Assembly (NCBI RefSeq): GCF_030269685.1
Contig: NZ_BSTT01000002.1
Location: 682,001 to 746,000, forward strand
From: Actinomycetospora sp. NBRC 106378
GTDB taxonomy: Bacteria; Actinomycetota; Actinomycetes; Mycobacteriales; Pseudonocardiaceae
DNA: 64,000 nucleotides
Reading direction: 5' to 3'
The position numbers were made by a program, and so were the translations under genes. The notes beneath the pieces are model-generated. The model was not told the DNA's origin. It did not search any database and saw only the letters and a program-made list of their open reading frames with translations. This document shows positions 1 to 64,000 of the stretch, one piece after another. The stretch's first letter is position 1, and the number at the start of each line of letters is the position of its first letter.

Positions 1-653
1 TTCCGCATCCCGCTGATCGGCCGGAAGTAGGGGAAGTAGTACGACTCGACCGGGTCGAAGCCGGCCCCGGCGAGCTCCTCGGCCAGGTAGTCCCGCGAGA
101 CGAACCAGAAGTTCGCGACACGCTCGTGCGGTGCGAAGGCGGCGGTCGCGTCGCGCGGGGAGTCGTTGGAGAACACCAGCTGGGTCCCGGGCGGGAGCGC
201 GAGGCTCTTGATCTTCTGGAGGGCCGGTCGCACGTGCTCGGCCGTGTCGAAGAGGTGCCCGAGCAGACCGTCGGCGTAGAGCGTGGTCGTCCCCACCACG
301 TCGTCGGCCGAGAGCTCGAAGAAGTCGGCGGAGAAGGCGTCCACCCCCTTGGTCCGGGTCAGACGCACCGCCTCGTCGTTGCAGTCCATGGCCCGCACGG
401 CACGGGAGTGGGCGATCAGATCCGCCTCCACGAACCCGTTGCCGCAGCCGATGGAGAACACGGAGCCGTCGTCGGGGGTGACCGACAGCAGCTTCAGCAC
501 GATGTGGGACCGGTACTCCGGGACGTAGGTCGACGGCGTGATCGAGTCGTTGAACGCGCCGCCGGACTCCCATATCTCGTACACCGTGGCGTCCTCGCGC
601 TCCGTGCGCGGCGCGCAGTAGTAGTCGTGCACGCTGTCCAGGTCCTGCTTCAC
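1..653 (-). CDS. SAM-dependent class I methyltransferase, partial (C-terminus beyond window)
   Basis: The minus-strand frame stays open from position 653 to the window edge, about 217 codons. It begins GTG-AAG-CAG and is preceded by AAGGAGG five bases upstream, which fixes the start. The protein contains FSIGCGNGFVEADLI, the glycine-rich SAM-binding motif I of Rossmann-fold methyltransferases, followed by an acidic motif II (AMDCND) and a FSAD motif near the adenine site. The gene starts 11 bases after the stop of the HExxH metalloprotein gene, so the two are almost certainly co-transcribed and the protein probably acts on the same substrate. The substrate is not evident from sequence. Confidence 0.88.
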   Translation of the reverse strand, partial: MKQDLDSVHDYYCAPRTEREDATVYEIWESGGAFNDSITPSTYVPEYRSHIVLKLLSVTPDDGSVFSIGCGNGFVEADLIAHSRAVRAMDCNDEAVRLTRTKGVDAFSADFFELSADDVVGTTTLYADGLLGHLFDTAEHVRPALQKIKSLALPPGTQLVFSNDSPRDATAAFAPHERVANFWFVSRDYLAEELAGAGFDPVESYYFPYFRPISGMR

Positions 654-664
654 GGGGTCCTCCT

Positions 665-2041
665 TCAGCGGGTGGGGGTGGCGGCCGAGAGTGCTTCCTG
701 GAGGTAGTCCACGGTCGGGAGCGCCCCCGGGCGCAGGGCGTCGACCAGGGGGGCCAGGGCCCCGTTCCGGGGCCCGAAGGTCCGCCAGAGGGCCACGGCG
801 GGCTCGGCCGTGCCGGTGAGGACCGCGTCCGCGAGGACCCGGGCCAGGGACCGGAGCCCGGCGACGACCGCCCCGGGCTCGCCGGCGAGGCGGACGCCGT
901 CGTCCTCGGTGAGGTCGAGGGCGCCGACCTCGACGAGGTAGGACAGCTGCAGGAGCATCCCGTCGCTGTCGGGGAAGGAGCCCGACCCGCGGTCGGCGTA
1001 CCGCAGGCACTCCGCGAGGTAGTAGGCGATCGCGTCGTCCTGGTCGACCCCCAGCTCGCGGACCCAGACGTCGGCGAGCACGAGCGCGCCGAAGACGTCG
1101 GCGAGGACCTCCTGCAACACCACCGAGGCCCACCGGTCGGCGGCGTTGAGCGGCTTGAACCGCGTGCCGGGCCGCCTCACCCCGTGCCCGATCTCGTGTC
1201 CCAGGACGCCGAGTGTCGGAATGTGTCGAGAACCGGGTTCGGTGGGGTCGAAGAGGTGTCCGACGGCGAGGTGGCGCTCGGCGAGGGACCTGCCCACGGT
1301 TTCGAGCAGAACTCGGTGGGTGTTGCCGAAATAGTATGTCTTCTTGAACGGCGAGCGCTTGATCCCCTCGTCCTCGGGAAGGAAATAGGCGATGTGCTTG
1401 GGGTGGCGCTCGCCTTCTCCGGCCATGAAGAACAGTCGGCAGGCGACGAAGGCGGGAACGGGGGAGAGTTCCAGGTCCGGGTGCAGGTCGCGCACGTAGG
1501 CCCGGACCGCGTCCAGGGTCGCGAGGGCTGCGGTCACCTGCTGCTGCTGCTCGGGCTCGCGCACCGCCGCGAAGGCCGTCGGGAGGCCGGTGTTCTCCTT
1601 GCCGATCCACGTCGCGATCCGGCCCGCGACGACGACGACGTCCTCCTCGATCCCGACGAGGGCCTGGAGGTCCTCGTCGGAGTAGCCCTCGAGCAGGGCG
1701 CGAGCCCGAATCTCGAGCGCGGTGCGGTCGGGTCCGGGCGGCATGAGCGCGGCGATCCGGCGCATGGCCTCCGCCGCCGGAGCGGGACGCGGGAACCGGG
1801 TGCGGCCCGGGTCCTCGCCTCCGCGCACGGCCGTCCACTGGTCCTCCACCGCGTCGCGGAGATCCGCGAGCCCGGTCAGCAGGTGCGGTCCGAGTTCCGC
1901 GACGACCTCCTGCGCCGCGGGCCCGAGATCGAGTGGGATCACCGAATAGGAATGCGCCGGGGGCCAGAAGTCTCCGCGCCAGCCGTGATAGCGGCCCGCC
2001 CGGACGACGTTGATTTCGTGGTCGAAACGGTCGGCGAGCAC
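665..2041 (-). CDS. HExxH zinc-metallopeptidase-like protein, function unknown
   Basis: About 458 residues. The C-terminal half has GHEIGHGV, a zinc-binding HExxH, and about 30 residues later QEVLADVFG, which could supply a third glutamate ligand as in gluzincins. I cannot assign a named family. The GTG start at 2041 is preceded by GGGGGAG at good spacing. An ATG at 2083 would add 14 residues but has no ribosome site. Codon use is less biased than in the rest of the window (more A/T-ending codons near the 5' end), hinting at transfer. It lies between a 74-codon ORF and a SAM methyltransferase on the same strand. It may be a peptidase or a non-proteolytic modifying enzyme. Confidence 0.8.
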   Translation of the reverse strand: MLADRFDHEINVVRAGRYHGWRGDFWPPAHSYSVIPLDLGPAAQEVVAELGPHLLTGLADLRDAVEDQWTAVRGGEDPGRTRFPRPAPAAEAMRRIAALMPPGPDRTALEIRARALLEGYSDEDLQALVGIEEDVVVVAGRIATWIGKENTGLPTAFAAVREPEQQQQVTAALATLDAVRAYVRDLHPDLELSPVPAFVACRLFFMAGEGERHPKHIAYFLPEDEGIKRSPFKKTYYFGNTHRVLLETVGRSLAERHLAVGHLFDPTEPGSRHIPTLGVLGHEIGHGVRRPGTRFKPLNAADRWASVVLQEVLADVFGALVLADVWVRELGVDQDDAIAYYLAECLRYADRGSGSFPDSDGMLLQLSYLVEVGALDLTEDDGVRLAGEPGAVVAGLRSLARVLADAVLTGTAEPAVALWRTFGPRNGALAPLVDALRPGALPTVDYLQEALSAATPTR

Positions 2042-2136
2042 CAACTGTCTCCCCCATCCTCGCAGTGACCCGATGGATCTCATCAAGCAATTGCGAGGTT
2101 TCGAGAGACGGCGCGACCGGTGAACTTGTCGTTACG

Positions 2137-2361
2137 TCAGGAAACGGGCGCCGACCACTCCATCGGAGCATCGAGTTCCGTGCATTGTTCGTGTAAGCGG
2201 ATCTCGAGCGGAATGGCATCGCCGCGATGCTGGACGGGACGGCGGCGGATCTGCGTCCCTTCGGGCACTTGCCATCCCGCGCGGACCGTGTAGATCCGCC
2301 CCGACCCCGATCCGTGCACCACAGCGGCGCTTCGTCCGGACTCGTCCGATCGTGTGTCCAC
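2137..2361 (-). CDS. Small hypothetical protein (74 aa) upstream of the metalloprotein gene
   Basis: An open frame on the minus strand from a GTG at 2361 (alternatives at 2322 and 2319) to a TGA at 2137. The C-terminus ends DAPMEWSAPVS. It is marked by codons rare in this genome, including a TTA leucine codon, CAA, GAA, CAT and ATT, unlike the flanking phosphotransferase gene. No convincing ribosome site is visible and I recognise no family. Because it sits just upstream of a metalloprotein and a methyltransferase, a peptide substrate or a small regulatory protein are possibilities, but this is inference only. Confidence 0.35.
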   Translation of the reverse strand: MDTRSDESGRSAAVVHGSGSGRIYTVRAGWQVPEGTQIRRRPVQHRGDAIPLEIRLHEQCTELDAPMEWSAPVS

Positions 2362-2447
2362 CGGGAGCGGTGGGTGATCGCGGCCAGGGGGCGGCGCAGC
2401 GGCGCAGGGGGCGCTCGGAGCCCGGCCGCGCCGGCGCCCGGGGGCGG

Positions 2448-3479
2448 TCAGAGCCCCAGCTGCGCCAGCGCCGACTCCGCCTGCGCCACGATGGCCTCGG
2501 GTCCGGTGACCTCGTCGGCGTCCGCGGCATCGCCCATGTCGCCGGCCTGGTAGCGGGTCCACACCCCCGCGTGGATGCAGGCCGCGCGCCAGCGGGCGAA
2601 GGCGATGTAGAAGTCGATGTCCGGCAGCTTCGCCCCCGTCGCCTGCTCGTAGCGGGCGATCAGGTCCTCCCGGGTGGGGAAGCCGCCGAGCTCCGTCGGG
2701 TTGGGCAGCGCGGCCGGGACCTCGTCGCCGGGCTGCGACCACGAGACGAGGATGTGCCCCAGGTCGCAGTAGGGGTCGCCGATGGTGGCGAGCTCCCAGT
2801 CGAAGACCGCGGCGGCGGACCCGTCGTCGAGGTAGGAGATGTTCCCGGAGCGGAAGTCGCCGTGCGCGATGCGGTTGGCGGGCGGCTCGGGGACGCGCTC
2901 GGACAGGGCCTGATGGGCGCGATCGATGGCCGCCAGGTCCTCGACGGCGGACTGGTGGGCCTGACGGTGCCAGCGCTTGAGCTGGCGTTCGACGAAGTTG
3001 CCGGGCCGGGCGAGGTCGTCGAGCCCGACCTCCGCCGGCTCCACGGCGTGCAGCGCCGCGAGGACGTCCATCGTCGACTCGCCGATCCGGCGCTTGACGT
3101 CGTCGGAGGTCACCCACGCGGCGTCGGACACGCTGTTCAGCACGCGCCCCGGCGCGAAGTCCATGACGTAGAAGTCGACGCCGGCGACGTCGCGGTCGTC
3201 GCAGAACGCCACCGGCGGCGGCACCGGGACGTCGGTCGGGGCGAGGGCGGACAGGAACCGCCACTCGCGGCCCATGTCGTGCGCGGTCTCGAGCACCCCT
3301 CCGAGCGGGGGACGCCGCAGCGCCCACGTGGTGCCGTCCTCGTCGGTCACCCGGTAGGTCAGGTTCGACCGACCCCCCGTGATCCGCTCGAACAGCAGGT
3401 CGCCCGAGATGTCGGGGACGTGCGCGCAGAACCAGTGCACGGCCTCGTCGGGGACGCCGGAATCACCGGAGATGCTCAT
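2448..3479 (-). CDS. APH/choline-kinase-fold phosphotransferase
   Basis: 343 residues. The kinase-like fold is shown by the N-terminal ITGGRSNLTYRV loop, the catalytic HGDFRSGN motif (Brenner motif, HGDxxxxN) and the metal-binding FDWELATIGDP segment. This is the actinobacterial family related to the phosphotransferase half of ACAD10/ACAD11, which phosphorylates 4-hydroxyacyl-CoA in that context. Antibiotic phosphotransferase activity is less likely. The ATG start at 3479 overlaps the TGA of the upstream oxidoreductase gene (ATGA), so the two are translationally coupled. A role in breakdown of oxygenated acyl-CoA is inferred from the family. Confidence 0.9.
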   Translation of the reverse strand: MSISGDSGVPDEAVHWFCAHVPDISGDLLFERITGGRSNLTYRVTDEDGTTWALRRPPLGGVLETAHDMGREWRFLSALAPTDVPVPPPVAFCDDRDVAGVDFYVMDFAPGRVLNSVSDAAWVTSDDVKRRIGESTMDVLAALHAVEPAEVGLDDLARPGNFVERQLKRWHRQAHQSAVEDLAAIDRAHQALSERVPEPPANRIAHGDFRSGNISYLDDGSAAAVFDWELATIGDPYCDLGHILVSWSQPGDEVPAALPNPTELGGFPTREDLIARYEQATGAKLPDIDFYIAFARWRAACIHAGVWTRYQAGDMGDAADADEVTGPEAIVAQAESALAQLGL

Positions 3480-4462
3480 CAGGGGGTCACCACGATCTTC
3501 CCGACCTGGGCGTTCGACTCCAGGTACTCGTGCGCCTCCACGATCGAGTCCAGACCGGCGAACACCCGGTCGACCTGCGGCGCGAAGTCGCCGGAGCGCA
3601 GTCCCGCGCCCACGAACTCGCCCGCGCGGCGCAGTCGCTCCTCGTCGTGCGTCATCGCGAAGAGGGTATAGCTGCGCATCCAGAGATCCGGCAACGTCTC
3701 GGCGGGAAAGATCGTCGGCTGCCCGGAGAGCAGGCCGTGGATCGTCACGATGCCCCCGGGCGCCGTCGCGCGGCAGAGGTCGGCGACGCCCGGCCCGGCG
3801 ACGGCGTCGAAGACGTGCTCGACGCCGTGGCCGCCGGTGATCGCGAGGACCCGCTCGACCAGGTCCTCCTCGCCGGTCGCGACGACGTGCGCGGCACCCG
3901 CGTCGAGGAGCTGCGGGGCCTTGGACGACGAGCGCGACGTCGCGATCGGGATCGCCCCGACGCGGCGTGCCACGGCCATCGCCGCGAGCCCCACGCTGGA
4001 GGTCGCGGCGGTGATGAGGACGTGGTCCCCGGCCTTCAGCCCGCCGGTCTCGACGAGCCCGCCGTAGCCCACGAGGAACGGCATCCACACCGCGGCGCCG
4101 TCGACCCAGGAGGTGCTCTCCGGCAGCGGCACGACGGCCCGCGCCGGCACCAGGGCCCGCTCGGCGTACACCGAGTAGTCGTTCATCGAGAACCCCGGCA
4201 CGACGCTGACGCGGTCGCCGACGGCGAAGCGCCCGGGGGCGCCCACCGCCGACACCGTCCCGCTGCACTCGTAGCCGAGACCCGCGGGCAACCTCGCCTG
4301 CTCGATGTAGGTGCCGCGCCGGAACATCGACTCGGCCCGGTTCAGCCCGATCGCCGCGACGTCGACGACGAGCTCGCCCGGCGCGGGTTCGGGATCGGGC
4401 ACCTCCTCGAGGCGCAGCACCGACGGATCACCCAGCTCGGAGAACCGCACCGTCCTCGTCAT
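3479..4462 (-). CDS. Zinc-independent MDR oxidoreductase (quinone oxidoreductase type)
   Basis: 327 residues of the medium-chain dehydrogenase/reductase superfamily. The N-terminal catalytic domain has GYECSGTVSAVG. The nucleotide-binding segment has LITAATSSVGLAAMAVARR, the NADPH-binding motif of quinone oxidoreductases (zeta-crystallin type). The zinc-binding cysteines of alcohol dehydrogenases are absent. It is the first gene of a two-gene operon with the APH-like phosphotransferase. It is divergent from the cytochrome P450 gene with about 75 bases between starts, which must hold both promoters. Confidence 0.92.
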   Translation of the reverse strand: MTRTVRFSELGDPSVLRLEEVPDPEPAPGELVVDVAAIGLNRAESMFRRGTYIEQARLPAGLGYECSGTVSAVGAPGRFAVGDRVSVVPGFSMNDYSVYAERALVPARAVVPLPESTSWVDGAAVWMPFLVGYGGLVETGGLKAGDHVLITAATSSVGLAAMAVARRVGAIPIATSRSSSKAPQLLDAGAAHVVATGEEDLVERVLAITGGHGVEHVFDAVAGPGVADLCRATAPGGIVTIHGLLSGQPTIFPAETLPDLWMRSYTLFAMTHDEERLRRAGEFVGAGLRSGDFAPQVDRVFAGLDSIVEAHEYLESNAQVGKIVVTP

Positions 4463-4538
4463 GGGTCGCGATCATGCCGGGGGAACCGGGGGGCCGCACC
4501 CTCTTCCCGGGCAGGGCCGGCGGGTCTACGGAGGAACC

Positions 4539-5777
4539 ATGACCACGACCGAGATGGCCCCGGCCGACGCCGTCGCCCCCGACTCCACCGACGAACCCGC
4601 CCTGGTGGCCTGGCTCGCGACCATGCGCGCCGAGCACCCCGTCTGGCGCGACCGGTACGGCATGTACCACGTGTTCCGCCGGCAGGACGTCCTCACGGTC
4701 CTGCGCGACCCCGCCCGCTTCTCGTCGGACAAGGGCCGGCTCGCTCCGGCGACCGCGTCCGTCTCGCGGGGGATGCTCACCCAGATCGACCCGCCCGAGC
4801 ACCGTCGGCTGCGCTCCGTCGTCTCGACCGCCTTCACCCCCCGGCGCGTCGCCGACCTCGAGCCGCGGATCCGCGAGATCACCCGCCGGCTGCTCGACGC
4901 CCTTCCCGACGACAGGTCGTTCGACCTGGTCGACGCCCTCGCGTTCCCGCTGCCGGTCACCGTGATCGCGGAGATGCTCGGCCTGCCCGAGGCCGACCAC
5001 CCGCTCTTCCGCGCGTGGGCCGACCGCCTGTTCTCGATGCAGGTCGACGACCCGACCGACCCGGCGCTGGGCGAGCGCGTCGCCGCGGCGATGGCCGACA
5101 TCGCCGCGTACCTCACCGCCCGCGTGCAGGAGCGGCGGGCGGCGTCGACCGACGACCTGGTCTCCGCGCTGGTCGCGGCGGGGCTCGACGACGAGGAGGC
5201 CGCGAACTTCTCGCTGCTGCTCCTGCTGGCCGGGCACATCACGACGACGGTGCTGCTCGGCAACGCCGTCCGGACCTTCGCCGAACACCCGGGCGTGTGG
5301 GAGGGGCTGCGAGCGGACCCGACGACGATCCCGGCCGCGGTCGAGGAGGTGCTGCGGCTGCGCAGCCCGTTCACCGCGACGGCGCGCGTGACCACCGAGG
5401 CGGTCGGGATCGCGGGCACGACGATTCCCGCCGAGCGCTTCGTCCTCGCCTGGATGCTCTCGGCCAACCACGACGAGAGCGCCTTCGCCGACCCCGAGGC
5501 GTTCGTCCCGGACCGGGGGATCGGGGGGCAGCGGCACGGAGCCCGCGGCGCTGACGCCGGAGGAGCAGCGCAGACGGCGTTCGGTCACGGCGTGCACTTC
5601 TGCCTCGGGGCGCCGTTGGCCCGGCTGGAGGCCCGCGTCGCCCTGGAGGAGCTGACCACTCGATACGACGCGCTGTCGCCGGCGCGTGACGCGATGGGGG
5701 ACCTGCAGCCCTACCCCCGGGGGGTGCTCGGGGTGCGACGGCTGCCGGTGAAAGGTGTCCGGAGCTACACAAGGTGA
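4539..5777 (+). CDS. Cytochrome P450
   Basis: 412 residues, the usual length of a soluble bacterial P450. The ATG at 4539 has GGAGGAA directly upstream. The I-helix motif LAGHITTTV carries the oxygen-activating threonines, the K-helix gives EEVLRLRSP (ExxR), and the haem-binding loop is FGHGVHFCLGAPLARLEA with the proximal cysteine. Electrons would come from a ferredoxin and reductase; neither is adjacent. The gene is monocistronic by spacing and divergent from the quinone oxidoreductase. The substrate cannot be assigned. Confidence 0.95.
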   Translation: MTTTEMAPADAVAPDSTDEPALVAWLATMRAEHPVWRDRYGMYHVFRRQDVLTVLRDPARFSSDKGRLAPATASVSRGMLTQIDPPEHRRLRSVVSTAFTPRRVADLEPRIREITRRLLDALPDDRSFDLVDALAFPLPVTVIAEMLGLPEADHPLFRAWADRLFSMQVDDPTDPALGERVAAAMADIAAYLTARVQERRAASTDDLVSALVAAGLDDEEAANFSLLLLLAGHITTTVLLGNAVRTFAEHPGVWEGLRADPTTIPAAVEEVLRLRSPFTATARVTTEAVGIAGTTIPAERFVLAWMLSANHDESAFADPEAFVPDRGIGGQRHGARGADAGGAAQTAFGHGVHFCLGAPLARLEARVALEELTTRYDALSPARDAMGDLQPYPRGVLGVRRLPVKGVRSYTR

Positions 5778-5819
5778 CCGGTTGCAGGCGGAATTTCACG
5801 GTGCGTCACACTGGCGCGC

Positions 5820-6374
5820 GTGACGACCGGGACGGCACCGCGCCTGCTCCTCGCGACGGCGTGCTTCGCCGCGCTGCTCGGTGGGGTCGGGGTGGTGTCC
5901 GGGGCGGTCCCGGTCACGCCCACCTCGCCCGTCGCGGCGCCCGCGCCGCCGACCGTCTCGCCCGCCGCCGCACCGGAACTGCTCGCCGCCGGTGAACCCG
6001 CCACCGTCCTCGCGGTGGCCGACCCGGTGACCATCGACGTCCGGCTCGAGGGCGGCCGGACCCTGCGGGTGCGGGCGCTCGGGGTGCAGCCGCCGGACCG
6101 CTGCTACGCGGGGCAGGCCCTGCAGTTCGCCCGCAAGACGCTCGCCGGGAAGGCCGTGACGCTGACCGGCGACGGCCGGTCCGACCGCTTCTCCCGGGCG
6201 CTGGCCTGGGTGTCGCTCCCGCAGGACGACTACGCGGTGCTCGCCGCCGAGGCCGGGACCGTCCGCGCCTACGCCGCCGACGCCCCACCGGAGCGGATGC
6301 CGGCCGTGCGCGCCGCGGAGGACCGCGCCGAACAGGCCCGGCGGGGTCTGTGGCTCGCGCCCTGTGAGCAGTAG
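5820..6374 (+). CDS. Secreted staphylococcal-nuclease-like (SNase/TNase) domain protein
   Basis: 184 residues with an N-terminal hydrophobic signal segment (about residues 8-30), an Ala/Pro-rich linker, then an SNase OB-fold from about residue 62. Recognisable pieces are TLRVRALGV (matching VRLIGID), YAGQALQFARKTL (matching YGxEA) and DRFSRALAWV (matching DxYGRxLA). The catalytic glutamate of SNase aligns with glutamine here (GQA rather than GEA), so hydrolysis may be lost or altered. Both catalytic arginine positions look retained. The GTG start follows a short 42-base gap after the P450. Confidence 0.8.
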   Translation: MTTGTAPRLLLATACFAALLGGVGVVSGAVPVTPTSPVAAPAPPTVSPAAAPELLAAGEPATVLAVADPVTIDVRLEGGRTLRVRALGVQPPDRCYAGQALQFARKTLAGKAVTLTGDGRSDRFSRALAWVSLPQDDYAVLAAEAGTVRAYAADAPPERMPAVRAAEDRAEQARRGLWLAPCEQ

Positions 6375-6425
6375 GGGTCGCGACCGCCACCTTTAGGGCG
6401 CACCCGCCGTGGGCACATCACCGGA

Positions 6426-7277
6426 ATGCTGCTCGCCGGGGTGCTGGTGGCCGTGGCGGCGGCGGCCTGCAACGCCGCCGGCTCGGTGCTGCAGCGAGCC
6501 GCGTCCCGCCGTCACGACCCGACGTCGGGATGGCGGCGGGGACTCCTCGCGCTGCTGCGCCGACCCGCCTGGACCGCGGGCATCGCCGCCCACTTCGTCG
6601 GGTTCCTGCTCCAGGCGGTGGCCCTGACCCTGACGCTCATCACGGTCGTGCAGCCGGTCCTCGTCGTCGAGCTCCCGTTCACGCTCCTGCTGGGCGCGCT
6701 GCTGCTCGGCGCGCCGCTGGGCCGGCGGGCGTGGCTCGCGGTCGCCGCGATGGCGGGCGGGGTCGTCGTGTTCCTCGCGTGCCTGCGTCCGCAGGGGGGT
6801 GGGCCGCAGAGCGCCTCGACGGCGGCCTGGTTGATCGGTACCGCCGTCGTCGTGGTCGTCCTCGTCGTCCTGACGGTGCTGGGGCGGGCCGGACGGGGCC
6901 GGGAGCGCGCGCTGTGGTTCGGCACGGCCGCCGGCGTGACCTACGGCTTCAACGCCGCCCTGCTCGCGGGGCTCGCCCCGGCCTACGCCGACGGGCTGTC
7001 CGGGGTGCTCTCGGCGTGGCAGACCTACGGGGTGCTCGTCGGCGGGACCGTGTCCTTCCTGTTCCTCCAGCAGGCGCTGCAGGCCCACGACCTGCTCTGG
7101 GCCCAGCCGGGCATCACCCTCGCCAACCCCGTCGTCGCCGTGGTCTGGGGGCTGACGGTGTTCGGGGAGCGCCTCGCGGTCGACGTCCGGCTGCTCGGGC
7201 TCGCCGTGGGCGTGATCGCGATCGTCGTCGGGACGGTCGTGCTCAGCCGGATCGAGGAGGAGGTCGACGGCGGCTGA
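6426..7277 (+). CDS. DMT-superfamily membrane protein (NIPA/EamA-like)
   Basis: 283 residues, almost wholly hydrophobic with about nine membrane helices. It starts MLLAGVLVAVAAAACNAAG and ends in a short acidic tail. The pattern fits the drug/metabolite transporter superfamily and resembles actinobacterial NIPA-like (magnesium transporter related) proteins. The middle holds a GGGPQSAST loop. The 50-base gap from the preceding nuclease-like gene contains no clear terminator, so read-through is possible. Substrate unknown. Confidence 0.82.
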   Translation: MLLAGVLVAVAAAACNAAGSVLQRAASRRHDPTSGWRRGLLALLRRPAWTAGIAAHFVGFLLQAVALTLTLITVVQPVLVVELPFTLLLGALLLGAPLGRRAWLAVAAMAGGVVVFLACLRPQGGGPQSASTAAWLIGTAVVVVVLVVLTVLGRAGRGRERALWFGTAAGVTYGFNAALLAGLAPAYADGLSGVLSAWQTYGVLVGGTVSFLFLQQALQAHDLLWAQPGITLANPVVAVVWGLTVFGERLAVDVRLLGLAVGVIAIVVGTVVLSRIEEEVDGG

Positions 7278-7315
7278 CGCACAGCCCACGCACAGCCGGC
7301 TCTGGACGTGATCAC

Positions 7316-8779
7316 GTGGTCGGGCCGCACGCTGCGGGCGTGGGATACCAGCGTGGCCTGTCCCTGCTCGACGGCTGGCTGCCGTGGACGGTGCAGGCGA
7401 TCGTGCTCGTCGCGTTGCTCGCCGTCCTCGTGCCCCTGGTGGTGTCCCGGCGACGGGTCCGGTACCGGTGGCTCCGGCTGGCCGCCGTCGTCGTGCTCGG
7501 GGTCGCCGGCGCCCTCGCCGCACTGGCCGCGTTCGCCGGGAGCGGCCTCGCCTCGGACCCGGCACCGGCCCTGCTCTGGGTGTGGGTGGGGCTCACGGTC
7601 GCGGCGGTGGTGGCCGTCGTCGTCGCCTGGGGCCCGTCGCCGTGGTGGCGCCGCGGGCTGTCGGTGCTGGTGGTGCCGCTGGCGGTGGTGTGCGTGGCCC
7701 TGGTCCTCAACCAGTGGGTCGGCTACGTGACGACGGTGCAGGAGGGTTGGTCCGAGCTCGACGCCGGGCCGTTGCCCGACCAGGTGGACGCCTCGGCGCT
7801 GCCGGGGATGATCGGGCACGCCCGCGCCACCGGCGCCCTCGTGGAGGTGTCCGTCCCGTCGACGGCGAGCGGGTTCGCCCACCGCGACGAGGACGTCTGG
7901 CTCCCGCCCGCCTGGTTCGCGTCCGGACCCCGGCCCGTGCTGCCGGCGATCATGATGATTGGCGGGGAGTTCAACACCCCGGCCGACTGGATCCGGGTCG
8001 GGAACGCCGTGCAGACCGCCGACGCGTACGCCGCCGCCCACGGAGGGCTGGCGCCCGTCCTCGTGTTCGCCGACGCCGGCGGGACGTTCAACAACGACAC
8101 CGAGTGTGTCGACGGGCCGCGCGGCAACGCCGCCACGCACCTGACGAAGGACGTGGTCCCGGACGTCGAGCGCTCCTTCGGCGTCTCGTCCGACCCGCGG
8201 GCGTGGGGCGTCGTCGGCTGGTCGATGGGCGGGACGTGCGCGGTCGACCTCGCCGTCATGCACCCGGAGCTGTTCGACTCCTTCGACGACATCGCGGGCG
8301 ACGCCGGCCCGGAGGTCGGGACGAAGCAGCAGACGATCGACCGGCTCTACGGCGGGAACGCCGCGGCCTGGGCCGCGTTCGACCCGGCGACCGTCCTCGC
8401 CGCCCACGCGCCCTACGCGGACACGGCCGGTTGGTTCGACGACTCGTCCGACGGCGGCGGCGGGTTCGGCGGCTACCACGGCGGCGGGCAGCGACCGCCC
8501 GGCGCCCGGCCCGGCGGGCGTCCGCCCGGGTCGTTCCACCCGCCGTCGGGAACGTCGGGCATCGGCGGCCGCGGTGGTGGGGGAGCGACCGGCCAGGAGC
8601 TCCCGGCCGCCCGGCAGCTCTGTGCCCAGGCGCAGACGCGGGCGATCGCGTGCACCGTGGCGACGCAGCCGGGGCGGCACTCGTGGCAGTTCGCGACGAC
8701 CGCGTTCCAGCTCGTGCTGCCGTGGATGGCGGACCGGGTCGAGCACCCGGGGGTGCCCGCCTCCGCCGCGACCGCGTGA
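7316..8779 (+). CDS. Membrane-anchored esterase of the antigen-85/esterase D fold
   Basis: About 487 residues. The N-terminal 130 residues form four membrane helices and the rest is an extracytoplasmic alpha/beta hydrolase with nucleophile motif GWSMGG, preceded by VLVFADAGGTFNNDTECV and followed by a C-terminal HSWQFATTAF histidine. This layout matches actinobacterial proteins related to the mycolyltransferase/esterase family (PF00756). A Gly/Pro/His-rich low-complexity insert lies between the core strands near residues 380-430. GTG at 7316 or 7340 could start translation, and neither has a strong ribosome site. Confidence 0.85.
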   Translation: MVGPHAAGVGYQRGLSLLDGWLPWTVQAIVLVALLAVLVPLVVSRRRVRYRWLRLAAVVVLGVAGALAALAAFAGSGLASDPAPALLWVWVGLTVAAVVAVVVAWGPSPWWRRGLSVLVVPLAVVCVALVLNQWVGYVTTVQEGWSELDAGPLPDQVDASALPGMIGHARATGALVEVSVPSTASGFAHRDEDVWLPPAWFASGPRPVLPAIMMIGGEFNTPADWIRVGNAVQTADAYAAAHGGLAPVLVFADAGGTFNNDTECVDGPRGNAATHLTKDVVPDVERSFGVSSDPRAWGVVGWSMGGTCAVDLAVMHPELFDSFDDIAGDAGPEVGTKQQTIDRLYGGNAAAWAAFDPATVLAAHAPYADTAGWFDDSSDGGGGFGGYHGGGQRPPGARPGGRPPGSFHPPSGTSGIGGRGGGGATGQELPAARQLCAQAQTRAIACTVATQPGRHSWQFATTAFQLVLPWMADRVEHPGVPASAATA

Positions 8780-9092
8780 CAGGAGAGCGTCACGGCCGGC
8801 ACTGGACGCCAGGAACGCCACATCGTCGGGCGGCCCAGCCGGCCGGCTCGGTCGCGAGGGGCACACCATGCAGGTTCGGCGGCACCCGGACATGCCTGGT
8901 GTACCTCTCGCGACGGCGGGGCGGGCCCACATGCCCGCAGAGGGCGGACGCCCCCCGGCAACACGGGCCCGTTCCGCGACGTCAACGTCGGTCCGGCGGA
9001 CGTCAACGCGGCGTCAAGACCGCGGCCCGCGGTCCCGGGTCGCCCCTAGCGTCGACCACGCACGATCACCGACGACCCCGAGGGTGGACGAC
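8780..9092 (+). promoter_or_regulatory. Intergenic region with three phased CGTCAA boxes
   Basis: About 310 bases with no convincing gene. CGTCAA occurs at 8980, 9001 and 9012, that is 21 and 11 bases apart, so the boxes face the same side of the helix. A TAGCGT sequence at 9047-9052 fits a -10 element for the DUF397 gene at 9093, with no good -35, as expected for an activated promoter. Spacing of about 11 bases resembles sites of OmpR/PhoP-family response regulators, but the boxes are not a published consensus I can name. Confidence 0.35.
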
Positions 9093-9284
9093 GTGGACAT
9101 GGCCTGGCGTTCCAGCAGCTTCGCGACCGGGAACGACCGCGTGGAGTGGCGCATCGAGGCGGGCCGGGTGGAGCTGCGCCACGGCGGCCACGCCGACCAG
9201 GGCACGCTCGTGCTGTCCCGCGCGGAGTGGCAGGCGTTCCTGGCCGCCGCGAAGTCGGGCCAGGCCGGCGCGATCGCCTACTGA
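9093..9284 (+). CDS. DUF397-family small protein
   Basis: 63 residues. WRSSSF near the N-terminus, VELRHGG in the middle and LVLSRAEWQAFLAAAKSG at the end follow the DUF397 pattern (WRKSSYS, VAVRDS, TPAEWRAFLAGVKAGE). DUF397 proteins are abundant in actinomycetes and are often partnered with XRE-type regulators. No partner is adjacent here. GTG at 9093 has GAGGG eight bases upstream. GTG 9084 and ATG 9099 are alternatives in frame. It converges on the LuxR gene with essentially no gap. Confidence 0.7.
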   Translation: MDMAWRSSSFATGNDRVEWRIEAGRVELRHGGHADQGTLVLSRAEWQAFLAAAKSGQAGAIAY

Positions 9285-9285
9285 C

Positions 9286-10320
9286 TCACAGCACCAGCCG
9301 GGCCGTCATCTCCCGGCGGCTGGACACGCCGAGCTTGGCGAACACGACCTTGAGGTGGTCCTGCACGGTGTGCGGGGACAGGTGCAGGGTCGCGGCGATC
9401 GTCCGGGTGTCGGCACCCTGCAGGACCAGCAGCGCGACCTCCTCCTCCCGCGCGGTCAGGCCGTGCGCGGCGAGGGCGAGCCGGCTCAGCTCGGCGCGGG
9501 ACGTGGGCTCCACCGTCAGGACGACGTGGCCGGCGCCGCCCGGGCCCGACAGCGGCGCGCTGCGCAGGCTCAGCCACCGCCCGGTGGCGCCCAGCACCCG
9601 CGACTGCCCCGGGACCTCCTGCCGTCGGGTGCTCGCGACCACCGCGAGCATGCTCGCCGGGAGCTCGCCGTGATCGCGGCCGCCCAGCTCGGCGATGGTC
9701 GCCTCGGCGGCGGGGGTCAGGTGGGTGACCTGGTCGGCGCCGTCGACGACGAGGACGGCGGGCCCCGGGTCGGCGGCGGCGTGCACGACGTCGCGGTCGA
9801 CCCGGAACAGGCAGCGCTGGATCGCCTCGGCCAGCAGCGCGCTCACCGCGCCGAGCTGGTCGCCCTCGAGGGCGGTGAACGGGGGGTCGCCGGGACCGCG
9901 GTAGAGCGCGAGGGCGCCCCAGGTCGCCCCCCGGTCGACGAACGCGACCCGGAGCTCGTCGGTGAAGCCGAAGCGCGGCGCCATGAACTCGCGGTGTCGC
10001 CGGCAGAGCTCGGGACGCCCGTCGGTGTCCACGGAGAGCACCCCGACCGGGGGCCGGCGCCGGGCGATCTCGGTGAACCCGTTGACGTCCGGCGGCCCGT
10101 ACTCGGTGGCGGCGAACTCCTCGTCGCCGATGCCGAGGTCGCGGGTCTTCGACGCCCACGTGATCAACCCGGTCGCCGGGTCGGTGGTGGCGAAGCAGGC
10201 GAAGTCGAACGCCACGTGGCGCGCGACGGCGGTGTACACGGTGCGGGCCAGGGCCTCGCGGTCCGCGGCCACGGTCGGCATCCGCCGCAGTCGGTCGAGC
10301 AGTGCTCGGGATCCCCCCAT
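9286..10320 (-). CDS. LuxR-family transcriptional regulator with GAF-like sensor domain
   Basis: 344 residues. The N-terminal 170 residues resemble a GAF sensor (YTAVARHVAFDFACFATTDP) and a middle PAS-like part precedes the HTH. The C-terminus is a LuxR helix-turn-helix with LTAREEEVALLVLQG and LSPHTVQDHLKVVFAKLGV. No receiver aspartate is present, so it senses a ligand or redox state rather than being phosphorylated. ATG at 10320 is preferred and ATG 10329 is equally possible. It is divergent from the hemerythrin gene with under 90 bases between them. Confidence 0.88.
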   Translation of the reverse strand: MGGSRALLDRLRRMPTVAADREALARTVYTAVARHVAFDFACFATTDPATGLITWASKTRDLGIGDEEFAATEYGPPDVNGFTEIARRRPPVGVLSVDTDGRPELCRRHREFMAPRFGFTDELRVAFVDRGATWGALALYRGPGDPPFTALEGDQLGAVSALLAEAIQRCLFRVDRDVVHAAADPGPAVLVVDGADQVTHLTPAAEATIAELGGRDHGELPASMLAVVASTRRQEVPGQSRVLGATGRWLSLRSAPLSGPGGAGHVVLTVEPTSRAELSRLALAAHGLTAREEEVALLVLQGADTRTIAATLHLSPHTVQDHLKVVFAKLGVSSRREMTARLVL

Positions 10321-10408
10321 GGCCACCATCGTGCGCCGCGGACCGGCGGGGGAGAACCCCAGGTTGTTGGGATGGGACCAGCTCGCCGGCGGCCGCAGGC
10401 TCATCGCC

Positions 10409-11173
10409 ATGACCACGACGAACACCCTCGAGCTCCTCCACCGCCACGACTCCCGCTGCTGGTGGGACCACCTCCAGGCCCACTGGGTCTGCCCGCCGGA
10501 GTCCCGGACACCGGATCGGCCACCGGTCGACGTCCGGGACATGCTCCTCGTGCACACCGCGCTGCTCCGGGAGTTCCGCCTCGCCCCGGCCGCCGTCGCC
10601 CGGGTGCCGCTCGGCGAGCGCCGGCGGGCCCGTGCCGTCGGCCGTCACCTCGACCTGCTCGCCGACCTGCTGCACGGCCACCACGAGGGGGAGGACGACC
10701 TCCTCTGGCCGGTCCTGCGCGACCGCGTCCCCGGTGCCGCCCTGCCCCGCCTCGCCGCCGCCGAGGCCCAGCACGAGGGCATCGACGCCGCCCTCGAGCG
10801 GGTCCGGACGGCCCGCCGCGCCTGGGGGGAGCAGGTCGACGGGACGACCCGCACCGCCCTCGTCGAGGCCCTCGAGGAGCTGCACGCCCTGCTCGCCGAG
10901 CACCTCGACCTCGAGGAGCGCACCCTGCTGCCCCTCGCGGCGGTGCACCTCACGGAGGCCGAGTGGGCCGCCGTCGGGGAGCACGGCGCCGCGTCGGTCC
11001 CGAAGCCGGCCCTGCCGCTGGTCATGGGGATGTTCGCCTACGAGGGCGACCCCGAGGTCCTCACGACGATGCTGGCCGCCGCTCCCGCGGTGCCGCGCGT
11101 CCTCGTCCCGCTCATCGCCCCGCGGCTCTACGCCCGCCACGCCGCGCGCGTCCACGGCACCGCCCGTCCCTGA
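10409..11173 (+). CDS. Hemerythrin HHE-domain protein
   Basis: 254 residues. An all-helical HHE cation-binding domain is indicated by LLADLLHGHHEGEDDLLW, then QHEGID and LLAEHLDLEERTLLP, giving the spaced His/Glu ligands of a di-iron site. The C-terminal part (from about residue 190) is a helical extension common in actinobacterial family members. Roles proposed for such proteins include oxygen, NO or peroxide handling. It is divergent from the LuxR/GAF regulator, which may control it. Confidence 0.88.
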   Translation: MTTTNTLELLHRHDSRCWWDHLQAHWVCPPESRTPDRPPVDVRDMLLVHTALLREFRLAPAAVARVPLGERRRARAVGRHLDLLADLLHGHHEGEDDLLWPVLRDRVPGAALPRLAAAEAQHEGIDAALERVRTARRAWGEQVDGTTRTALVEALEELHALLAEHLDLEERTLLPLAAVHLTEAEWAAVGEHGAASVPKPALPLVMGMFAYEGDPEVLTTMLAAAPAVPRVLVPLIAPRLYARHAARVHGTARP

Positions 11174-11298
11174 TCCGCCCGCCCACCGGGAGCCACACCA
11201 GGACCACGACCGCCGTCGACGAGCCGACGGGACGCGGCGCTACGCCGTCGACCACCCCGTCGGAGCGGGGGCCCGGGCAGCCGTAGCCCGACGACGGG

Positions 11299-12273
11299 TC
11301 AGCCGACCGCCGTCCGCAGCGCCGTGACCATGAGCCCCCGGAAGGCGCGCATGGCCGGCGCGTGCGGCACGTTCGCGTCGGCCCCGTGGTACATCGCCGG
11401 CTCGACGACGAGCTCCACCGGCACGCCCGCCGCCCGCAGGCGACCGGCGTAGGAGACGTCCTCGTCGTGGAAGAGGTCCTGGTCGCCGACCCCGATCCAG
11501 GTCGGGGGGAGCCCGGTCAGCTCCGGTCGGCGGGCCGGGGCGGCCCCGGGCGGCACCCCGGGGTCGCCGGCAGGGCGCCCCACGTACGCGGTCCAGGCCC
11601 GCCGGTTCATCCGGGCGTTCCAGATGAAGCGGCCGCGGCCACCGGGGACCTTGGCGAGCGCCGTGCGGTCGTCGAGCATCGGGTACTCGAGCAGGGCGAA
11701 CGCGACCGGCCGACCCTCGTCGTGGGCGCGGTGCACGGTGGCCGCGGCGAGCCCGCCGCCGGCGCTGGCGCCGCCGACCGCGATCCGCGCCGGGTCCACG
11801 CCGAGCTCGCCCGCATGGTCCTGCAGCCAGGACAGGGCCGTGGAGCAGTCGTCGAGGTCGGCCGGGAAGGGGTCCTCCGGCGCGAGCCGGTAGTCGACGC
11901 TCACGACGAGCACCCCGGCCTCGGCGGCGAACCGGCCCGCGAGGTCGTGGTCCATGCCCGGGTGCCCGACGAGATGCCCGCCGCCGTGGATCCACAACAG
12001 CGCGCCGCTCGGCGTGCGGCGGGACCCGTCGTCGTAGACCAGCACCGGCACCCCGTCGGCGCTGCGTCCGGTCACCTCGACCCCGGGCGGGACGTCGGTG
12101 TCCTGCCGCATCCGGGCGCGCATCGCGGGCACCACCCCGAGCGGCAGCCAGGCGAAGGAGATCACCAGCCGCGGGGTCCGCAGCTCCGGGGCGACCCGGG
12201 CGAGGGCGCGGAGCACGCCGAGGGCCCACGTGCCGAGCAGGACGGCGACGAGCGCGGCCAGGACCCGCTTCAC
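11299..12273 (-). CDS. Alpha/beta hydrolase, hormone-sensitive-lipase family
   Basis: 324 residues with an N-terminal membrane helix (VLAALVAVLLGTWALGV). The oxyanion motif HGGG, nucleophile motif GGASAGGG, acidic residue in GDQDLF and histidine in YHGAD make the HSL-type (family IV) catalytic set, so it should be a short-chain carboxylesterase. The GTG start at 12273 overlaps the TGA of the FAD oxidase upstream (GTGA), indicating co-translation. It converges on the hemerythrin gene across about 125 bases in which I see no clear terminator. Confidence 0.92.
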   Translation of the reverse strand: MKRVLAALVAVLLGTWALGVLRALARVAPELRTPRLVISFAWLPLGVVPAMRARMRQDTDVPPGVEVTGRSADGVPVLVYDDGSRRTPSGALLWIHGGGHLVGHPGMDHDLAGRFAAEAGVLVVSVDYRLAPEDPFPADLDDCSTALSWLQDHAGELGVDPARIAVGGASAGGGLAAATVHRAHDEGRPVAFALLEYPMLDDRTALAKVPGGRGRFIWNARMNRRAWTAYVGRPAGDPGVPPGAAPARRPELTGLPPTWIGVGDQDLFHDEDVSYAGRLRAAGVPVELVVEPAMYHGADANVPHAPAMRAFRGLMVTALRTAVG

Positions 12274-13655
12274 AGGATCTTGCCGGGGTTGAGGATGCCG
12301 TGCGGGTCGAGGGCGGCCTTGACCGCGCGTTGCATGGCGAGGTTCTCCGGGGACTGCTCGGCGGCCAGGCCGTCGCGCTTGAGCAGCCCGACGCCGTGTT
12401 CGCCGGTGACGGTGCCGCCGAGGTCGATCGCGGCGGCGATGATCTCGTGGAACGCGGCCTGGGCGCGCCGACGGGCGGGTTCGTCGCCGACCGGGGTGAC
12501 CAGCAGCGGGTGCAGGTTCCCGTCGCCGGCGTGGGCGATGTTGGCGATCGTGGTGCCGTGCCGCTCGCCGATGGCCTGGATGCGGCCGAGCATCTCCGGC
12601 ACCGCGGCGCGCGGGACGCAGACGTCCTCGGTGAGCACCGGGCCCTGCCGTTCCAGGGCCGGGTAGGCCAGGCGCCGCGCGGCGAACAGGGCGTCGGCCT
12701 CCTCGGCGTCGGCGGCGCGGGCGGAGAAGGAGGCCCCCGCGGCGTCGAAGTGCCGGATCATCTCCTCGGCCTCCGCCTCGCCGGCGGCACCAGGGGCGTC
12801 GGAGCGCCCGAGCAGCAGCACGTCGGCCTCGGCGGAGATCCCGAGGTTCTTCCAGGCGTCGACCGCCTCGAGGCAGGTCCGGTCGACCAACTCCAGCGCG
12901 CTCGGCGTCAGCCCGGCGGCGGTGATCGAGGCGACCGCGCGGCCGGCGTCGACGAGGTTCGCGAAGTAGCCCGCCACCGTCTGCTCCGGCGCCCGGGCAG
13001 GCCGCAGCTTCACGGTGATCTCGGTGATCAGCCCGAGGGTGCCCTCGGAGCCGACCATGAGTCCGGCGAGGTCGAGCCCGGCGACGCCCTTCGCGGTGCG
13101 CCGCCCGAGCCGGACCAGCTCGCCGAGCCCGTTGACCACCTGCACGCCGAGCACGTAGTCGCGGGTGACGCCGTACTTCACGCAGCACATGCCGCCGGCG
13201 TTGGTGGCGACGTTGCCGCCGATCGTCGACCACGGGCTCGACGCCGGGTCCGGCGGGTACCAGAGGCCCTGTGTCGCGCACTGCGCCCGCAGGTCGTCGT
13301 TGACGATCCCCGGCTCGACCACGGCGAGGCGCTCGGCCGGGTCGATCTCGTGGATGCGGGTCATCTGCTCGACGCTGACCACGACGCTGCCCGCGGTGGC
13401 GTTCGCCCCGCCCGAGAGCCCCGTCCCGGCCCCGCGCGGGACCAGCGGCACCCGGTGCTCCAGGCACGCCCGCACCACGGCCTGGCACTGCGCAGCGTCC
13501 AGCGGACGGACCACGGCCGCCGGGAGCTCCCACGGCGCCCACTCCGCATCGTCGTGGGCGTACGACGCGAGGACGTCCGGGTCGTCCACCACCCGGTCCG
13601 CGGGCAGCGACGCCCGCAGGGTGGCGACGACGGGGGCCGGGGCGACGGTCGTCAT
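12270..13655 (-). CDS. FAD-linked 2-hydroxyacid dehydrogenase (GlcD/D-lactate dehydrogenase type)
   Basis: 461 residues. The PCMH-type FAD-binding domain has PRGAGTGLSGG and STIGGNVATNAGG, followed by VGSEGTLGLITEITV. The C-terminal oxidase domain has HAGDGNLHP and GTVTGEHGVGLLK, hallmark motifs of the glycolate oxidase GlcD / D-lactate dehydrogenase family. It probably oxidises a 2-hydroxy acid and passes electrons to quinone or another carrier. It is the first gene of a two-gene operon with the HSL hydrolase; one could release the hydroxy acid that the other oxidises, but that is inference. Confidence 0.92.
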   Translation of the reverse strand: MTTVAPAPVVATLRASLPADRVVDDPDVLASYAHDDAEWAPWELPAAVVRPLDAAQCQAVVRACLEHRVPLVPRGAGTGLSGGANATAGSVVVSVEQMTRIHEIDPAERLAVVEPGIVNDDLRAQCATQGLWYPPDPASSPWSTIGGNVATNAGGMCCVKYGVTRDYVLGVQVVNGLGELVRLGRRTAKGVAGLDLAGLMVGSEGTLGLITEITVKLRPARAPEQTVAGYFANLVDAGRAVASITAAGLTPSALELVDRTCLEAVDAWKNLGISAEADVLLLGRSDAPGAAGEAEAEEMIRHFDAAGASFSARAADAEEADALFAARRLAYPALERQGPVLTEDVCVPRAAVPEMLGRIQAIGERHGTTIANIAHAGDGNLHPLLVTPVGDEPARRRAQAAFHEIIAAAIDLGGTVTGEHGVGLLKRDGLAAEQSPENLAMQRAVKAALDPHGILNPGKIL

Positions 13656-13755
13656 GGGGCTCTCCGCGGTCGGTGGCTGGGCTGACCTCACGGTAACCCG
13701 GCCCCCCGACACCCACGCCCGCCCGCGGCCGGGCTCCCGGGCGGTGCCGGGGAAC

Positions 13756-13772
13756 CGGTGCCGTCGGCACCG
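13756..13772 (-). terminator. Hairpin downstream of the DapA-like gene
   Basis: CGGTGCCG and CGGCACCG form a perfect 8-base stem around a single T, about 45 bases beyond the stop of the minus-strand aldolase gene and about 100 bases before the FAD oxidase start. It probably ends aldolase transcription. No U-tract is present, as usual in actinomycetes. Confidence 0.45.
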
Positions 13773-13816
13773 TTCCTGCGAGGTGCTCCGCGGAGGCGGG
13801 CGACGGACGGTGCAGC

Positions 13817-14728
13817 TCAGGCCCGCGGCCCCGCGGACGGCGCCCGGACGGCTCCGAGCGCCGCGACGGCCCGGGCGAGGGCGGGGGGTGACGCCGGGGC
13901 GAGGGGCATCCGGACGTCGGGGGTGGCGATGCGCCCCGCAGCATGCAGCAGGGCCTTCACGACGACGGGGTTGGGCTCGGCGAACAGCGCGCTCACCACC
14001 GGCAGGAGGGCCGTGTGGTGCGCCCGCGCCGCCTCCGTGCGGCCCGCGAGCCCGTCGGCGACCAGGGCCGCGAACCGGTCGGTGGCCACGTGCGAGGACG
14101 CGGCGATCGCCCCGCGCCCGCCGAGCAGCACGGTCGGGGCGATGAACGGGTCGTCCCCGGCGAGGACCGCCAAGTCCGGGGGAGCGGCGGCGAGCACGGT
14201 GGCGGTGTCGAGGTCGAGCGCGCCCACGGCCTGCTTGAGCCCGACGACCTGCGGGTGGCCGGCCAGGTCGAGCAGGGCGGCCGCACCGAGGCCGAGGCCG
14301 GTCCGGGCGGGCACGTTGTAGACGACGAGCGGCACCGGCGACCGCTCCGCCACGTGCGTCAGGTGCGCGACGACCGCCGGCTCGCCCGGCCGCACGTAGT
14401 ACGGCACGACGGTCAGGGCCGCCGTCACGCCGGGGACGTCGGCGAGTGCCGCGTGGCGGGCGAGGGTGCTGCGGGTGTCGTTGGTCCCGGCGGCCACGAC
14501 CAGCCCGGCGCCGCGGTCGCCCGCCACCTCGGCGCACACGGCGACCACCGCGCGCCGCTCCTCCGGCGTCAGCGACGTGGGCTCCCCGGTGGTGCCGAGG
14601 GCGACCAGGCCGCGGGCGCCGTCGTCGAGAACCTCCGTCGCGAGCCGCCGCAGCGCGTCGAGGTCGACCTCGTCGCGCTGCGTGAAGGGGGTGACGAGCG
14701 GGACCCAGAGACCGTCGAGATCGACCAT
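13817..14728 (-). CDS. Dihydrodipicolinate synthase/N-acetylneuraminate lyase family aldolase
   Basis: 303 residues, a class I aldolase TIM barrel. GTTGEPTSL binds the keto-acid carboxylate, YNVPARTG carries the catalytic tyrosine, and GLKQA carries the Schiff-base lysine. The lysine context GLKQA differs from the GIKE(A/T) of true DapA, and the gene is not near lysine genes, so this is more likely a catabolic relative (for example a sugar-acid or hydroxy-oxo-acid aldolase) than lysine biosynthesis. The ATG at 14728 is favoured over an upstream in-frame start. Confidence 0.88.
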   Translation of the reverse strand: MVDLDGLWVPLVTPFTQRDEVDLDALRRLATEVLDDGARGLVALGTTGEPTSLTPEERRAVVAVCAEVAGDRGAGLVVAAGTNDTRSTLARHAALADVPGVTAALTVVPYYVRPGEPAVVAHLTHVAERSPVPLVVYNVPARTGLGLGAAALLDLAGHPQVVGLKQAVGALDLDTATVLAAAPPDLAVLAGDDPFIAPTVLLGGRGAIAASSHVATDRFAALVADGLAGRTEAARAHHTALLPVVSALFAEPNPVVVKALLHAAGRIATPDVRMPLAPASPPALARAVAALGAVRAPSAGPRA

Positions 14729-14904
14729 GACCGGACCCTGGCCCGCCGTGGGCACCGGGAGAAGCGAGGGTTCGCCGGGGGTGCGTGAAGCCCAGCTGCA
14801 GGCTGACTCCGTCCCGGGGAGGGCTCGGCCCGCGTCGGAGAGGTTCCCTGGCCGTAACGGCAGGCAGCGCCCGGCGGAACGGGAGCCACCTAGGGTGGAC
14901 CACG

Positions 14905-15282
14905 ATGAAGCGCACCCCCACGGGCCCCACCGTCACCCTCTGCCGGGGCTGCTGCTGCGGCACCACCCGCAAGCACCCGGGCGTCGACCACGTCGGCCAG
15001 GTGGAGCGGCTCCGGGAGGGCACCGCGGGCGCGGGCCGGGTGAAGCTCAGCGACTGCCTCGACGCGTGCGCCCAGTCCACCGTCGCCGTCGTCTCGCCGT
15101 CGCCGGAGGGCCGGCGCGCGGGCGGCAAGCCGGTGTGGCTGCTCGGGGTGCTCGACCAGGACACCGAGGACGAGATCGTCGCGTGGGTGCAGGCCGGCGG
15201 ACCGGGCGTGGCCGACCCGCCCGGGATGCTCGACCTGCGGGTGTTCACCCCGGCGCGGCGCATCCGCACCCAGGTGCCCTGA
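14905..15282 (+). CDS. Thioredoxin-like [2Fe-2S] ferredoxin-domain protein
   Basis: 125 residues. The N-terminus has VTLCRGCCCGTTRKHPGVDH, and about 40 residues later LSDCLDACAQSTVAVV, giving the cysteine arrangement of thioredoxin-fold [2Fe-2S] proteins. Such small proteins occur alone in many actinomycetes. The redox partner is unknown. It lies 19 bases upstream of the polyol dehydrogenase on the same strand and may be co-transcribed with it. Confidence 0.8.
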   Translation: MKRTPTGPTVTLCRGCCCGTTRKHPGVDHVGQVERLREGTAGAGRVKLSDCLDACAQSTVAVVSPSPEGRRAGGKPVWLLGVLDQDTEDEIVAWVQAGGPGVADPPGMLDLRVFTPARRIRTQVP

Positions 15283-15301
15283 GTCGCGCACACTGGGCGG
15301 C

Positions 15302-16333
15302 ATGCAGCGCGTCGCCGTCCTGACCGAGCCGGACCACGTCGTCCTGGAGGACCGCGAGGTCCCGGAACCCGGTCCGGGTCAGGTGCAGGTGCACGTCCGT
15401 GCGGTCAGCGTCTGCGGCTCCGACGTGCACTACTACGACCACGGCCGCATCGGTGGCTTCGTCATGCACGCCCCGCTGGTGCTGGGGCACGAGACCTCGG
15501 GCGTGGTCAGCGCCGTCGGGCCCGGGGTGACCGCACCCGCCGTCGGGACCCGCGTGGCGGTGGAGCCGCAGGCCGAGTGCGGGCGCTGCGCCCAGTGCCG
15601 GCAGGGCCGCTACCACCTGTGCCCGGACATCGCGTTCTTCGCGACCCCACCGGTCGACGGCTCCTTCGCCGAGTACGTCGTCGTTCCGGCACACCGGGCG
15701 CACCCCGTGCCCGACGCGCTCTCCGACGAGGCGGCCGCGCTGATCGAGCCGCTGTCGGTGGCGCTGCACGCCGCGGCCAAGGCCGACATCGGTCCGGGCT
15801 CGCGGGTGCTGGTCAGCGGCGCCGGGCCGGTCGGGCTGCTGTGCCTGCAGGTGGCGCTGGCCCGCGGGGCGTCGGCGGTCGTGGTCACCGACGTGATGGC
15901 GCTGCGCCGCGAGGCGGCCGCCGAGTACGGCGCCACGGCGACGGTCGACGCGAACGACCACGAGACCGGGCTCGCCGCGGTCGGCCGGACGCTCGGCCAG
16001 GCCGACGTCGTGCTCGAGTGCACCGGCGTGCAGCCCGCGATCGACCTCGCCGTGGCGGCGACCGCGCCCGCCGCGACGGTCGTGCTCGTCGGGACCGGGG
16101 CCACGGTGACGCTGCCGCTGGACGTGGTCCAGGCGCGGGAACTCGTGGTCAAGGGGACGTTCCGGTACGCCCACGTCTACCCGGCGGCGATCGACCTCGC
16201 GGCCTCCGGGCGCATCCGGCTCGACGACATGGTGACCTCGCACCACCCGCTGGAGGACGCGGTCGGCGCGCTGCTCGCGGCCCGCCGGGACCCGATGGCG
16301 CTCAAGGCCGTGGTGCACCCGTCCCGCTCATGA
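15302..16333 (+). CDS. Zinc-dependent polyol (sorbitol/xylitol-type) dehydrogenase
   Basis: 343 residues of the zinc MDR family. CGSDVHYYDHG and GHETSGVV carry the catalytic zinc ligands. CGRCAQCRQGRYHLC gives the four structural-zinc cysteines. VSGAGPVGLL is the NAD-binding loop. The VCGSDVHYY signature is typical of sorbitol and xylitol dehydrogenases, so oxidation of a polyol to a ketose with NAD is the best guess. Its stop codon lies inside a 49-base palindrome shared with the converging MFS gene. Confidence 0.92.
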   Translation: MQRVAVLTEPDHVVLEDREVPEPGPGQVQVHVRAVSVCGSDVHYYDHGRIGGFVMHAPLVLGHETSGVVSAVGPGVTAPAVGTRVAVEPQAECGRCAQCRQGRYHLCPDIAFFATPPVDGSFAEYVVVPAHRAHPVPDALSDEAAALIEPLSVALHAAAKADIGPGSRVLVSGAGPVGLLCLQVALARGASAVVVTDVMALRREAAAEYGATATVDANDHETGLAAVGRTLGQADVVLECTGVQPAIDLAVAATAPAATVVLVGTGATVTLPLDVVQARELVVKGTFRYAHVYPAAIDLAASGRIRLDDMVTSHHPLEDAVGALLAARRDPMALKAVVHPSRS

Positions 16334-16380
16334 CGGGACCGTCGTCGCCGGCACCCGGTGCCGGCCACGACGGTCCTGTC
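16332..16380. terminator. 49-base palindrome, bidirectional terminator
   Basis: Arms of 24 bases pair at 22 positions around a central C at 16356 (inner arms GGCACC/GGTGCC, outer arms starting GACGGGACC and ending GGTCCTGTC). It overlaps the stop codons of both converging genes, the dehydrogenase (ending 16333) and the MFS transporter (ending 16379), so it should terminate transcription in both directions. Confidence 0.8.
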
Positions 16381-17560
16381 ACCGGCGGGCGCGCGCCACG
16401 ACGGCCAGCGAGACCAGCCCGAGCCCGCCGAGGACCCCGAACAGCACGCTGTAGGACACGGCGAGCGAGGCGACGGCGAGCACCGCGGGGACGATGAACC
16501 CGACGTAGGCCAGCGCGTAGAAGACGGCCGTCAGCCCGGCGAGGTGGCGGGGCGCGGCGAGGCGCTGGACCTCGGCGAGGCCGCTGACCAGCGCGAACCC
16601 GTACCCGGCGCCGAGCACGAGGGCCGCGACGATCGCGAGCACCACGCCCGGTGCCGCCGCGGTCCACGCCGCCAGCGCCATCCCGGCGACCGCGAAGAGC
16701 GCCGCCACCATGCCCCCGCGGGCGTCGTCGAGCCCGAGCCGCTTCGCCACCGACTGGGCGGCGACGCCGGCCACCAGGGTCACGGCGGTCATCAGCGCCG
16801 CGAACGCGATGGCGTGCCCGGGCACCGCGTCGGCCACCAGCGAGGGCAGCACGGCGTAGGCCACGCCGGCGCAGGTGAACACCCACGGCGCGACCGGCGC
16901 CACGACGGTCCAGAACTCGCGGTGGCCCCGGACCGGGATGCGCAGGTCGTCGCGCAGCCGTCCCGGCGAGGGCTCGGTGAGGGTCTCGGCGGTCCGGGTC
17001 GCCAGCAGGCCGAGTGGGATCCCGACGAGCACGTGCACCGCGTAGGAGAGCACCTCCGGGACCGGCGCCCACTGCGCCAGCACCCCCGCGGCGGCCGGCC
17101 CGAGCAGGAAGCCCAGCGTCAGCGACATCGCGGCGCGTGAGGAACCGCCCGCCGCGGAGAGCTCCTGGATCCACGTCGAGCCGACGGCCATCGCGACGCC
17201 GAGCGCGAGCCCCGCCAGCACCCGGCCGAGGAACAGGAGCGGCACGTCCTCGCCGCCGAGCGCCAGGACGAGGCTGCCCGCGATCGCCAGCGGCGGTGCG
17301 GCGAGCATGAGCGGCTTGCGCCCGAGCCGGTCGGACAGCGGACCGCCGACGAGCATGCCCGGCACGATCCCGAGCACGTAGGCGCCGAGCAGCACGTCGA
17401 CCGTGGCGGTCGAGAACCCGCCGAGCTCGCGGTACATCACCATCAGCGGGGTGAACTGGTTGCCGCCCCAGGCGACGACGAACAGCGCCAGCCCCACCGG
17501 GAGCCAGCTCGTCCCCGTGACGTGCCGTCGCGCGTCCCGGGTCCGCAGGGTCGCCGTCAT
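16379..17560 (-). CDS. Major facilitator superfamily transporter
   Basis: 393 residues with twelve predicted membrane helices and the MFS motif A, GGPLSDRLGRKPL, between helices 2 and 3. The size and motif fit DHA-type exporters or metabolite:proton carriers; the substrate is unknown. Its ATG overlaps the TGA of the GntR regulator gene (ATGA), so regulator and transporter are co-translated and the GntR ligand is probably the transported compound or a relative. Confidence 0.92.
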   Translation of the reverse strand: MTATLRTRDARRHVTGTSWLPVGLALFVVAWGGNQFTPLMVMYRELGGFSTATVDVLLGAYVLGIVPGMLVGGPLSDRLGRKPLMLAAPPLAIAGSLVLALGGEDVPLLFLGRVLAGLALGVAMAVGSTWIQELSAAGGSSRAAMSLTLGFLLGPAAAGVLAQWAPVPEVLSYAVHVLVGIPLGLLATRTAETLTEPSPGRLRDDLRIPVRGHREFWTVVAPVAPWVFTCAGVAYAVLPSLVADAVPGHAIAFAALMTAVTLVAGVAAQSVAKRLGLDDARGGMVAALFAVAGMALAAWTAAAPGVVLAIVAALVLGAGYGFALVSGLAEVQRLAAPRHLAGLTAVFYALAYVGFIVPAVLAVASLAVSYSVLFGVLGGLGLVSLAVVARARR

Positions 17561-18216
17561 CAGCCGTGTCCTCCTCGATGGGTGTGGTCCAGGTGGGCCA
17601 CGAGGGCGGTGCGGAAGCCCTCGACGTCGCCGGCGGCGACGAGGTCGCGCAGGATCCGGTGCTCGGCGAGCACCGACTCCGCGGTGGTGCTCCGGCGGCG
17701 GACCGACTCCGCGGTCATCCGCTGCTGGCGTTCGCGCAGCCCGCGGTAGAAGCCGGTGAGCAACGAGTTCCGGCCCGCCTCGGCGATGAGCCGGTGGAAC
17801 TCGGCGTCGGCCACGGCGAAGGCGGCCAGGTCGGCGTCGTCGTGCGTCTTCTGCTGCACCGCGATGGTGTCGTCGAGCTCGCCGACCAGCGCGGCGAGGT
17901 CGTGCGGGCGCCGTGCGACGTCGGTGAGGGCGTGCGTCTCGAGCAGGGCCCGGGCGTCGAGCACCTCGTCGATCTCGCGGGGGGCGACGGGCACCACGAG
18001 CGCGCCACGCTTCGGGAACAGCCGCAGCCACCCCTCGACCTCGAGGCGCAGGAACGCCTCCCGGACCGGGGTGCGGGACACGGTGAGCGCCGCCGCGATC
18101 TCGCCCTCGCTCACCATCCGGCCGCCCTCGAGGTCGCCGGTCAGCACGCGGTCCTTCACGTGCCGGTACACGAGGTCGGCAGCGGAGCACGCAGAGGCAC
18201 CACTGGTGGACAACAT
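17560..18216 (-). CDS. GntR-family regulator, FCD (FadR C-terminal) subfamily
   Basis: 218 residues. The N-terminal winged helix has VSEGEIAAALTVSRTPVREAFLRL, the standard GntR recognition helix. The C-terminal helical FCD domain has ADAEFHRLIAEAG and EHRILRDLVAAGD with the metal/ligand-binding histidines (DAEFH and EHR). It is the first gene of an operon with an MFS transporter and probably autoregulates. There is no ribosome site before the ATG, and a -10-like element 9-14 bases upstream suggests a leaderless mRNA. Confidence 0.93.
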   Translation of the reverse strand: MLSTSGASACSAADLVYRHVKDRVLTGDLEGGRMVSEGEIAAALTVSRTPVREAFLRLEVEGWLRLFPKRGALVVPVAPREIDEVLDARALLETHALTDVARRPHDLAALVGELDDTIAVQQKTHDDADLAAFAVADAEFHRLIAEAGRNSLLTGFYRGLRERQQRMTAESVRRRSTTAESVLAEHRILRDLVAAGDVEGFRTALVAHLDHTHRGGHG

Positions 18217-18252
18217 AGATACAAGTTAGCCCGACCGATCGGTGGGCCACAA
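18217..18252 (-). promoter_or_regulatory. Predicted promoter of the GntR-MFS operon (leaderless)
   Basis: Reading the minus strand, TTGTGG (18247-18252) lies 18 bases from TAACTT (18223-18228), which ends 6 bases before the ATG. The short distance and missing Shine-Dalgarno imply that transcription starts at or next to the start codon. The AT-rich stretch GTATCTATG around the start would also be a natural operator position. Confidence 0.4.
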
Positions 18253-18279
18253 CCGTTCGTGGTCGGCCGCACACGGGCC

Positions 18280-18321
18280 GACGGCACTCCCGCTCTCAAG
18301 TCCGTCAGCGGGAGTGCCGTC
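18280..18321 (-). terminator. Hairpin, copy A1 of a recurring intergenic element
   Basis: GACGGCACTCCCGCT (18280-18294) and AGCGGGAGTGCCGTC (18307-18321) are perfectly complementary 15-base arms with a 12-base loop. It lies 20 bases beyond the HbpS-like gene stop, so it likely terminates that gene. The core CGGCACT/AGTGCCG recurs in hairpins at 22763-22813 and 33492-33546. Confidence 0.75.
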
Positions 18322-18341
18322 CGCCCCGGAGGGCAGAGAGC

Positions 18342-18776
18342 TCAGGCTCCCGTGCGCGCCGTCAGCCCGGCGGCCTCGATGCCGGCGACGACGGCCTCCT
18401 CGTCGGCGGTCGAGGCGTCCCCCGAGGCGCCGGCGGCCCCGATGACCTCGCCGTCCGCGTCGGTGATGAACACCCCGCCCGGCACCGAGAACACCTTCCC
18501 GCCCGCGAGCGCGGCGACCGAGGTGAAGAACTCGGGGGAGTCGGACGCGCGCTGGGCGATGGCGCGGCTGTCCATCATGAGGCCGATGACGCCGTGCGCC
18601 TTCGCGATCGCGACGTCGGGGCGCAGGAAGCCCGACCCGTCGGCGCGACCGAGCGCGACGAGGTGCCCGCCGGTGTCCAGGACCGCCACGGTCAGAGGCT
18701 TGTAGCCCGCCGATTCGCCGTGCTTCAACGCCTCGGCGACGATGGTGCGGGCGTGCTCGTAGGTCAGGGAGCTCAT
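18342..18776 (-). CDS. GlcG/HbpS-family haem-binding-like protein
   Basis: 144 residues matching the GlcG/HbpS fold: LTVAVLDTGGHLVALGRADG near the start, then PDVAIAKAHG and GGVFITDADGEVIGAAGASG. In Streptomyces reticuli HbpS binds haem and modulates a two-component system, whereas many homologues in catabolic operons have no known role. No signal peptide is visible, so this copy is probably cytoplasmic. It is divergent from the PP2C phosphatase gene over 72 bases. Confidence 0.88.
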   Translation of the reverse strand: MSSLTYEHARTIVAEALKHGESAGYKPLTVAVLDTGGHLVALGRADGSGFLRPDVAIAKAHGVIGLMMDSRAIAQRASDSPEFFTSVAALAGGKVFSVPGGVFITDADGEVIGAAGASGDASTADEEAVVAGIEAAGLTARTGA

Positions 18777-18848
18777 GGCTCTCCCTTTCCCCGTCGGGAC
18801 GGCCGTCACCCACCGTGCCCGTGAGTCGGGCGGACTCCGGGAGATACC

Positions 18849-20516
18849 GTGGAGCGCATGGACTCGACGATGCCGGCGGGGGCTCCCTCGCCGACACCGC
18901 CGAGGGGGCTGCGGAGCCTGCACGCACGGATGTTGTCCGGGATGTCCGAGGCGGTCGTGGTCACCGGGCCCTCCCACCCGGGTGGCGAGGAGATCGTGCA
19001 CGCCGCCAACCCGGCGGCCGGGCGGCTGCTCCCGGGCCTCGTCGTCGGGACGCCCGTGGCGGACGCCGGGCACGACGCCTTGACCGACGCGGTCGTCCGG
19101 GCCCGGCCGGGTTTCGAGACCGAGGTCGCCGGCCGCGTCCTGGCCGCCCGGGCGGTCCGGCTGGACGACGACGGGGCCGTCGTCGACGCCCTCACCTGCT
19201 GGTACCTGCGGGACGTCACCGAGGAACGTCGCGGGTCGGCGTCGCTGGTGCGGGCGCAGGCGCGCGCCCAGTTCCTCGCGGAGGCCGGGCGCGCCCTGCA
19301 CGGCGTGCTCCACCTCGACCGCACGCTGCGCACCGCGGCGTCGCTGGCCGCGGGCACCCTCGCGCCCACCGTGCTCGTGCTGCTCGCCGACGGCTCGGAC
19401 GTCGTCCGTTGGGCGCGCGCCGACCGCGACGGGGCGCGCCCGCACACCGGTGAGATGACCCGCGCCGACCTGCGTGCCACCCCGCGCCTGCACGAGGCGC
19501 TCACCGGCCGGGCCCCGGTCGACCCGTGGGTCGGCGTCGAGCTCGCCGAGCTGCCGGTGTGGCACGAGCCCCCGACCGACCGGGTCGTGGCCGTCCCGGT
19601 GCCCGGCACCGTCGTCGCGGGGGTGCTCGTCCTGGTCGGCCCCGACCTCGACGACGACGTGCTGCCGCTCGGCGAGGAGTACGCGGTCCGCGTCGGCACC
19701 GCGCTGTCGGCCGCGGCGCTCTACCGCGAGCAGGCCCACCTCGGCCACGTGCTCCAGGCGAGCCTCGAGCCGCCGCCCCTGCCCGACGAGACCTCCGGCG
19801 GCCTGCTCGTGGGCAGCGCCTACCGGCCCGCGCGGGAGAGCCTGCGGGTGGGCGGCGACTTCTATGAGGTCCTGCCGCGCACCGCCGCCGGCCGCACCCC
19901 GTTCCTGCTGGGCGACGTCTGCGGCAAGGGCATCGAGGCCGCCGTGCTCTCCGGGCGCGTCCGGCAGTCGCTGCACGCCCTGCGCCTCGTCGAGCAGGAC
20001 CCGGCGACCCTGCTGCGCCTGCTCAACGTCGCCCTGCTCGACGCCGCCGACCTCGACGCCCCCGGCGCCGCGGTCCCGATGCCGCGCTTCGCCACCATGG
20101 TGCTCGGCGACGCGGAGTCCCTTCCCGACGGCGGGTCGCGGCTGCGGCTCGCGACGGGCGGACACCCGCCGCCCTACGTGCTGCACGCCGACGGTCGGGT
20201 CGAGGAGGTCGACGTCGCCGGGTCGCTGGTCGGCGCCCTGCGCGACGCCGAGATCGGCCACACCGAGATCGACCTCGCCCCCGGCGAGACCTGCCTGCTC
20301 TACAGCGACGGCGTCACCGAGGCGCGCGGCGGTCCGGGCGGCCGCGAGTTCTACGGCGAGGAGCGTCTCGAGGCCGCGCTCGCCGGCTGCGTCGGGGCGC
20401 CCCCGCAGGTGGTCTGCGACCGGGTGCTGCAGCTGCTGTCCGACTGGCTGGGCGGTCGCGACCACGACGACGTGGCCCTGCTCGCCCTGCAGGCTCCCCG
20501 CGGGAGGCACGTGTGA
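18849..20516 (+). CDS. PAS/GAF-containing PP2C (SpoIIE/RsbU-type) serine phosphatase
   Basis: 555 residues. A PAS-like N-terminus (about residues 25-130, ending WYLRDVTEERRG) leads to a GAF-like region (about 145-295) and a PP2C/SpoIIE phosphatase (about 310-550) with metal-binding motifs GGDFYEVL, LGDVCGKGIEAAV, LLYSDGVTEA and DHDDVALLAL. Such phosphatases dephosphorylate STAS anti-anti-sigma factors in partner-switching cascades. GTG at 18849 has GGGAG five bases upstream. It overlaps the next gene by 4 bases (GTGA), and a STAS protein follows that, so the substrate is probably encoded in the same operon. Confidence 0.93.
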   Translation: MERMDSTMPAGAPSPTPPRGLRSLHARMLSGMSEAVVVTGPSHPGGEEIVHAANPAAGRLLPGLVVGTPVADAGHDALTDAVVRARPGFETEVAGRVLAARAVRLDDDGAVVDALTCWYLRDVTEERRGSASLVRAQARAQFLAEAGRALHGVLHLDRTLRTAASLAAGTLAPTVLVLLADGSDVVRWARADRDGARPHTGEMTRADLRATPRLHEALTGRAPVDPWVGVELAELPVWHEPPTDRVVAVPVPGTVVAGVLVLVGPDLDDDVLPLGEEYAVRVGTALSAAALYREQAHLGHVLQASLEPPPLPDETSGGLLVGSAYRPARESLRVGGDFYEVLPRTAAGRTPFLLGDVCGKGIEAAVLSGRVRQSLHALRLVEQDPATLLRLLNVALLDAADLDAPGAAVPMPRFATMVLGDAESLPDGGSRLRLATGGHPPPYVLHADGRVEEVDVAGSLVGALRDAEIGHTEIDLAPGETCLLYSDGVTEARGGPGGREFYGEERLEAALAGCVGAPPQVVCDRVLQLLSDWLGGRDHDDVALLALQAPRGRHV

Positions 20517-21544
20517 CCGCCCCGACGACGTCGACGACCGGACGGCGCGCGGACTACCTCGACCGGCTGGGCGCCTCCGACGAGGAGGGCGCGATCGCGG
20601 TGGCGCTCGCTGCGCTGGACGCCGGCCTCGACGTGGAGACCGTGCTGCTCGACGTCGTCGCCGAGGCCCAGCGCGAGGTGGGGGAGCGGTGGGCGGCCGG
20701 TTCCTGGACGGTGGTCCAGGAGCACATCGCCACCCACATCTCCGAGCGGGTCGTCTCCGCCGTCGCCCGCCACCGCCCGGCCGACCCGCCGACCGGGATC
20801 GGCCGCATCGCGGTGGCCTGCCTCGACGGCGAGTGGCACGCGCTGCCCGCCCGGCTGCTCGCCGAGGTGCTCGCCCGGCACGGCTGGGAGGTCACGTTCC
20901 TCGGCTCCAGCGTCCCCGCCGCCCAGCTCGCGGTGCACCTGCACGAGACCGGGCCCGACGTCGTCGCGGTCTCCAGTTCGCTGCCCTCCCGCCTCCCGGC
21001 GGCGCGCCGCATGGTCGAGGCCTGCCGCGCGTCCGGTATCCCGATCCTCGCCGGCGGCCCCGCGTTCGGCCCGCAGGGCGAGTGGGCCGGCGCCGTCGGG
21101 GCCGACGGGTGGGCGCCCGACGCCCGGGCCGCGGCGGCCCTGCTCGAGAACACCCTGCCGCGGCGTGACGACGGCCGCGTCGACGACGTCTCCCGCGAGG
21201 AGCAGGCACTGCTCCAGACCCGCCGTCCGGAACTGGTCGCCGGACTGGCCGCGCGGGTGCGGGCCGGCCATGGCACCGACCCGCTCGCCGACGACCAGCT
21301 GGCCGACGACCTGGGCCACCTCGTCGACTTCCTCGCCGCCGCCGTCTACGTCGACGATCCCGGTCTGCTGGCCCGCTTCCTGCGCTGGGTCGGCACCGTC
21401 GCCGTCCCGGGCGGCCTCGCCCGCGAGGAGCTGCGGGCGGTCGTCGAGGACCTCGTCGAGCGTCTGGGCGACTCGCCCCGCACCGTCGCGCTGCTCCGGT
21501 CCGAGCCCGTGCAGGAGGCGTGTTCCCCGGCGGCAGCGGCGTGA
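20513..21544 (+). CDS. B12-binding sensor protein with photoreceptor signature Wx9EH
   Basis: 343 residues. The N-terminal helical cap domain (about 12-90) contains W60, nine residues, then E70-H71, the Wx9EH motif that marks light-sensing adenosylcobalamin domains of the CarH/LitR kind. The following Rossmann B12-binding domain has DGEWHALP, placing H109 as lower axial ligand in the ExH context of CarH, and FLGSSVPAAQLAVHL further on. There is no MerR DNA-binding domain. A C-terminal helical part (about 235-343) is unassigned. Being between a PP2C phosphatase and a STAS protein, with overlaps on both sides, it is probably the input sensor of that pathway. Confidence 0.85.
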   Translation: MTAPTTSTTGRRADYLDRLGASDEEGAIAVALAALDAGLDVETVLLDVVAEAQREVGERWAAGSWTVVQEHIATHISERVVSAVARHRPADPPTGIGRIAVACLDGEWHALPARLLAEVLARHGWEVTFLGSSVPAAQLAVHLHETGPDVVAVSSSLPSRLPAARRMVEACRASGIPILAGGPAFGPQGEWAGAVGADGWAPDARAAAALLENTLPRRDDGRVDDVSREEQALLQTRRPELVAGLAARVRAGHGTDPLADDQLADDLGHLVDFLAAAVYVDDPGLLARFLRWVGTVAVPGGLAREELRAVVEDLVERLGDSPRTVALLRSEPVQEACSPAAAA

Positions 21545-21882
21545 TCGCGCCGGAGCCGGACTTCGCGGTCCGCATCGAGAAGGAGCAGGTCCCCGACGTC
21601 GGGCCCCGGGTGCTCGTCGTCGTCACCGGGGACGTCGACTACACGCACTTCGGCGAGCTCGAGACGGCGCTCGAGCACGAGATCGGCCGGTCGACGGGGC
21701 CGCTCGACCTCGTTGTCGACCTCACCGCCGTGCCCTACTGCGACTCCTGCGGGATGCGCGTCCTGCTCGGCGCCTCGCAGCAGGTCGCGGCCGGCGGCGG
21801 CGTCTTCGGGCTGCGTGGGGTCCACGGCCAGGTCGCCCGTGCCCTGAAGCTCACCGGTCTGGACCGGGTGCTCGGCGCCTGA
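21541..21882 (+). CDS. STAS-domain anti-sigma factor antagonist
   Basis: 113 residues covering a single STAS domain: RVLVVVTGDVDYTHFGELE at the N-terminal strands and LTAVPYCDSCGMRVLLGA at the regulatory helix. DSCG aligns with DSSG of SpoIIAA/RsbV, so the phosphorylatable serine after Asp is kept while the next serine is cysteine. The GTG start overlaps the TGA of the B12 protein gene (GTGA). It should bind an RsbW-like kinase encoded elsewhere, as none is in the window. Confidence 0.9.
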   Translation: MIAPEPDFAVRIEKEQVPDVGPRVLVVVTGDVDYTHFGELETALEHEIGRSTGPLDLVVDLTAVPYCDSCGMRVLLGASQQVAAGGGVFGLRGVHGQVARALKLTGLDRVLGA

Positions 21883-21928
21883 CGGGTCGGGTTGAGCGGT
21901 CCCGACGACGGGTGATCTAGTCCGGGGC

Positions 21929-22744
21929 ATGACCTCCCTGCCCGAGTCCCTGGAGACCCTCGCCGTCGACCGGCCCGCCGAGCACGTCGCCCGGGTCTCG
22001 CTGGTGGCGCGCGCGATGTCGCCGACGTTCTTCGCCGAGCTGCCGCAGGTCATGGCGGCCCTGGACGCCGACCCCGGGACGCGCGCGATCGTGGTCACCG
22101 GGGTGGAGGGACGGTTCTCCTACGGTCTCGACCTGCAGGCCGCCGCCGGGTCGCTCGGCGGGGTGCTGGGCGACCCGAGCGCGAAGAACCGGGAGTGGTT
22201 CCTGCGCCACGTCCGGGAGCTGCAGGGGTCGATCACCTCGGTGGCCGACTGCCGGACGCCGACGGTGGCCGCGGTCCAGGGCTGGTGCGTGGGCGGCGGG
22301 GTCGACCTCGCCACGGCCTGCGACATCCGCCTGGCCGGGGCCGACGCACTGTTCTCGGTCCGCGAGGTGCGCATGGCGATGGTGGCCGACATCGGGTCGC
22401 TGCAGCGCCTCGTCGGCATCGTCGGCGACGGGTTCCTCCGCCAGCTCGCCCTCACCGGCGAGGACGTCCCCGCCGCCGAGGCCGAGCGCATCGGCCTGGT
22501 CAACCGCACGTACGCCTCGGAGGACGAGCTGCAGGCCGCGGCCCTCGAGCTCGCCGGGCGCATCGCCGCCAACTCCCCGCTCGTCACCCGCGGCATCAAG
22601 GACGTCCTCGACGCCGAGCGCGCCCCCCGGGTCGAGGCCGGCCTGCGCTACGTGGCGGCCTGGAACGCGGCCTTCCTCCCCAGCGCCGACCTGCAGGAGG
22701 CGTTCACGGCGTTCGCCGAGAAGCGGGCGCCGCGGTTCGACTGA
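21929..22744 (+). CDS. Enoyl-CoA hydratase/isomerase (crotonase), dienoyl-CoA isomerase-like
   Basis: 271 residues. FSYGLDLQA and VQGWCVGGGVDLATACDIRLA form the CoA-binding and oxyanion segments. SVREVRMAMVADIGSLQRL follows the pattern of delta3,5-delta2,4-dienoyl-CoA isomerase (ECH1), where the Glu and the later Asp are catalytic, and both are present. The role is probably in beta-oxidation of unsaturated acyl-CoA. It ends about 20 bases before a hairpin shared with the converging histidine kinase gene. Confidence 0.9.
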   Translation: MTSLPESLETLAVDRPAEHVARVSLVARAMSPTFFAELPQVMAALDADPGTRAIVVTGVEGRFSYGLDLQAAAGSLGGVLGDPSAKNREWFLRHVRELQGSITSVADCRTPTVAAVQGWCVGGGVDLATACDIRLAGADALFSVREVRMAMVADIGSLQRLVGIVGDGFLRQLALTGEDVPAAEAERIGLVNRTYASEDELQAAALELAGRIAANSPLVTRGIKDVLDAERAPRVEAGLRYVAAWNAAFLPSADLQEAFTAFAEKRAPRFD

Positions 22745-22762
22745 TCGGCCGCACGCCGCCGC

Positions 22763-22813
22763 GAGCGAGCGGCACTCTCGCAGCATCCATGTGCGCGAAA
22801 GTGCCGTTCGTTC
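22763..22813. terminator. Bidirectional hairpin terminator, copy A2 of the recurring element
   Basis: GAGCGAGCGGCACTCTCGC pairs with GCGAAAGTGCCGTTCGTTC (mostly complementary with a few mismatches) around a 13-base loop. It sits exactly between the converging crotonase and histidine kinase genes and reaches the kinase stop codon. The core CGGCACT/AGTGCCG is shared with the hairpins at 18280 and 33492. Confidence 0.75.
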
Positions 22814-23978
22814 AGGACGGGGCGACCCCCGGCACCCGGACGACGGTCCGGGTGCCCGGCGCCGTGGTGTCCAGCGTGAAGGTCCCGCCGACGCCCTCGA
22901 CGCGGGCCCGCGTCGAGGCCAGCCCGATGTGCCCGTCGGCCAGCCGGGCCGCGAGGACCGACCGGTCGACGCCCACTCCGTCGTCCGACACCTCCAGCGT
23001 CCGGCCGCCGCCGTCGTCGTGGACCGCCACCCGCACGTGCCCGGCCCGCGCGTGCTTCGCGACGTTCGTCAGCAGCTCGCGGGCGACGCCGAAGAGCAGT
23101 CGGTCGTGCGGGCCGGCGGGGAGCAGCCCGCCGTCGACCGTCACCGCGAACCCGGCCTGGGCGGCCGCCCGCTCCGCGACCCGGCGCACCGCGACCACCA
23201 GCCCCGCCTCGTCGAGCACGTAGGGGTGCAGCGCGAACACGACCTCGCGGATCTCGCGGATGCCGGTGCGCAGCGCCTCGTCGGCGGCCTCGGCGCCGTC
23301 CAGCTCGTCGAGCTCCTGGCCGGCGACGAGGAGGGTCTGCAGGGCGTGGTCGTGCAGGTCCTCGGCGAGCCGCCGCCGTTCGCGGGCCTCGGCGTCGAGC
23401 ACCTGGGCGGTGAGCGCGTCGGCGTCGGCGAGCAGCGCGCGGATGCGGGTCGCGCGCCGGGCGAGCACGACCGAGAGCAGGAACGTCGCGACCGCCACGA
23501 GCGTGAGCACCGCGGCCTCGGCGGCGAGGGTCGCGACCGTGATGTCGGGCCGCTCGATCGCGGCGGTGAGGACGAACGACGCGAGTGTGGCCACCCCGAC
23601 CCCGGCCGAGAGCGCCGGCCGGTACCGGAACGCCGCCATCACGGGGATCACGACGTAGGCCAGCGTCGGCAGGGTCCCGCCCCCGCCGGCGAGGAGGGAG
23701 AGGACGGTGATGGCGACGAGGTCGGACGTGGTCGCGATGAGCCCGGTCGTCGGCGCGACCGGCCGGCGGGTCACCTTCGCGAACCAGCCGACCGCGAACA
23801 GGCCGTAGGCCGCGAGCACCACCCAGAAGCCGACGCCCTCGACCCGGGTCTGGTCGAGCACGCCCGCGAGCGCCAGCAGCGCGACCAGCCCGAAGCGCAT
23901 CAGGCTCGTCGTCCGGGACGCCTCGGCCTGGAACTGCGCGAGCGCCCGCTCGGCCGGGGTGCTCACTCCCGCCGTCAC
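22812..23978 (-). CDS. Sensor histidine kinase (NarL-type, HisKA_3)
   Basis: 388 residues. Five or six membrane helices (about residues 25-165) precede a dimerisation helix with ERRRLAEDLHDHALQTLL, whose first histidine is the phosphorylation site of the HisKA_3 class. The ATPase has ELLTNVAKHA (N box), DDGVGVD (G1) and GHIGLASTRARVEGVGG (G2). GTG at 23978 overlaps the TGA of the response regulator gene (GTGA). No large extracellular domain is visible, so it may sense within the membrane. Confidence 0.93.
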   Translation of the reverse strand: MTAGVSTPAERALAQFQAEASRTTSLMRFGLVALLALAGVLDQTRVEGVGFWVVLAAYGLFAVGWFAKVTRRPVAPTTGLIATTSDLVAITVLSLLAGGGGTLPTLAYVVIPVMAAFRYRPALSAGVGVATLASFVLTAAIERPDITVATLAAEAAVLTLVAVATFLLSVVLARRATRIRALLADADALTAQVLDAEARERRRLAEDLHDHALQTLLVAGQELDELDGAEAADEALRTGIREIREVVFALHPYVLDEAGLVVAVRRVAERAAAQAGFAVTVDGGLLPAGPHDRLLFGVARELLTNVAKHARAGHVRVAVHDDGGGRTLEVSDDGVGVDRSVLAARLADGHIGLASTRARVEGVGGTFTLDTTAPGTRTVVRVPGVAPS

Positions 23979-24622
23979 TCCAGCAGCCCGCGCCGCATCG
24001 CCTCGGCCACCGCGGCCGCGCGCTCGGTGACCTCCAGCTTCTCGTACATCCGCTGCACGTGGGTCTTGACGGTGCTCGGCGCGACGTAGAGCTGCTTCGC
24101 GATCGCCGGCGTCGTCAGACCCTGCGCCATCAGCCGCAGGATCTCGGTCTCGCGCTCGGACAGGGCGGGTCCGCGGTCGGCCCGCCGGTGCCGGATCTCC
24201 CCGGCGAGGCCCGCCGCGAGGTCCGCCGGCAGCACGGTGCCGCCGTCGGCCGCCGTCCGCACCGCCTCCACCAGTTCCCGACGACGGGTCTCCTTCGGCA
24301 GGTAGCCCGCCGCGCCCTCCTCGATCGCGCCGTACACGAGCGTCGCGTCGGTGAACGCCGAGAGCACCACGATGCGGGTGGCGAGCCCGTCGCGGGCCGC
24401 GCGCCGGACGATCTCGGTGCCGTCGAGCCCGGGCATGCGGTGGTCCACGAGGGCGACGTCGGGGCGGTGCTCGACGATCGCCGCCAGCGCCGCCTCGCCG
24501 TCGTCGGCCTCCCCGACGACGTCGATCCAGCCGCTCCCGGTCAGCGCCCGGACGACGCCGTCGCGGTACATCTCGTGGTCGTCGGCGACGACCACGCGGA
24601 TCCTCTCCCGGGAGTCACGCAC
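23975..24622 (-). CDS. NarL/FixJ-family response regulator
   Basis: 215 residues. Receiver domain residues 9-125 with D14-D15, phospho-acceptor D60 (VALVDHRMPG), a conserved Ser and LPKE lysine. The C-terminal LuxR helix-turn-helix is LSERETEILRLMAQGLTTPAIAKQL. It is the partner of the kinase directly downstream. It overlaps the upstream alpha/beta hydrolase gene by 8 bases, so hydrolase, regulator and kinase form one operon. Confidence 0.94.
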   Translation of the reverse strand: MRDSRERIRVVVADDHEMYRDGVVRALTGSGWIDVVGEADDGEAALAAIVEHRPDVALVDHRMPGLDGTEIVRRAARDGLATRIVVLSAFTDATLVYGAIEEGAAGYLPKETRRRELVEAVRTAADGGTVLPADLAAGLAGEIRHRRADRGPALSERETEILRLMAQGLTTPAIAKQLYVAPSTVKTHVQRMYEKLEVTERAAAVAEAMRRGLLE

Positions 24623-25661
24623 TCGCCCAGAACTCCGTCGCGACCTCGAGCCACCGGTCCGCGGCGTCGATGTGCGGGCCGTGCCCGGACTCCGCGAACA
24701 TCTCCGTCCGCGCCCGGCCGCCCGCCTGCTCGTAGGCCGCCAGCACGTCCCGGATCTGCGTAACCATCGGCTGCGGCGGGAACACGTCGGCGCCCGGCCA
24801 GCCCGGCACGATCCCGGCCTGCCCCAACGTGCCGAGCTCGAGCATCGACCCGTCGGCCACGACCACGTCCCGCGTCCCGTGCGTCCACAGCACCGGCGGC
24901 AACGGGTCGAGCTCGGGCAGCCACGACCAGTCGCAGTACTTCGGCGAGAGCGCGTTCAGCAGGCCGCGCGTGCCGGGGGCGGCGCCGGGCCAGTTCTCCG
25001 AGGTCGTGGCGTCGCCCGGGTAGCCGTCCTCGTCGATCCGCGACAGCAGGATCTCGTCGACCAGCAGGTCCACGCGCTCCGCCGGCAGGGTCACGTCGGG
25101 CGACCAGTAGGTGCCGGTCATGACGTTGCGCGGGCTCAGCGGGGAGTCGGCGGACCGGTCGCCCTCGCGCAGCCTCGCGATGAACTGCGGGTTGGCGACG
25201 CCCGCGCCCGACCCCGCGAAGTCCTCGAAGCAGGGCCGTCCGTCGGGGTGGGTGCCGCCGTAGCCGTGGGGGCTGACGGGGTCGAGGAAGAGCAGGCTCG
25301 CCACCGGTCGCTGCCGGGCGACGAGGGCGATCGCCGCCCCCGCCGTCGACCACCCCACGAGGTGCGGGCGCTCGATCCCGAGGGTGTCGAGGTAGGAGAC
25401 GAGGTCGTCGGCCCAGTCGCCGAGCCCGCGCGTCGCGTCGATCGGGGCGGCCTCGGTGCGCCCGAAGCCGCGCATGTCGGGGGCGAGGAACCGCCACCGG
25501 TCGCTCGCCGGGCTCATCAGGTGCTCGAAGAAGCGGCCGGTCGACAGGTTGCCGTGCACCAGCACGACCGGTTCCCCGTCCGCCGGGCCCGACGTCAGGT
25601 GGTGGATGCGGATACGGGCGTCGACGGTCCCGGCCTCGACACCGGGCAGCAGCTCACTCAT
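24615..25661 (-). CDS. Alpha/beta hydrolase
   Basis: 348 residues. VLVHGNLSTGRFF holds the oxyanion HGN, PDMRGFGRTE follows, and HLVGWSTAGAAI is the nucleophile elbow in the form GxSxA rather than GxSxG. WTHGTRDVVV gives the acid and AESGHGPH the histidine. It resembles epoxide-hydrolase/esterase-like members but has no family-specific mark. It is the first gene of an operon with a two-component system, so its product or substrate could be linked to the signal sensed. Confidence 0.9.
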   Translation of the reverse strand: MSELLPGVEAGTVDARIRIHHLTSGPADGEPVVLVHGNLSTGRFFEHLMSPASDRWRFLAPDMRGFGRTEAAPIDATRGLGDWADDLVSYLDTLGIERPHLVGWSTAGAAIALVARQRPVASLLFLDPVSPHGYGGTHPDGRPCFEDFAGSGAGVANPQFIARLREGDRSADSPLSPRNVMTGTYWSPDVTLPAERVDLLVDEILLSRIDEDGYPGDATTSENWPGAAPGTRGLLNALSPKYCDWSWLPELDPLPPVLWTHGTRDVVVADGSMLELGTLGQAGIVPGWPGADVFPPQPMVTQIRDVLAAYEQAGGRARTEMFAESGHGPHIDAADRWLEVATEFWASA

Positions 25662-26039
25662 GGTGCGCGGAACGCTAGTGCCGCTCGGCCGTTCGCGGAA
25701 CGACCCCGACGACGGCCCGATCCGGTGCTGCTGCGCGTCGCGCACACATTCGGCCGGGGGGCACGGTCGGTGCCGGCGACCCCAGCGCGTCCCGCACCCA
25801 GATCGGTGAGCCGCCCGCCCGGGCCTCCATGATCACGTCGAGTGGCCGCCATGGCTGATGTCGATCTTCGATACGGCCATGACGGTCCCATCGACGAGAT
25901 CATGGAACCTGGTCGCAGCCGCCGTCGCCCCTGCGGCCGAGGAGTGTGTGCGCGACGCGCTGGGGTGTGCAGACCTGTGGCCTCGAGGGAGCGGAGTGTG
26001 TGCGCGACGCACACCGAGTCGACCCGACGTCGGGAAGAC
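25662..26039. repeat. 378-base gene-free region with three copies of TGTGTGCGCGACGC
   Basis: No convincing gene. TGTGTGCGCGACGC occurs at 25944-25957 and 25997-26010 on the plus strand and at 25735-25748 on the minus strand. The two direct copies share 18 bases (GGAGTGTGTGCGCGACGC) and are 53 bases apart. The last copy continues into a small perfect hairpin, GTGTGCG-CGA-CGCACAC (25998-26014), just beyond the acyl-CoA dehydrogenase stop. The hydrolase promoter must also lie here. The copies may be terminators or binding sites. Confidence 0.6.
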
Positions 26040-27656
26040 CTACCCGAGCGGGACCCGGGCGAGGATGCCGTCGACGTCGACGCCCCGGGGGAGCGTGCCG
26101 AAGGCGGCACCGTGCTCGCCGGCGACGCGGGAGCCGACGAACGCGTCCGCGACCGCCGTCGGCGCGTGCCGGACCAGCAGCGACCCCTGGAGCACGATCG
26201 CGAGGCGCTCGGCGAGCCAGCGGGCGCGGTCCTCGGCGACGTCGCGCAGGTCGTCCTGGACGGCCTTCCACGCCGCGTCGAGCCGGTGGTCGGCGCCCGC
26301 GGCGAGCTCGACCTCGGCGCGGTAGGCCTCGAGGGCGGCCGGCTCGCGGGAGAGCACCCGGAGGAGGTCGAGGGCGTTGACGTTGCCCGAGCCCTCCCAG
26401 ATGGAGTTCAGCGGCGACTCGCGGAACAGGCGCGGCATGCCCGACTCCTCGACGAATCCGTTGCCGCCGAGGCACTCCAGCGCCTCGCCGACGACCGCGG
26501 TCTGGCGCTTGCAGATCCAGTACTTGCCCAGGGTCACGCCGATGCGGCGGAAGGCGGCCTCGTGCTCGTCGGTGACGGAACGGTCCTGGGCGCCGGCGAG
26601 GCGCATCGCCAGGGCGACCGCCGCCTCCGACTCGACGGTCAGGTCCGCCAGCACCGCGCGCATCAGCGGCTTGTCGATCAGCGCGGACCCGAACGCCGAC
26701 CGGTGCCGCAAATGCCACGCCGCCCGCCGGACCGCGTCGCGCATCCCGGCCGCCGAGCCCAGGGCGTTGTCCAGCCGGGTGCAGGCGACCATCTCGATGA
26801 TCGTCCGGACCCCGCGGCCCTCGTCGCCGACCCGGAACCCGATCGTCCCGTCGAACTCCGGCTCGCTGGAGGCGTTCGAGCGGTTGCCGAGCTTGTCCTT
26901 GAGCCGCTGGATCGCGAACGCGTTGCGCGACCCGTCGGGGAGAATCCGCGGGACGAGGAAGCAGGTCACCCCCGCGGCGGTCTGCGCGAGCACCAGGAAC
27001 ACGTCGCACATCGGGGCGCTGGTGAACCACTTGTGGCCGGTGAGCGAGTAGGTGCCGTCGGCGTTCGGCGTCGCCGTCGTCGTGTTGGTGCGGACGTCGG
27101 AGCCGCCCTGCTTCTCGGTCATCCCCATGCCCGCGAGCAGGCCCGCCTTCGACGTCGGCTCGGCGAGTCCGGGCTGGTAGACCCGCGACATCAGGCCCGG
27201 CCCGTACTGCGCGAACAGCTCGGGCGCGACGCGCAGCGCGGGCACGACGGCGTGCGTCATCGACACCGGGCAGCCGTGACCCGCCTCGGCCTGCGACCAC
27301 ACGAGGAACCCCGCCGCACGGGCGACGTGCTGCCCCGGCCGGCCCTCCCACACCGCGCCGGCGAACCCGCGGGACACGGCCTCGCCGAGCAGGGCGTGGT
27401 AGCCCGGGTCGTAGTCGACCTCGTCGACCCGGTACCCGAACCGGTCGTGCGTGCGCAGGACCGGCTCGTGGTGGTGCGCGGCGTCGGCCCACGCGCGGAC
27501 CTCGGCGCTGCCGACGCGCCGCCCCGTCTCGTGCAGCTCGTCGAGCGACCATCCCGCGCCCTCGCGCTCGACCGCCTCGAGCAGGGGCGGGTCGGCGGCC
27601 GCGTCGAAGCCGACGAGGTCGGGAGCCTGGTTCGTGACGACGTGGGTGGGCGCCAT
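26040..27656 (-). CDS. AidB-like acyl-CoA dehydrogenase
   Basis: 538 residues, close to E. coli AidB in length and longer than classical acyl-CoA dehydrogenases (about 380). MGMTEKQGGSDVRTNTT is characteristic of the AidB group, and TGHKWFTSAPMCDVFLVLAQ, RIGVTLGKYWICKR and NSIWEGSGNVNALDLLR follow the family. AidB binds FAD and DNA in the alkylation response, while other family members oxidise isovaleryl-CoA-like substrates. The ATG at 27656 gives the usual N-terminus (THVVTNQAP). Function beyond the family is not evident. Confidence 0.93.
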   Translation of the reverse strand: MAPTHVVTNQAPDLVGFDAAADPPLLEAVEREGAGWSLDELHETGRRVGSAEVRAWADAAHHHEPVLRTHDRFGYRVDEVDYDPGYHALLGEAVSRGFAGAVWEGRPGQHVARAAGFLVWSQAEAGHGCPVSMTHAVVPALRVAPELFAQYGPGLMSRVYQPGLAEPTSKAGLLAGMGMTEKQGGSDVRTNTTTATPNADGTYSLTGHKWFTSAPMCDVFLVLAQTAAGVTCFLVPRILPDGSRNAFAIQRLKDKLGNRSNASSEPEFDGTIGFRVGDEGRGVRTIIEMVACTRLDNALGSAAGMRDAVRRAAWHLRHRSAFGSALIDKPLMRAVLADLTVESEAAVALAMRLAGAQDRSVTDEHEAAFRRIGVTLGKYWICKRQTAVVGEALECLGGNGFVEESGMPRLFRESPLNSIWEGSGNVNALDLLRVLSREPAALEAYRAEVELAAGADHRLDAAWKAVQDDLRDVAEDRARWLAERLAIVLQGSLLVRHAPTAVADAFVGSRVAGEHGAAFGTLPRGVDVDGILARVPLG

Positions 27657-27697
27657 CCCCTGATCCCACCACGGCCGGCTACCCGTGGGTAGGGCCG

Positions 27698-28342
27698 TCA
27701 GATGAGGAGGGCGAAGACGGCCGCCGCCACGGTCAGCACCCCGAGGGAGACGAGCGTGCCCAGCACGTCGGTCCGCGGCTGCGGCGCGCCGGGGGCCGGT
27801 TCGAGCCACCGGCCCAGGGCCCGGGTGACGAGGGGCATGACGATCCACGTCAGCACGCTGACCGACGTCACGTTGCCGACCAGCAGGGCCGCCCACAACG
27901 GGGCCGCCGGCCAGAGCGCGGACAGTCCGAGGGTGAGCAGGACGACCGTCGGGTAGAGCCCGACCAGCACCGACAGCGCCGTCTTCCAGGACGGCGTGAC
28001 CGGGCCGGGCGCACCGGTCGTCGGGAACCAGCTCCCGAAGGAGGCCGGGACCCGCTGGAGCCGGAAGTGGTGGAACCGTTCGCTCTCGCCGATCAGACGG
28101 GCGCGTACGGGGGAGTCGAGCCAGGTCTCCAGGTCGTGCTCGGAGGCGAACCGGGTCACCGCGACCCAGTCGTCCTGCACCCCGGCGACCGGCGGGTGCA
28201 GCTCGGTACCGCGATGGCCCGGGGACCGGCGTTCGGCGTCGGTCATCCGGTGCTGCCAGGCGAGGAAGGCGGCCTCGTCGTCGTGCGGGACGTGGTGGGC
28301 GACGACGACGGTGACGAGGTCGGTCGCCCGGTCGACGCTCAT
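27698..28342 (-). CDS. Antibiotic-biosynthesis-monooxygenase (ABM) domain membrane protein
   Basis: 214 residues. The first 100 residues form an ABM-like ferredoxin fold (VTVVVAHHVPHDDEAAFLAW, then VAVTRFASEHDLETWLDS). The remainder has three membrane helices with an acidic/proline linker. This fused type is widespread in actinomycetes with unknown substrate. Its ATG overlaps the TGA of the upstream deaminase gene (ATGA), so the pair is co-translated. Confidence 0.87.
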   Translation of the reverse strand: MSVDRATDLVTVVVAHHVPHDDEAAFLAWQHRMTDAERRSPGHRGTELHPPVAGVQDDWVAVTRFASEHDLETWLDSPVRARLIGESERFHHFRLQRVPASFGSWFPTTGAPGPVTPSWKTALSVLVGLYPTVVLLTLGLSALWPAAPLWAALLVGNVTSVSVLTWIVMPLVTRALGRWLEPAPGAPQPRTDVLGTLVSLGVLTVAAAVFALLI

Positions 28343-28908
28343 CAGTAGGGGTGCCGGTCGGGGACGGTCAGGTACTCCTCGTACACCGCCGCTCCGAGGT
28401 CCGGGCGGAGCTGCTCGATCTTGATGCGGCGCTCGGACAGCGGCCGCTGGAAGTCCTCGTACTGGAACTGGTCGTCGAACCCCGCCCCGCGCGTGGCCTC
28501 GAGGTCGTTGGCGAAGTAGACGGCGTCGCAGCGCGCCCAGTAGATCGCGCCCATGCACATGGGGCAGGGGATGCCGCTGGTGTAGACCTCGGTGCCCATG
28601 AACATCCGGGCCCGCGCCTCGACGACGTCCGGGGAGCCCTCCGGGCGCGGGACGAGCGCGAGGTGGCCCTCGGCGCGCTGCTCGGGGGCGATCGTCGGCG
28701 CGTAGGGGTGCAGCACGGTCGCGGCCTTGCGGAGCATCTCGACCTCGGCGTGGGCGGTGACGTCGCCGGTGAGCAGCACCCGGTTCTGACCGCGCGCGAC
28801 GATCTCGCCGTCCTTCGCGAGCACCGCGCCGAACGGGCCGCCCCACCCCTTGCGGACCGACTCCGCCGCCAGCCGGCAAGCCTCCGCCATCAACTCGTCG
28901 TGGGTCAT
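28342..28908 (-). CDS. Nucleoside/guanine deaminase of the cytidine-deaminase superfamily
   Basis: 188 residues. The zinc site is complete: HAEVE with the catalytic glutamate and PCPMC with both cysteine ligands. The N-terminus GGPFGAVLAKDGEIVARGQN matches GuaD/TadA-type deaminases. The longer C-terminal part and C-terminal aromatic residues resemble guanine deaminases more than tRNA adenosine deaminase. It would convert guanine to xanthine, feeding purine catabolism. It is followed by the ABM membrane protein in the same operon. Confidence 0.88.
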   Translation of the reverse strand: MTHDELMAEACRLAAESVRKGWGGPFGAVLAKDGEIVARGQNRVLLTGDVTAHAEVEMLRKAATVLHPYAPTIAPEQRAEGHLALVPRPEGSPDVVEARARMFMGTEVYTSGIPCPMCMGAIYWARCDAVYFANDLEATRGAGFDDQFQYEDFQRPLSERRIKIEQLRPDLGAAVYEEYLTVPDRHPY

Positions 28909-29021
28909 GCGTGGCCTCTCGCCGGGGTCCGCGGGGTTGCGGACGCGGCGAACGCTAGGCCGTATGGCGAACCTCTGATAGCTCGTTCGGAGTAACGAGT
29001 GGTCTCGGATCGGCCACGTGC

Positions 29022-29861
29022 TCAGAGGATCTCGAGGGCGCGCTTGCGGTCCGGGGGCGGGAAGGCGGCGTCGAGCTCCGAGAGGTCGTCGTCGGTGAGG
29101 TGCACGTCGAGGGCCCCGCGGTTCTCCGCGATGCGCTCCGGCGTCGAGGTCTTCGGGATCGCGATCGTGCCGGGGCGGCGGAGCACCCAGGCCAGCGCGA
29201 CCTGGGCGGGGGTGGCGTCGTGGCGGTCGGCGATCCCGCGCAGCGCGGGCGCGCGGAGGAGCCGGCCCTGCTCGACGGGGGAGTAGGCCATCACCGGGAC
29301 GCCGTGCCCGGCGCACCACGGCAGCAGGTCGTACTCGGGGCCGCGGCGGGTCAGGTTGTAGAGGATCTGGTCGGTGGCCACGGCCCGGCCCCCGGCGGGC
29401 CCGACCAGCTCCTCCATGTCGTCGGTGTCGAGGTTGCTGACGCCCCACGCACCGATCTTTCCGGCGGCCTGCAGCTCCTCGAAGGCGGCGACGGTGTCGG
29501 CGAGCGGGTAGCGCCCCCGCCAGTGCAGCAGGTAGAGGTCGATCCGGTCGGTGCGCAGCCGGCGCAGGGCGCGCTCGGCGGCCTCGACCGTGCCCCGACG
29601 CGACGCGTGCGAGGGCAGCACCTTGTCGACCAGGAACGCCTCGTCCCGCCGTCCGGCCAGGGCCTCGCCGACCAGCTCCTCCGACCCGCCGTCGGCGTAC
29701 ATCTCCGCGGTGTCGATCAGCGTGATCCCCTGGTCCAGCGCCGCCCGCAGGGAGGCGATCTCGTCCCGACGGCGGGACGGGTCCTCCGCGTAGTGCCAGG
29801 TCCCGGCGCCGAGGACCGGGACGGGCGTGCCGTCGGGCAGGGACGTGGTGGGGATGCTCAT
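29022..29861 (-). CDS. Aldo/keto reductase
   Basis: 279 residues, a TIM-barrel NADPH-dependent reductase. The catalytic tetrad is visible as DTAEMY (Asp and Tyr), VDKVLP (Lys) and LLHWRG (His). The C-terminal [13 protein letters not shown] binds NADPH phosphate. It resembles the prokaryotic AKR group reducing aldehydes and diketones. It is divergent from the broken cyclo-ligase gene; 168 bases separate the starts and hold both promoters. Confidence 0.93.
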
Positions 29862-30029
29862 CAGGGCGGATGCCTCCGGGGGTGAGCACCCAATCCCACG
29901 TCCGGTCGTCGGTCGGCGGTCACCGAGCGTCACCCGTGAGTTCGAGACGTGCCGTGGAACCGGGATCGGTCGCACCGGTCCTGCGGAGTGCGCCGCGTGG
30001 CCCGCTCGCCGGCACGCGAGGATCCGGGC

Positions 30030-30817
30030 ATGCCGAAGGCCCACGACCACGACGCCGGCGGCGACGCCGACACCCTCGCCGCGAAGCAGGAGCTGCGCGA
30101 GCAGGTGTGGGCGCGCCTGTCCGAGGAGAAGCAGGCGCGCTTCCCGGGCGCCCGCAACCGCATCCCGAACTTCGTGGGGGCCGAGAAGGCGGCCGAACGG
30201 CTCCGGGAGACCGACGTCTGGCGGAACGCCCGCACGCTCAAGTGCAACCCGGACTCGGCGCAGTGGCCCGTCCGGCAGCGGGCGCTCGAGGACGGCAAGA
30301 CCGTGTACATGGCCGTCCCGCGCCTCGCCGAGGAGAACCCCCTATCGGCGTGCTCCCCTTGACTCCTGCTCAAGACCCGGACGACCTCGGCGGCCGCACC
30401 CCGCGCCAGGCCTCGTCGATCAAGGGTGCGAGCGCGGCCGGACGCACGGTGGCGGTGGAGGACCTGGAACCGGTCGACCTCGTCGTCACCGGCTGCGTGG
30501 CGGTCACCGAGGACGGTGCCCGGCTCGGCAAGGGCGGCGGGTTCTCGGACCTGGAGTACGCGATCGCGTTCGCCGCCGGGCTCATCCGGGCCGACACCCC
30601 CGTCGTCACGACCGTGCACGAGCTGCAGGTCGTCGACGCGATCCCGACGGTCGGGCACGACGTCACGCTGGACCTGTTCCTCACCGCGGAACGCAGCCAC
30701 GCCTGCCGTCGGGAGAACCGTCACGAACCCGGCATCGCGTGGGAGGAGCTGACCGAGGAGAAGATCGAATCCATCCCGCTCCTGGCTTCCCGCCGCCACA
30801 TGCGCATGGCACCGTGA
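30030..30817 (+). pseudogene. 5-formyltetrahydrofolate cyclo-ligase family, frameshifted
   Basis: Two overlapping frames encode one family protein. Residues from 30030 (MPKAHDHD) to [13 protein letters not shown] match the N-terminal half, with [12 protein letters not shown] and [15 protein letters not shown]. The frame then runs to a stop at 30362, while the C-terminal half continues in another frame from about 30345 to 30817 (ASSIKGASAAGRTVAVEDL, GKGGGFSDLEYA, TVHELQVVD). The break lies at a run of five C residues after GAGAA. One more C would restore a single reading frame of about 262 codons. It may be a true mutation or a homopolymer sequencing error. Confidence 0.85.
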
Positions 30818-30854
30818 GATCCGGGTCACGCACTCGACGACGAGGAGACAGACG

Positions 30855-31817
30855 ATGGCCGACGCACCCTCGATGGCGGAGCTGCTCGGGGACAACCCCC
30901 CGAAGAACTGGGGCAAGTGGGGCGACGACGACGAGGTCGGCTCGCTGAACTACCTCGACGCCGCCCAGGTGCTCCGCGGGGTCGCGAGCGTGAAGAACGG
31001 GCAGGTCTTCACGCTGCAGTGCCCGATGGGCCACCCGCACGGCGACCCGGTCTTTCCGGGCCGGGAGGGCATCAAGCGCGAGATGGTGTGGGACCAGGAG
31101 CTGTTCGAGTCCGGCCAGGGCCCGTCGTTCCCGGGCGGCCTCCGCGCGACCGACGACAAGGCCGAGATTTTCCTCCAGGGGTCCTCGCAGTACGACGCGC
31201 TCGGCCACGCCTGGTACGACGACACGCTGTGGAACGGCCGCTCGGCCGACACCACGAACGGCGGCGGGATGAGCTGGGCCTCGGTCCTGCCCATCGCGGA
31301 GCGGGGGATCGCCGGGCGCGGCGTCCTCGTCGACATGGCGCGCCACCGCGGGAAGGAGTGGCTGGACAAGGGCGAGACCTTCACCCACGCCGACCTCGAG
31401 GAGGCCGCGGCGAAGCAGGGCACCTCCATCGAGGACCGCGACATCCTGCTCGTGCGCACCGGGTTCCTGAAGTACTTCTACGCGACCCCCGCCGAGGAGT
31501 TCTACGAGGACTTCGTGGAGCCGGGCCTGACCTACTCCCGCGAACTCGTCGAGTGGTTCCAGACCAAGGAGATCCCGAACCTCGTCACCGACACGATCGC
31601 GAACGAGGTCACGGCGGACCCGGAGACCGGCGTCCTGCTCCCGCTGCACGCGTCGCTGCTGCGCAACCTCGGGATCAGCCTCGCCGAGATCATCTGGCTC
31701 GACGACCTCGCCGACGCGTGCGCCGCCGACGGCCGCTGGGACTTTCTCTACACCGCCGCGCCGCTGAAGATCCACGAGGCGACCGGGTCGCCCGTCAACC
31801 CGGTGGTGATCCGATGA
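30855..31817 (+). CDS. Cyclase-family protein (kynurenine formamidase-like fold)
   Basis: 320 residues of the PF04199 cyclase family. Usual members carry a metal motif of the form HxGTHxDxxxH. Here the segment reads QGSSQYDALGH, keeping Asp and the last His but with Gln for the first His and Gln for the second, so metal binding may differ. GVLVDMARHRG, LLVRTGFLKYF and LLPLHASLLRNLGI are other family segments. GAGGAG precedes the ATG. The stop overlaps the start of the acyl-CoA ligase (ATGA), implying a joint pathway, perhaps hydrolysing a cyclic or amide acid before CoA activation. Confidence 0.88.
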   Translation: MADAPSMAELLGDNPPKNWGKWGDDDEVGSLNYLDAAQVLRGVASVKNGQVFTLQCPMGHPHGDPVFPGREGIKREMVWDQELFESGQGPSFPGGLRATDDKAEIFLQGSSQYDALGHAWYDDTLWNGRSADTTNGGGMSWASVLPIAERGIAGRGVLVDMARHRGKEWLDKGETFTHADLEEAAAKQGTSIEDRDILLVRTGFLKYFYATPAEEFYEDFVEPGLTYSRELVEWFQTKEIPNLVTDTIANEVTADPETGVLLPLHASLLRNLGISLAEIIWLDDLADACAADGRWDFLYTAAPLKIHEATGSPVNPVVIR

Positions 31818-33481
31818 CCTCGGTCTACGAGGAGAAGCCCTGGCTCGCGCGCTACCGGGACGACTACAACCACGGCGCGGTCACGAACGAGTACCCGAGC
31901 GCGCTGCACATGGTCCGCGCGGCCGTCGAGCGCGACCCGGACTGCCGGATCGTCCGGTACTTCGACGGCGGCCTGACGCTGCGGGAGCTCGACGAGCTCT
32001 CCGACGCCTTCGCCGTGGCCCTGACCGAGCGCGGCTTCGCCAAGGGCGACCGCCTCGCCACGTACCTGCAGAACATCCCGCAGGTGCTGGTGGTCGTCGT
32101 CGGGACCTGGAAGGCCGGCGGCATCGTCGTCAGCGTCAACCCGATGTCGCGGCAGCGGGAGCTCACGACGATCCTCACCGACTGCGAGGCGACGGCGATC
32201 GTCGCGCAGGAGGACCTGTGGTCGATCGCGAGCGAGGTGCTGCCGAACACGAGCGTCCGGACCGCGTTCACCACGTCGGCGCTGGAGTTCCAGACCCGGC
32301 ACGACGAGCGCCTCTTCACAGGCATGGAGCGGATCGACTGCGACGGGGCCGAGGACCTGACGACGGTGCTGGAGCAGTTCCGCGGTCGGACGCCGGAGCC
32401 GGTGGAGCTGAGCGGGGACGACGTCGCCTTCCTCGGCTACACGAGCGGGACGACGGGTCCGCCCAAGGGTGCGATGAACACGCACGCCAACATCGTGTTC
32501 AACGCCCAGACCTACCGGGACTGGATCCAGCTCGGGCGGGACGACTCGGTGTTCGGGGTGGCGCCGCTGTTCCACATCACCGGCGTCGTGGGGCACATGG
32601 CGATCGCGCTGCTGCTGCCCTGCCCGCTGGTGCTCGCCTACCGGTTCGAGCCCGGCGTCGTGATCGACGCGATCCGGGAGCACCGGCCGACGTTCTCGAT
32701 CGGGTCGATCACGGTGTTCATCGCGATGATGAACGCGCCCGGGGTGGACCGGGACGCGCTGTCGTCGATGGTCAAGGTCTACAGCGGCGGCGCGCCGATC
32801 CCGCCGTCCACGGTCAAGGCCTTCCAGGACCAGTTCGGCCACTACATCCACAACTTCTACGGGCTCACCGAGACCAACTCGCCGTCGCACGGGGTGCCGC
32901 TGGGCGCCACGGCGCCGGTCGACGAGGCCTCGGGCGCGCTGTCGGTGGGGGTGCCGGTGTTCGACACCGTCGTGCGGATCGTGCGCGACGACGGGACGGA
33001 CGCCGACGTGGGGGAGGTCGGGGAGATCGTCACCCGCGGCCCGCAGGTGGTGCCCGCGTACTGGGGCAAGCCCGAGGAGACCGAGAAGGCCCTGCGCGGG
33101 CCGGGCGGCGTCGTCGAGCTCAAGACCGGCGACGTCGGGTACATGGACGCCGAGGGCTGGTTCTACGTCGTCGACCGCAAGAAGGACCAGATCAACGCGG
33201 GCGGCTACAAGGTCTGGCCGCGCGAGGTGGAGGACGTCCTCTACGAGCACCCCGCGGTCCGCGAGGCGGCCGTCGTCGGGGTCCCGGACGAGTACCGGGG
33301 CGAGACCGTGAAGGCGTTCGTCTCGCTGCGCCCCGGGCAGTCGGCGGAGCCCGACGAGCTCATCGCGTTCTGCAAGGAGCGGATGTCGGCCTACAAGTAC
33401 CCGCGGCAGGTCGAGCTGCGGGACGAGCTGCCGAAGACGGTGACCGGCAAGCTGCTGCGCCGGGAGCTGCGGGGGACGTAG
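31814..33481 (+). CDS. Acyl-CoA synthetase (AMP-forming)
   Basis: 555 residues of the ANL superfamily. The P-loop is YTSGTTGPPKGAM, the A5 motif is NFYGLTETNS, A7 is LKTGDVGYMD, A8 is DQINAGGYKVWPREVEDVL, and the C-terminal catalytic lysine lies in KTVTGKLLRREL. It activates a carboxylic acid with ATP and CoA; the acid is unknown. It is translationally coupled to the cyclase-family gene and ends before the hairpin at 33492. Confidence 0.94.
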   Translation: MTSVYEEKPWLARYRDDYNHGAVTNEYPSALHMVRAAVERDPDCRIVRYFDGGLTLRELDELSDAFAVALTERGFAKGDRLATYLQNIPQVLVVVVGTWKAGGIVVSVNPMSRQRELTTILTDCEATAIVAQEDLWSIASEVLPNTSVRTAFTTSALEFQTRHDERLFTGMERIDCDGAEDLTTVLEQFRGRTPEPVELSGDDVAFLGYTSGTTGPPKGAMNTHANIVFNAQTYRDWIQLGRDDSVFGVAPLFHITGVVGHMAIALLLPCPLVLAYRFEPGVVIDAIREHRPTFSIGSITVFIAMMNAPGVDRDALSSMVKVYSGGAPIPPSTVKAFQDQFGHYIHNFYGLTETNSPSHGVPLGATAPVDEASGALSVGVPVFDTVVRIVRDDGTDADVGEVGEIVTRGPQVVPAYWGKPEETEKALRGPGGVVELKTGDVGYMDAEGWFYVVDRKKDQINAGGYKVWPREVEDVLYEHPAVREAAVVGVPDEYRGETVKAFVSLRPGQSAEPDELIAFCKERMSAYKYPRQVELRDELPKTVTGKLLRRELRGT

Positions 33482-33491
33482 CTCCGGATCC

Positions 33492-33546
33492 GAACGAACG
33501 GCCCTCTCGCGCGCATCGATGCTGCGAGAGTGCCGTTCGCTCGTTC
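33492..33546. terminator. Bidirectional hairpin terminator, copy A3 of the recurring element
   Basis: GAACGAACGGCCCTCTCGC and GCGAGAGTGCCGTTCGCTCGTTC (longer than its partner by four bases, quoted in parts: GCGAGAGTGCCG, TTCGCTCGTTC) form a long stem around a 13-base loop. It lies between the converging acyl-CoA ligase and the small Cys-rich protein gene. It shares the CGGC(A/C)CT/AGTGCCG core and GAACGAA ends with copy A2. Confidence 0.75.
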
Positions 33547-33551
33547 CGGGG

Positions 33552-33752
33552 TCAGGCGCCCGCCAGCACCTCGTCGAGCACCCCGGTGCGGACGTCGGCC
33601 ACGAGGTCGGCGAGCTGGACCAGGCTCATCTGGATGCGCTGGCCGAAGTCGTCGGTGATGACGACGCGGCGGTCGTCGTCCGCGGCCGGGTCGAGGTAGA
33701 GCTCGGGGCAGCCGCAGTTGCACTGGCCGCAGAACGTCGCGATGTGGATCAT
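33552..33752 (-). CDS. Small Cys-rich protein (66 aa), function unknown
   Basis: 66 residues beginning MIHIATFCGQCNCGCPELYL, with four cysteines in CxxCxCxCP spacing that could bind zinc or an Fe-S cluster, followed by VVITDDFGQRIQMSL and an amphipathic C-terminal helix. I do not recognise a named family. The GC-skewed codons and the good start context suggest a real gene. It lies between the A3 hairpin and the HdeD-family gene on the same strand. Confidence 0.7.
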   Translation of the reverse strand: MIHIATFCGQCNCGCPELYLDPAADDDRRVVITDDFGQRIQMSLVQLADLVADVRTGVLDEVLAGA

Positions 33753-33808
33753 GCCGCTCGACCCTAGGAGCCGGCCCGCCGACGAGGGGTCGTCCGATCG
33801 GGTCGGCT

Positions 33809-34351
33809 TCAGCGCGACGCGCGCCGCAGGCTCAGGGCGAGGCCGATCTCGGAGGCGCCGCGCAGCAGGAACCCGAACCCCGCGAGCAGGGCGATCGTCC
33901 CGACCGCGGCGCCCGGCGAGAACAGCAGGATCACGGCCGCGAGCAGGGCGAGCACACCCATGCCGATGTTCCAGCCGCGGTGCTCCTTCGAGCGGGCGGC
34001 GACGAAGAGGTCGTTGATCCCGGCGAAGAGGAACCACAGCAGCAGGCCGACGACCATGATCGTCACGCCGGTGCCCGGGAAGAAGATCACCAGGATGCCG
34101 GCGAGCGCGGTGATCACTCCGAAGATCACGACCCACCACCGGCCGGGCGCCCCGTGCTGCACGCGCAGCGCCACGGTCGCCTCGATGATCCCGGAGATCA
34201 GCAGGCCGATCCCGAGGAACACCGCGAGGACCAGGACGGTGGCGATGGGGAAGACGAGGGCGATCAGGCCGACGATCACCCCGAGGATGCCGTCGGCGAG
34301 GATCCAGCCCCAGCGCTTGGACACCTGGCGGAGGTCGATCGAGGAGGTCAC
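33809..34351 (-). CDS. HdeD-family (DUF308) membrane protein
   Basis: 180 residues with six membrane helices in three DUF308-like hairpin repeats (GILGVIVGLIALVFP, FGVITALAGILVIFFPG, GVLALLAAVILLFSPG). HdeD contributes to acid resistance in E. coli, and in actinomycetes the role is unknown. It starts with GTG at 34351 and is divergent from the DUF305 lipoprotein gene. Confidence 0.9.
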   Translation of the reverse strand: MTSSIDLRQVSKRWGWILADGILGVIVGLIALVFPIATVLVLAVFLGIGLLISGIIEATVALRVQHGAPGRWWVVIFGVITALAGILVIFFPGTGVTIMVVGLLLWFLFAGINDLFVAARSKEHRGWNIGMGVLALLAAVILLFSPGAAVGTIALLAGFGFLLRGASEIGLALSLRRASR

Positions 34352-34436
34352 GCGTCGTGCCTACTCGTTCCGTGGCGCGCTGACCAGCACCGCCGGGTGT
34401 ACGGCGCGCCAACAGCCGCTCGGGCAGGGTGGGACC

Positions 34437-34961
34437 GTGTTCCGCGCCCTCCTGGTCCTCCTGGCCTTCCTGACGGCGGGCTGCGCCGCGACCCCCACCG
34501 CGACGCCCGCCCCCGCGGCCGACGACGCCGGGTTCGCCACGATGATGATCCCGCACCACGAGCAGGCCCTCGACCTGTCGGCGTTGGTGGCCGGCCGGAC
34601 GACCGACCCGACCGTCACCGACCTGGCGTTCCGCATCGACCGGGAGCAGGTCGAGGAGGTCGGGCAGCTGCAGGGATTCCTGAACCTGCGCGGCGCGCCG
34701 ACCCCGGCGCCGACGGGGGCCATGGCCGGCATGGCGGGCATGGCCGATGCCGCCACGCTCGACCGGCTCCGGGCCGCGTCGGGACCCGCCTTCGACCGCC
34801 TGTGGCTGCAGACCATGACCGCCCACCACGAGGGCGCCCTGACCATGGCGCGGGACTACCTCGCGGGGCCACCCGGCGCGCTCTCCGAGTTCGCGCGGAC
34901 GCTGCTGCGCACCCAGCAGATCGAGATCGACCGGATGCGGGCCGCGCTCGGCCCGGTGTGA
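34437..34961 (+). CDS. DUF305-family lipoprotein
   Basis: 174 residues. The signal sequence ends in the lipobox LTAGC, so it is probably lipid-anchored outside the membrane. Two HH motifs, FATMMIPHHEQALDLS and WLQTMTAHHEGALTMA, are the duplicated DUF305 ferritin-like helical elements that can bind metal. A Met-rich stretch (AMAGMAGMADAA) between them suggests copper contact, though this is inference. GTG at 34437 is the start consistent with the signal peptide. Confidence 0.9.
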   Translation: MFRALLVLLAFLTAGCAATPTATPAPAADDAGFATMMIPHHEQALDLSALVAGRTTDPTVTDLAFRIDREQVEEVGQLQGFLNLRGAPTPAPTGAMAGMAGMADAATLDRLRAASGPAFDRLWLQTMTAHHEGALTMARDYLAGPPGALSEFARTLLRTQQIEIDRMRAALGPV

Positions 34962-35163
34962 TCACCTGATCGGCGGCATCATCCATCGAACCGGATCGGT
35001 CGTTGGAGCGGAGACGGAGTGATCCGACGTCGCCGTCCGCATCCCCGGGAGCCTCCTCCTGACGACCACCTCGCCCACCGAGCGGATCAGCGCGCCGCTC
35101 CTCGAGGAGCCGCCGCCGGAGGGCCCGTCGCCCACCCGCCCCGACCGGGCGCCCCTGCGGCGG

Positions 35164-38100
35164 GTGCTGCGCCTCGTCGCCGCGCTCGCGGCCCTGGTCG
35201 TCGGGATCGCGTCCGTCGTCGTGGCCCTCGCGGTGCCCGGCGCGCCGGTGGAGTCGTCGACGTCGACGGTGAGCTGGCCGCGCGCGGGAGCGGCGCCCGA
35301 GCCGACGACGCTGTTCCTCGTCCCGTACCGGCCGGTCTCGCTCGAGGTGACCGTCCCGTGCGGGGCCGTGCAGGCGGCGCGGGCCCGGACCGCGGACACG
35401 ACGGTGTTCGCGACCACGGTGGGCGCCCCCGCCGACGCCCTCGCCGTGCGGACGCGGGCCGCCACCGACGACGGCTCCGCCGCCCTCCAGGTGATCTCGA
35501 GCGGGCGCGTGGTGCCGGTCGAGGTCCCGGCGGACAACTGCGGGCTGCGGCTCGTCGCGGACGCCTCCGGCCTGACCGTGACCGTCGGCGACCGCGTCGC
35601 GGCCACCGTCCCCGGGGCCCCCGTCCCGGAGGTCTTCGCCGCCACGACCGACCTCACCGGCCGCGACGCCGACGGGCTCGCCCTCACGGCCCGGACCCCG
35701 GCGTGGTTCGACAACGCGCCCGCCCCGGAGAAGTCGGCCCTCCTCACGGCTCAGCCCCAGCTCGCCCTCGTCGGCCTGCTGCTCGTCCTGCTCGCCGGCG
35801 TCCTCGCCCCGCCGCGCCGCGGGGACCGGACCCTCCGCGAGTTCGCCTCGGTCCGCGGTCTCGCGATCGCGCGGACCCGCTGGCGCCGGGCCCGACGACG
35901 GGTCCGCGCGGCCGTCCTGCGCACGGTCGCGGCTCCGTGGGTGCTCGCCCGGTTCGCGGTGGACGCCGTCGTCGCCGTCGGCCTGGCCTGGTGGTCGATC
36001 GTGGGCCCGCTGACCGACGACGACGGCTTCGCCGCGGTGATCGCCCGCGAGATCCGCGACGGCGACGTCGGCAACTACTACCGCTGGTTCAACGCCTCCG
36101 AGGTCCCGTTCGCCACCAACCAGCGCCTCCTCGCGGGCTTCCTCGACGACGGGATCGGTCCGCTCGCGCTCCGGACGCCGAGCGTGCTGGCCGGGCTGCT
36201 GACCTGGGTGGTGCTGACCCGCGGCGTGCTGCGGCCCGCGCTCGGCCCGGCCGGTCGGAGCGTGGCGGTCCGTGCGCTCGCCGCGGTGGCGTTCGCGGTG
36301 TGGTGGCTGCCCTACGACCTCGGGACGCGCCCGGAGCCCGTCGTCGCGCTCGGGACGGTCGTCGTGACCGCCCTGGTGCTCCGCGCGGTCCGCCCGGCCA
36401 CCGGATACGTCGTCGGGCACCCCGTCGTCCTGCTCGCGGTCGCCGCCCTCGCCGCGGCGCTCACGATCACCGTCGCGCCCTCCGGGGTCATGACGGCGGC
36501 GCCCTTCCTGCTCTGCCTGCCCCGGGTGCTGCGGGCCCTGACCGCCGGCGAGCGGGAGGACGGCCGGGTCGCCCGGGTGACGCAGGCGGTCCTGCCGGCG
36601 GCGCACGTCGCGGTGGTCGTGGGTCTCGCCGCGGTCGCCCTCGTCGTCGTGTTCACCGACCAGTCGTGGCACGGGTTCGGCGTCGCGACCGAGATCCACC
36701 GCCAGATCGGCCCGAACCAGCCCTGGTACGCGGAGTGGCTGCGCTACGGCTACCTCTTCGGGGAGGACTCCTGGGGCGCGGCGGCCAAGCGGGTGCCGGT
36801 GGTCGTCGGGCTGGTGCTGGCGGGCACCGGGCTGGTGGTGCTGGCGCGCGGCTCCGGGGCGGAGCGGGGGCGGTCCTGCGACGGCGTGCTCGGCCGCGAG
36901 TCCGTCCTGCTCCTCGGTCTGCTGCCGGCGGGGTTCGGCCTGCTCGCGGTGACGCCCTCGAAGTGGTCGCACCACTACGGCGCGCTCGCCGGGTTCGGGG
37001 CGATCGGGATCGTGGCCACGGCCGTCGCGCTGTGGCGGGCGAGCCGGCACCGCGACCGGGTCGTCGCGGCGACCGCCGGTGTCGCGGCGCTGCTGCTCGC
37101 CCTCGGCGGCGCCTTCGCCTTCGCCGGCCCGAACGCCTGGTGGGCCTACTCCGGGTTCGGCATGCCGGGGTCGACGGGCCCGCAGCACCCGTTCGACGCG
37201 GTCGCCCTCTGGTTCCTGGTCGCCGTCGTGGCCGCCGTGGTGGCGGTCGTCGTCGTGGTGCGGTGGCAGCGGGCCCCCGACGACGGGCCGCCGCTGGTCG
37301 CCGCCGCGGTGGCCGCGGCCCCGCTGGTCCCCGCCGCGACCGCCGTCGTCGTCGTGGTGGTCTCGGTCCTGCTCCTCGGCTCGTCCTTCGCCACGGCCGC
37401 CGACCGCGGGGACCGGTACTCGCTCGCGGCGCAGAACCGGGCCGAGCTCGCCGGGACGCCGGGAGCGTGCGGGCTGCAGGACCGCGTCGAGGTGCTGCAG
37501 ACCGTTCCTGCCGGGCCGCTCACCCCGGTCCGGGGGTCGACGGCGACGATGTCCGGCTTCGTCGCGGACGGCGGGGCCGTCGACCCGCCCCCGCTGCGAC
37601 CGGACCAGACGGACGGGACCGACGGCACGCCCGACACCCGCGACGGCCGCTTCACGTGGGGGAGCCGCGCCGACGGGGACGGGTCGGTCGGGGAGATGAC
37701 CACCGGCTGGTTCGGGCTCACCCGGCCCACCGGGGACGAGGAGCTCGCCGTCGGCGTCGCCGGCCGCACCTCCGACGGCGCCTCGCTGACCTGGGAGTTC
37801 GGGCGGGGTGACCGGGTGGTCGGGGAACGGCCCGTCGTCGAGGACCCGGAACCCGACCGCGGGTACCGGGGCTACGCGGGCACCGCCGAGCAGGAGCGGC
37901 TCCAGGACGCCGGGGTCCGGCTCGACCGCTGGCGCACCGTCACCGTCCCGGCCGCCGAGGTCCCGGCAGGCGCCGACCGTGTGCGGCTGCGCGCGACCGA
38001 CGACCGCACCGACACGGGCGGCTGGATCGCCTTCACCGGCCCGCGGGTCGTCGCACCGGAGCCGCTCGACCGCTGGCTCGCCGACCGCGGACCGGTGCTC

Positions 38101-38550
38101 GTCGACTGGGCGATCGCGTTCGCGTGGCCGTGCGCGGGAGCGCTGCCGCGGGTCGCGGGCGGGGTCGCGCAGACCCCCGGCGCGATCATCACCACGCCGA
38201 CGGCACCCTTCGACCCGGTGCCCGGCGAGCGCACCACCAACCCCAGCCCGCCGGGCGACATCGTCCCGGAGCGCTGGACGGGCGGCACCGGCGGACTGTT
38301 CCTCGGGCAGGACTCGGGCGGCAGCTTCGCCGGGCTGGAGGCCGTCGGATCCCTGCGCGAGCTCGACACCCGCCTGCCCGACGAGCCCGGCCGGCGGTGG
38401 GGGCGTGTCCTCGTGCCGGACCTCGACGACCTGGGGACCGACCGGTACGACGTCGCGACGAGCACCCGGACCGTCCCGGGCACCGGGGGCGACCCGGCCC
38501 CGACGGTGGACCCGCAGGTGCGCTCACAGGGCGAAGCCACCTACCGGTAG
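35164..38550 (+). CDS. Arabinosyltransferase (EmbA/B/C family)
   Basis: About 1128 residues. An N-terminal membrane helix and luminal domain (VSWPRAG, LFLVPYRPVSLEVTVPC) precede the GT-C core with LTDDDGFAAVIAREI, the Emb catalytic acidic motif, then NYYRWFNASEVPF and further helices, and a C-terminal carbohydrate-binding region with WTGGTGGLFLGQDSGGSF. It adds arabinofuranose from decaprenylphosphoryl-arabinose to cell-wall arabinan and is the ethambutol target family. GTG at 35164 lacks a ribosome site. A CTG at 35059, seven bases after GGGAG, would add 35 residues and a cytoplasmic N-terminus. Its end overlaps the converging lyase gene by 10 bases. Confidence 0.94.
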   Translation: MLRLVAALAALVVGIASVVVALAVPGAPVESSTSTVSWPRAGAAPEPTTLFLVPYRPVSLEVTVPCGAVQAARARTADTTVFATTVGAPADALAVRTRAATDDGSAALQVISSGRVVPVEVPADNCGLRLVADASGLTVTVGDRVAATVPGAPVPEVFAATTDLTGRDADGLALTARTPAWFDNAPAPEKSALLTAQPQLALVGLLLVLLAGVLAPPRRGDRTLREFASVRGLAIARTRWRRARRRVRAAVLRTVAAPWVLARFAVDAVVAVGLAWWSIVGPLTDDDGFAAVIAREIRDGDVGNYYRWFNASEVPFATNQRLLAGFLDDGIGPLALRTPSVLAGLLTWVVLTRGVLRPALGPAGRSVAVRALAAVAFAVWWLPYDLGTRPEPVVALGTVVVTALVLRAVRPATGYVVGHPVVLLAVAALAAALTITVAPSGVMTAAPFLLCLPRVLRALTAGEREDGRVARVTQAVLPAAHVAVVVGLAAVALVVVFTDQSWHGFGVATEIHRQIGPNQPWYAEWLRYGYLFGEDSWGAAAKRVPVVVGLVLAGTGLVVLARGSGAERGRSCDGVLGRESVLLLGLLPAGFGLLAVTPSKWSHHYGALAGFGAIGIVATAVALWRASRHRDRVVAATAGVAALLLALGGAFAFAGPNAWWAYSGFGMPGSTGPQHPFDAVALWFLVAVVAAVVAVVVVVRWQRAPDDGPPLVAAAVAAAPLVPAATAVVVVVVSVLLLGSSFATAADRGDRYSLAAQNRAELAGTPGACGLQDRVEVLQTVPAGPLTPVRGSTATMSGFVADGGAVDPPPLRPDQTDGTDGTPDTRDGRFTWGSRADGDGSVGEMTTGWFGLTRPTGDEELAVGVAGRTSDGASLTWEFGRGDRVVGERPVVEDPEPDRGYRGYAGTAEQERLQDAGVRLDRWRTVTVPAAEVPAGADRVRLRATDDRTDTGGWIAFTGPRVVAPEPLDRWLADRGPVLVDWAIAFAWPCAGALPRVAGGVAQTPGAIITTPTAPFDPVPGERTTNPSPPGDIVPERWTGGTGGLFLGQDSGGSFAGLEAVGSLRELDTRLPDEPGRRWGRVLVPDLDDLGTDRYDVATSTRTVPGTGGDPAPTVDPQVRSQGEATYR

Positions 38551-39434
38551 CGCTGCTCCAGCTCCCGCACCTCGGAGATCCCCACGACCTCGGTGAAGGC
38601 GTCGAGACCGGGCACGTCGAGCTGCTCCAGGGCGCCGGTGGGGGAGCCGTGCTCGGTCAGGTGCTCCAGCATCTCGCGCACCCCCGAGGCGGCGGCGAGC
38701 AGCGTCGACACCGGGTAGAGCACGAGCGCGAACCCGAGCTCGGCGAGCCGGGAGAGCGGCGGCAGCGGGGTGCGCCCGCCCTCGGCGCCGTTGAACACGA
38801 GCGGGTGACCGGACAGGGCCGACGCGACCTTCTCCAGGTCGTCGCCGGAGGTGGGGGCCTCGACGAACAGCAGGTCCGCCCCGGCGTCGGCGAACGCCCG
38901 GGCCCGCTCGATCGCGGCGTCCACGCCGAACATCTGGGCGGCGTCGGTGCGGGCGATGAGGACCAGGTCGGGGTCGGTCCGCGCGTCCACGGCGGCCCGG
39001 ATCTTGGCCACCATCTCCTCGAGCGGCACGACCTCCTTGCCGGCCAGGTGCCCGCACTTCTTCGGCATCACCTGGTCCTCGAGGTGCAGCCCCGCCACGC
39101 CGGCCTGCTCGTACTCGCGCACGGTGCGGATGACGTTGATCGGGTTGCCGTAGCCGGTGTCGGCGTCGGCGATCAGCGGCACGTCGATCACCGACGCCAT
39201 CCGCCGCGCGTTGTCGACCATCTCGGCCTGCCCGAGGAGCCCGACGTCGGGACGCCCGAGCAACGAGGCCGTGGTGCCGAAGCCGGTCATGTAGACGACG
39301 TCGAACCCGGCCTGCTCCACGAGGCGCGCGGTGAGCGCGTCGTAGGCCCCGGGGGCGACGACGGGGCGTCCCGACCCGAGCAGCGCACGCAACCGCGCCC
39401 GACGTCCGCTGGGGTGGCTCAGCAGATCCGCCAT
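38541..39434 (-). CDS. Isocitrate lyase/PEP mutase family protein
   Basis: 297 residues, a TIM barrel of the ICL/PEP mutase superfamily. LIADADTGYGNP and GLHLEDQVMPKKCGHLAGK carry the metal-binding acids and the KKCGH catalytic-loop motif of lyases. LIARTDAAQMFG follows. It probably cleaves a 2-hydroxy or 2-methyl dicarboxylate (2-methylisocitrate lyase-like) or decarboxylates oxaloacetate. It is divergent from a GntR gene, and two matched palindromes lie between them, so it is probably regulated by that GntR protein. Confidence 0.92.
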   Translation of the reverse strand: MADLLSHPSGRRARLRALLGSGRPVVAPGAYDALTARLVEQAGFDVVYMTGFGTTASLLGRPDVGLLGQAEMVDNARRMASVIDVPLIADADTGYGNPINVIRTVREYEQAGVAGLHLEDQVMPKKCGHLAGKEVVPLEEMVAKIRAAVDARTDPDLVLIARTDAAQMFGVDAAIERARAFADAGADLLFVEAPTSGDDLEKVASALSGHPLVFNGAEGGRTPLPPLSRLAELGFALVLYPVSTLLAAASGVREMLEHLTEHGSPTGALEQLDVPGLDAFTEVVGISEVRELEQRYR

Positions 39435-39449
39435 GACCCGTCCCTCCTC

Positions 39450-39461
39450 GTTGTGTACAAC
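39450..39461. promoter_or_regulatory. GntR (FCD) operator 1
   Basis: GTTGT-GT-ACAAC is a perfect dyad 16 bases upstream of the lyase start codon. It matches the TTGTnnACAA type of site used by FCD-family GntR regulators and resembles a second site at 39503-39514. It is probably bound by the product of the divergent GntR gene. Confidence 0.65.
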
Positions 39462-39502
39462 CGCGCAAACTTTTCCTGGAACTGTGCCGCCCGACACCCT
39501 AC

Positions 39503-39514
39503 GTTGCACACAAC
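39503..39514. promoter_or_regulatory. GntR (FCD) operator 2
   Basis: GTTGC-AC-ACAAC differs from operator 1 by one arm position and by the centre. It lies 19 bases before the GntR start and 53 bases from operator 1 (five helical turns), consistent with cooperative binding across the divergent promoters. Confidence 0.6.
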
Positions 39515-39532
39515 GACCGGAGGGAGGATGCA

Positions 39533-40168
39533 GTGCCGACGACCACGAGCCGCGCCCATGTCGCGCTCCGGGAATCGATCCTGCGCGGCGAGCTCGTCCC
39601 CGGTGCGCACCTCGGGGAGGTCGAGATCGCCGACCGGCTCGGTGTCTCACGCACCCCGGTCCGCGAGGCGTTGTCCCGGCTCGCCGCCGAGGGGCTCGTG
39701 GAGGTGCTGCCACACCGGGGCGCACGGGTCGTGAGCTTCTCGACGGCCGACCTCGACGGCATCTTCGACGTCCGCCTCGCCCTCGAGCCGCAGGCGACCG
39801 GCCGCGCGGCCGCGCGCGTCACCGCGGCCGACCTGGACGCGCTCGACGACCTCGCCCACCGCATGGTCGCCGTCGGCGCCCCCGGTCCGGAGCAGGACCT
39901 CGACGCCCTCGTCCCGCTCAACCGTGACTTCCACGCCCGGCTGCTCGACGTGGCCGACGCGCCGGCGCTGTCCACCGCGCTCGCGAACGTGGTGCACACC
40001 CCCGTCGTCCTGAGGACCTTCCACGCCTACGACGCGGCCTCGCTGGCCCGCAGCCTCGCCCACCACGTCGAGATGGTCGCCGCGCTGCGCGTGGGCGACG
40101 CGGACTGGGCGAGCGCGGTCATGCGCAGCCACATCGGCAACGCCCGAGCGGTGATGGTGACGCGATGA
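39533..40168 (+). CDS. GntR-family regulator, FCD subfamily
   Basis: 211 residues. The winged helix has LGEVEIADRLGVSRTPVREALSRL. The FCD domain has LNRDFHARLLDVAD and HHVEMVAALRVGD, supplying the ligand/metal-binding histidines. GTG at 39533 follows GGAGGGAGG. The last codons overlap the isochorismatase-family gene (ATGA). It likely represses both its own operon and the divergent lyase through the two TTG(T/C)nnACAA palindromes. Confidence 0.94.
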   Translation: MPTTTSRAHVALRESILRGELVPGAHLGEVEIADRLGVSRTPVREALSRLAAEGLVEVLPHRGARVVSFSTADLDGIFDVRLALEPQATGRAAARVTAADLDALDDLAHRMVAVGAPGPEQDLDALVPLNRDFHARLLDVADAPALSTALANVVHTPVVLRTFHAYDAASLARSLAHHVEMVAALRVGDADWASAVMRSHIGNARAVMVTR

Positions 40169-40821
40169 GCAGCAATCCTCGGGGAGATGCAGCGGAGCGG
40201 AACTCGACCAGTCCGCACGGCAGCAACTTCGCCGGACGCGTCGGCTGGGGGAGCAGCCCCGCCGTCGTCGTCGTGGACCTGGTGCGCGCCTACACCGAGC
40301 CCGGCGGGCCGTTCTTCCTCGACGGGCAGCAGGACGGCGTGCTCGCGGCGACGGTGGAGCTGGTCGCGGCGGCGCGGGCGGCGACGGTGCCCGTCGTCTG
40401 GACGGTCGTGCAGTACGCCGCCGACCTGTCCGACGGAGGTTTCTTCGCTGCGAAGGTGCCCGCGCTCGCGTGCTTCGCCGAGGGTGCCGACGGCGGGTGG
40501 GGCGAGCTCGCGCTGGCCCCCGCGGCCGACGACGCGCTGCTGGTGAAGCAGCATGCGTCCGCCTTCGCCGGGACCTCGCTCGCGGGGACGTTGCGCGCGC
40601 GGGGGATCGACACGGTCGTCGTGGCCGGCGTCTCGACCTCGGGCTGCGTGCGCGCCACGGCGACCGACGCGCTCGCCGCCGGCTTCCGCCCCGTCGTCGT
40701 CGCGGAGGCCTGCGGTGACCGGAGCGCGCCGCTGCACGAGAACAACCTGGCCGATCTCGACGCGAAGTACGCCGACGTCGTCGGACTCGCCGAAGCCCTC
40801 ACCCACCTCGGAGGTAGATAG
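40165..40821 (+). CDS. Isochorismatase-family cysteine hydrolase (amidohydrolase)
   Basis: 218 residues. The catalytic triad is visible: Asp in VVVVDLVRAY, Lys in LLVKQHASAF and Cys in GVSTSGCVRATA. SGCVRATATDAL and NLADLDAKYADVV resemble N-carbamoylsarcosine amidase and maleamate amidase more than isochorismatase, so hydrolysis of a carbamoyl or amide bond is likely. It lies between the GntR regulator and a RutA-like monooxygenase with no gaps, so it may act on the monooxygenase product as RutB does in uracil breakdown. Confidence 0.9.
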   Translation: MSSNPRGDAAERNSTSPHGSNFAGRVGWGSSPAVVVVDLVRAYTEPGGPFFLDGQQDGVLAATVELVAAARAATVPVVWTVVQYAADLSDGGFFAAKVPALACFAEGADGGWGELALAPAADDALLVKQHASAFAGTSLAGTLRARGIDTVVVAGVSTSGCVRATATDALAAGFRPVVVAEACGDRSAPLHENNLADLDAKYADVVGLAEALTHLGGR

Positions 40822-41910
40822 ATGCAGTACGGCGTGTTCATCCCCAACGCCACGAACGGCTACATCATCTCGACGGGCAGCCCGCAGTACCGGCCCAGCT
40901 TCGCGCACAACGTCGCGATCACGCAGGAGGCCGAGAAGCAGGGCCTCGACTTCGTGCTGTCGATGATGAAGCACCGCGGGACGGGCGGGCCGAGCGACTT
41001 CTGGGGCGAGTGCCTCGAGTCGTTCACACTGTTCGGCGGGCTCGCGGCGGTCACCGACCGGATCGGGCTCTACCCGTCGGTGACGACCCTCGCGACCCAC
41101 CCGATCATGGCCGCCCGCATGGTCGCGACGCTCGACGAGATCTCCGGCGGGCGCTGCGGGCTCAACATCGTCACCGGCTGGAACAAGCCGGAGTACACGC
41201 AGATGGGCCTGTGGCCGGGCGACGACTACTTCAACCGGCGCTACGAGTACGCCGCGGAGTACGTGCAGGTCCTGCGGGCCCTGTGGAGCGAGGGCCCGAC
41301 GACGTTCCACGGCGAGTTCTTCGACTTCGACGAGGCCGACATGCGGCCCAAGCCGCTGCACACCCCGACCGTCGTGTGCGCGGGGCAGTCGCCCGCCGGG
41401 CAGGCGTTCACCGCGAAGTACGGCGACCGGAACTTCATCATGGCCGAGCGCTCGAAGGTCGGGTCGATCGCGGGCGGGGTGCGCGACCTCAGCGCGGGCG
41501 AGGGACGCGACGTGGGCACCTTCGCGCTCTACTGCATCATCGCCGAGGAGACCGACGAGGCCGCCGACGCGCTCTGCGACCACATCGTCGCGAACGCCGA
41601 CCTCGAGGCCATCAGCTACATGACGACGGGGGCCTCGCTGGACACCAACCCCGACGGCACCTCCGCGCAGCTGCTCGCGTCGCTGGAGCGTCCGGCGGCG
41701 GAGGGGAACATGGCGTTCCTGTCGCTCCCGGTCATCAAGGGCTCCTACGAGCGGGTCGCCGCGCAGCTCGACGAGATCGCCGTGACCACCGGGATCACCG
41801 GCGCCCTGCTCACGTGGCCGGACTTCGTGGACGGCGTCACCAAGTTCGGCGAGCGGGTCAAGCCGCTGCTCAAGGAGGCCGCGCAGCCGGAGGTGGCCGC
41901 CACCCGATAA
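40822..41910 (+). CDS. RutA-like flavin-dependent (luciferase-like) monooxygenase
   Basis: 362 residues of the LLM flavin family. Residues MQYGVFIPNATNGYIIST, LEISGGRCGLNIVTGW-type segments (ISGGRCGLNIVTGWNKPEY), QMGLWPGDDYFNRRY and VVCAGQSPAGQAF closely follow E. coli RutA, the pyrimidine monooxygenase that opens the uracil ring using FMNH2 and O2. A partner amidohydrolase is adjacent, but the remaining rut genes and a flavin reductase are absent here, so the substrate may be another N-heterocycle. The ATG follows the isochorismatase-family stop directly with GGAGG upstream. Confidence 0.9.
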   Translation: MQYGVFIPNATNGYIISTGSPQYRPSFAHNVAITQEAEKQGLDFVLSMMKHRGTGGPSDFWGECLESFTLFGGLAAVTDRIGLYPSVTTLATHPIMAARMVATLDEISGGRCGLNIVTGWNKPEYTQMGLWPGDDYFNRRYEYAAEYVQVLRALWSEGPTTFHGEFFDFDEADMRPKPLHTPTVVCAGQSPAGQAFTAKYGDRNFIMAERSKVGSIAGGVRDLSAGEGRDVGTFALYCIIAEETDEAADALCDHIVANADLEAISYMTTGASLDTNPDGTSAQLLASLERPAAEGNMAFLSLPVIKGSYERVAAQLDEIAVTTGITGALLTWPDFVDGVTKFGERVKPLLKEAAQPEVAATR

Positions 41911-41918
41911 TCGGGGGC

Positions 41919-42437
41919 GTGAGCGTGCTGTCCCCGCCCCAGGTGCCGATGCTCTTCGTCGAACTCGACGCCGTCCGCAAGACCGAGGCCGACCTCGGGC
42001 GGCCCCACCGTGGGCCGCTCGACGTCGAGGTCCACCTGGACGCGGTGGAGCGGCTGCGTCTGTGGAAGGCCGGCGGCGGGCGGGCCGTCGGCTTCGCCCA
42101 CCTGCCGGCCGTGGCCCGGGGGGAGCTCGGCGAGGACATGGCGGTCCGCCTGCTCTGGACGATCCACGAGCGGGCGGGCAACCCCTTTGACACGCTCGTG
42201 CACTGCCCGCACGACCCGGACGCCCCCACGCCCGACCTGTCCCGCTGCTGGTGCCGGCCGCCGCTGCCCGGCCTCCTCATCGCGGGGCAGGAGCAGGTGG
42301 CGCTGCGCCAGCGGGAGCGCTACCCGGTCTGGATGGCGCTCGTCGTCGCCGCGAGCGACCCGGTGCGAGCCTGCGCCGCGGGCCTCGGGCTCGACGTCGT
42401 CGACGCCGCAGCGTGGCGCTGGGGCGCGGCCGGGTGA
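41919..42437 (+). CDS. HAD-IIIA-like protein with zinc loop but lacking the DxD nucleophile
   Basis: 172 residues. VHCPHDPD, about ten residues, then CWCRPPLPGLLI is the zinc-binding loop of GmhB/histidinol-phosphatase-type HAD enzymes (CxH...CxCRKPxPG). Where motif I DxDGT should stand the sequence is MLFVELDAVRKTE, so the nucleophile aspartate pair is missing and catalysis by the HAD mechanism is doubtful. GTG at 41919 is the likely start, with ATG 41949 an alternative. It follows the RutA-like gene by 8 bases and may share its transcript. Confidence 0.65.
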   Translation: MSVLSPPQVPMLFVELDAVRKTEADLGRPHRGPLDVEVHLDAVERLRLWKAGGGRAVGFAHLPAVARGELGEDMAVRLLWTIHERAGNPFDTLVHCPHDPDAPTPDLSRCWCRPPLPGLLIAGQEQVALRQRERYPVWMALVVAASDPVRACAAGLGLDVVDAAAWRWGAAG

Positions 42438-42561
42438 TGTTCCGCGGCTCACCGTCCGGTACGCGCTGACCTGGGCGAATGACGTCGAACGTCCCGTGGC
42501 CGGGAGGTGAGCGGCAGGTGTATGCCGGAGGCACACACCGTCGCTCCGGGGAGCGTGTGAC

Positions 42562-42942
42562 ATGCCCGACCGCCCGATGTCCGACCGCAAGCACGTGGTG
42601 CCCGCGCCCCCGTCGCACTGCTGGGAGGTCCGCGGGTGGCAGCCGCCGCCCCCGCCGTCGGAGGAACGGACCGGCTGGCACACGGTGGCCTTCTGTCCCT
42701 CCCACGACGACGCGGTGGTCATCGCCCACGCGCTCGTCGCCGGGAACGGTCCCGACGGCGGGGTCGGGCTCGCGTCGGTGCCCGCCCGGCCGTTCGAGTA
42801 CGTCGAGGTGTGGGGACCGTCGGAGGAGGAAGGGGGCCGTTCGCACAGCTGCGAGCGCTATCCCGAGCCCGACGTGGACGAGCGGCGCGCGATGTGGCTG
42901 CGCGCGGCGTCGTCGTTGTACACCGACGGATTGTCCGTCTGA
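42562..42942 (+). CDS. Hypothetical protein (126 aa)
   Basis: 126 residues with an N-terminal Pro-rich segment (WQPPPPPSEE), WHTVAFCPSHDDAVVIAHALV in the middle and an acidic C-terminus ending SLYTDGLSV. GGGGAG lies ahead of the ATG. Codon use is normal for the window. I recognise no family and see no signal peptide or membrane helix. The 3' end contains a dyad that may act as an operator for the next gene. Confidence 0.65.
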   Translation: MPDRPMSDRKHVVPAPPSHCWEVRGWQPPPPPSEERTGWHTVAFCPSHDDAVVIAHALVAGNGPDGGVGLASVPARPFEYVEVWGPSEEEGGRSHSCERYPEPDVDERRAMWLRAASSLYTDGLSV

Positions 42943-42945
42943 TAC
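42916..42945 (+). promoter_or_regulatory. Predicted promoter and dyad upstream of the TetR gene
   Basis: TTGTAC (42916-42921) and TGATAC (42940-42945) are separated by 18 bases. Between them lies GACGGA-TTG-TCCGTC (42925-42939), a perfect 6-base dyad, a good position for repression by the TetR protein encoded just downstream. Confidence 0.4.
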
Positions 42946-42960
42946 CCCTCGACCCGTGCA

Positions 42961-42980
42961 CGGAAGCGCATGCGCCTCCG
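42961..42980 (+). promoter_or_regulatory. Palindrome upstream of the TetR gene
   Basis: CGGAAGCGCATGCGCCTCCG is a 20-base near-perfect palindrome (one mismatched pair) 16 bases before the TetR start. It shares the CGGA end with the dyad at 42925. It could be a TetR operator. Confidence 0.45.
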
Positions 42981-42995
42981 TGACAGGATAGATGC

Positions 42996-43601
42996 ATGGG
43001 GTCGGCCACACGGGATGCGTTCTTCGACGCCGCGCTCGGGCTGCTGGCTCAGGGCCACGACGACGGCACCCACCACGACGGGGTCGTCCGGACCGGGCTG
43101 AAGCTCGCGCCCCTGTGCCGCGCCGTGGGCGTGACCACCGGGTCCTTCTACCACCACTTCGACGGGTGGGACGGATTCGTCGTCGCGCTGCTCGAGCACT
43201 GGGAGACCACCGAGACCGCCCGTCTGGTGGAGGCCGCCGCGCAGGAGGCCGACGCCTCGGAGCGGCTGGCCCTGCTCACCCATCTCGCGCTGACCTTCCC
43301 GCACGAGGCCGAGTCCGCGATCCGGGCGTGGGCCCACCTCGACACGCGGGTCGGGCAGGTCCAGCGCCGGGTGGACGACGCGCGCCGGGAGGCCGTGGCC
43401 GCCTGCCTGCGGGAACTGCGCCCGGAGGACGGCGAGGATCTCGCCGCCCTCGCGGTCGACGCCCTGGTCGGCTTCCAGTCGCGGCTGCGTCCCCTGGACA
43501 CCGACGTGCTGCGGCGGCGGTTCACCCTGATCCTGCGCCTGGCCGGCCTGCCGACCCCCGACGGGCTCCTCCCGCGGACCCCGACCGGGTGCGCCCGCTG
43601 A
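42996..43601 (+). CDS. TetR-family transcriptional regulator
   Basis: 201 residues. The helix-turn-helix is LKLAPLCRAVGVTTGSFYHHFDGWDGFVVALL, with the usual GSFYHHF turn (only short parts quoted: VGVTTGSFYHHF). The C-terminal ligand-binding part has no assignable specificity. It lies 40 bases upstream of the AtuA-family gene on the same strand and probably controls the AtuA/CoA-transferase genes. The motif is listed in two parts because of its length. Confidence 0.9.
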   Translation: MGSATRDAFFDAALGLLAQGHDDGTHHDGVVRTGLKLAPLCRAVGVTTGSFYHHFDGWDGFVVALLEHWETTETARLVEAAAQEADASERLALLTHLALTFPHEAESAIRAWAHLDTRVGQVQRRVDDARREAVAACLRELRPEDGEDLAALAVDALVGFQSRLRPLDTDVLRRRFTLILRLAGLPTPDGLLPRTPTGCAR

Positions 43602-43641
43602 GGCAGCGATCCCGGAGCGCGCGCCGCTAGGGTGATCGTCC

Positions 43642-45375
43642 ATGGCGGCCGTTCGCATCGCTAACTGTGCCGGATGGTTGTGGGACCGGTTCTCGGGGCT
43701 GCGCGACGCGCTCGCGGGGCCGGTCGACGTGGTCACCGGCGACTACCTCGCCGAGCCGACGCTGCGCCAGCTGGCGCTCGAGCGCGGCAAGGACCCGTCG
43801 CTCGGCTACGCGCGCAGCTTCCTCGCCCAGTTCACCGACGCCGTGGACCTGCTGGTCGAGCGCGGCGCGAAGCTCGTCGTGGACGCCGGTGGGCTGAACC
43901 CGGCGGGGCTCGCCGAGCAGTGTCGCCGGGTGCTCGCGGAGCGGGGCCACGGCCTCGTCGTCGCGCACGTGGAGGGCGACGACCTCCTCGACCGGCTCGG
44001 GGAGTTCGGGGCCCTGCCCCATCTCGACGACGGACGCGCCCTCGCCGGCTGGGGGCACGACCCCGGCACCGCGAACGCCTACCTCGGCGGCTGGGGGATC
44101 ACGGCGGCCCTCGCGGCGGGCGCCGACGTCGTGATCACCGGCCGCGTCACCGACGCCTCCCTGACGACGGGGGTCGCCGCCTGGTGGCACGGGTGGGGCC
44201 TCGAGGACTGGGAGGCCCTGGCCGGAGCCGTCGCCGCGGCGCACGTCATCGAGTGCGGCCCGCAGGCCACCGGCGGGAACTTCTCGGGCTTCACCGCGGT
44301 GCCCCGCGTCGACGACCTCGGCTACCCGATCGCGGAGATCGCCGCCGACGGCACGGCCGTGATCACGAAGCACGACGACGCGGGCGGCACCGTCACCACC
44401 GACACCGTGACCGCGCAGCTGCTCTACGAGATCCAGGGGCCGGTCTACCTCAACCCCGACGTGACGGTCGACCTCACCGACGTCACGGTGACGCAGGAGG
44501 GCCCGGACCGGGTCGCGCTGACCGGCGTCCGGGGCACCCCGCCGAGCCCGACGACGAAGCTCGCGATCACCGCGCCGGGCGGGTTCGAGTCGAGCGTCTC
44601 CTTCTACGCGACCGGCCTCGACCTGGAGGCCAAGGCCGCACTGCTGCGGACCCACGTCGACCGGATCACCGCCGGGCTGGACCTGTCGCTGCTGCGCGTC
44701 GACCGGATCGGCACGCCCGTGGAGGACCCGCACGACCAGTGGGAGGCCGCCCAGCAGATCCTCGTGACCGCGCAGTCCCGCGACCGCCGCCAGGTCGGCG
44801 CCGAACGCTTCATCGCGCCCCTGACCGGGCTGTTCCTGCCCGGCTACCCGGGGCTCTACGTCAACCCCCTCAAGGTCGCCGCGCCCGTCGTCGAGTACTG
44901 GCCGACGCTGGTGCCCACCGAGGCGTTGCACCACGAGGTGGTCCTCGCCGACGGCAGCCGGCTCCCGGTGAAGGACACCCCGGTGCGGGCGGACTTCCGC
45001 GGACAGCCGCCGTCGGCCCCACCCGCCGTCGGGAAGGCAGCGGCGACGCGGCGGGCCCCGCTCGGGTACGCCGCGCACGGCCGGTGCGGGGACAAGGGCG
45101 GGAACTCGAACGTCGGGTTCTGGCCGCGCGGGGACTCCGACGCGGCGTGGGCGTGGCTGCGGTCGGCGATCACGGTCGACTGGATCGCCGAGGTCTACCC
45201 GGGCGCGGAGATCGAGCGCCACGAGTTCCCCGGCCTGCGGGCGGTGCACCTGGTGATCCACGGGATCCTGGGCAAGGGCGCCTCGTCCAACGGACGGCCC
45301 GACATCGCGGGCAAGGCCGTCGCGGAGTTCCTCCGTGCCCGGCACGTCGAGATCCCGGAGGAGCTGCTGTCGTGA
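43642..45375 (+). CDS. AtuA-family (DUF1446) protein with AtuA-like ferredoxin-fold C-terminus
   Basis: 577 residues. The N-terminal two-thirds is the AtuA/DUF1446 domain (RIANCAGWLWDR, DAGGLNPAGLAEQCRR, TGRVTDASLTTG, CGPQATGGNFSGF). The C-terminus from about residue 470 is an AtuA-like domain (GYAAHGRCGDKGGNSNVGF, then VIHGILGKGASSN). AtuA is required for acyclic terpene (citronellol/geraniol) use in Pseudomonas, but its reaction is not settled. Next to a CoA transferase, a role in branched or terpenoid acyl-CoA breakdown is inferred. Confidence 0.92.
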   Translation: MAAVRIANCAGWLWDRFSGLRDALAGPVDVVTGDYLAEPTLRQLALERGKDPSLGYARSFLAQFTDAVDLLVERGAKLVVDAGGLNPAGLAEQCRRVLAERGHGLVVAHVEGDDLLDRLGEFGALPHLDDGRALAGWGHDPGTANAYLGGWGITAALAAGADVVITGRVTDASLTTGVAAWWHGWGLEDWEALAGAVAAAHVIECGPQATGGNFSGFTAVPRVDDLGYPIAEIAADGTAVITKHDDAGGTVTTDTVTAQLLYEIQGPVYLNPDVTVDLTDVTVTQEGPDRVALTGVRGTPPSPTTKLAITAPGGFESSVSFYATGLDLEAKAALLRTHVDRITAGLDLSLLRVDRIGTPVEDPHDQWEAAQQILVTAQSRDRRQVGAERFIAPLTGLFLPGYPGLYVNPLKVAAPVVEYWPTLVPTEALHHEVVLADGSRLPVKDTPVRADFRGQPPSAPPAVGKAAATRRAPLGYAAHGRCGDKGGNSNVGFWPRGDSDAAWAWLRSAITVDWIAEVYPGAEIERHEFPGLRAVHLVIHGILGKGASSNGRPDIAGKAVAEFLRARHVEIPEELLS

Positions 45376-45416
45376 GGGGACGATTCGAGCGCTCTTGTGG
45401 CACGAGAGTTCCCCTC
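45374..45416 (+). repeat. Hairpin between the AtuA and CoA-transferase genes
   Basis: GAGGGGA (45374-45380) pairs with TCCCCTC (45410-45416), with an inner CTCTTGTGGCACGAGAG stem-loop. The geometry recalls the other intergenic hairpins but the sequence differs. It may partly terminate AtuA transcription or stabilise its mRNA. Confidence 0.5.
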
Positions 45417-45439
45417 GTGCGGAGGGGGAGGGGAGCGGC

Positions 45440-46933
45440 ATGAGCGGGCTGACCGAGCGGCTGCAGCAGGCGTGGGAGAAGCCGGTCGCGGCGGAGGAAC
45501 CGTTCGACCTGCTCGGCGAGCTGGAGACGGTGCTCGGCGGGGTCGGGCTCTCGGCCGCCGACGCCGGCGGGACGATCACGACGACGGGGGCCGACCCGGT
45601 GGTGCCCTCGCCGATGCGGATCGGGGGCGCGGCGACGCTCGGGCTGCTGACGAAGTCGGTGGCGGCCGCGGCCGTGCACCGGTGGCGCGGCGGGCCCGGG
45701 CAGGACGTGCACGTCGACCTGCGTCGCGCGCCGCACCGGCTCTGTCCGTTCTACGACCGGCGCTGGGAGCGGCTGGGCCGGTACCCGGTCGGGTCGTCGC
45801 TCGAGCGCGGCAACGCGATGGCGTTCTCGTTCTTCCGATGCGCCGACGACCGGTGGGTGATGCCGCAGAACATGTACCCCGGCCTGCGGGAACGCGCCCA
45901 GGAGCTGCTCGGGGTGCCGCTGACCAAGGACCGGGTGCGCGAGGCGATCGCGGCCTGGACCGCCCCCGAGATGGAGGCCGCGGCGGCCGAGGCGGGCGTC
46001 GTCATGCCGATGCTGCGCACCGTCCCGGAGTTCCTCGCCTCCGAGCAGTACCCGCACCTCGCCGACCTGCCGCTGATCGAGCTGACGAAGGTGGGCGACG
46101 CGGACCCGCAGCCGCTGCCGGCCGTCGGGAAGAACCCGTTCGACGGCCTGCGGGCGCTGGGGATGGGCCACGTGATCGCCGGGGCGGGGTTCGGGCGGTC
46201 GTTCGCGCTGCACGGCGCGGACGTGCTGAACCTCTGGCGCCCGGGCGAGGGGGAGCACGAGTCGACGTACGCGTCGGCGAACGTCGGGATGCGGTCGACG
46301 TGGCTGGACCCGCGCGCCGACAGACAGGTGCTCCTCGACCTCCTCGACCACGCCGACGTGTTCTTCCACAACCGTCGCCAGCAGTTCCTGGCCGAGATCG
46401 GGCTGACGCCCGAGGAGGCGTGCGCGCAGCGGCCGGGCCTGATCTACGTGTCGGTGTCACTGCACGGGCTGACCGGTCCCTGGGCGGGACGGCCCGGGTT
46501 CGACCAGTCCGCCGGGTCGGTCACCGGGATGATGCTGCTCGAGGGCTCCACCGACCGACCGCGGCTGCCGCCGATCATGGTGGTCAACGACTACATCGTG
46601 CCGTGGCTCGCCCAGGCCGGGGTGGCGGCGGCCCTGCGGCGGCGGGCCGACGAGGGCGGGTCGTGGCACGTGCACGTGTCGCTCACGCGGGTCGCGCTGT
46701 GGATCCTCTCGCTGGGGATCTTCGACCGGGAGTGGGCGCACTCCGTCGCGGGCACGGCGGGGGAGCACGAGTACCTCGACCCGGAGACCTTCACCGCGGC
46801 GACGCCGATGGGTGCCTACCAGGGCGTCACCGACCAGGTCGCGATGTCGGCGACGCCCGGCGCCTACGACCCCGTGCTCGACGCGCGGGGCTCGGCGCCG
46901 GCCGCGTGGCGGCCGGATGCCCAGAGTTCGTAG
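45440..46933 (+). CDS. CaiB/BaiF-type (class III) CoA transferase
   Basis: 497 residues. SLHGLTGPWAGRPGFDQSAG is typical of family III CoA transferases, as are RPGEGEHEST and DVFFHNRR. The N-terminal 250 residues are a divergent half in which part of the fold appears duplicated or rearranged, and the usual catalytic Asp context of formyl-CoA transferase is not obvious. GGGAG precedes the ATG. It follows AtuA and is probably in the same pathway. Its 3' end overlaps the converging phosphatase gene by 70 bases. Confidence 0.88.
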   Translation: MSGLTERLQQAWEKPVAAEEPFDLLGELETVLGGVGLSAADAGGTITTTGADPVVPSPMRIGGAATLGLLTKSVAAAAVHRWRGGPGQDVHVDLRRAPHRLCPFYDRRWERLGRYPVGSSLERGNAMAFSFFRCADDRWVMPQNMYPGLRERAQELLGVPLTKDRVREAIAAWTAPEMEAAAAEAGVVMPMLRTVPEFLASEQYPHLADLPLIELTKVGDADPQPLPAVGKNPFDGLRALGMGHVIAGAGFGRSFALHGADVLNLWRPGEGEHESTYASANVGMRSTWLDPRADRQVLLDLLDHADVFFHNRRQQFLAEIGLTPEEACAQRPGLIYVSVSLHGLTGPWAGRPGFDQSAGSVTGMMLLEGSTDRPRLPPIMVVNDYIVPWLAQAGVAAALRRRADEGGSWHVHVSLTRVALWILSLGIFDREWAHSVAGTAGEHEYLDPETFTAATPMGAYQGVTDQVAMSATPGAYDPVLDARGSAPAAWRPDAQSS

Positions 46934-47376
46934 AGCATGTCCACGAACTCGGGGTTGTTCAGGGCGCCGTGCCGGGCCTCCCGGACCGCGGCGATCGCGT
47001 CGTCGGCGGTGTAGCCCTCCCGGATCAACGCCGCGGCCGACAGCAACCCGGAGCGGTTCATCCCGGCCGCGCAGTGGATGAGCACCCGCTTGCCGCTCGC
47101 GTGCATCGAACGGACGAGGTCGGCGAGGGAGATCAGCGTGTCGCGGTCGGGCTTCGGCCCGTCCTCGATGAGCCAGTGGACGTAGAACTCGACGTCCTCC
47201 AGCGGCTGCTCCTCGCCCGACAGGTCGAACACCGCGTCCCATGCCTCCCCGGGGCTGGGGTGGCCGGACTGCCAGAGCCCCGGGACGACCTCGTCCGCGG
47301 GCCAGGGCGGGGCCTCGTCGGCCCGGTCGTCGCGGAGATGGGCGGGGACATAACCCTCGAGTGGATCAGAGCTCAC
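46864..47376 (-). CDS. Dual-specificity/tyrosine-type protein phosphatase
   Basis: 170 residues. VLIHCAAGMNRSGLL is the HCxxGxxRS catalytic P-loop, and an upstream aspartate in FDLSGEEQ/EDG is the candidate general acid. The short length fits an atypical dual-specificity phosphatase. GTG at 47376 starts SSDPLEGYVP. The 3' end overlaps the CoA transferase coding region on the other strand by 70 bases. Confidence 0.9.
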   Translation of the reverse strand: MSSDPLEGYVPAHLRDDRADEAPPWPADEVVPGLWQSGHPSPGEAWDAVFDLSGEEQPLEDVEFYVHWLIEDGPKPDRDTLISLADLVRSMHASGKRVLIHCAAGMNRSGLLSAAALIREGYTADDAIAAVREARHGALNNPEFVDMLYELWASGRHAAGAEPRASSTGS

Positions 47377-47399
47377 ACGGGGGGTGTACCCGGGCGCGG

Positions 47400-47798
47400 T
47401 CAGTACATCATCCGCGGATCGTCGTAGTGCTTGAACTCCAGCAGGTTGTTCGACGGGTCGGCCACCACGAACGTCCGGTGCTCCTCGACGAGGCCCTCGA
47501 AGCGGCGGGACGGCTCGGCGAAGAGCGGGAGCTTCCGGGTCTCGACGAGGGCGAGGAGGCGGTCCCAGTCCGCGCCCTCCCGGAAGGTCACGCCGAAGTG
47601 GCGGGGGTAGAGCGCGGGATGCCGCTCCCACCCGTCGGAGAGGTGGCACACGACCTGGTCGCCGAAGAAGTCCAGCGTGATGCGGTCGGCGTAGCGGCGG
47701 GCGAGCCGGCACCCGAGCCCGGCGAGGTAGAACTCCTGGGCCTCGTCGAGGTCGCGGGCCGGGATCGCGAGGTGGAAGGCGTCGTGGGTCTCGCGCAT
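47400..47798 (-). CDS. VOC-family (glyoxalase/dioxygenase fold) protein
   Basis: 132 residues with a single vicinal-oxygen-chelate domain: FHLAIPARDLDEAQEFYLAG at the start (metal-binding His), DQVVCHLSDG, HFGVTF and LLEFKHY with a final Glu ligand. It could be a glyoxalase, a lyase or a resistance protein. The ATG overlaps the stop of the phosphosulfolactate-synthase-like gene (ATGA), so they form an operon. Confidence 0.9.
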   Translation of the reverse strand: MRETHDAFHLAIPARDLDEAQEFYLAGLGCRLARRYADRITLDFFGDQVVCHLSDGWERHPALYPRHFGVTFREGADWDRLLALVETRKLPLFAEPSRRFEGLVEEHRTFVVADPSNNLLEFKHYDDPRMMY

Positions 47799-48571
47799 CA
47801 GCGGCGTCCGAATGTGTCGGCGCGCAGCCCGAGGCGCAGCGTCTCCAGCCCGACGACGTCGGCCGTGGCCACGTTGCCGAGGTTGACGTCCGTGCCGAAC
47901 CGCCCGAGCAGGTCCACCTGCAACGCCCGCGTCGGCGCCTCGAACAGCAGGACGTCGAGCGGGGCACCGCACCCGGCGAGCGCGTCGAGGACGTCCTCGC
48001 GGGGCGTCCCGTCGGCGGTGCAGAAGCCGCTGCGGCCGCTCTCCCGCGCCTCCAGCGTCACGGTCGTCGCGCCCGCGGCCAGATCGGAGCACACCGACCA
48101 GGCCCAGTCCGCGGGCGTCAGGGTCATCGACCGGCCGCCGTCCTTGAACCCGACCTCGCTGATGACGGTGAACTCCTCGGCCATCCGCCGGATCCAGCCC
48201 GACTTCTCGGTCGCGGACATGACCACGGTGCCGTCGGAGATCTCGACCGTGGTGACGCCGGCGGCGCGCTGCAGCGCCACCCAGTCGTCCACGGCGTCGC
48301 CCGCGACGTAGCGCTCGAACAGCGTGCCGCCGAAGTAGGCGTCGACCCCCGCCGTCCGGCAGACGTCGATCTTGGTCTTGATGTCCCGGGTGACCAGGCA
48401 CGTGCCCCAGCCGAACTTCACGGCGTCGATGAGGTCCCCGTGGCTCTCGACGAGGTCCTCGAACGCGCGGGTGGGCGTACCGGTGTCGATCACCATCGTC
48501 CGCCCGCGCGGGCGGGGCTTGCCGGCACGGACGGGGACGGCGGGCGGGGCGTACGGCGAGTCGATGAACAC
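47798..48571 (-). CDS. Phosphosulfolactate synthase (ComA)-family protein
   Basis: 257 residues. KPRPRGRTMVIDTG, DAVKFGWGTC and VEISDGTVVMS follow the ComA family, TIM-barrel enzymes that add sulfite to phosphoenolpyruvate to give phosphosulfolactate, the first step of coenzyme M biosynthesis. ComA relatives in bacteria include some of uncertain function. GTG at 48571 has GAGGAGGAA upstream. The coding start overlaps the 3' end of the acyltransferase gene by 82 bases. No other coenzyme M genes are in the window. Confidence 0.85.
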   Translation of the reverse strand: MFIDSPYAPPAVPVRAGKPRPRGRTMVIDTGTPTRAFEDLVESHGDLIDAVKFGWGTCLVTRDIKTKIDVCRTAGVDAYFGGTLFERYVAGDAVDDWVALQRAAGVTTVEISDGTVVMSATEKSGWIRRMAEEFTVISEVGFKDGGRSMTLTPADWAWSVCSDLAAGATTVTLEARESGRSGFCTADGTPREDVLDALAGCGAPLDVLLFEAPTRALQVDLLGRFGTDVNLGNVATADVVGLETLRLGLRADTFGRR

Positions 48572-49632
48572 GGGTTCCTCCTCGGGGGACGGGACTTGCC
48601 GGTCAGGGCGAGGCAGAGCGGGGTGCGGCGGGCGATCGCGACGACGACCAGGGAGCCGACCGCGCCGACGGCGTAGAGCACGACGGCGACGACGGGGCCG
48701 GGCAGGTCACGGAGCAGGGCCGCGGACCCGGCGACGGTGGCGAGGTACATCAGCATCGGGTGGGCGAGGAACACGCCGAACGAGCGGTCCGAGCCGTAGC
48801 GGACGGCGGCGGCGCCCCGCCCGGTCGGCACGCCGCCCGCGCGCCCCGACCACACCTCGCCGAGGGTCCACATCCCGACGACGGCGGCGGCCGACCAGAG
48901 CGCGACGGCGGGGTGGAAGACGTCGGCGGCGGCGGCCGGGGTCGTCCCGTCGTGGACCGCGAGCAGATAGGCGGCCTCGGCCAGCGCACCGGTCGTCAGG
49001 ACCACGAGGGCGACGAGGGCGCCGCGCCCGGCGAGCGCCCGGCGGACGCGGTCGCGGTGCAGGGCGAGCAGCCCGCCGCCGACGAACCAACCCACGTAGG
49101 TCGGGGCGAGCACGCCGGCCCAGGTCTGCGCGCCCGGGTCGGCGTGCAGCAGGGCGTCGACGACGAACTGGAGGGCGGCCGCGCCGGCGAGCAGCAGCCC
49201 GTGGTGGCCGCGGGTGCGGGCGAGGAGCCCGCGCAGCAGCGGGAACAGCACCGCGAACTGCAGGGACACCAGCAGGAAGTAGAGGTGGTACTCGGCGGTG
49301 CCGGTGAGCACGGCGAGGACGGTCGTGCGCAGGTCGTCGCCGAAGAGCCCGGCGTAGAGCAGGGACCAGACGAGGTAGGGCAGCCCGATGAGCAGGAACC
49401 GGCGCCGGACGAACGAGCCGTAGGGCAGGGGCTGCCCGGCCCACCGCAGCACCAGGACGAAGGCCGTGAGCACGAAGAACGCCTCGCGGGTGGCGTGCAG
49501 GAGCATCAGCACCGCGCCCGCGCCCACGCTGGAGGCCGCCGTGCCCACCGCGGTGGCGTGCACCGCGATGACCGCGGCGAAGGTCAGGACCCGCATCACC
49601 TCCGCCGGCCAGACACGGTCCCGGGGTGTCAC
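48490..49632 (-). CDS. Membrane acyltransferase (acyltransferase-3 family)
   Basis: 380 residues with about ten membrane helices. The first helix has LTFAAVIAVHATAV, with the conserved His of acyltransferase-3 proteins, and HATREAFFVLTAFVLVLRW follows. The C-terminal tail from about residue 345 is Pro/Arg/Ser-rich and overlaps the next gene, so it may be a read-through extension. GTG at 49632 overlaps the TGA of the acyl-CoA ligase gene (GTGA). It could transfer acyl groups to a cell-surface molecule. Confidence 0.85.
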   Translation of the reverse strand: MTPRDRVWPAEVMRVLTFAAVIAVHATAVGTAASSVGAGAVLMLLHATREAFFVLTAFVLVLRWAGQPLPYGSFVRRRFLLIGLPYLVWSLLYAGLFGDDLRTTVLAVLTGTAEYHLYFLLVSLQFAVLFPLLRGLLARTRGHHGLLLAGAAALQFVVDALLHADPGAQTWAGVLAPTYVGWFVGGGLLALHRDRVRRALAGRGALVALVVLTTGALAEAAYLLAVHDGTTPAAAADVFHPAVALWSAAAVVGMWTLGEVWSGRAGGVPTGRGAAAVRYGSDRSFGVFLAHPMLMYLATVAGSAALLRDLPGPVVAVVLYAVGAVGSLVVVAIARRTPLCLALTGKSRPPRRNPCSSTRRTPRPPSPSVPASPARAGGRW

Positions 49633-51077
49633 GCGCCGGCCGCCACGAGCTCACGCAGGTCGGCGCGGCGGACCTTGCCGGTGGCGCCGCGCGGGAGGTC
49701 GGCGAGGACCTGGATGTCGACGGGGCACTTCCAGCGGCTGAGCTCCGCCCGGCAGCGGGCGTGCAGGGCGTCGGCCAGCTCGCCCCCGCCGCCGCTCGCG
49801 CGGACGCAGGCCACGGGGACGGCGCCGAGCACGTCGTGGGGCCGACCGACGACGACCGCCTCGGCGACGCGTGGGTCGCCGAGCAGCACCTCCTCGATCT
49901 CCCGGGGGTGCAGGAGCTCCCCGCCCCGGTTGATGACGTCGTCGTCGCGACCGGCGAGGAAGAGGAATCCGGCGGCGTCCAGGTGGCCGACGTCGCCGGT
50001 GTCGAGCCAGCCGTCCACGAACCGTTCGGCGGCGCGGCCGTCCTCGTAGGCCGTGATCACCCCGGCCCCGCGGATCCACACGCGACCGCGCGCGTCGGGG
50101 CCGACGTCGTGGCCGGCCCCGTCGCGGACGGCGACCTCGGCACCCGCGGCACGCCCCGCCGAGCCGGGGGGACGGGGTCCGTGCAGGGGCACCGCCGTGA
50201 TCTGGCTGGCGGCCTCGGTCATCCCGTAGCTCTCGACGACCGGGACCCCCGTCCGTGCCTCGACCGCGGCGCGGACGGCGGACGGCAACGGGGCCGACGC
50301 CGAGCGCAGCAGGCGCAGGCGTGGCGGCAGCACCGGCGCGACCGCGTCGCGGCCGAGCACCGTGAGGATCGCGGGGACCGCGTTCACCCACGTCACGTCG
50401 TGGGCCCGGGCGCACGCCCAGAGGTCGGTGCGGTGGAACCGGGCTTCGAGCACGAGGGAGGCGCCGGCGGTGAGGGTGGCGAGCAGGCCGACCACCTGGG
50501 CGTTGACGTGGAAGAGCGGCAGCGGGGTCAGGCCGCGGTCGGCGGAGCTGAGCTCGAGGTGGTCCGCGACCGCCCGGGCCACGTGGCGGAGGCGGTCGGC
50601 GGTGAGCAGGACGCCCTTCGGCTCCCCGGTCGACCCGGACGTCGCCAGCAGGGTCGCCCCGCCGTCGCCGCTCCCGCGATGCGGGCCGATCGTCGGCAGC
50701 GGCCCCGGACGCCCGCTAGGTTCGACGACGACGGAAGGGACGTCCCCGGTGGCGGGGCCGCCGTCGGTCACGAGCAGCACCGGCCGGGTCCGGCCGGTGG
50801 CCCGCCGACGCTCCGCGGCGGGAGCGCCGGGGTCGAGCGGCACCGAGATCCGGTCGCAGGCGAGGACCGCGAGGTGGACCGTCGCGAAGGTCAGCGGGTC
50901 GGCGACGGCGATCGCGATCCGCGCGCCACGGGCGACCCCGGCCCGGTCGAGCCGGTCCCCCCAGAGCTCCGCGGCGCCGCGCAGGTCACCGTGGGTGATG
51001 TGGGCCGTGCCGCGGGCGGCGAGGAACACCGGGCGGTCGTGCACGCCGGGCGAGAGCAGTTCCGCGATTCCGTTCAC
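49629..51077 (-). CDS. AMP-forming acyl-CoA/acyl ligase
   Basis: 482 residues of the ANL superfamily. ATSGSTGEPKGVLL is the P-loop, VVESYGMTEAASQ is A5, GWLDTGDVGHLD is A7, DDVINRGGELLHPREIEEVL is A8 and GATGKVRRADL carries the terminal lysine. It is shorter at the N-terminus than long-chain ligases. GTG at 51077 (NGIAELL) is the preferred start. It is coupled to the membrane acyltransferase, so the activated acid may be the donor for that enzyme. Confidence 0.9.
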   Translation of the reverse strand: MNGIAELLSPGVHDRPVFLAARGTAHITHGDLRGAAELWGDRLDRAGVARGARIAIAVADPLTFATVHLAVLACDRISVPLDPGAPAAERRRATGRTRPVLLVTDGGPATGDVPSVVVEPSGRPGPLPTIGPHRGSGDGGATLLATSGSTGEPKGVLLTADRLRHVARAVADHLELSSADRGLTPLPLFHVNAQVVGLLATLTAGASLVLEARFHRTDLWACARAHDVTWVNAVPAILTVLGRDAVAPVLPPRLRLLRSASAPLPSAVRAAVEARTGVPVVESYGMTEAASQITAVPLHGPRPPGSAGRAAGAEVAVRDGAGHDVGPDARGRVWIRGAGVITAYEDGRAAERFVDGWLDTGDVGHLDAAGFLFLAGRDDDVINRGGELLHPREIEEVLLGDPRVAEAVVVGRPHDVLGAVPVACVRASGGGGELADALHARCRAELSRWKCPVDIQVLADLPRGATGKVRRADLRELVAAGA

Positions 51078-51186
51078 CGCCCCGACCGTGGACCGGTCGG
51101 CTGTGTCCGGGCTGTGCGCGCGCTGGAGGTCCGCTGATTCCGACGATTCACGGAAATACTCCCCGGCCGTTCTAGGCTGGTCGACG

Positions 51187-52158
51187 ATGCGACGTCGTCT
51201 GCGGCCGGGATGCGCGGTCACGGCCGTGCTGACCGCTTTTCTGGTGGTGGTCGTCGGATATGTCGTGCTCGCGCCGCTCCCGCCCCCGCCGGTCCTTCCC
51301 GTCGTGGCCACCGGACCCGCCGTCGCCGCCGTGACGATGCCGCTCGTGGCGCCGCCGGGCACCGTGCTCAGCACCCGCAGCGTCGTCGTCGGCGGGCTGC
51401 GGCGGACCTCGGTGCTCGTCCGGCCGGCCGGTGCGACACCCCGCGCGCTCCCGCTGGTCGTGGTGCTGCACGGGCGCGGCCAGTCGCCCGGCGCCGCGGT
51501 GACGGTCAGTGACCTCGGGGCGCTCGCGGCCTCGGGACGAGCTGTCCTGCTCTACCCGGAGGGTCTCGGCGCCTCGTGGAACGCGGGCCACGGGTGCTGC
51601 GGACCGGCGGCCGTGCGGCGGCCCGACGACACGGCCTTCGTGCAGGCCGCCGTCGCCGACCTGCGAGAACACGTCGACATCGACGATCGGCGCATCGCGC
51701 TGGTCGGCTACTCCAACGGCGGCAAGCTGGCCTACGCGCTCACCTGCGACCCGCACGGCCCGTTCTCCGCGCTCGCGACCTACGGGGCCGTGCCGCTCGG
51801 TCGGTGTCCCGGACCGGCCCCGCCCCGCCCGCTGTCCTACCTGCTCGCGGCCGGGACCGCGGACACCGTGATGCCGCTCGGGGGACGCGAGCACGGGGCG
51901 ACCCCGGAGCCCCCGGTCGCGGTCGGTCTCGCGTGGCTGCGCGCCCGCGACCGCTGCACCGCCCCGCCCGTCGCGGCCGGGACGACCACCACGTGGCACT
52001 GCGCGACCGGGACGCGCGTCGTGTTCCGGCTCTATCCCGGTCACGGGCACGCGTGGCCGACAGATGGCGACGGACCGCCCATGTCCGCCGTGATCGGGAC
52101 GTTCCTGTCCGATCCCGCGATCGGAATCATTCGCGACGACTCGCCCCGCCCGTTCTGA
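51187..52158 (+). CDS. Secreted/anchored PHB-depolymerase-like esterase
   Basis: 323 residues. An N-terminal membrane helix (VTAVLTAFLVVVVGYVVLA) precedes an alpha/beta hydrolase with VVVLHGRGQSPG, LLYPEGLGASWNAGHGCCG and the nucleophile elbow VGYSNGGKLAYAL. GTADTVMPLGG gives the Asp and GHGHAWP the His. The NAGHGCCG loop is typical of the LpqC/PHB depolymerase family, which includes feruloyl esterases. It should act outside the membrane. It is divergent from the acyl ligase. Confidence 0.9.
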   Translation: MRRRLRPGCAVTAVLTAFLVVVVGYVVLAPLPPPPVLPVVATGPAVAAVTMPLVAPPGTVLSTRSVVVGGLRRTSVLVRPAGATPRALPLVVVLHGRGQSPGAAVTVSDLGALAASGRAVLLYPEGLGASWNAGHGCCGPAAVRRPDDTAFVQAAVADLREHVDIDDRRIALVGYSNGGKLAYALTCDPHGPFSALATYGAVPLGRCPGPAPPRPLSYLLAAGTADTVMPLGGREHGATPEPPVAVGLAWLRARDRCTAPPVAAGTTTTWHCATGTRVVFRLYPGHGHAWPTDGDGPPMSAVIGTFLSDPAIGIIRDDSPRPF

Positions 52159-52217
52159 CGCAATCGTCCCGAAGAAGATCACGAAAACATCACGAGATCG
52201 GCCCGCGGGCTCCTGCC

Positions 52218-52234
52218 GTTGTTTTCCTGACAAC
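52218..52234 (+). promoter_or_regulatory. Dyad upstream of the IclR gene
   Basis: GTTGT and ACAAC flank a 7-base TTTCCTG centre, 74 bases before the IclR start in an AT-rich stretch. It may be an autoregulatory operator for the IclR protein. Confidence 0.3.
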
Positions 52235-52307
52235 ATCTTCACGGCCACCGGTCAGGATTCGCGGACGCATTGTCCGGGCCGCAACTCCCGGGGAGGGAGG
52301 AGCGCCC

Positions 52308-53210
52308 GTGACACCCGGACGGACCACGCGTGCCGCGACCGAGCCGGCCGGGGAGCACGAGAACGGGTCGTCGGCCTGGTCCCGGGCGCTCACGGTGCTG
52401 GAGATGCTCGGAGCACCCGAGGGTGCTGAGGGGCTCGGCGTCGTCGAGATCGCGCGGCGGCTCGGGCGCGACAAGTCCTCGGTCTCCCGGATGCTGCGGG
52501 GGCTGGCCGAGGAGGGCTACGTCGAGCGGGAGCCGCGCTCGGGGCGCTACCGCCTCGGGGCCCGGCTGTTCGCGCTCGCCGCGCACGCGGTGGACGAACG
52601 TCTGCGGGCCGAGGCGGACCTGCTCGTCGAGCGCGAGTCGGTGCGGCTCGGCGAGCGCGTCGAGGTGGGCGTGCGGACCGGCGGGCTGTGCCTGACGCTC
52701 GCGACCGCCGCGCCCGGGCTCGAGCTGCGCACCGTCGGCTGGGTGGGCCGGACGGTGCCCCTGGCGGGCTCCGCGCTCGGCCGGGCGCTGCTCGCGGATC
52801 TCGCCGACGACGACGTCGCCCGGCTCGTGGTGCTCGGCGGCCTCCCCGGGGCGGTCGCGCCCCGGTCGCTCGACGCGCTGCTGGTGGGGCTCCGGGACGA
52901 CCGCCGGCGCGGGTGGACCCTCGCCGACGACGACACCGGAGGGCTGGCCGCCCTCGCGGTGCCGGTGCGGGACGCCACGCGGCGGGTGGTCGCCGCGGTC
53001 GGGCTGAGCGGGCCCCGGTCCCGGCTGGCATCCGGTCTCGAGGAGGCCGCGGCGGCGCTCGTCGCGGCCGCGGGCGCTCTCTCCGGGGCGCTCGGCGGCC
53101 CGCCGTGCGTCCGCCGGTCGGTCCCGACCGGCCGGCCGCGCGGGCCCGCCGCCGCCCCGTTCCCCCCGACCACCGCCATCGCCCCGGACCCCGAGGACGC
53201 CGACACATGA
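52308..53210 (+). CDS. IclR-family transcriptional regulator
   Basis: 300 residues. The winged helix is LGVVEIARRLGRDKSSVSRM followed by LRGLAEEGYVERE. The C-terminal IclR effector domain spans about residues 95-260 (VEVGVRTGGLCLT, GRTVPLAGSALGRALLA). A Pro-rich tail of about 35 residues follows. GTG at 52308 has GGGAGGGAGG upstream. The stop overlaps the ABC ATPase start (ATGA), so it heads the osmoprotectant-type transporter operon and probably regulates it. Confidence 0.92.
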   Translation: MTPGRTTRAATEPAGEHENGSSAWSRALTVLEMLGAPEGAEGLGVVEIARRLGRDKSSVSRMLRGLAEEGYVEREPRSGRYRLGARLFALAAHAVDERLRAEADLLVERESVRLGERVEVGVRTGGLCLTLATAAPGLELRTVGWVGRTVPLAGSALGRALLADLADDDVARLVVLGGLPGAVAPRSLDALLVGLRDDRRRGWTLADDDTGGLAALAVPVRDATRRVVAAVGLSGPRSRLASGLEEAAAALVAAAGALSGALGGPPCVRRSVPTGRPRGPAAAPFPPTTAIAPDPEDADT

Positions 53211-54226
53211 CCGCCACCCGCGAGCCCCGCACCCCCGACCGGCCGCCGGCCGACATCGTGTTCGACCACGTCGTGAAGCGGTATCCCGGCCAGGAGACCC
53301 CGGCCATCGACGACCTGTCGTTCACCGTGCGGGCCGGGGAGACCTGCTGCCTCGTCGGCCCGTCGGGCGGGGGCAAGACGACGGCGATGAAGCTGGTCAA
53401 CCGGCTGATCGACTTCGACTCCGGCGACATCACCATCGGCGGCCGGAGCATCCGGTCGGTCGACGTCACCGCCCTGCGCCGCGACATCGGCTACGTGATC
53501 CAGCAGGTCGGCCTGTTCCCGCACATGACGATCGCGGCGAACATCGCGGTGATCCCGAACCTCCTCGGCTGGTCGGGCGACCGCATCCGGGCGCGCACCG
53601 ACGAGCTGCTCGACCTGGTGCGCCTCGACCGCGCGTTCGGCAAGCGGTACCCGGCGCAGCTCTCCGGCGGCCAGCAGCAGCGCGTCGGGCTGGCCCGCGC
53701 CCTGGCGGTCGACCCGCCGGTGATGCTCATGGACGAGCCCTTCGGGGCGCTCGACCCGATCACGCGGACCGAGATCCAGGACGAGTTCCTCAACCTCGAG
53801 AGCGAGATCGACAAGACGGTCATCTTCGTCACCCACGACATCGACGAGGCCATCAAGATGGGGGACCGGATCGCCGTCCTGCGCCAGGGCGGCGTCCTCG
53901 CCCAGTACGGCACGGCCGACGAGCTCCTCGCCCACCCCGCCGACGACTACGTCGCCGACTTCGTCGGGGCCGACCGGGGCCTCAAGCGGCTCTCGCTGCG
54001 GCGGATGCGCGAGATCGTCGCGCCGGACGGACTTCCCGACGGGGCAACCGAGCACGCCGATGGGGGGGTGGGGCCGAGCGTCGACGCCGACGCCTCGCTG
54101 CGCATCGGGCTCTCGACGCTGTTCGCGGCCGGCGCCGACTCGGTGCGGGTCACCGACGGCGACCGGGTCCTCGGGCGGGTGTCGCTCGCGCAGCTGCAGG
54201 GCGCGGTGTCGGGGAGCGCGGTGTGA
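53207..54226 (+). CDS. Osmoprotectant-type ABC transporter ATPase (OpuCA/ProV-like)
   Basis: 339 residues. Walker A GPSGGGKTTAMKL, Q-loop IQQVGLFPHMT, signature LSGGQQQRV, Walker B VMLMDEPFGALDP and H-loop FVTHDIDEAIKM are all present. The C-terminus (about 275-335) resembles a CBS-like regulatory region as in OpuCA. It powers uptake of choline, betaine or related quaternary amines in this family. The start and stop overlap the IclR and permease genes by four bases each. Confidence 0.95.
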   Translation: MTATREPRTPDRPPADIVFDHVVKRYPGQETPAIDDLSFTVRAGETCCLVGPSGGGKTTAMKLVNRLIDFDSGDITIGGRSIRSVDVTALRRDIGYVIQQVGLFPHMTIAANIAVIPNLLGWSGDRIRARTDELLDLVRLDRAFGKRYPAQLSGGQQQRVGLARALAVDPPVMLMDEPFGALDPITRTEIQDEFLNLESEIDKTVIFVTHDIDEAIKMGDRIAVLRQGGVLAQYGTADELLAHPADDYVADFVGADRGLKRLSLRRMREIVAPDGLPDGATEHADGGVGPSVDADASLRIGLSTLFAAGADSVRVTDGDRVLGRVSLAQLQGAVSGSAV

Positions 54227-54927
54227 GCGGGCTCCCCGCGCAGGTCATCCCGGTCTTCTCGGGGACCGAGTGCTCCCCGGACGACCCGCTGTGCTGGTCC
54301 TGGGTGACCGGCAACTGGGACTCGGTCCTCGCGCCCGCCCTGGTCCAGCACGTCTACATCACGCTCATCGCCGTGGTGGTGGGCCTGGTGATCTCGCTGG
54401 CGGCGGCGCTCTACGCGTTCTCCCGCAACTGGTTCGCCGCCGGGTTCTCCGGGCTCTCCACCCTGCTCTACACCTTCCCGTCGCTGGCGTTCTTCATCGC
54501 CTTCGTCCCGATCACGGGGATCTCGTTGACCACGATCGAGATCGGGCTGACGAGCTACACGCTGCTGCTGCTGTTCCGCAACGCCCTGACCGGCCTGCGG
54601 ACCGTGCCGCGCAGTGCGATCGAGGCGGCCGAGGGCATGGGGCTGACGCCCGGGCAGATCCTCTTCCGCATCCGGTTCCCGCTGGCCCTGCCGTCGATCA
54701 TGGCCGGGGTGCGGGTGGCCACGGTCACCGTCATCTCGTTGGCGACCGTCGCGGCCGCCGTCGCCCCCCTCGGCCTCGGCAAGCCGATCTTCGACGCCAT
54801 CCACACCCTGTTCGACACCGAGCTGGTGGCGACCGGGGTCCTGACCATCCTGCTCGCCCTCGTCGCGGACGTGGTGGTGCTCGGCATCCGCTGGGCGGTC
54901 ACGCCGTGGCTGCGGGCCGCGCGGTGA
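54223..54927 (+). CDS. Osmoprotectant-type ABC transporter permease 1 (OpuCB/ProW-like)
   Basis: 234 residues, five or six membrane helices. The coupling loop EAAEGMGLTPGQILFRIRFP is the EAA motif contacting the ATPase. LYTFPSLAFFIAFVP is typical of ProW/OpuC permeases. GTG overlaps the ATPase stop (GTGA). The N-terminal segment before the first helix is about 40 residues, with a TECSPDDPLCW cysteine pair that may lie outside. Confidence 0.93.
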   Translation: MSGLPAQVIPVFSGTECSPDDPLCWSWVTGNWDSVLAPALVQHVYITLIAVVVGLVISLAAALYAFSRNWFAAGFSGLSTLLYTFPSLAFFIAFVPITGISLTTIEIGLTSYTLLLLFRNALTGLRTVPRSAIEAAEGMGLTPGQILFRIRFPLALPSIMAGVRVATVTVISLATVAAAVAPLGLGKPIFDAIHTLFDTELVATGVLTILLALVADVVVLGIRWAVTPWLRAAR

Positions 54928-54937
54928 GGAGCACCCG

Positions 54938-55618
54938 ATGACGAGCTACTTCTCCTTCTTCGGCGAGAACGCCGGCCTGCTCCTGCAGATCACGTTGGGG
55001 CACATCCTGCTGTCGGTGGTGGCCGTGGTGGTGGCCGTCGTCCTCGCCCTGCCGCTCGGGGCCTGGATCGGGCACCTGCACCGCTTCTCGTTCGCCGTGG
55101 TGACGGTGACCAACGTCTTCCGGTCCCTGCCGACCCTCGCGCTCGTGGCGATCGCGATCGCGTTCGTGGGGTTCGGCTTCACCAACATCCTCATCGCCCT
55201 GGTGGTCCTGGCGTTCCCGCTGGTCCTCACCAACACCTTCACCGCCGTGGAGGGGGTGGACCGCGGCACCGTGGAGGCCGCACGGGGGATGGGCATGACC
55301 GGTCCGCAGATCCTCTTCCGCGTCGAGCTGCCCTCGTCGGTGCCGCTGATCATGACCGGGGTCCGGACGTCGTGGGTCTACGTGGTCGCCACCGCCTACC
55401 TCGCCGTCTTCGCGGGCCGGACGGACACGCTCGGCGACGTCATCAACGACCAGGCCGGCTACGGCTACGCCGGGGTGATGGCCGCGGCGACGGTGTCGGT
55501 GGTGCTGGCCTTCCTCGGCGACTTCCTGCTCGGGCTCCTCGAACGGGCCGTCACCCCCACCGGGCTGCGCCTGATGGCCGCGCAGGCCCGGGGCGCCGCC
55601 GTGCCCGTGCCCGCCTGA
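54938..55618 (+). CDS. Osmoprotectant-type ABC transporter permease 2 (OpuCD/ProW-like)
   Basis: 226 residues with six membrane helices. EAARGMGMTGPQILFRVELP is the EAA coupling loop, and VFRSLPTLALVAI matches the corresponding helix of OpuC permeases. It forms a heterodimer with permease 1. The ATG lies 11 bases after the previous stop with GAGGAG upstream. Confidence 0.93.
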   Translation: MTSYFSFFGENAGLLLQITLGHILLSVVAVVVAVVLALPLGAWIGHLHRFSFAVVTVTNVFRSLPTLALVAIAIAFVGFGFTNILIALVVLAFPLVLTNTFTAVEGVDRGTVEAARGMGMTGPQILFRVELPSSVPLIMTGVRTSWVYVVATAYLAVFAGRTDTLGDVINDQAGYGYAGVMAAATVSVVLAFLGDFLLGLLERAVTPTGLRLMAAQARGAAVPVPA

Positions 55619-55678
55619 CCCCCCTGACCCCCCGGACACCGCCGATGACGGCGGGTACTGCAGAAGGAGACACCACCT

Positions 55679-56722
55679 ATGTCCACCACGACCACCGGCG
55701 GTCGCCTCGGGCGACTGTCCCTCGTCGGCGTCGCGGCCGCCGGGGCGCTGTTCCTCGCGGCGTGTGGCGGGGGCGGCAGCAGCTCGTCGGCCCCGTCGAG
55801 CGCCGCGCCGAGCAGCACGTCCAGCATCCCCGCGGACGCCGCCTCCGTGACCGCGACGCCCGGGTCGATCCAGCTCCCGGCGGGGACGCCGGGGGCGGGC
55901 AAGCCCGCCATCGTGATCGGGGACAAGAACTTCCCCGAGGAGTTCGTGCTCGGCGAGCTCTACCGCCAGGCCCTGGCGGCGAAGGGCTACGTGGTGTCGA
56001 TCAAGTCGAACATCGGCGGGTCCGAGCTCATCGACACGGCCCTGAGCTCCAACCAGATCGAGATGTACCCCGAGTACCTCGGTGAGATCGTCACCAGTGT
56101 CGCGAAGGAGAACGCCCCGACCAGCGCCTCCGGCACCTACCAGGCGGCCAAGCAGTTCGAGGAGTCGCAGCGGCAGTCCACCGTGCTGCTGCAGACGCCC
56201 TTCCAGGACGTCGACACGGTGATCGTCCCGAACGCCTACGCCCAGCAGCACGGCCTGGTCTCCGTCGGCGACCTGACGAAGGTCGGGCCGGGAGGTGCGG
56301 GCGCGACGATCGCCGGGCCCGTCGAGTTCAAGACCCGCCAGACCGGGTTCCTCGGCATGCAGCAGCAGTACGGGCTGACGCAGATGGGCTACCTGCCGGT
56401 GCAGGCCGGCGCCCAGTACACGGCCATCGACCAGGGCACCGCCCAGGCCGCGGACGCGTTCAGCACGGACTACCAGCTGCTCTCGAACAAGTACACCGCC
56501 CTGTCCGACCCGAAGGGGATCTTCGGGTTCCAGTACGTGGCGCCGGTCGTGAAGCAGTCGGTGGTCCAGGCCGAGGGCCCGGAGTTCACCCAGACCCTGA
56601 ACTGGGTGAGCTCGCTGCTCTCGACGCAGGCGATCCAGGCCCTGAACTCGGCGGTCCAGGGTCACGGCGCCCAGCCGGCCGACGTCGCCGCCCAGTTCCT
56701 GGCGGCGAACGGCCTCAAGTAG
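55679..56722 (+). CDS. Substrate-binding lipoprotein of the osmoprotectant ABC system (OpuCC-like)
   Basis: 347 residues. The lipobox is LFLAAC followed by a Gly/Ser linker. The periplasmic-binding fold starts with VIGDKNFPEEFVLGELYRQA, the OpuAC/ProX signature, and has SKSNIGGSELIDTAL-type residues (SNIGGSELIDTAL) and IEMYPEYLGE. It captures the amine for the permeases just upstream in the operon. GAAGGAGA precedes the ATG. Confidence 0.93.
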   Translation: MSTTTTGGRLGRLSLVGVAAAGALFLAACGGGGSSSSAPSSAAPSSTSSIPADAASVTATPGSIQLPAGTPGAGKPAIVIGDKNFPEEFVLGELYRQALAAKGYVVSIKSNIGGSELIDTALSSNQIEMYPEYLGEIVTSVAKENAPTSASGTYQAAKQFEESQRQSTVLLQTPFQDVDTVIVPNAYAQQHGLVSVGDLTKVGPGGAGATIAGPVEFKTRQTGFLGMQQQYGLTQMGYLPVQAGAQYTAIDQGTAQAADAFSTDYQLLSNKYTALSDPKGIFGFQYVAPVVKQSVVQAEGPEFTQTLNWVSSLLSTQAIQALNSAVQGHGAQPADVAAQFLAANGLK

Positions 56723-56732
56723 GAGCGGGGTC

Positions 56733-56756
56733 GGGAGCCCGGTGACCCGGGCTCCC
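56733..56756 (+). terminator. Terminator of the IclR-ABC operon
   Basis: GGGAGCCCGG (56733-56742) and CCGGGCTCCC (56747-56756) form a perfect 10-base GC stem with a TGAC loop, starting 11 bases after the binding-protein stop. No U-tract, as is common in high-GC actinomycetes. Confidence 0.8.
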
Positions 56757-56932
56757 GGGCCGTCCCCCGGTGGTCGGTGCCCCGCTCGATCTCGACGTCG
56801 TCACGATCGGACCGGCGGGGTGTGAAGCGGCGGCCGCGGCGGCATCCGGTGGCACCGGTCGGATCTCCTGCCGGCTCACCATCGCACCGCGTCGGGGCGG
56901 GGCGATCCGGGCGCCGGAAGGCCGTGGCCGTG

Positions 56933-58096
56933 ATGCGTGTGCGCAGAGTCCTCGGGGTCGTGGTGGCACTGGTCGCCGCCGTCGGCGTGCTCGCCGCGTG
57001 CGCCACGGCGAGCGCCCCGCCACCGGGCGCGCCGCCGACCGCGGCGGCACTCACCCTGACCCCGGCGGCGGGCGCCACGAACGCCGACCCGGGAGCGCCC
57101 GCGACCGCGAGTGCGCCGAACGCCGACCTCACCGGGGTGCAGCTGCTCGGCCCGGACGGCCAGGTCATCCCCGGCGCGCCGTCACCGGACGGGCACCGGT
57201 GGAGCACGACGGCCCCGCTCGCCTACGGCGCGACCTACTCCTGGACGGGGACCGCGAAGGCCTCCGCCGGCCCGACGACGCTCTCCGGCTCGTTCACCAC
57301 CGTCGCGCCCTCCGACACCACGAAGGCGTCCTTCACCGAACCGGACGACAACGCGACGGTCGGGATCGCCGCGCCGATCATCCTGCAGTTCCGGGGGCCG
57401 GTGCAGGACAAGGCCGCCGTCGAGCGGGCGATCACGGTGCACACGTCGGTGCCCGTCGTCGGGGCGTGGGCCTGGCTCCCCGACGACAATGGGGGCGCGC
57501 GGCTGCACTACCGGCCGCAGAACTACTGGCCGGAGAACACCGTCGTCGACGTGACGGCGAACCTGCTCGGGGTCGACCTCGGCGGCGGCACCTTCGGCGC
57601 CGGGGACGTCTCGACCCACTTCACCGTCGGCCGCTCGCTCATCACGAAGGCCGACATCAACAGCCACCACCTCGTCGTCGTCCAGGACGGCCGGACGGTG
57701 ATGGACGTGCCCGCCAGCTACGGCCTCGGGACCGATCCGAACCGGATCACCCGCAACGGGACGCACGTCGTCATGGACAAGCAGCAGACCGTGCTGATGT
57801 CCAACCCCGCCTACGGCTACGTCAACGAGCCCGAGCACTGGGCCGTGCGCATCAGCAACAACGGCGAGTTCATCCACGCCAACCCGGCCTCGTCGAGCGC
57901 ACAGGGGTCGAGCAACGTCACGCACGGCTGCGCGAACCTGTCCGACGCGGACGCCACGGCCTACTTCAACCTGGTCATCTACGGCGACCCGGTCGAGGTC
58001 ACCGGCAGCCCGATCCAGCTCTCGGGCGCGGACGGCGACATCTACGACTGGGCCGTGCCCTGGGACCAGTGGCGGGCGATGTCGGCGCTGGCCTGA
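56933..58096 (+). CDS. L,D-transpeptidase lipoprotein
   Basis: 387 residues. Lipobox GVLAACA, then Ig-like domains (about 40-240) and a YkuD catalytic domain with THGCANLSDADATAYF, the HGCxN catalytic cysteine motif, and an earlier HHLVVVQDGR strand. The tail has DIYDWAVPWDQWR, as in mycobacterial Ldt enzymes. It makes 3-3 cross-links between meso-diaminopimelate residues of peptidoglycan. ATG at 56933 (or GTG at 56930) gives the signal peptide. Confidence 0.93.
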   Translation: MRVRRVLGVVVALVAAVGVLAACATASAPPPGAPPTAAALTLTPAAGATNADPGAPATASAPNADLTGVQLLGPDGQVIPGAPSPDGHRWSTTAPLAYGATYSWTGTAKASAGPTTLSGSFTTVAPSDTTKASFTEPDDNATVGIAAPIILQFRGPVQDKAAVERAITVHTSVPVVGAWAWLPDDNGGARLHYRPQNYWPENTVVDVTANLLGVDLGGGTFGAGDVSTHFTVGRSLITKADINSHHLVVVQDGRTVMDVPASYGLGTDPNRITRNGTHVVMDKQQTVLMSNPAYGYVNEPEHWAVRISNNGEFIHANPASSSAQGSSNVTHGCANLSDADATAYFNLVIYGDPVEVTGSPIQLSGADGDIYDWAVPWDQWRAMSALA

Positions 58097-58162
58097 GCAC
58101 CGGCGTCGGCCGCCGCGACCCCGGGGGCGTCGACGATCCGGTCGGGCAAGGCGGACCGCTGC

Positions 58163-60592
58163 TCACGGCGTGGCGTCCGGGCGCCGATGGGCCGAGCGAC
58201 CCGTCGGGGTCCCGCTCACCAGGTCGGCCACGGTGCGCCGCCGCGGGGAGGTCGTGTCGTGTCGGGAGGGTCCCGACGGCGGGTGCGCCCGGCCCGCGGG
58301 GGTCGGCCCCGACGCCGGGTCACGCGGCCCGGGGACGACGGGTCCCGGAGGCGCGGGACGCGGCGTCGGCGTGGGCGGGGAAGCGGGGCGGGTGGCCGGA
58401 GCCGGTCGCGGCCGGGGTGGTGTCGGCGGCCCCGACCGTCCCGACCGTCCCGGGGGTACCGGGGTCCCGAGCGCGGGCGGGACCGCCGGGCCGTTCGCGC
58501 CGCGGGTCGGTGACGGACGGCCCGGTCGTCCCGTCGAGGGCGGGGGGCCCGCCGGGACCGTGCCGGAGCTCCCGGCGCGCGCGTGCAGGGGCGTCGGGCG
58601 GGTGATGGCGGCCTCGGCCGCGGCGGCGGCGTCGGCCGCCGCGAGGGCGAGCAGGCGCAGCGGGTTGGTCACGGGGTCGACGAACGCCGGCAGGGCCGGG
58701 CGCCGCCGCGGCGGGACCGGGCGGGCGGCCGGGACCGGCACCGGGTCGGCGGCGGGCCGCTCCGCCTGCTGCGCGGCCCACAGGTCGGCGTAGACCCCGG
58801 GGCGGGCGAGGAGGTCGGCGTGGCGGCCCTGCGCCACGATCCGGCCGGCGTCGAGGACGACGACGAGGTCGGCGCCGGGGGCGGGCGTGAGGTCGTGACT
58901 GACGACGATCGTGGTCCGCCCCCCGGAGAGCCGGCGCAGCGGGTCGAGCACGGCACGGGCGGTGGGCGCGTCGAGCCCGGTGGTCGGCTCGTCGAGGACC
59001 AGTACGGGGGAGGTGCGCAGCAGGGCCCGCGCGATCGCGAGTCGCTGCCGCTGTCCGCCGGAGAGGGAGGCGCCGTCCTCGCCGACCAGGGTGTCGAACC
59101 CGTCGGGCAGGTCGCGGACGAACTCCAGCGCCCCCGCTTCCCGGGCGGCCGCCTCGATCTCGGCCCCGGTGGCCTCCGGGCGCGCGTAGGCGATGTTCTC
59201 CCGCACGGTGAGGTCGAAGAGCATCGGCTTCTGGGGCAGCAGTGTGACCGCCGCGCGGACCGCGGCGATCGTGCGGTGCCGGACGTCCACGCCGTCGAGC
59301 AGGATCGACCCGTCCTGCGCGTCGACGAAGCGCAGCAGCATCCGCGTCAGGGTCGACTTCCCCGCCCCGCTGGGCCCGGTCACGAGGACGAACTGGCCCG
59401 GGCGGACCTCGAGCGAGACGTCCTCGATGCCGGCGGCCTCGGTCCCCGGGTAGACGTAGCGGACCCCACGCAGTTCCACGTGGCCGTCGCGGACGGGGGT
59501 GGCGTCGGCGTCCGGGGTGTCCTCGACGTCGGGGGAGGCGTCGAGGATCTCGAGGAGCCGCTCGCACGAGGCCGACGCGGCGGTGATGGTGAGGTGCAGT
59601 GACCCGAGCTGGGACAGCGGGGGGTACAGGTAGCCGAGGTAGGCCGCGAAGCCGAACAGCCCGCCGACGGTGAGCTCGCCGGTGGCGATGAACGCGGCTC
59701 CGGCGATGAGGACCGCGAGCAGGGCGCCGCTCTGGATGATCGTGCTGATCGGGGCGTAGATCATCTGCAGTCGGCTCTCGCGGGCGCGGGCGCGCCACCA
59801 GACCTCGGCGTGGTGGTCGAGGCGGGCGCTCTCGACGTGCTCGGTGCCGTAGGACTGCACGATCGGCAGGTTCTGCAGGGACTGCTGGATCGACGTCCCG
59901 ACCTCGCCGGCGGCCGCCCGTTCCACGCGCGCCGCGGAGCGGGTGAAGCGCCCGGTGATCCGGCTCGTCAGCCACATGAGCGGAGCGAGGGCGACCACGA
60001 TGAGCGCGAGCTGCCACTGCACGAGCACCGCCGCCGCCGCGTAGGCGATCGCGGTGCCGACCGCGATGACCGTCGTGACGATCCCGGAGGAGGCCAGGGC
60101 CTCGACCCCGTCGATGTCGGTGGACAGCCGCGAGATCAGGTCGCCGGTGGCGTGCCGGGAGAAGAAGGAGGGCCCGAGCCGCTGGAGGTGGTCGAACACG
60201 TCGTGCCGGAGCCGGAACACGAAGCGTTCCGCGGCGCCGACCATGAGCCAGCCACCGATGACCGACAGCAGGCCACCCAGGGCGGTCAGCACCATCCACT
60301 CGATCGCGGACGGCCAGACGGCGGACATCGACCGGGCCACGGTGGCGCCGTCGACGATGCGGGCGAACATCGTCACGACGTAGGTGTCGCAGGCCGTCGA
60401 GGCGGCCATGAACAGGAAGGCGAGGACGAGCTTCCCGCGGTCGCCCTGGGTGTGACGTCCGAACCGCCGGATGATCGCGCGCAGGGTCAGGGGAGGGGCG
60501 GTGAGGTCCGGCCCGCCGTCGCCACCACCGTCGCCGGCGACGACGACGTCGCCGCGGACGTCGGGGTCCGCCGTCGTCGAGTGCGCGCCCAC
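58163..60592 (-). CDS. ABC exporter (fused membrane/ATPase) with long Pro-rich C-terminal tail
   Basis: 809 residues. The membrane domain with six helices spans about 35-330, and the ATPase about 365-600 with Walker A VTGPSGAGKSTLTRML, signature LSGGQRQRLAIARALL and Walker B VLVLDEPTTGLD. Residues from about 615 to 809 are a Pro/Arg/Ser-rich low-complexity tail rarely seen in this family. GTG at 60592 follows GGGAGGAG. The gene lies downstream of a Cys/His-rich peptide gene on the same strand across a hairpin. Substrate unknown. Confidence 0.9.
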   Translation of the reverse strand: MGAHSTTADPDVRGDVVVAGDGGGDGGPDLTAPPLTLRAIIRRFGRHTQGDRGKLVLAFLFMAASTACDTYVVTMFARIVDGATVARSMSAVWPSAIEWMVLTALGGLLSVIGGWLMVGAAERFVFRLRHDVFDHLQRLGPSFFSRHATGDLISRLSTDIDGVEALASSGIVTTVIAVGTAIAYAAAAVLVQWQLALIVVALAPLMWLTSRITGRFTRSAARVERAAAGEVGTSIQQSLQNLPIVQSYGTEHVESARLDHHAEVWWRARARESRLQMIYAPISTIIQSGALLAVLIAGAAFIATGELTVGGLFGFAAYLGYLYPPLSQLGSLHLTITAASASCERLLEILDASPDVEDTPDADATPVRDGHVELRGVRYVYPGTEAAGIEDVSLEVRPGQFVLVTGPSGAGKSTLTRMLLRFVDAQDGSILLDGVDVRHRTIAAVRAAVTLLPQKPMLFDLTVRENIAYARPEATGAEIEAAAREAGALEFVRDLPDGFDTLVGEDGASLSGGQRQRLAIARALLRTSPVLVLDEPTTGLDAPTARAVLDPLRRLSGGRTTIVVSHDLTPAPGADLVVVLDAGRIVAQGRHADLLARPGVYADLWAAQQAERPAADPVPVPAARPVPPRRRPALPAFVDPVTNPLRLLALAAADAAAAAEAAITRPTPLHARAGSSGTVPAGPPPSTGRPGRPSPTRGANGPAVPPALGTPVPPGRSGRSGPPTPPRPRPAPATRPASPPTPTPRPAPPGPVVPGPRDPASGPTPAGRAHPPSGPSRHDTTSPRRRTVADLVSGTPTGRSAHRRPDATP

Positions 60593-60620
60593 GGTCTCCT
60601 CCCGTCCGCCCTCCGCAGAA

Positions 60621-60654
60621 CGGCCGGGGACCTCCCCCAGGAGGTCACCGGCCG
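60621..60654 (-). terminator. Hairpin between the Cys/His peptide gene and the ABC exporter
   Basis: CGGCCGGGGACCTCC (60621-60635) pairs with GGAGGTCACCGGCCG (60640-60654) with one mismatch and a 4-base loop. It may terminate the peptide transcript or attenuate read-through into the exporter gene. Confidence 0.65.
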
Positions 60655-60708
60655 GACCGTCATTCCACGGGCCCGTGCCCCGGGCCCGCGCCTCTCACAC
60701 GGACTGCG

Positions 60709-60849
60709 TCAGTCGTCGCAGCAGTGCTTCGGCTTGCACTCACGCTTCTGCTCACACGGCTGCGGCTTGCACTCGTGGCAGTGGCAGCTCTTGTGGTGGT
60801 GGTGCTTGTGCTTCGGGGGAGCGCAGCCGTCGAGCAGGAAGAAACCCAT
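60709..60849 (-). CDS. 46-residue Cys/His-rich peptide, putative metal-binding
   Basis: 46 residues beginning MGFFLLDGCAPPK and continuing with a KHKHHHHK run, SCHCHEC, PQPCEQ, ECKPKHCCDD. It has eight cysteines and eight histidines. AGAGG precedes the ATG at 60849 and a 20-base GCCTCGCC/GGCGAGGC hairpin lies 30 bases further upstream in the leader. The composition suggests zinc, copper or nickel binding like a small metallothionein, though it matches no family I know. The conserved Cys-pairs and repeated KxxC spacing argue that the frame is translated. An exported or modified peptide handled by the downstream exporter is possible but unproven. Confidence 0.7.
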   Translation of the reverse strand: MGFFLLDGCAPPKHKHHHHKSCHCHECKPQPCEQKRECKPKHCCDD

Positions 60850-60878
60850 GATCGATCCTCTCGGGGGAAGGAACCATC

Positions 60879-60898
60879 GCCTCGCCGGTCGGCGAGGC
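60879..60898 (-). promoter_or_regulatory. Leader hairpin upstream of the Cys/His peptide gene
   Basis: GCCTCGCC (60879-60886) and GGCGAGGC (60891-60898) form a perfect 8-base stem with a 4-base loop. It lies in the presumed 5' leader, between the AT-rich promoter region (60900-61050) and the ribosome site, where it could control translation or mRNA stability. Confidence 0.5.
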
Positions 60899-61053
60899 CT
60901 GGTCACGATCGGGTCACGACATAAGAATGAGCTGTGAATCGGCTGTCACCCGATCGAGTGATGCGCACATGTCTGTGAATGCATCAAAGAAATGGTCAAG
61001 AACGGGGTGTCGAGACCAAAGAGACGTCAAGGGCGGACCTTCTCAGAATCTAC

Positions 61054-62283
61054 TCAGGCCGCGGTTGTCAAGGCGGGCCGACGACGCCGGGCGTGCACCA
61101 GATTGATCGCCACGGCCGCGGCGCCGAGGACGACGACCACGCCGCCGTAGACCTCCGCGGCGGTCGCCAGACCGACGATGCCGCTGCCGATTCCCGCGAC
61201 CACGGCGGGCACCGAGAACGCGGTGTAGGAGATGACGTAGGCGACGGCGAACAGTTCGCCCCGTTCGCCCGGTTCCGCGATCTCGGCGAACACCCCGAAA
61301 CAGGCCAGGGCGGCCGCCCCGAATCCGATCCCCGCGACCACGGTGCCGAGTCCGGCGACGAGCACGGACGTCAGGGCCATCCCGGCCAGGGTCACCGTCG
61401 TGCCGACCGCGAGCAGTCCGGCCGCGGGCGCCACCAGGCCGCGCACCGGGCGGTCGCGCAACAGGTAGGACGCCAGGGCGCCGGTGCCACAGAGCAGGGT
61501 CACGACCAGCCCGCCGACGAGCCGCGACCCCACCCCGAGCAGCGTCGCCGCGATGGACGGCCCGAGGGACATGTAGAGCCCGCCGAGGGCCCAGCTCGTG
61601 ACGAGCACCGGGGTCACGGCGAGCACCTCGCCGCGCAGGCGGGGGGCGACGCCGACCCGCGGGACCAACGACGCCCACACGCCGGTCCGCCGCGTCGCGG
61701 TCTCCGGCAGTACGGCCACGATCACCGCCGAGAGCACGAGGAGCGCGAGCAGCACGATCCACACCAGGCGCGTGGGCGCCGGGGCGAGCTGGATGAGCGC
61801 GCCGGCACCGACCGCGCCGGCGGCCAGGCCGGCGAGGGTGCCCACACCCGTGACCATCCCGGCGCGGTGCGGGGCCTCGCGGGGCGCGAGGTCGACCATC
61901 GTCGCGCCCAGGGTCGTGATCGCGGCGCCGGTCGCGATGCCCTGCAGCACCCGGGCGACGAGCAGCGCCGGGACCCCACCCGCCGTCAGGAAGACGACGA
62001 AGGAGATCGCCTCGAGGGCGATCGCCCCGGCCAGCACGGGGCGGCGCCCGACGTGGTCGGAGAGGGCGCCGACGACGAGGAGTGCGCCGAGCAGTCCGAG
62101 CACGTAGACGGCGAAGACGATGGTCAGCGTCGCGGCCGAGAACCCGAAGAGCTGCTGGTAGAGCGGGTACAGCGGGCTCGGCACGCTGGAGGCGGCGGGG
62201 AAGAGCACGACGATGCCGCCGACGGCCGCGAACAGCCGGGCACGGGTCCGATCCTCAGAGCGCACAGATCGCTGCGTTTGCAC
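61054..62283 (-). CDS. Major facilitator superfamily exporter
   Basis: 409 residues, twelve predicted membrane helices. Motif A appears as GALSDHVGRRPVLAG, and RVLQGIATGAAITTLGATMVDLAP resembles drug-efflux members (DHA1). GTG at 62283 starts QTQRSVRSED. It is divergent from a TetR gene. A 13-base direct repeat lies at both ends of the intergenic region, so the TetR protein probably controls it. Confidence 0.93.
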   Translation of the reverse strand: MQTQRSVRSEDRTRARLFAAVGGIVVLFPAASSVPSPLYPLYQQLFGFSAATLTIVFAVYVLGLLGALLVVGALSDHVGRRPVLAGAIALEAISFVVFLTAGGVPALLVARVLQGIATGAAITTLGATMVDLAPREAPHRAGMVTGVGTLAGLAAGAVGAGALIQLAPAPTRLVWIVLLALLVLSAVIVAVLPETATRRTGVWASLVPRVGVAPRLRGEVLAVTPVLVTSWALGGLYMSLGPSIAATLLGVGSRLVGGLVVTLLCGTGALASYLLRDRPVRGLVAPAAGLLAVGTTVTLAGMALTSVLVAGLGTVVAGIGFGAAALACFGVFAEIAEPGERGELFAVAYVISYTAFSVPAVVAGIGSGIVGLATAAEVYGGVVVVLGAAAVAINLVHARRRRPALTTAA

Positions 62284-62324
62284 GACGGCGACGCTAGCAC
62301 GCCTGCGGCAAAGATCGCTGCGTT
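62266..62324. repeat. Direct repeat AGATCGCTGCGTT between divergent MFS and TetR genes
   Basis: AGATCGCTGCGTT occurs at 62266-62278 (inside the first MFS codons) and at 62312-62324 (12 bases before the TetR start), 46 bases apart. Paired sites flanking divergent starts suggest binding of the TetR protein. Confidence 0.55.
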
Positions 62325-62335
62325 AGTATTGCCGT

Positions 62336-62932
62336 ATGAACGAGGCGAGCGGGTCGCGGCCCGGAGGACGGTCCGCGCGGGTGCGTGCGTCGGTGCACCG
62401 GGCGGTCGAGGACCTGGTCGCCGAGGGCGTGCGGATCGAGGACCTCACCATCCCGGTCATCGCGGCCCGGGCCGGGGTCCACGCGACGACGGTCTACCGG
62501 CGCTGGGGATCGGTGGCGGAGCTGCTGGCCTCGGTCGCGGAGCACCGCTTCACCGGCGACGTGGTGGTGCCCGACACGGGCTCCCTCGGCGCCGACCTCG
62601 AGCGGTGGGCCACCGACGTGGCGCGCGACCTCGCCGACCCGGACACCCTCGCGCTGATGCGCGCCTCCATCGGGGCGGGGGAGACCGCCTCGTGCGCCTG
62701 CACCGCCGACCGCCGCACCCAGATCGCCGCGGTCCTGGAGCGGGAGACCGCACGCGGGGGAGACGTGCCCGCGGTCGACGCCGTGGTCGACGGCCTCCTC
62801 GCGCCGCTGTACTACTCCGCGCTGTTCGTGCCCGCGCACGACGACGGGCCCGCACCCGGGGATCGGGTACGGGCCCTCGTCGGGAAGCTGCTGGGCGGCG
62901 ACGTGCTCTCCGCTCAGGCGCTGACGCCGTAG
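62336..62932 (+). CDS. TetR-family regulator
   Basis: 198 residues. The helix-turn-helix is LTIPVIAARAGVHATTVYRRWG, given here as IAARAGVHATTVYRRWG, typical of TetR proteins controlling efflux. SCACTADRRTQ in the ligand domain has two close cysteines that could sense redox or metals. It is divergent from the MFS gene and its 3' end overlaps the converging alkane monooxygenase by 19 bases. Confidence 0.92.
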   Translation: MNEASGSRPGGRSARVRASVHRAVEDLVAEGVRIEDLTIPVIAARAGVHATTVYRRWGSVAELLASVAEHRFTGDVVVPDTGSLGADLERWATDVARDLADPDTLALMRASIGAGETASCACTADRRTQIAAVLERETARGGDVPAVDAVVDGLLAPLYYSALFVPAHDDGPAPGDRVRALVGKLLGGDVLSAQALTP

Positions 62933-64000
62933 CGCCGGCGCTTGCGGGGCAGCACGTTGGCGAGCTCGAGGTCGCCGTCGTAGTGCGCCCGGACCTTCGG
63001 GTCCATGACGGCCCGCCACAGCGGCGGGATCACCGCGACGACGATCATCGTGCCGTAGCCGCTGGGCAGCTGCGGCGACTCCTCGAAGTGGCGCAGCGTC
63101 TGGTAGCGGCGCACCGGGTTCGCGTGGTGGTCGGAGTGGCGCTGCAGCTGGTAGAGCAGCAGGTTCGAGACCGTGTGGTCGGCGTTCCAGGAATGGCGCG
63201 GGTCGACCCGCTCGTACCGGCCGTCGGCCCGCTTCTGGCGCTTGAGCCCGTAGTGCTCGAGGTAGTTCACGACCTCGAGCAGGCTGAATCCGACGAACGC
63301 CTGGACCAGCAGCCACCCGAGCACGGTCCAGCCGAAGACCGCGGTGAGGGCGCCGAACAGGACGACGGTCATCGCCCACGCGATCAGGATGTCGTTGCGC
63401 CAGGTCCAGTAGCTCTTGTCGTGGCGCGCGAACCGCTTCTTCTCCAGGTGCCAGGAACTGGTCAGCGAACCCCAGACGCTGCGCGGCAGGAAGCTCAGCC
63501 AGAAGTTCTCACCGAGGCGTGAGCTCGCCGGGTCCTCCGGGGTCGCGACCCGCACGTGGTGACCGCGGTTGTGCTCGACGTAGAAGTGGCCGTACGCGGA
63601 CGTGGCGAGCGCGATCTTCGAGAGCCAGCGCTCGTTCTCCTCGCGCTTGTGCCCGAGCTCGTGCGCGGTGTTGATCGCGACCCCGGAGACGACGCCCATC
63701 GTCAGGGCGAGCCCGAGGTCGCTGTACCAGGGCAGGTCCTGCGTGGCCCAGACCCAGCACGTGAAGACGAGGCTCACGTACTGCACCGGGAGGAACAGGA
63801 AGGTGATCCACCGGTAGTACCGGTCCGCCTCGAGGCGGGCCCGCTCGGACTCCGGCGGGTTGTCGTCGGTGGTGCCGACGAGCAGGTCGAGGGCCGGCAG
63901 CGCTACGAACAGGATGATCGGGCCGAGCCACCAGAACAGACCCAGGCCGGTCGCGTGCACCAGCCCGTATGCGGCGATCGGCAGGGCCGGCATCACCACG
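62914..64000 (-). CDS. alkB: Alkane 1-monooxygenase (AlkB), N-terminus beyond window
   Basis: At least 361 residues. The integral-membrane di-iron hydroxylase is identified by four histidine motifs: HELGHK, EHNRGHH, NYLEHYG and LQRHSDHH, plus several membrane helices. It oxidises medium-chain alkanes to primary alcohols with electrons from rubredoxin. The frame is still open at the window edge, so the start and any rubredoxin genes lie outside. It could also be a related fatty-acyl or terpenoid hydroxylase, but the NYLEHYGL motif favours AlkB. Confidence 0.93.
   Translation of the reverse strand, partial: VVMPALPIAAYGLVHATGLGLFWWLGPIILFVALPALDLLVGTTDDNPPESERARLEADRYYRWITFLFLPVQYVSLVFTCWVWATQDLPWYSDLGLALTMGVVSGVAINTAHELGHKREENERWLSKIALATSAYGHFYVEHNRGHHVRVATPEDPASSRLGENFWLSFLPRSVWGSLTSSWHLEKKRFARHDKSYWTWRNDILIAWAMTVVLFGALTAVFGWTVLGWLLVQAFVGFSLLEVVNYLEHYGLKRQKRADGRYERVDPRHSWNADHTVSNLLLYQLQRHSDHHANPVRRYQTLRHFEESPQLPSGYGTMIVVAVIPPLWRAVMDPKVRAHYDGDLELANVLPRKRRRYGVSA

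Follow-up and report, generated by a model that had tools for sequence, protein, structure and literature searches.

Three overlapping genes on the forward strand of Actinomycetospora sp. NBRC 106378 raise the question of how a B12-binding protein with no output domain might act when it is encoded between a PP2C phosphatase and a STAS protein. The genes, delineated from ORF calls and Pfam matches, occupy positions 18849-21882 of the window, that is, the whole 64,000-nucleotide stretch of contig NZ_BSTT01000002.1 that was analyzed. An initial annotation had read the middle gene as a CarH-like B12 photoreceptor working through its two neighbours. The features are as follows.

18849..20516, + strand: serine phosphatase of the SpoIIE/RsbU-type PP2C group (PF07228), predicted PAS-GAF-PPM; start alternatively ATG 18858
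20513..21544, + strand: photocobilin, stand-alone (four-helix bundle, Rossmann B12 domain, C-terminal biliverdin-type globin)
20690..20725, + strand: W60-x9-E70-H71 codons (adenosine pocket, dimer interface), equivalent to SasPcob W61, E71, H72
20837..20839, + strand: H109 codon, predicted lower axial cobalt ligand, equivalent to SasPcob H108
21308..21310, + strand: D266 codon, equivalent to SasPcob D270, which contacts biliverdin rings A-C
21386..21388, + strand: W292 codon, equivalent to SasPcob W296, beside biliverdin ring D
21541..21882, + strand: STAS anti-sigma-factor antagonist (PF01740) with the DSCG phosphorylation-site motif; alternative start 21520

The phosphatase and middle genes share four bases (20513-20516), as first described; on the STAS side, the four-base overlap holds with the GTG start at 21541 and becomes 25 bases with the in-frame GTG at 21520. 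The most likely explanation of the unit, to which we assign a probability of about 0.75, is a light-gated phosphatase, formed by the stand-alone photocobilin and the co-translated PP2C, that feeds a sigma-factor switch via the STAS protein.

The middle protein matched the Pfam families B12-binding (PF02310, E 1.1e-18) and B12-binding_2 (PF02607, E 7.3e-13). Using phmmer, residues 12-324 were aligned with SasPcob, the photocobilin of Saccharothrix syringae (PDB 8J2X and 8J2W, E 9e-75 and 1e-74; PMC10979010), with 144 of 308 aligned residues identical (46.8%). The predicted fold resembles 8J2W (TM 0.86/0.89) and 8J2Y (TM 0.84/0.88), and the sequence and fold matches to 8J2W, 8J2X and 8J2Y both identify the last third of the protein, beginning near residue 225, as a globin-type biliverdin domain. 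Pfam searches at E up to 1 detected no MerR-type or any other DNA-binding domain, in agreement with the initial annotation, and no output domain is present, so that this is a stand-alone photocobilin. The CarH-type adenosylcobalamin signature reported in that annotation was borne out, but the globin had been overlooked: on sequence and predicted fold, the protein is a photocobilin and not a CarH domain minus its DNA-binding part. CarH (5C8D and relatives) has the B12 core and the Wx9EH/ExH motifs in common with it, but differs in having a MerR DNA-binding domain and in lacking the globin; the resemblance of the predicted fold to CarH is confined to the B12 part, and the CarH model NF052513 scored 40.8 bits against a cut-off of 400. 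SasPcob, in contrast, is like the window protein in domain order, in the W/E/H/H and D/W residues and in lacking an output domain. AbDPcob (8J2Y), a photocobilin-diguanylate cyclase fusion with published light control of the attached enzyme, has the same photosensory bundle but differs in its fused output and in a His at the place of the biliverdin Asp, and is 32% identical to the window protein.

The motifs of the light-dependent B12 domain, W-x9/10-EH and E/DxH, are present as W60, E70, H71 and E107-W108-H109 (in GEWHALP), at the positions originally claimed. Across 147 aligned photocobilin pieces, W60 and H109 were each kept in 144, and E70 and H71 each in 145; given this near-invariance, the motif residues are not there by chance. 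Two of the three named biliverdin contacts of SasPcob are retained (D266 and W292), whereas the third, the putative salt-bridge partner H137, is replaced by Q138 in the window protein. AbPcob has a His in the biliverdin Asp column, in accord with its paper. The window photocobilin would be expected to bind adenosylcobalamin (AdoCbl) and biliverdin and to respond to light. In the dark, it would form a head-to-tail dimer that carries AdoCbl, with H109 below the cobalt and W60, E70 and H71 surrounding the adenosyl moiety, and that holds biliverdin in the globin at D266 and W292. Illumination, either green through B12 or red through biliverdin, would cleave the Co-C bond, weaken the dimer and alter its interactions.

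Alternatively, the unit might sense a metabolite, with occupancy by AdoCbl, or by biliverdin from heme breakdown, rather than illumination, setting the phosphatase. The supply of B12 to soil bacteria is variable, which fits such a sensor. In vitro, the apo, AdoCbl and biliverdin states of photocobilins affect an enzyme differently (PMC10979010), and an HbpS-like heme-related gene (18342-18776) lies divergent to the unit. Among the 143 photocobilin loci that made up our survey sample, however, relatives of that gene (phmmer, E up to 1e-5) occurred near the photocobilin only in Actinomycetospora (4 of 4 loci, against 0 of 139 others); it was rejected as a member of the unit and is a genus-level neighbour. 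W60 and E70/H71, which hold the adenosyl group that light releases and the interface at which the dimer responds to light, are near-invariant, and SasPcob, which has them too, is photoactive, making a sensor of occupancy improbable.

In the light-gated reading, the immediate partner of the photocobilin would be the co-translated phosphatase. Its PP2C assignment in the initial annotation was confirmed (SpoIIE, PF07228, E 4.7e-44), whereas the PAS domain gave no Pfam match at E up to 1 and appears in the AlphaFold model (pLDDT 91.1), in which one can discern a PAS-like region (35-122), a helix (124-151), a GAF-like region (156-270), a second helix (271-305) and the PPM domain (320-548). A few PP2C homologues matched Pfam PAS (PF13188) or GAF (PF01590). 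In a fold search with this model, the 50 matches listed were all PPM phosphatases; the best PDB folds were those of the SiaA PP2C and of Rv1364c (RsbU-RsbW domains). D337, D356, D487, D540 and D541, particular ones of which we take to be metal-binding, are invariant over 42 aligned sequences. With these acidic residues, and with a sensory domain and linker helix ahead of the PPM fold, the protein is an RsbU/SpoIIE-type PPM phosphatase. The STAS protein (PF01740, E 1.7e-15) exceeded the cut-off of the ant_ant_sig model TIGR00377 (65.7 bits against 53.45), and the D[ST]xG motif was found in 62 of 65 STAS sequences, including DSCG in the window.

A partner-controlled phosphatase of this kind has precedents. 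The RsbQ-RsbP and RsbT-RsbU pairs of Bacillus subtilis (PMC3183031, PMC12143880) consist of a separate partner that activates a sensor-linker-PPM phosphatase acting on a phospho-STAS antagonist; there, RsbQ is an alpha/beta hydrolase and RsbT likewise is no photoreceptor, and we claim no sequence relation of these partners to the photocobilin. By analogy with RsbT on RsbU and RsbQ on RsbP, the likeliest docking site would be the sensory/linker part of the phosphatase. A shared transcript is no proof of this putative contact. The co-translated STAS protein would be the substrate; its dephosphorylated form would capture a kinase/anti-sigma factor whose gene lies elsewhere, thereby freeing a SigB/F-type sigma factor. 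As to the sign of control, a light-on response is slightly favoured.

Gene order in the survey bears on which of the two neighbours is the target. In 116 of the 143 loci, the gene immediately before the photocobilin on the same strand is a PP2C, and in 93 of these 116 the two overlap by exactly 4 bases when the nearest in-frame start is taken. The 143 loci together contain 141 PP2C ORFs over 1.54 Mb, and by chance the 25 others would put about 2 in the upstream slot. The complete PP2C-photocobilin-STAS unit recurs in 63 loci, and loss of W60, E70 or H71, which the initial annotation had named as counter-evidence, was not seen: the W, E, H and axial H are intact in all 63. The photocobilin could conversely act on the STAS protein, or on a STAS-kinase step, instead of on the phosphatase; STAS is directly downstream in 64 of the 143 loci, and one predicted database protein (P0017), which may be an assembly artefact, is a photocobilin fused to STAS. 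Yet PP2C is by far the more constant neighbour, and in 53 loci with a PP2C-photocobilin pair the next gene is not a STAS (in 2 of them a second photocobilin, then STAS, follows), which leaves this alternative quite improbable. No ORF in the 143 loci combined two domains of the unit; photocobilin-PP2C fusions in particular were absent there, and no B12 domain occurred among the matches listed (120 of 1662 PP2C homologues). An ordinary corrinoid carrier of the MtbC/MtgC type, accidentally co-transcribed, is highly improbable: some databases name relatives "methanogenic corrinoid protein MtbC1" and corrinoid models match weakly, but these scores are far under cut-off (MtgC, 35.1 bits against 370), on which ground a corrinoid methyltransferase partner was also rejected, the CarH-type motif, the globin domain and a full-length photocobilin fold match are present, and the unit has no methyltransferase gene.

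For the light-gated phosphatase to reach a sigma factor, further components would be required from elsewhere in the genome: the three-gene unit contains neither a HATPase kinase/anti-sigma factor nor a sigma factor, and STAS-HATPase-sigma genes are found outside it. Four SigBFG sigma factors scored over cut-off, one of them beside STAS and HATPase genes. The survey loci nearest SasPcob in the tree (L070, L072) have a kinase gene after PP2C-photocobilin-STAS, unlike the window unit, and in 11 loci a STAS and HATPase kinase pair precedes PP2C-photocobilin. When kinases near related units were compared with 25 of the 33 HATPase_c_2 places of the Actinomycetospora genome, the top matches had identities of 31-45%, and a single gene, L183 on contig C20, was the match for 8 of 10 queries; it lies some 3 kb away from a sigma gene. 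These matches are suggestive, but not decisive, of L183 as the kinase partner. The sigma target of the unit is likewise a prediction. The genome also encodes a heme oxygenase and a Cob_adeno_trans (PF01923) match.

The biliverdin Asp (D266 column) was found in 59 of 63 STAS-type units against 21 of 53 other PP2C-linked units (Fisher p = 1.8e-10), a p-value that does not count independent events, since the 30 PP2C-only rows without Asp need only 5 changes on the tree by a quick method. In all 12 two-copy Micromonospora genomes examined, one copy has the Asp and the other lacks it, each with its own PP2C. Heme oxygenase showed no excess co-occurrence with photocobilin in 397 genomes (34 of 110 with, 86 of 287 without), none was found inside the 143 loci (own-genome query, E up to 1e-5), and a strong heme oxygenase was absent from 14 of 17 Micromonospora with D266; the missing association speaks against a simple biliverdin story. 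PF10615, a possible alternative heme-degradation marker, gave a mixed picture, with matches in 10 of 18 genomes. A wider scheme, which we consider rather unlikely, is that photocobilin and PP2C together make up a light-gated phosphatase of two proteins that is widespread in actinobacteria, with biliverdin as a tunable second input. Genomes with two copies would then run one biliverdin-competent and one B12-only channel, each with its own phosphatase, allowing green and red light to be compared by the cell. Opposite signs of the two channels are conceivable, because biliverdin reverses the effect of SasPcob on an enzyme in vitro (PMC10979010). The window gene would then be the single-channel, biliverdin-competent version.

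In SigB light signalling, blue light enters by way of a flavin LOV-STAS protein in the stressosome and red light acts through RsbP; no B12 photoreceptor is known in these pathways. Stress responses run by partner switching are already known to take light as an input, given that blue and red light activate SigB in Bacillus and Listeria (PMC3019169). Photocobilins, too, are already known as light sensors controlling enzymes, stand-alone SasPcob modulates a separate enzyme's activity in response to light, and SpoIIE/STAS partners were proposed in 2024 (PMC10979010), so the route through protein partners that was first supposed to be distinct was already in print. Homology to a proven photoreceptor and a widely kept gene unit strongly favour a B12 photoreceptor acting through the phosphatase/STAS pair; new here are the locus survey counts, the Asp-versus-STAS split and the two-copy Micromonospora pattern. 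With sensor, enzyme and substrate in three coupled genes, the locus offers a compact system for a direct test of the published proposal. If the proposal holds, many actinobacteria use a sensor of B12 and biliverdin to control a serine phosphatase and, through it, a stress sigma factor. This would account for the way in which soil bacteria that do not photosynthesize link their general stress responses to green and red light.

The PP2C phosphatase, B12-binding protein and STAS gene trio described in the initial annotation was recovered at the following window positions.

Three-gene unit
18849-20516: PP2C phosphatase gene, with a Pfam SpoIIE domain
20513-21544: B12-binding protein gene (photocobilin), the middle gene
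GTG 21541 or in-frame GTG 21520, to 21882: STAS gene, with the DSxG serine present

The four-base overlap claimed on both sides of the middle gene holds with the phosphatase gene, and with the STAS gene if GTG 21541 is the start; from GTG 21520 the overlap is 25 bases. W60-x9-E70-H71 and His109 of GEWHALP are found in the middle protein as claimed, and its reading as a B12 photoreceptor with a CarH-type motif is supported, but the initial annotation passed over the C-terminal third. Given the sequence and model matches below, this third is a predicted biliverdin-type globin domain, because both match photocobilins, whereas CarH shares only the B12 part and the model matches its fold no further. 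Specifically, a sequence search of solved structures aligned residues 12-324 with the photocobilin SasPcob of Saccharothrix syringae (8J2X and 8J2W, E about 1e-74; 144 of 308 aligned residues identical) and also detected AbPcob (8J2Y, E 7e-37), and the AlphaFold model (pLDDT 90.6) superimposes on 8J2W with TM scores of 0.86/0.89. Photocobilins bind AdoCbl and biliverdin; green light acts on their B12 and, when both cofactors are bound, red light acts via biliverdin, with SasPcob monomeric in the light state (PMC10979010). Photoglobins have been grouped with bilin-binding globins related to phycobiliproteins (PMC10151467).

SasPcob W61, E71, H72, H108, D270 and W296 align with W60, E70, H71, H109, D266 and W292, respectively, whereas H137 is replaced by Q138; the alignment is supported by the published His of AbPcob at the D270 position (PMC10979010), which falls in the same column. 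The closest named relatives of the middle protein are from Actinomycetospora species (85-90% identity). The genome encodes no close second photocobilin, the remaining match to the query being a 1198-residue frame (E 2e-5) that, by its length, is likely MetH.

For the phosphatase, the PAS domain of the initial annotation is absent from Pfam matches, where the SpoIIE domain alone was detected, and appears as a PAS-like fold in the secondary structure of the AlphaFold model (pLDDT 91.1), after which a long helix leads to a GAF-like fold and another helix to the PPM domain. The predicted order thus looks like PAS-GAF-PPM, and Pfam PAS or GAF matches are present in a few homologues. The top PDB folds listed are those of SiaA and Rv1364c (RsbU-RsbW domains); the best 50 fold matches gave no assignment for the PAS and GAF parts.

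Divergent to the phosphatase gene lies an HbpS/GlcG-like gene (18342-18776, minus strand; PF03928, E 5e-26), with a relative near the photocobilin in 4/4 Actinomycetospora loci and 0/139 other surveyed loci. An enoyl-CoA hydratase-like gene (21929-22744, plus strand; PF00378) begins 46 bases past the STAS stop on the same strand and may share a transcript with the unit; facing the unit are a sensor histidine kinase gene and a LuxR-type response regulator gene overlapping by 4 bases (22812-24622, minus strand). Farther away, an EmbC-like arabinosyltransferase (35164-38550, plus strand; PF04602, E 6e-75) is expected in an arabinan-walled actinomycete.

We surveyed 143 photocobilin loci, comprising 3 named Actinomycetospora loci and 140 regions of 3.2-12.1 kb, using purpose-built profiles for PP2C, STAS and RsbW-like kinases. 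The regions cover the listed matches with E <=1e-25 outside Micromonospora and a Micromonospora sample (17 first copies, of 52 photocobilin-bearing genomes, and 12 listed second copies), excluding the window's own locus and a Caulobacteraceae match of 31%; two tandem photocobilin pairs and one split gene are each covered by one region. Copy numbers are lower bounds because only the best 5-7 candidates per genome were scored.

A PP2C gene lies immediately upstream of the photocobilin, on its strand, in 116/143 loci, overlapping it by 4 bases from the nearest in-frame start in 93 of these, and the scanned catalytic motifs are present in 105-111 of the 116 phosphatases. Only 25 of the 141 PP2C ORFs in the surveyed 1.54 Mb fall outside this slot (12 of them a fixed second PP2C downstream of Micromonospora second copies), so at most about 2 upstream cases are expected by chance; the window's own genome has 9 SpoIIE-type matches in 6.3 Mb. 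STAS follows immediately in 64/143 loci (4-base overlap in 41), 63 with an upstream PP2C and one frameshifted (L101, a locus whose photocobilin gene is broken into two frames), and follows a tandem photocobilin pair in 2 further loci. Eleven loci read STAS-kinase-PP2C-photocobilin in one direction. A single 437-residue ORF from the clustered protein database (P0017) fuses photocobilin and STAS and could be an artefact; a PP2C entry (P0139) carries a contig of equal length.

The survey of three-gene homologues proposed in the initial annotation revealed no loss of W60, E70 or H71: these residues, H109 and W292 are intact in 63/63 units, and D266 in 59/63. Among PP2C-linked loci outside this group, the full core of W60, E70, H71 and H109 is present in 52/53 and D266 in 21/53; in loci counted without PP2C, some cut by contig ends or frameshifted, the figures are 24/27 and 17/27. 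The D266 pattern is clustered on the photocobilin tree and so stems from a small number of events. All 12 two-copy Micromonospora genomes (L153/L164 and 11 further pairs) combine a D266 copy followed by STAS with an Asp-less copy that has no STAS directly downstream; each copy has its own PP2C, and a further PP2C lies about 1.8-2 kb downstream of Asp-less copies. In the latter, W292 and the residues around B12 are conserved, so green light should still be sensed; weaker biliverdin binding would be expected by analogy with AbPcob.

The window's genome encodes one heme oxygenase (E 6e-46) and a Cob_adeno_trans match (PF01923). Across 397 genomes, heme oxygenase (E <=1e-10) showed no link to photocobilin (34/110 with, 86/287 without), nor did it within the window's family (21/30 versus 27/49, p 0.24), and it was missing from 14 of 17 Micromonospora genomes carrying D266 (L148-L163, L176). 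A lenient search of these 14 gave zero matches in 8 and, in 6, weak matches (E 3e-7 to 3e-3, above Pfam's low cut-off; 3 reach the cut-off only with frame neighbours) that could be divergent heme oxygenases.

The phosphatase, co-translated with the photocobilin, would be its natural direct partner, by analogy with RsbQ acting on the RsbP PAS domain (PMC3183031) or RsbT on the RsbU linker (PMC12143880). Because 36 of 116 partner phosphatases match that of the window only beyond residue 120, the PAS part may be dispensable and docking on the GAF/helix/PPM part may be more general. The kinase and sigma factor would lie outside the unit; of four SigBFG factors over the cut-off in the genome, one on contig C20 follows STAS and HATPase genes and another there follows a HATPase gene, and both factors are candidate targets. 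When a stand-alone photocobilin acts on a separate diguanylate cyclase, enzyme activity changes, and for SasPcob biliverdin reverses the sign; the diguanylate cyclase fusion AbDPcob is light-activated (PMC10979010). Light control of the window's phosphatase may have either sign.

Light input to SigB is already known in Bacillus and Listeria (PMC3019169), and potential interactions of SasPcob with STAS, SpoIIE and PP2C proteins have suggested a stress-response role (PMC10979010, section 9). Outside the photocobilin papers (PMC10979010, PMC11796333, PMC11908464), none of the listed literature linking B12 photoreceptors to partner switching, anti-sigma factors, SpoIIE or STAS seems, by title and abstract opening, to address the pathway experimentally. 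The initial observation is confirmed, and its light-input idea is well supported as a further photocobilin case with a partner class already proposed in the cited section. To this the survey adds how widely PP2C accompanies the photocobilin, the conservation of the key residues in the three-gene units, the variants with a kinase gene, the division into putatively biliverdin-competent copies and Asp-less ones, and the lack of a strong heme oxygenase in many carriers.
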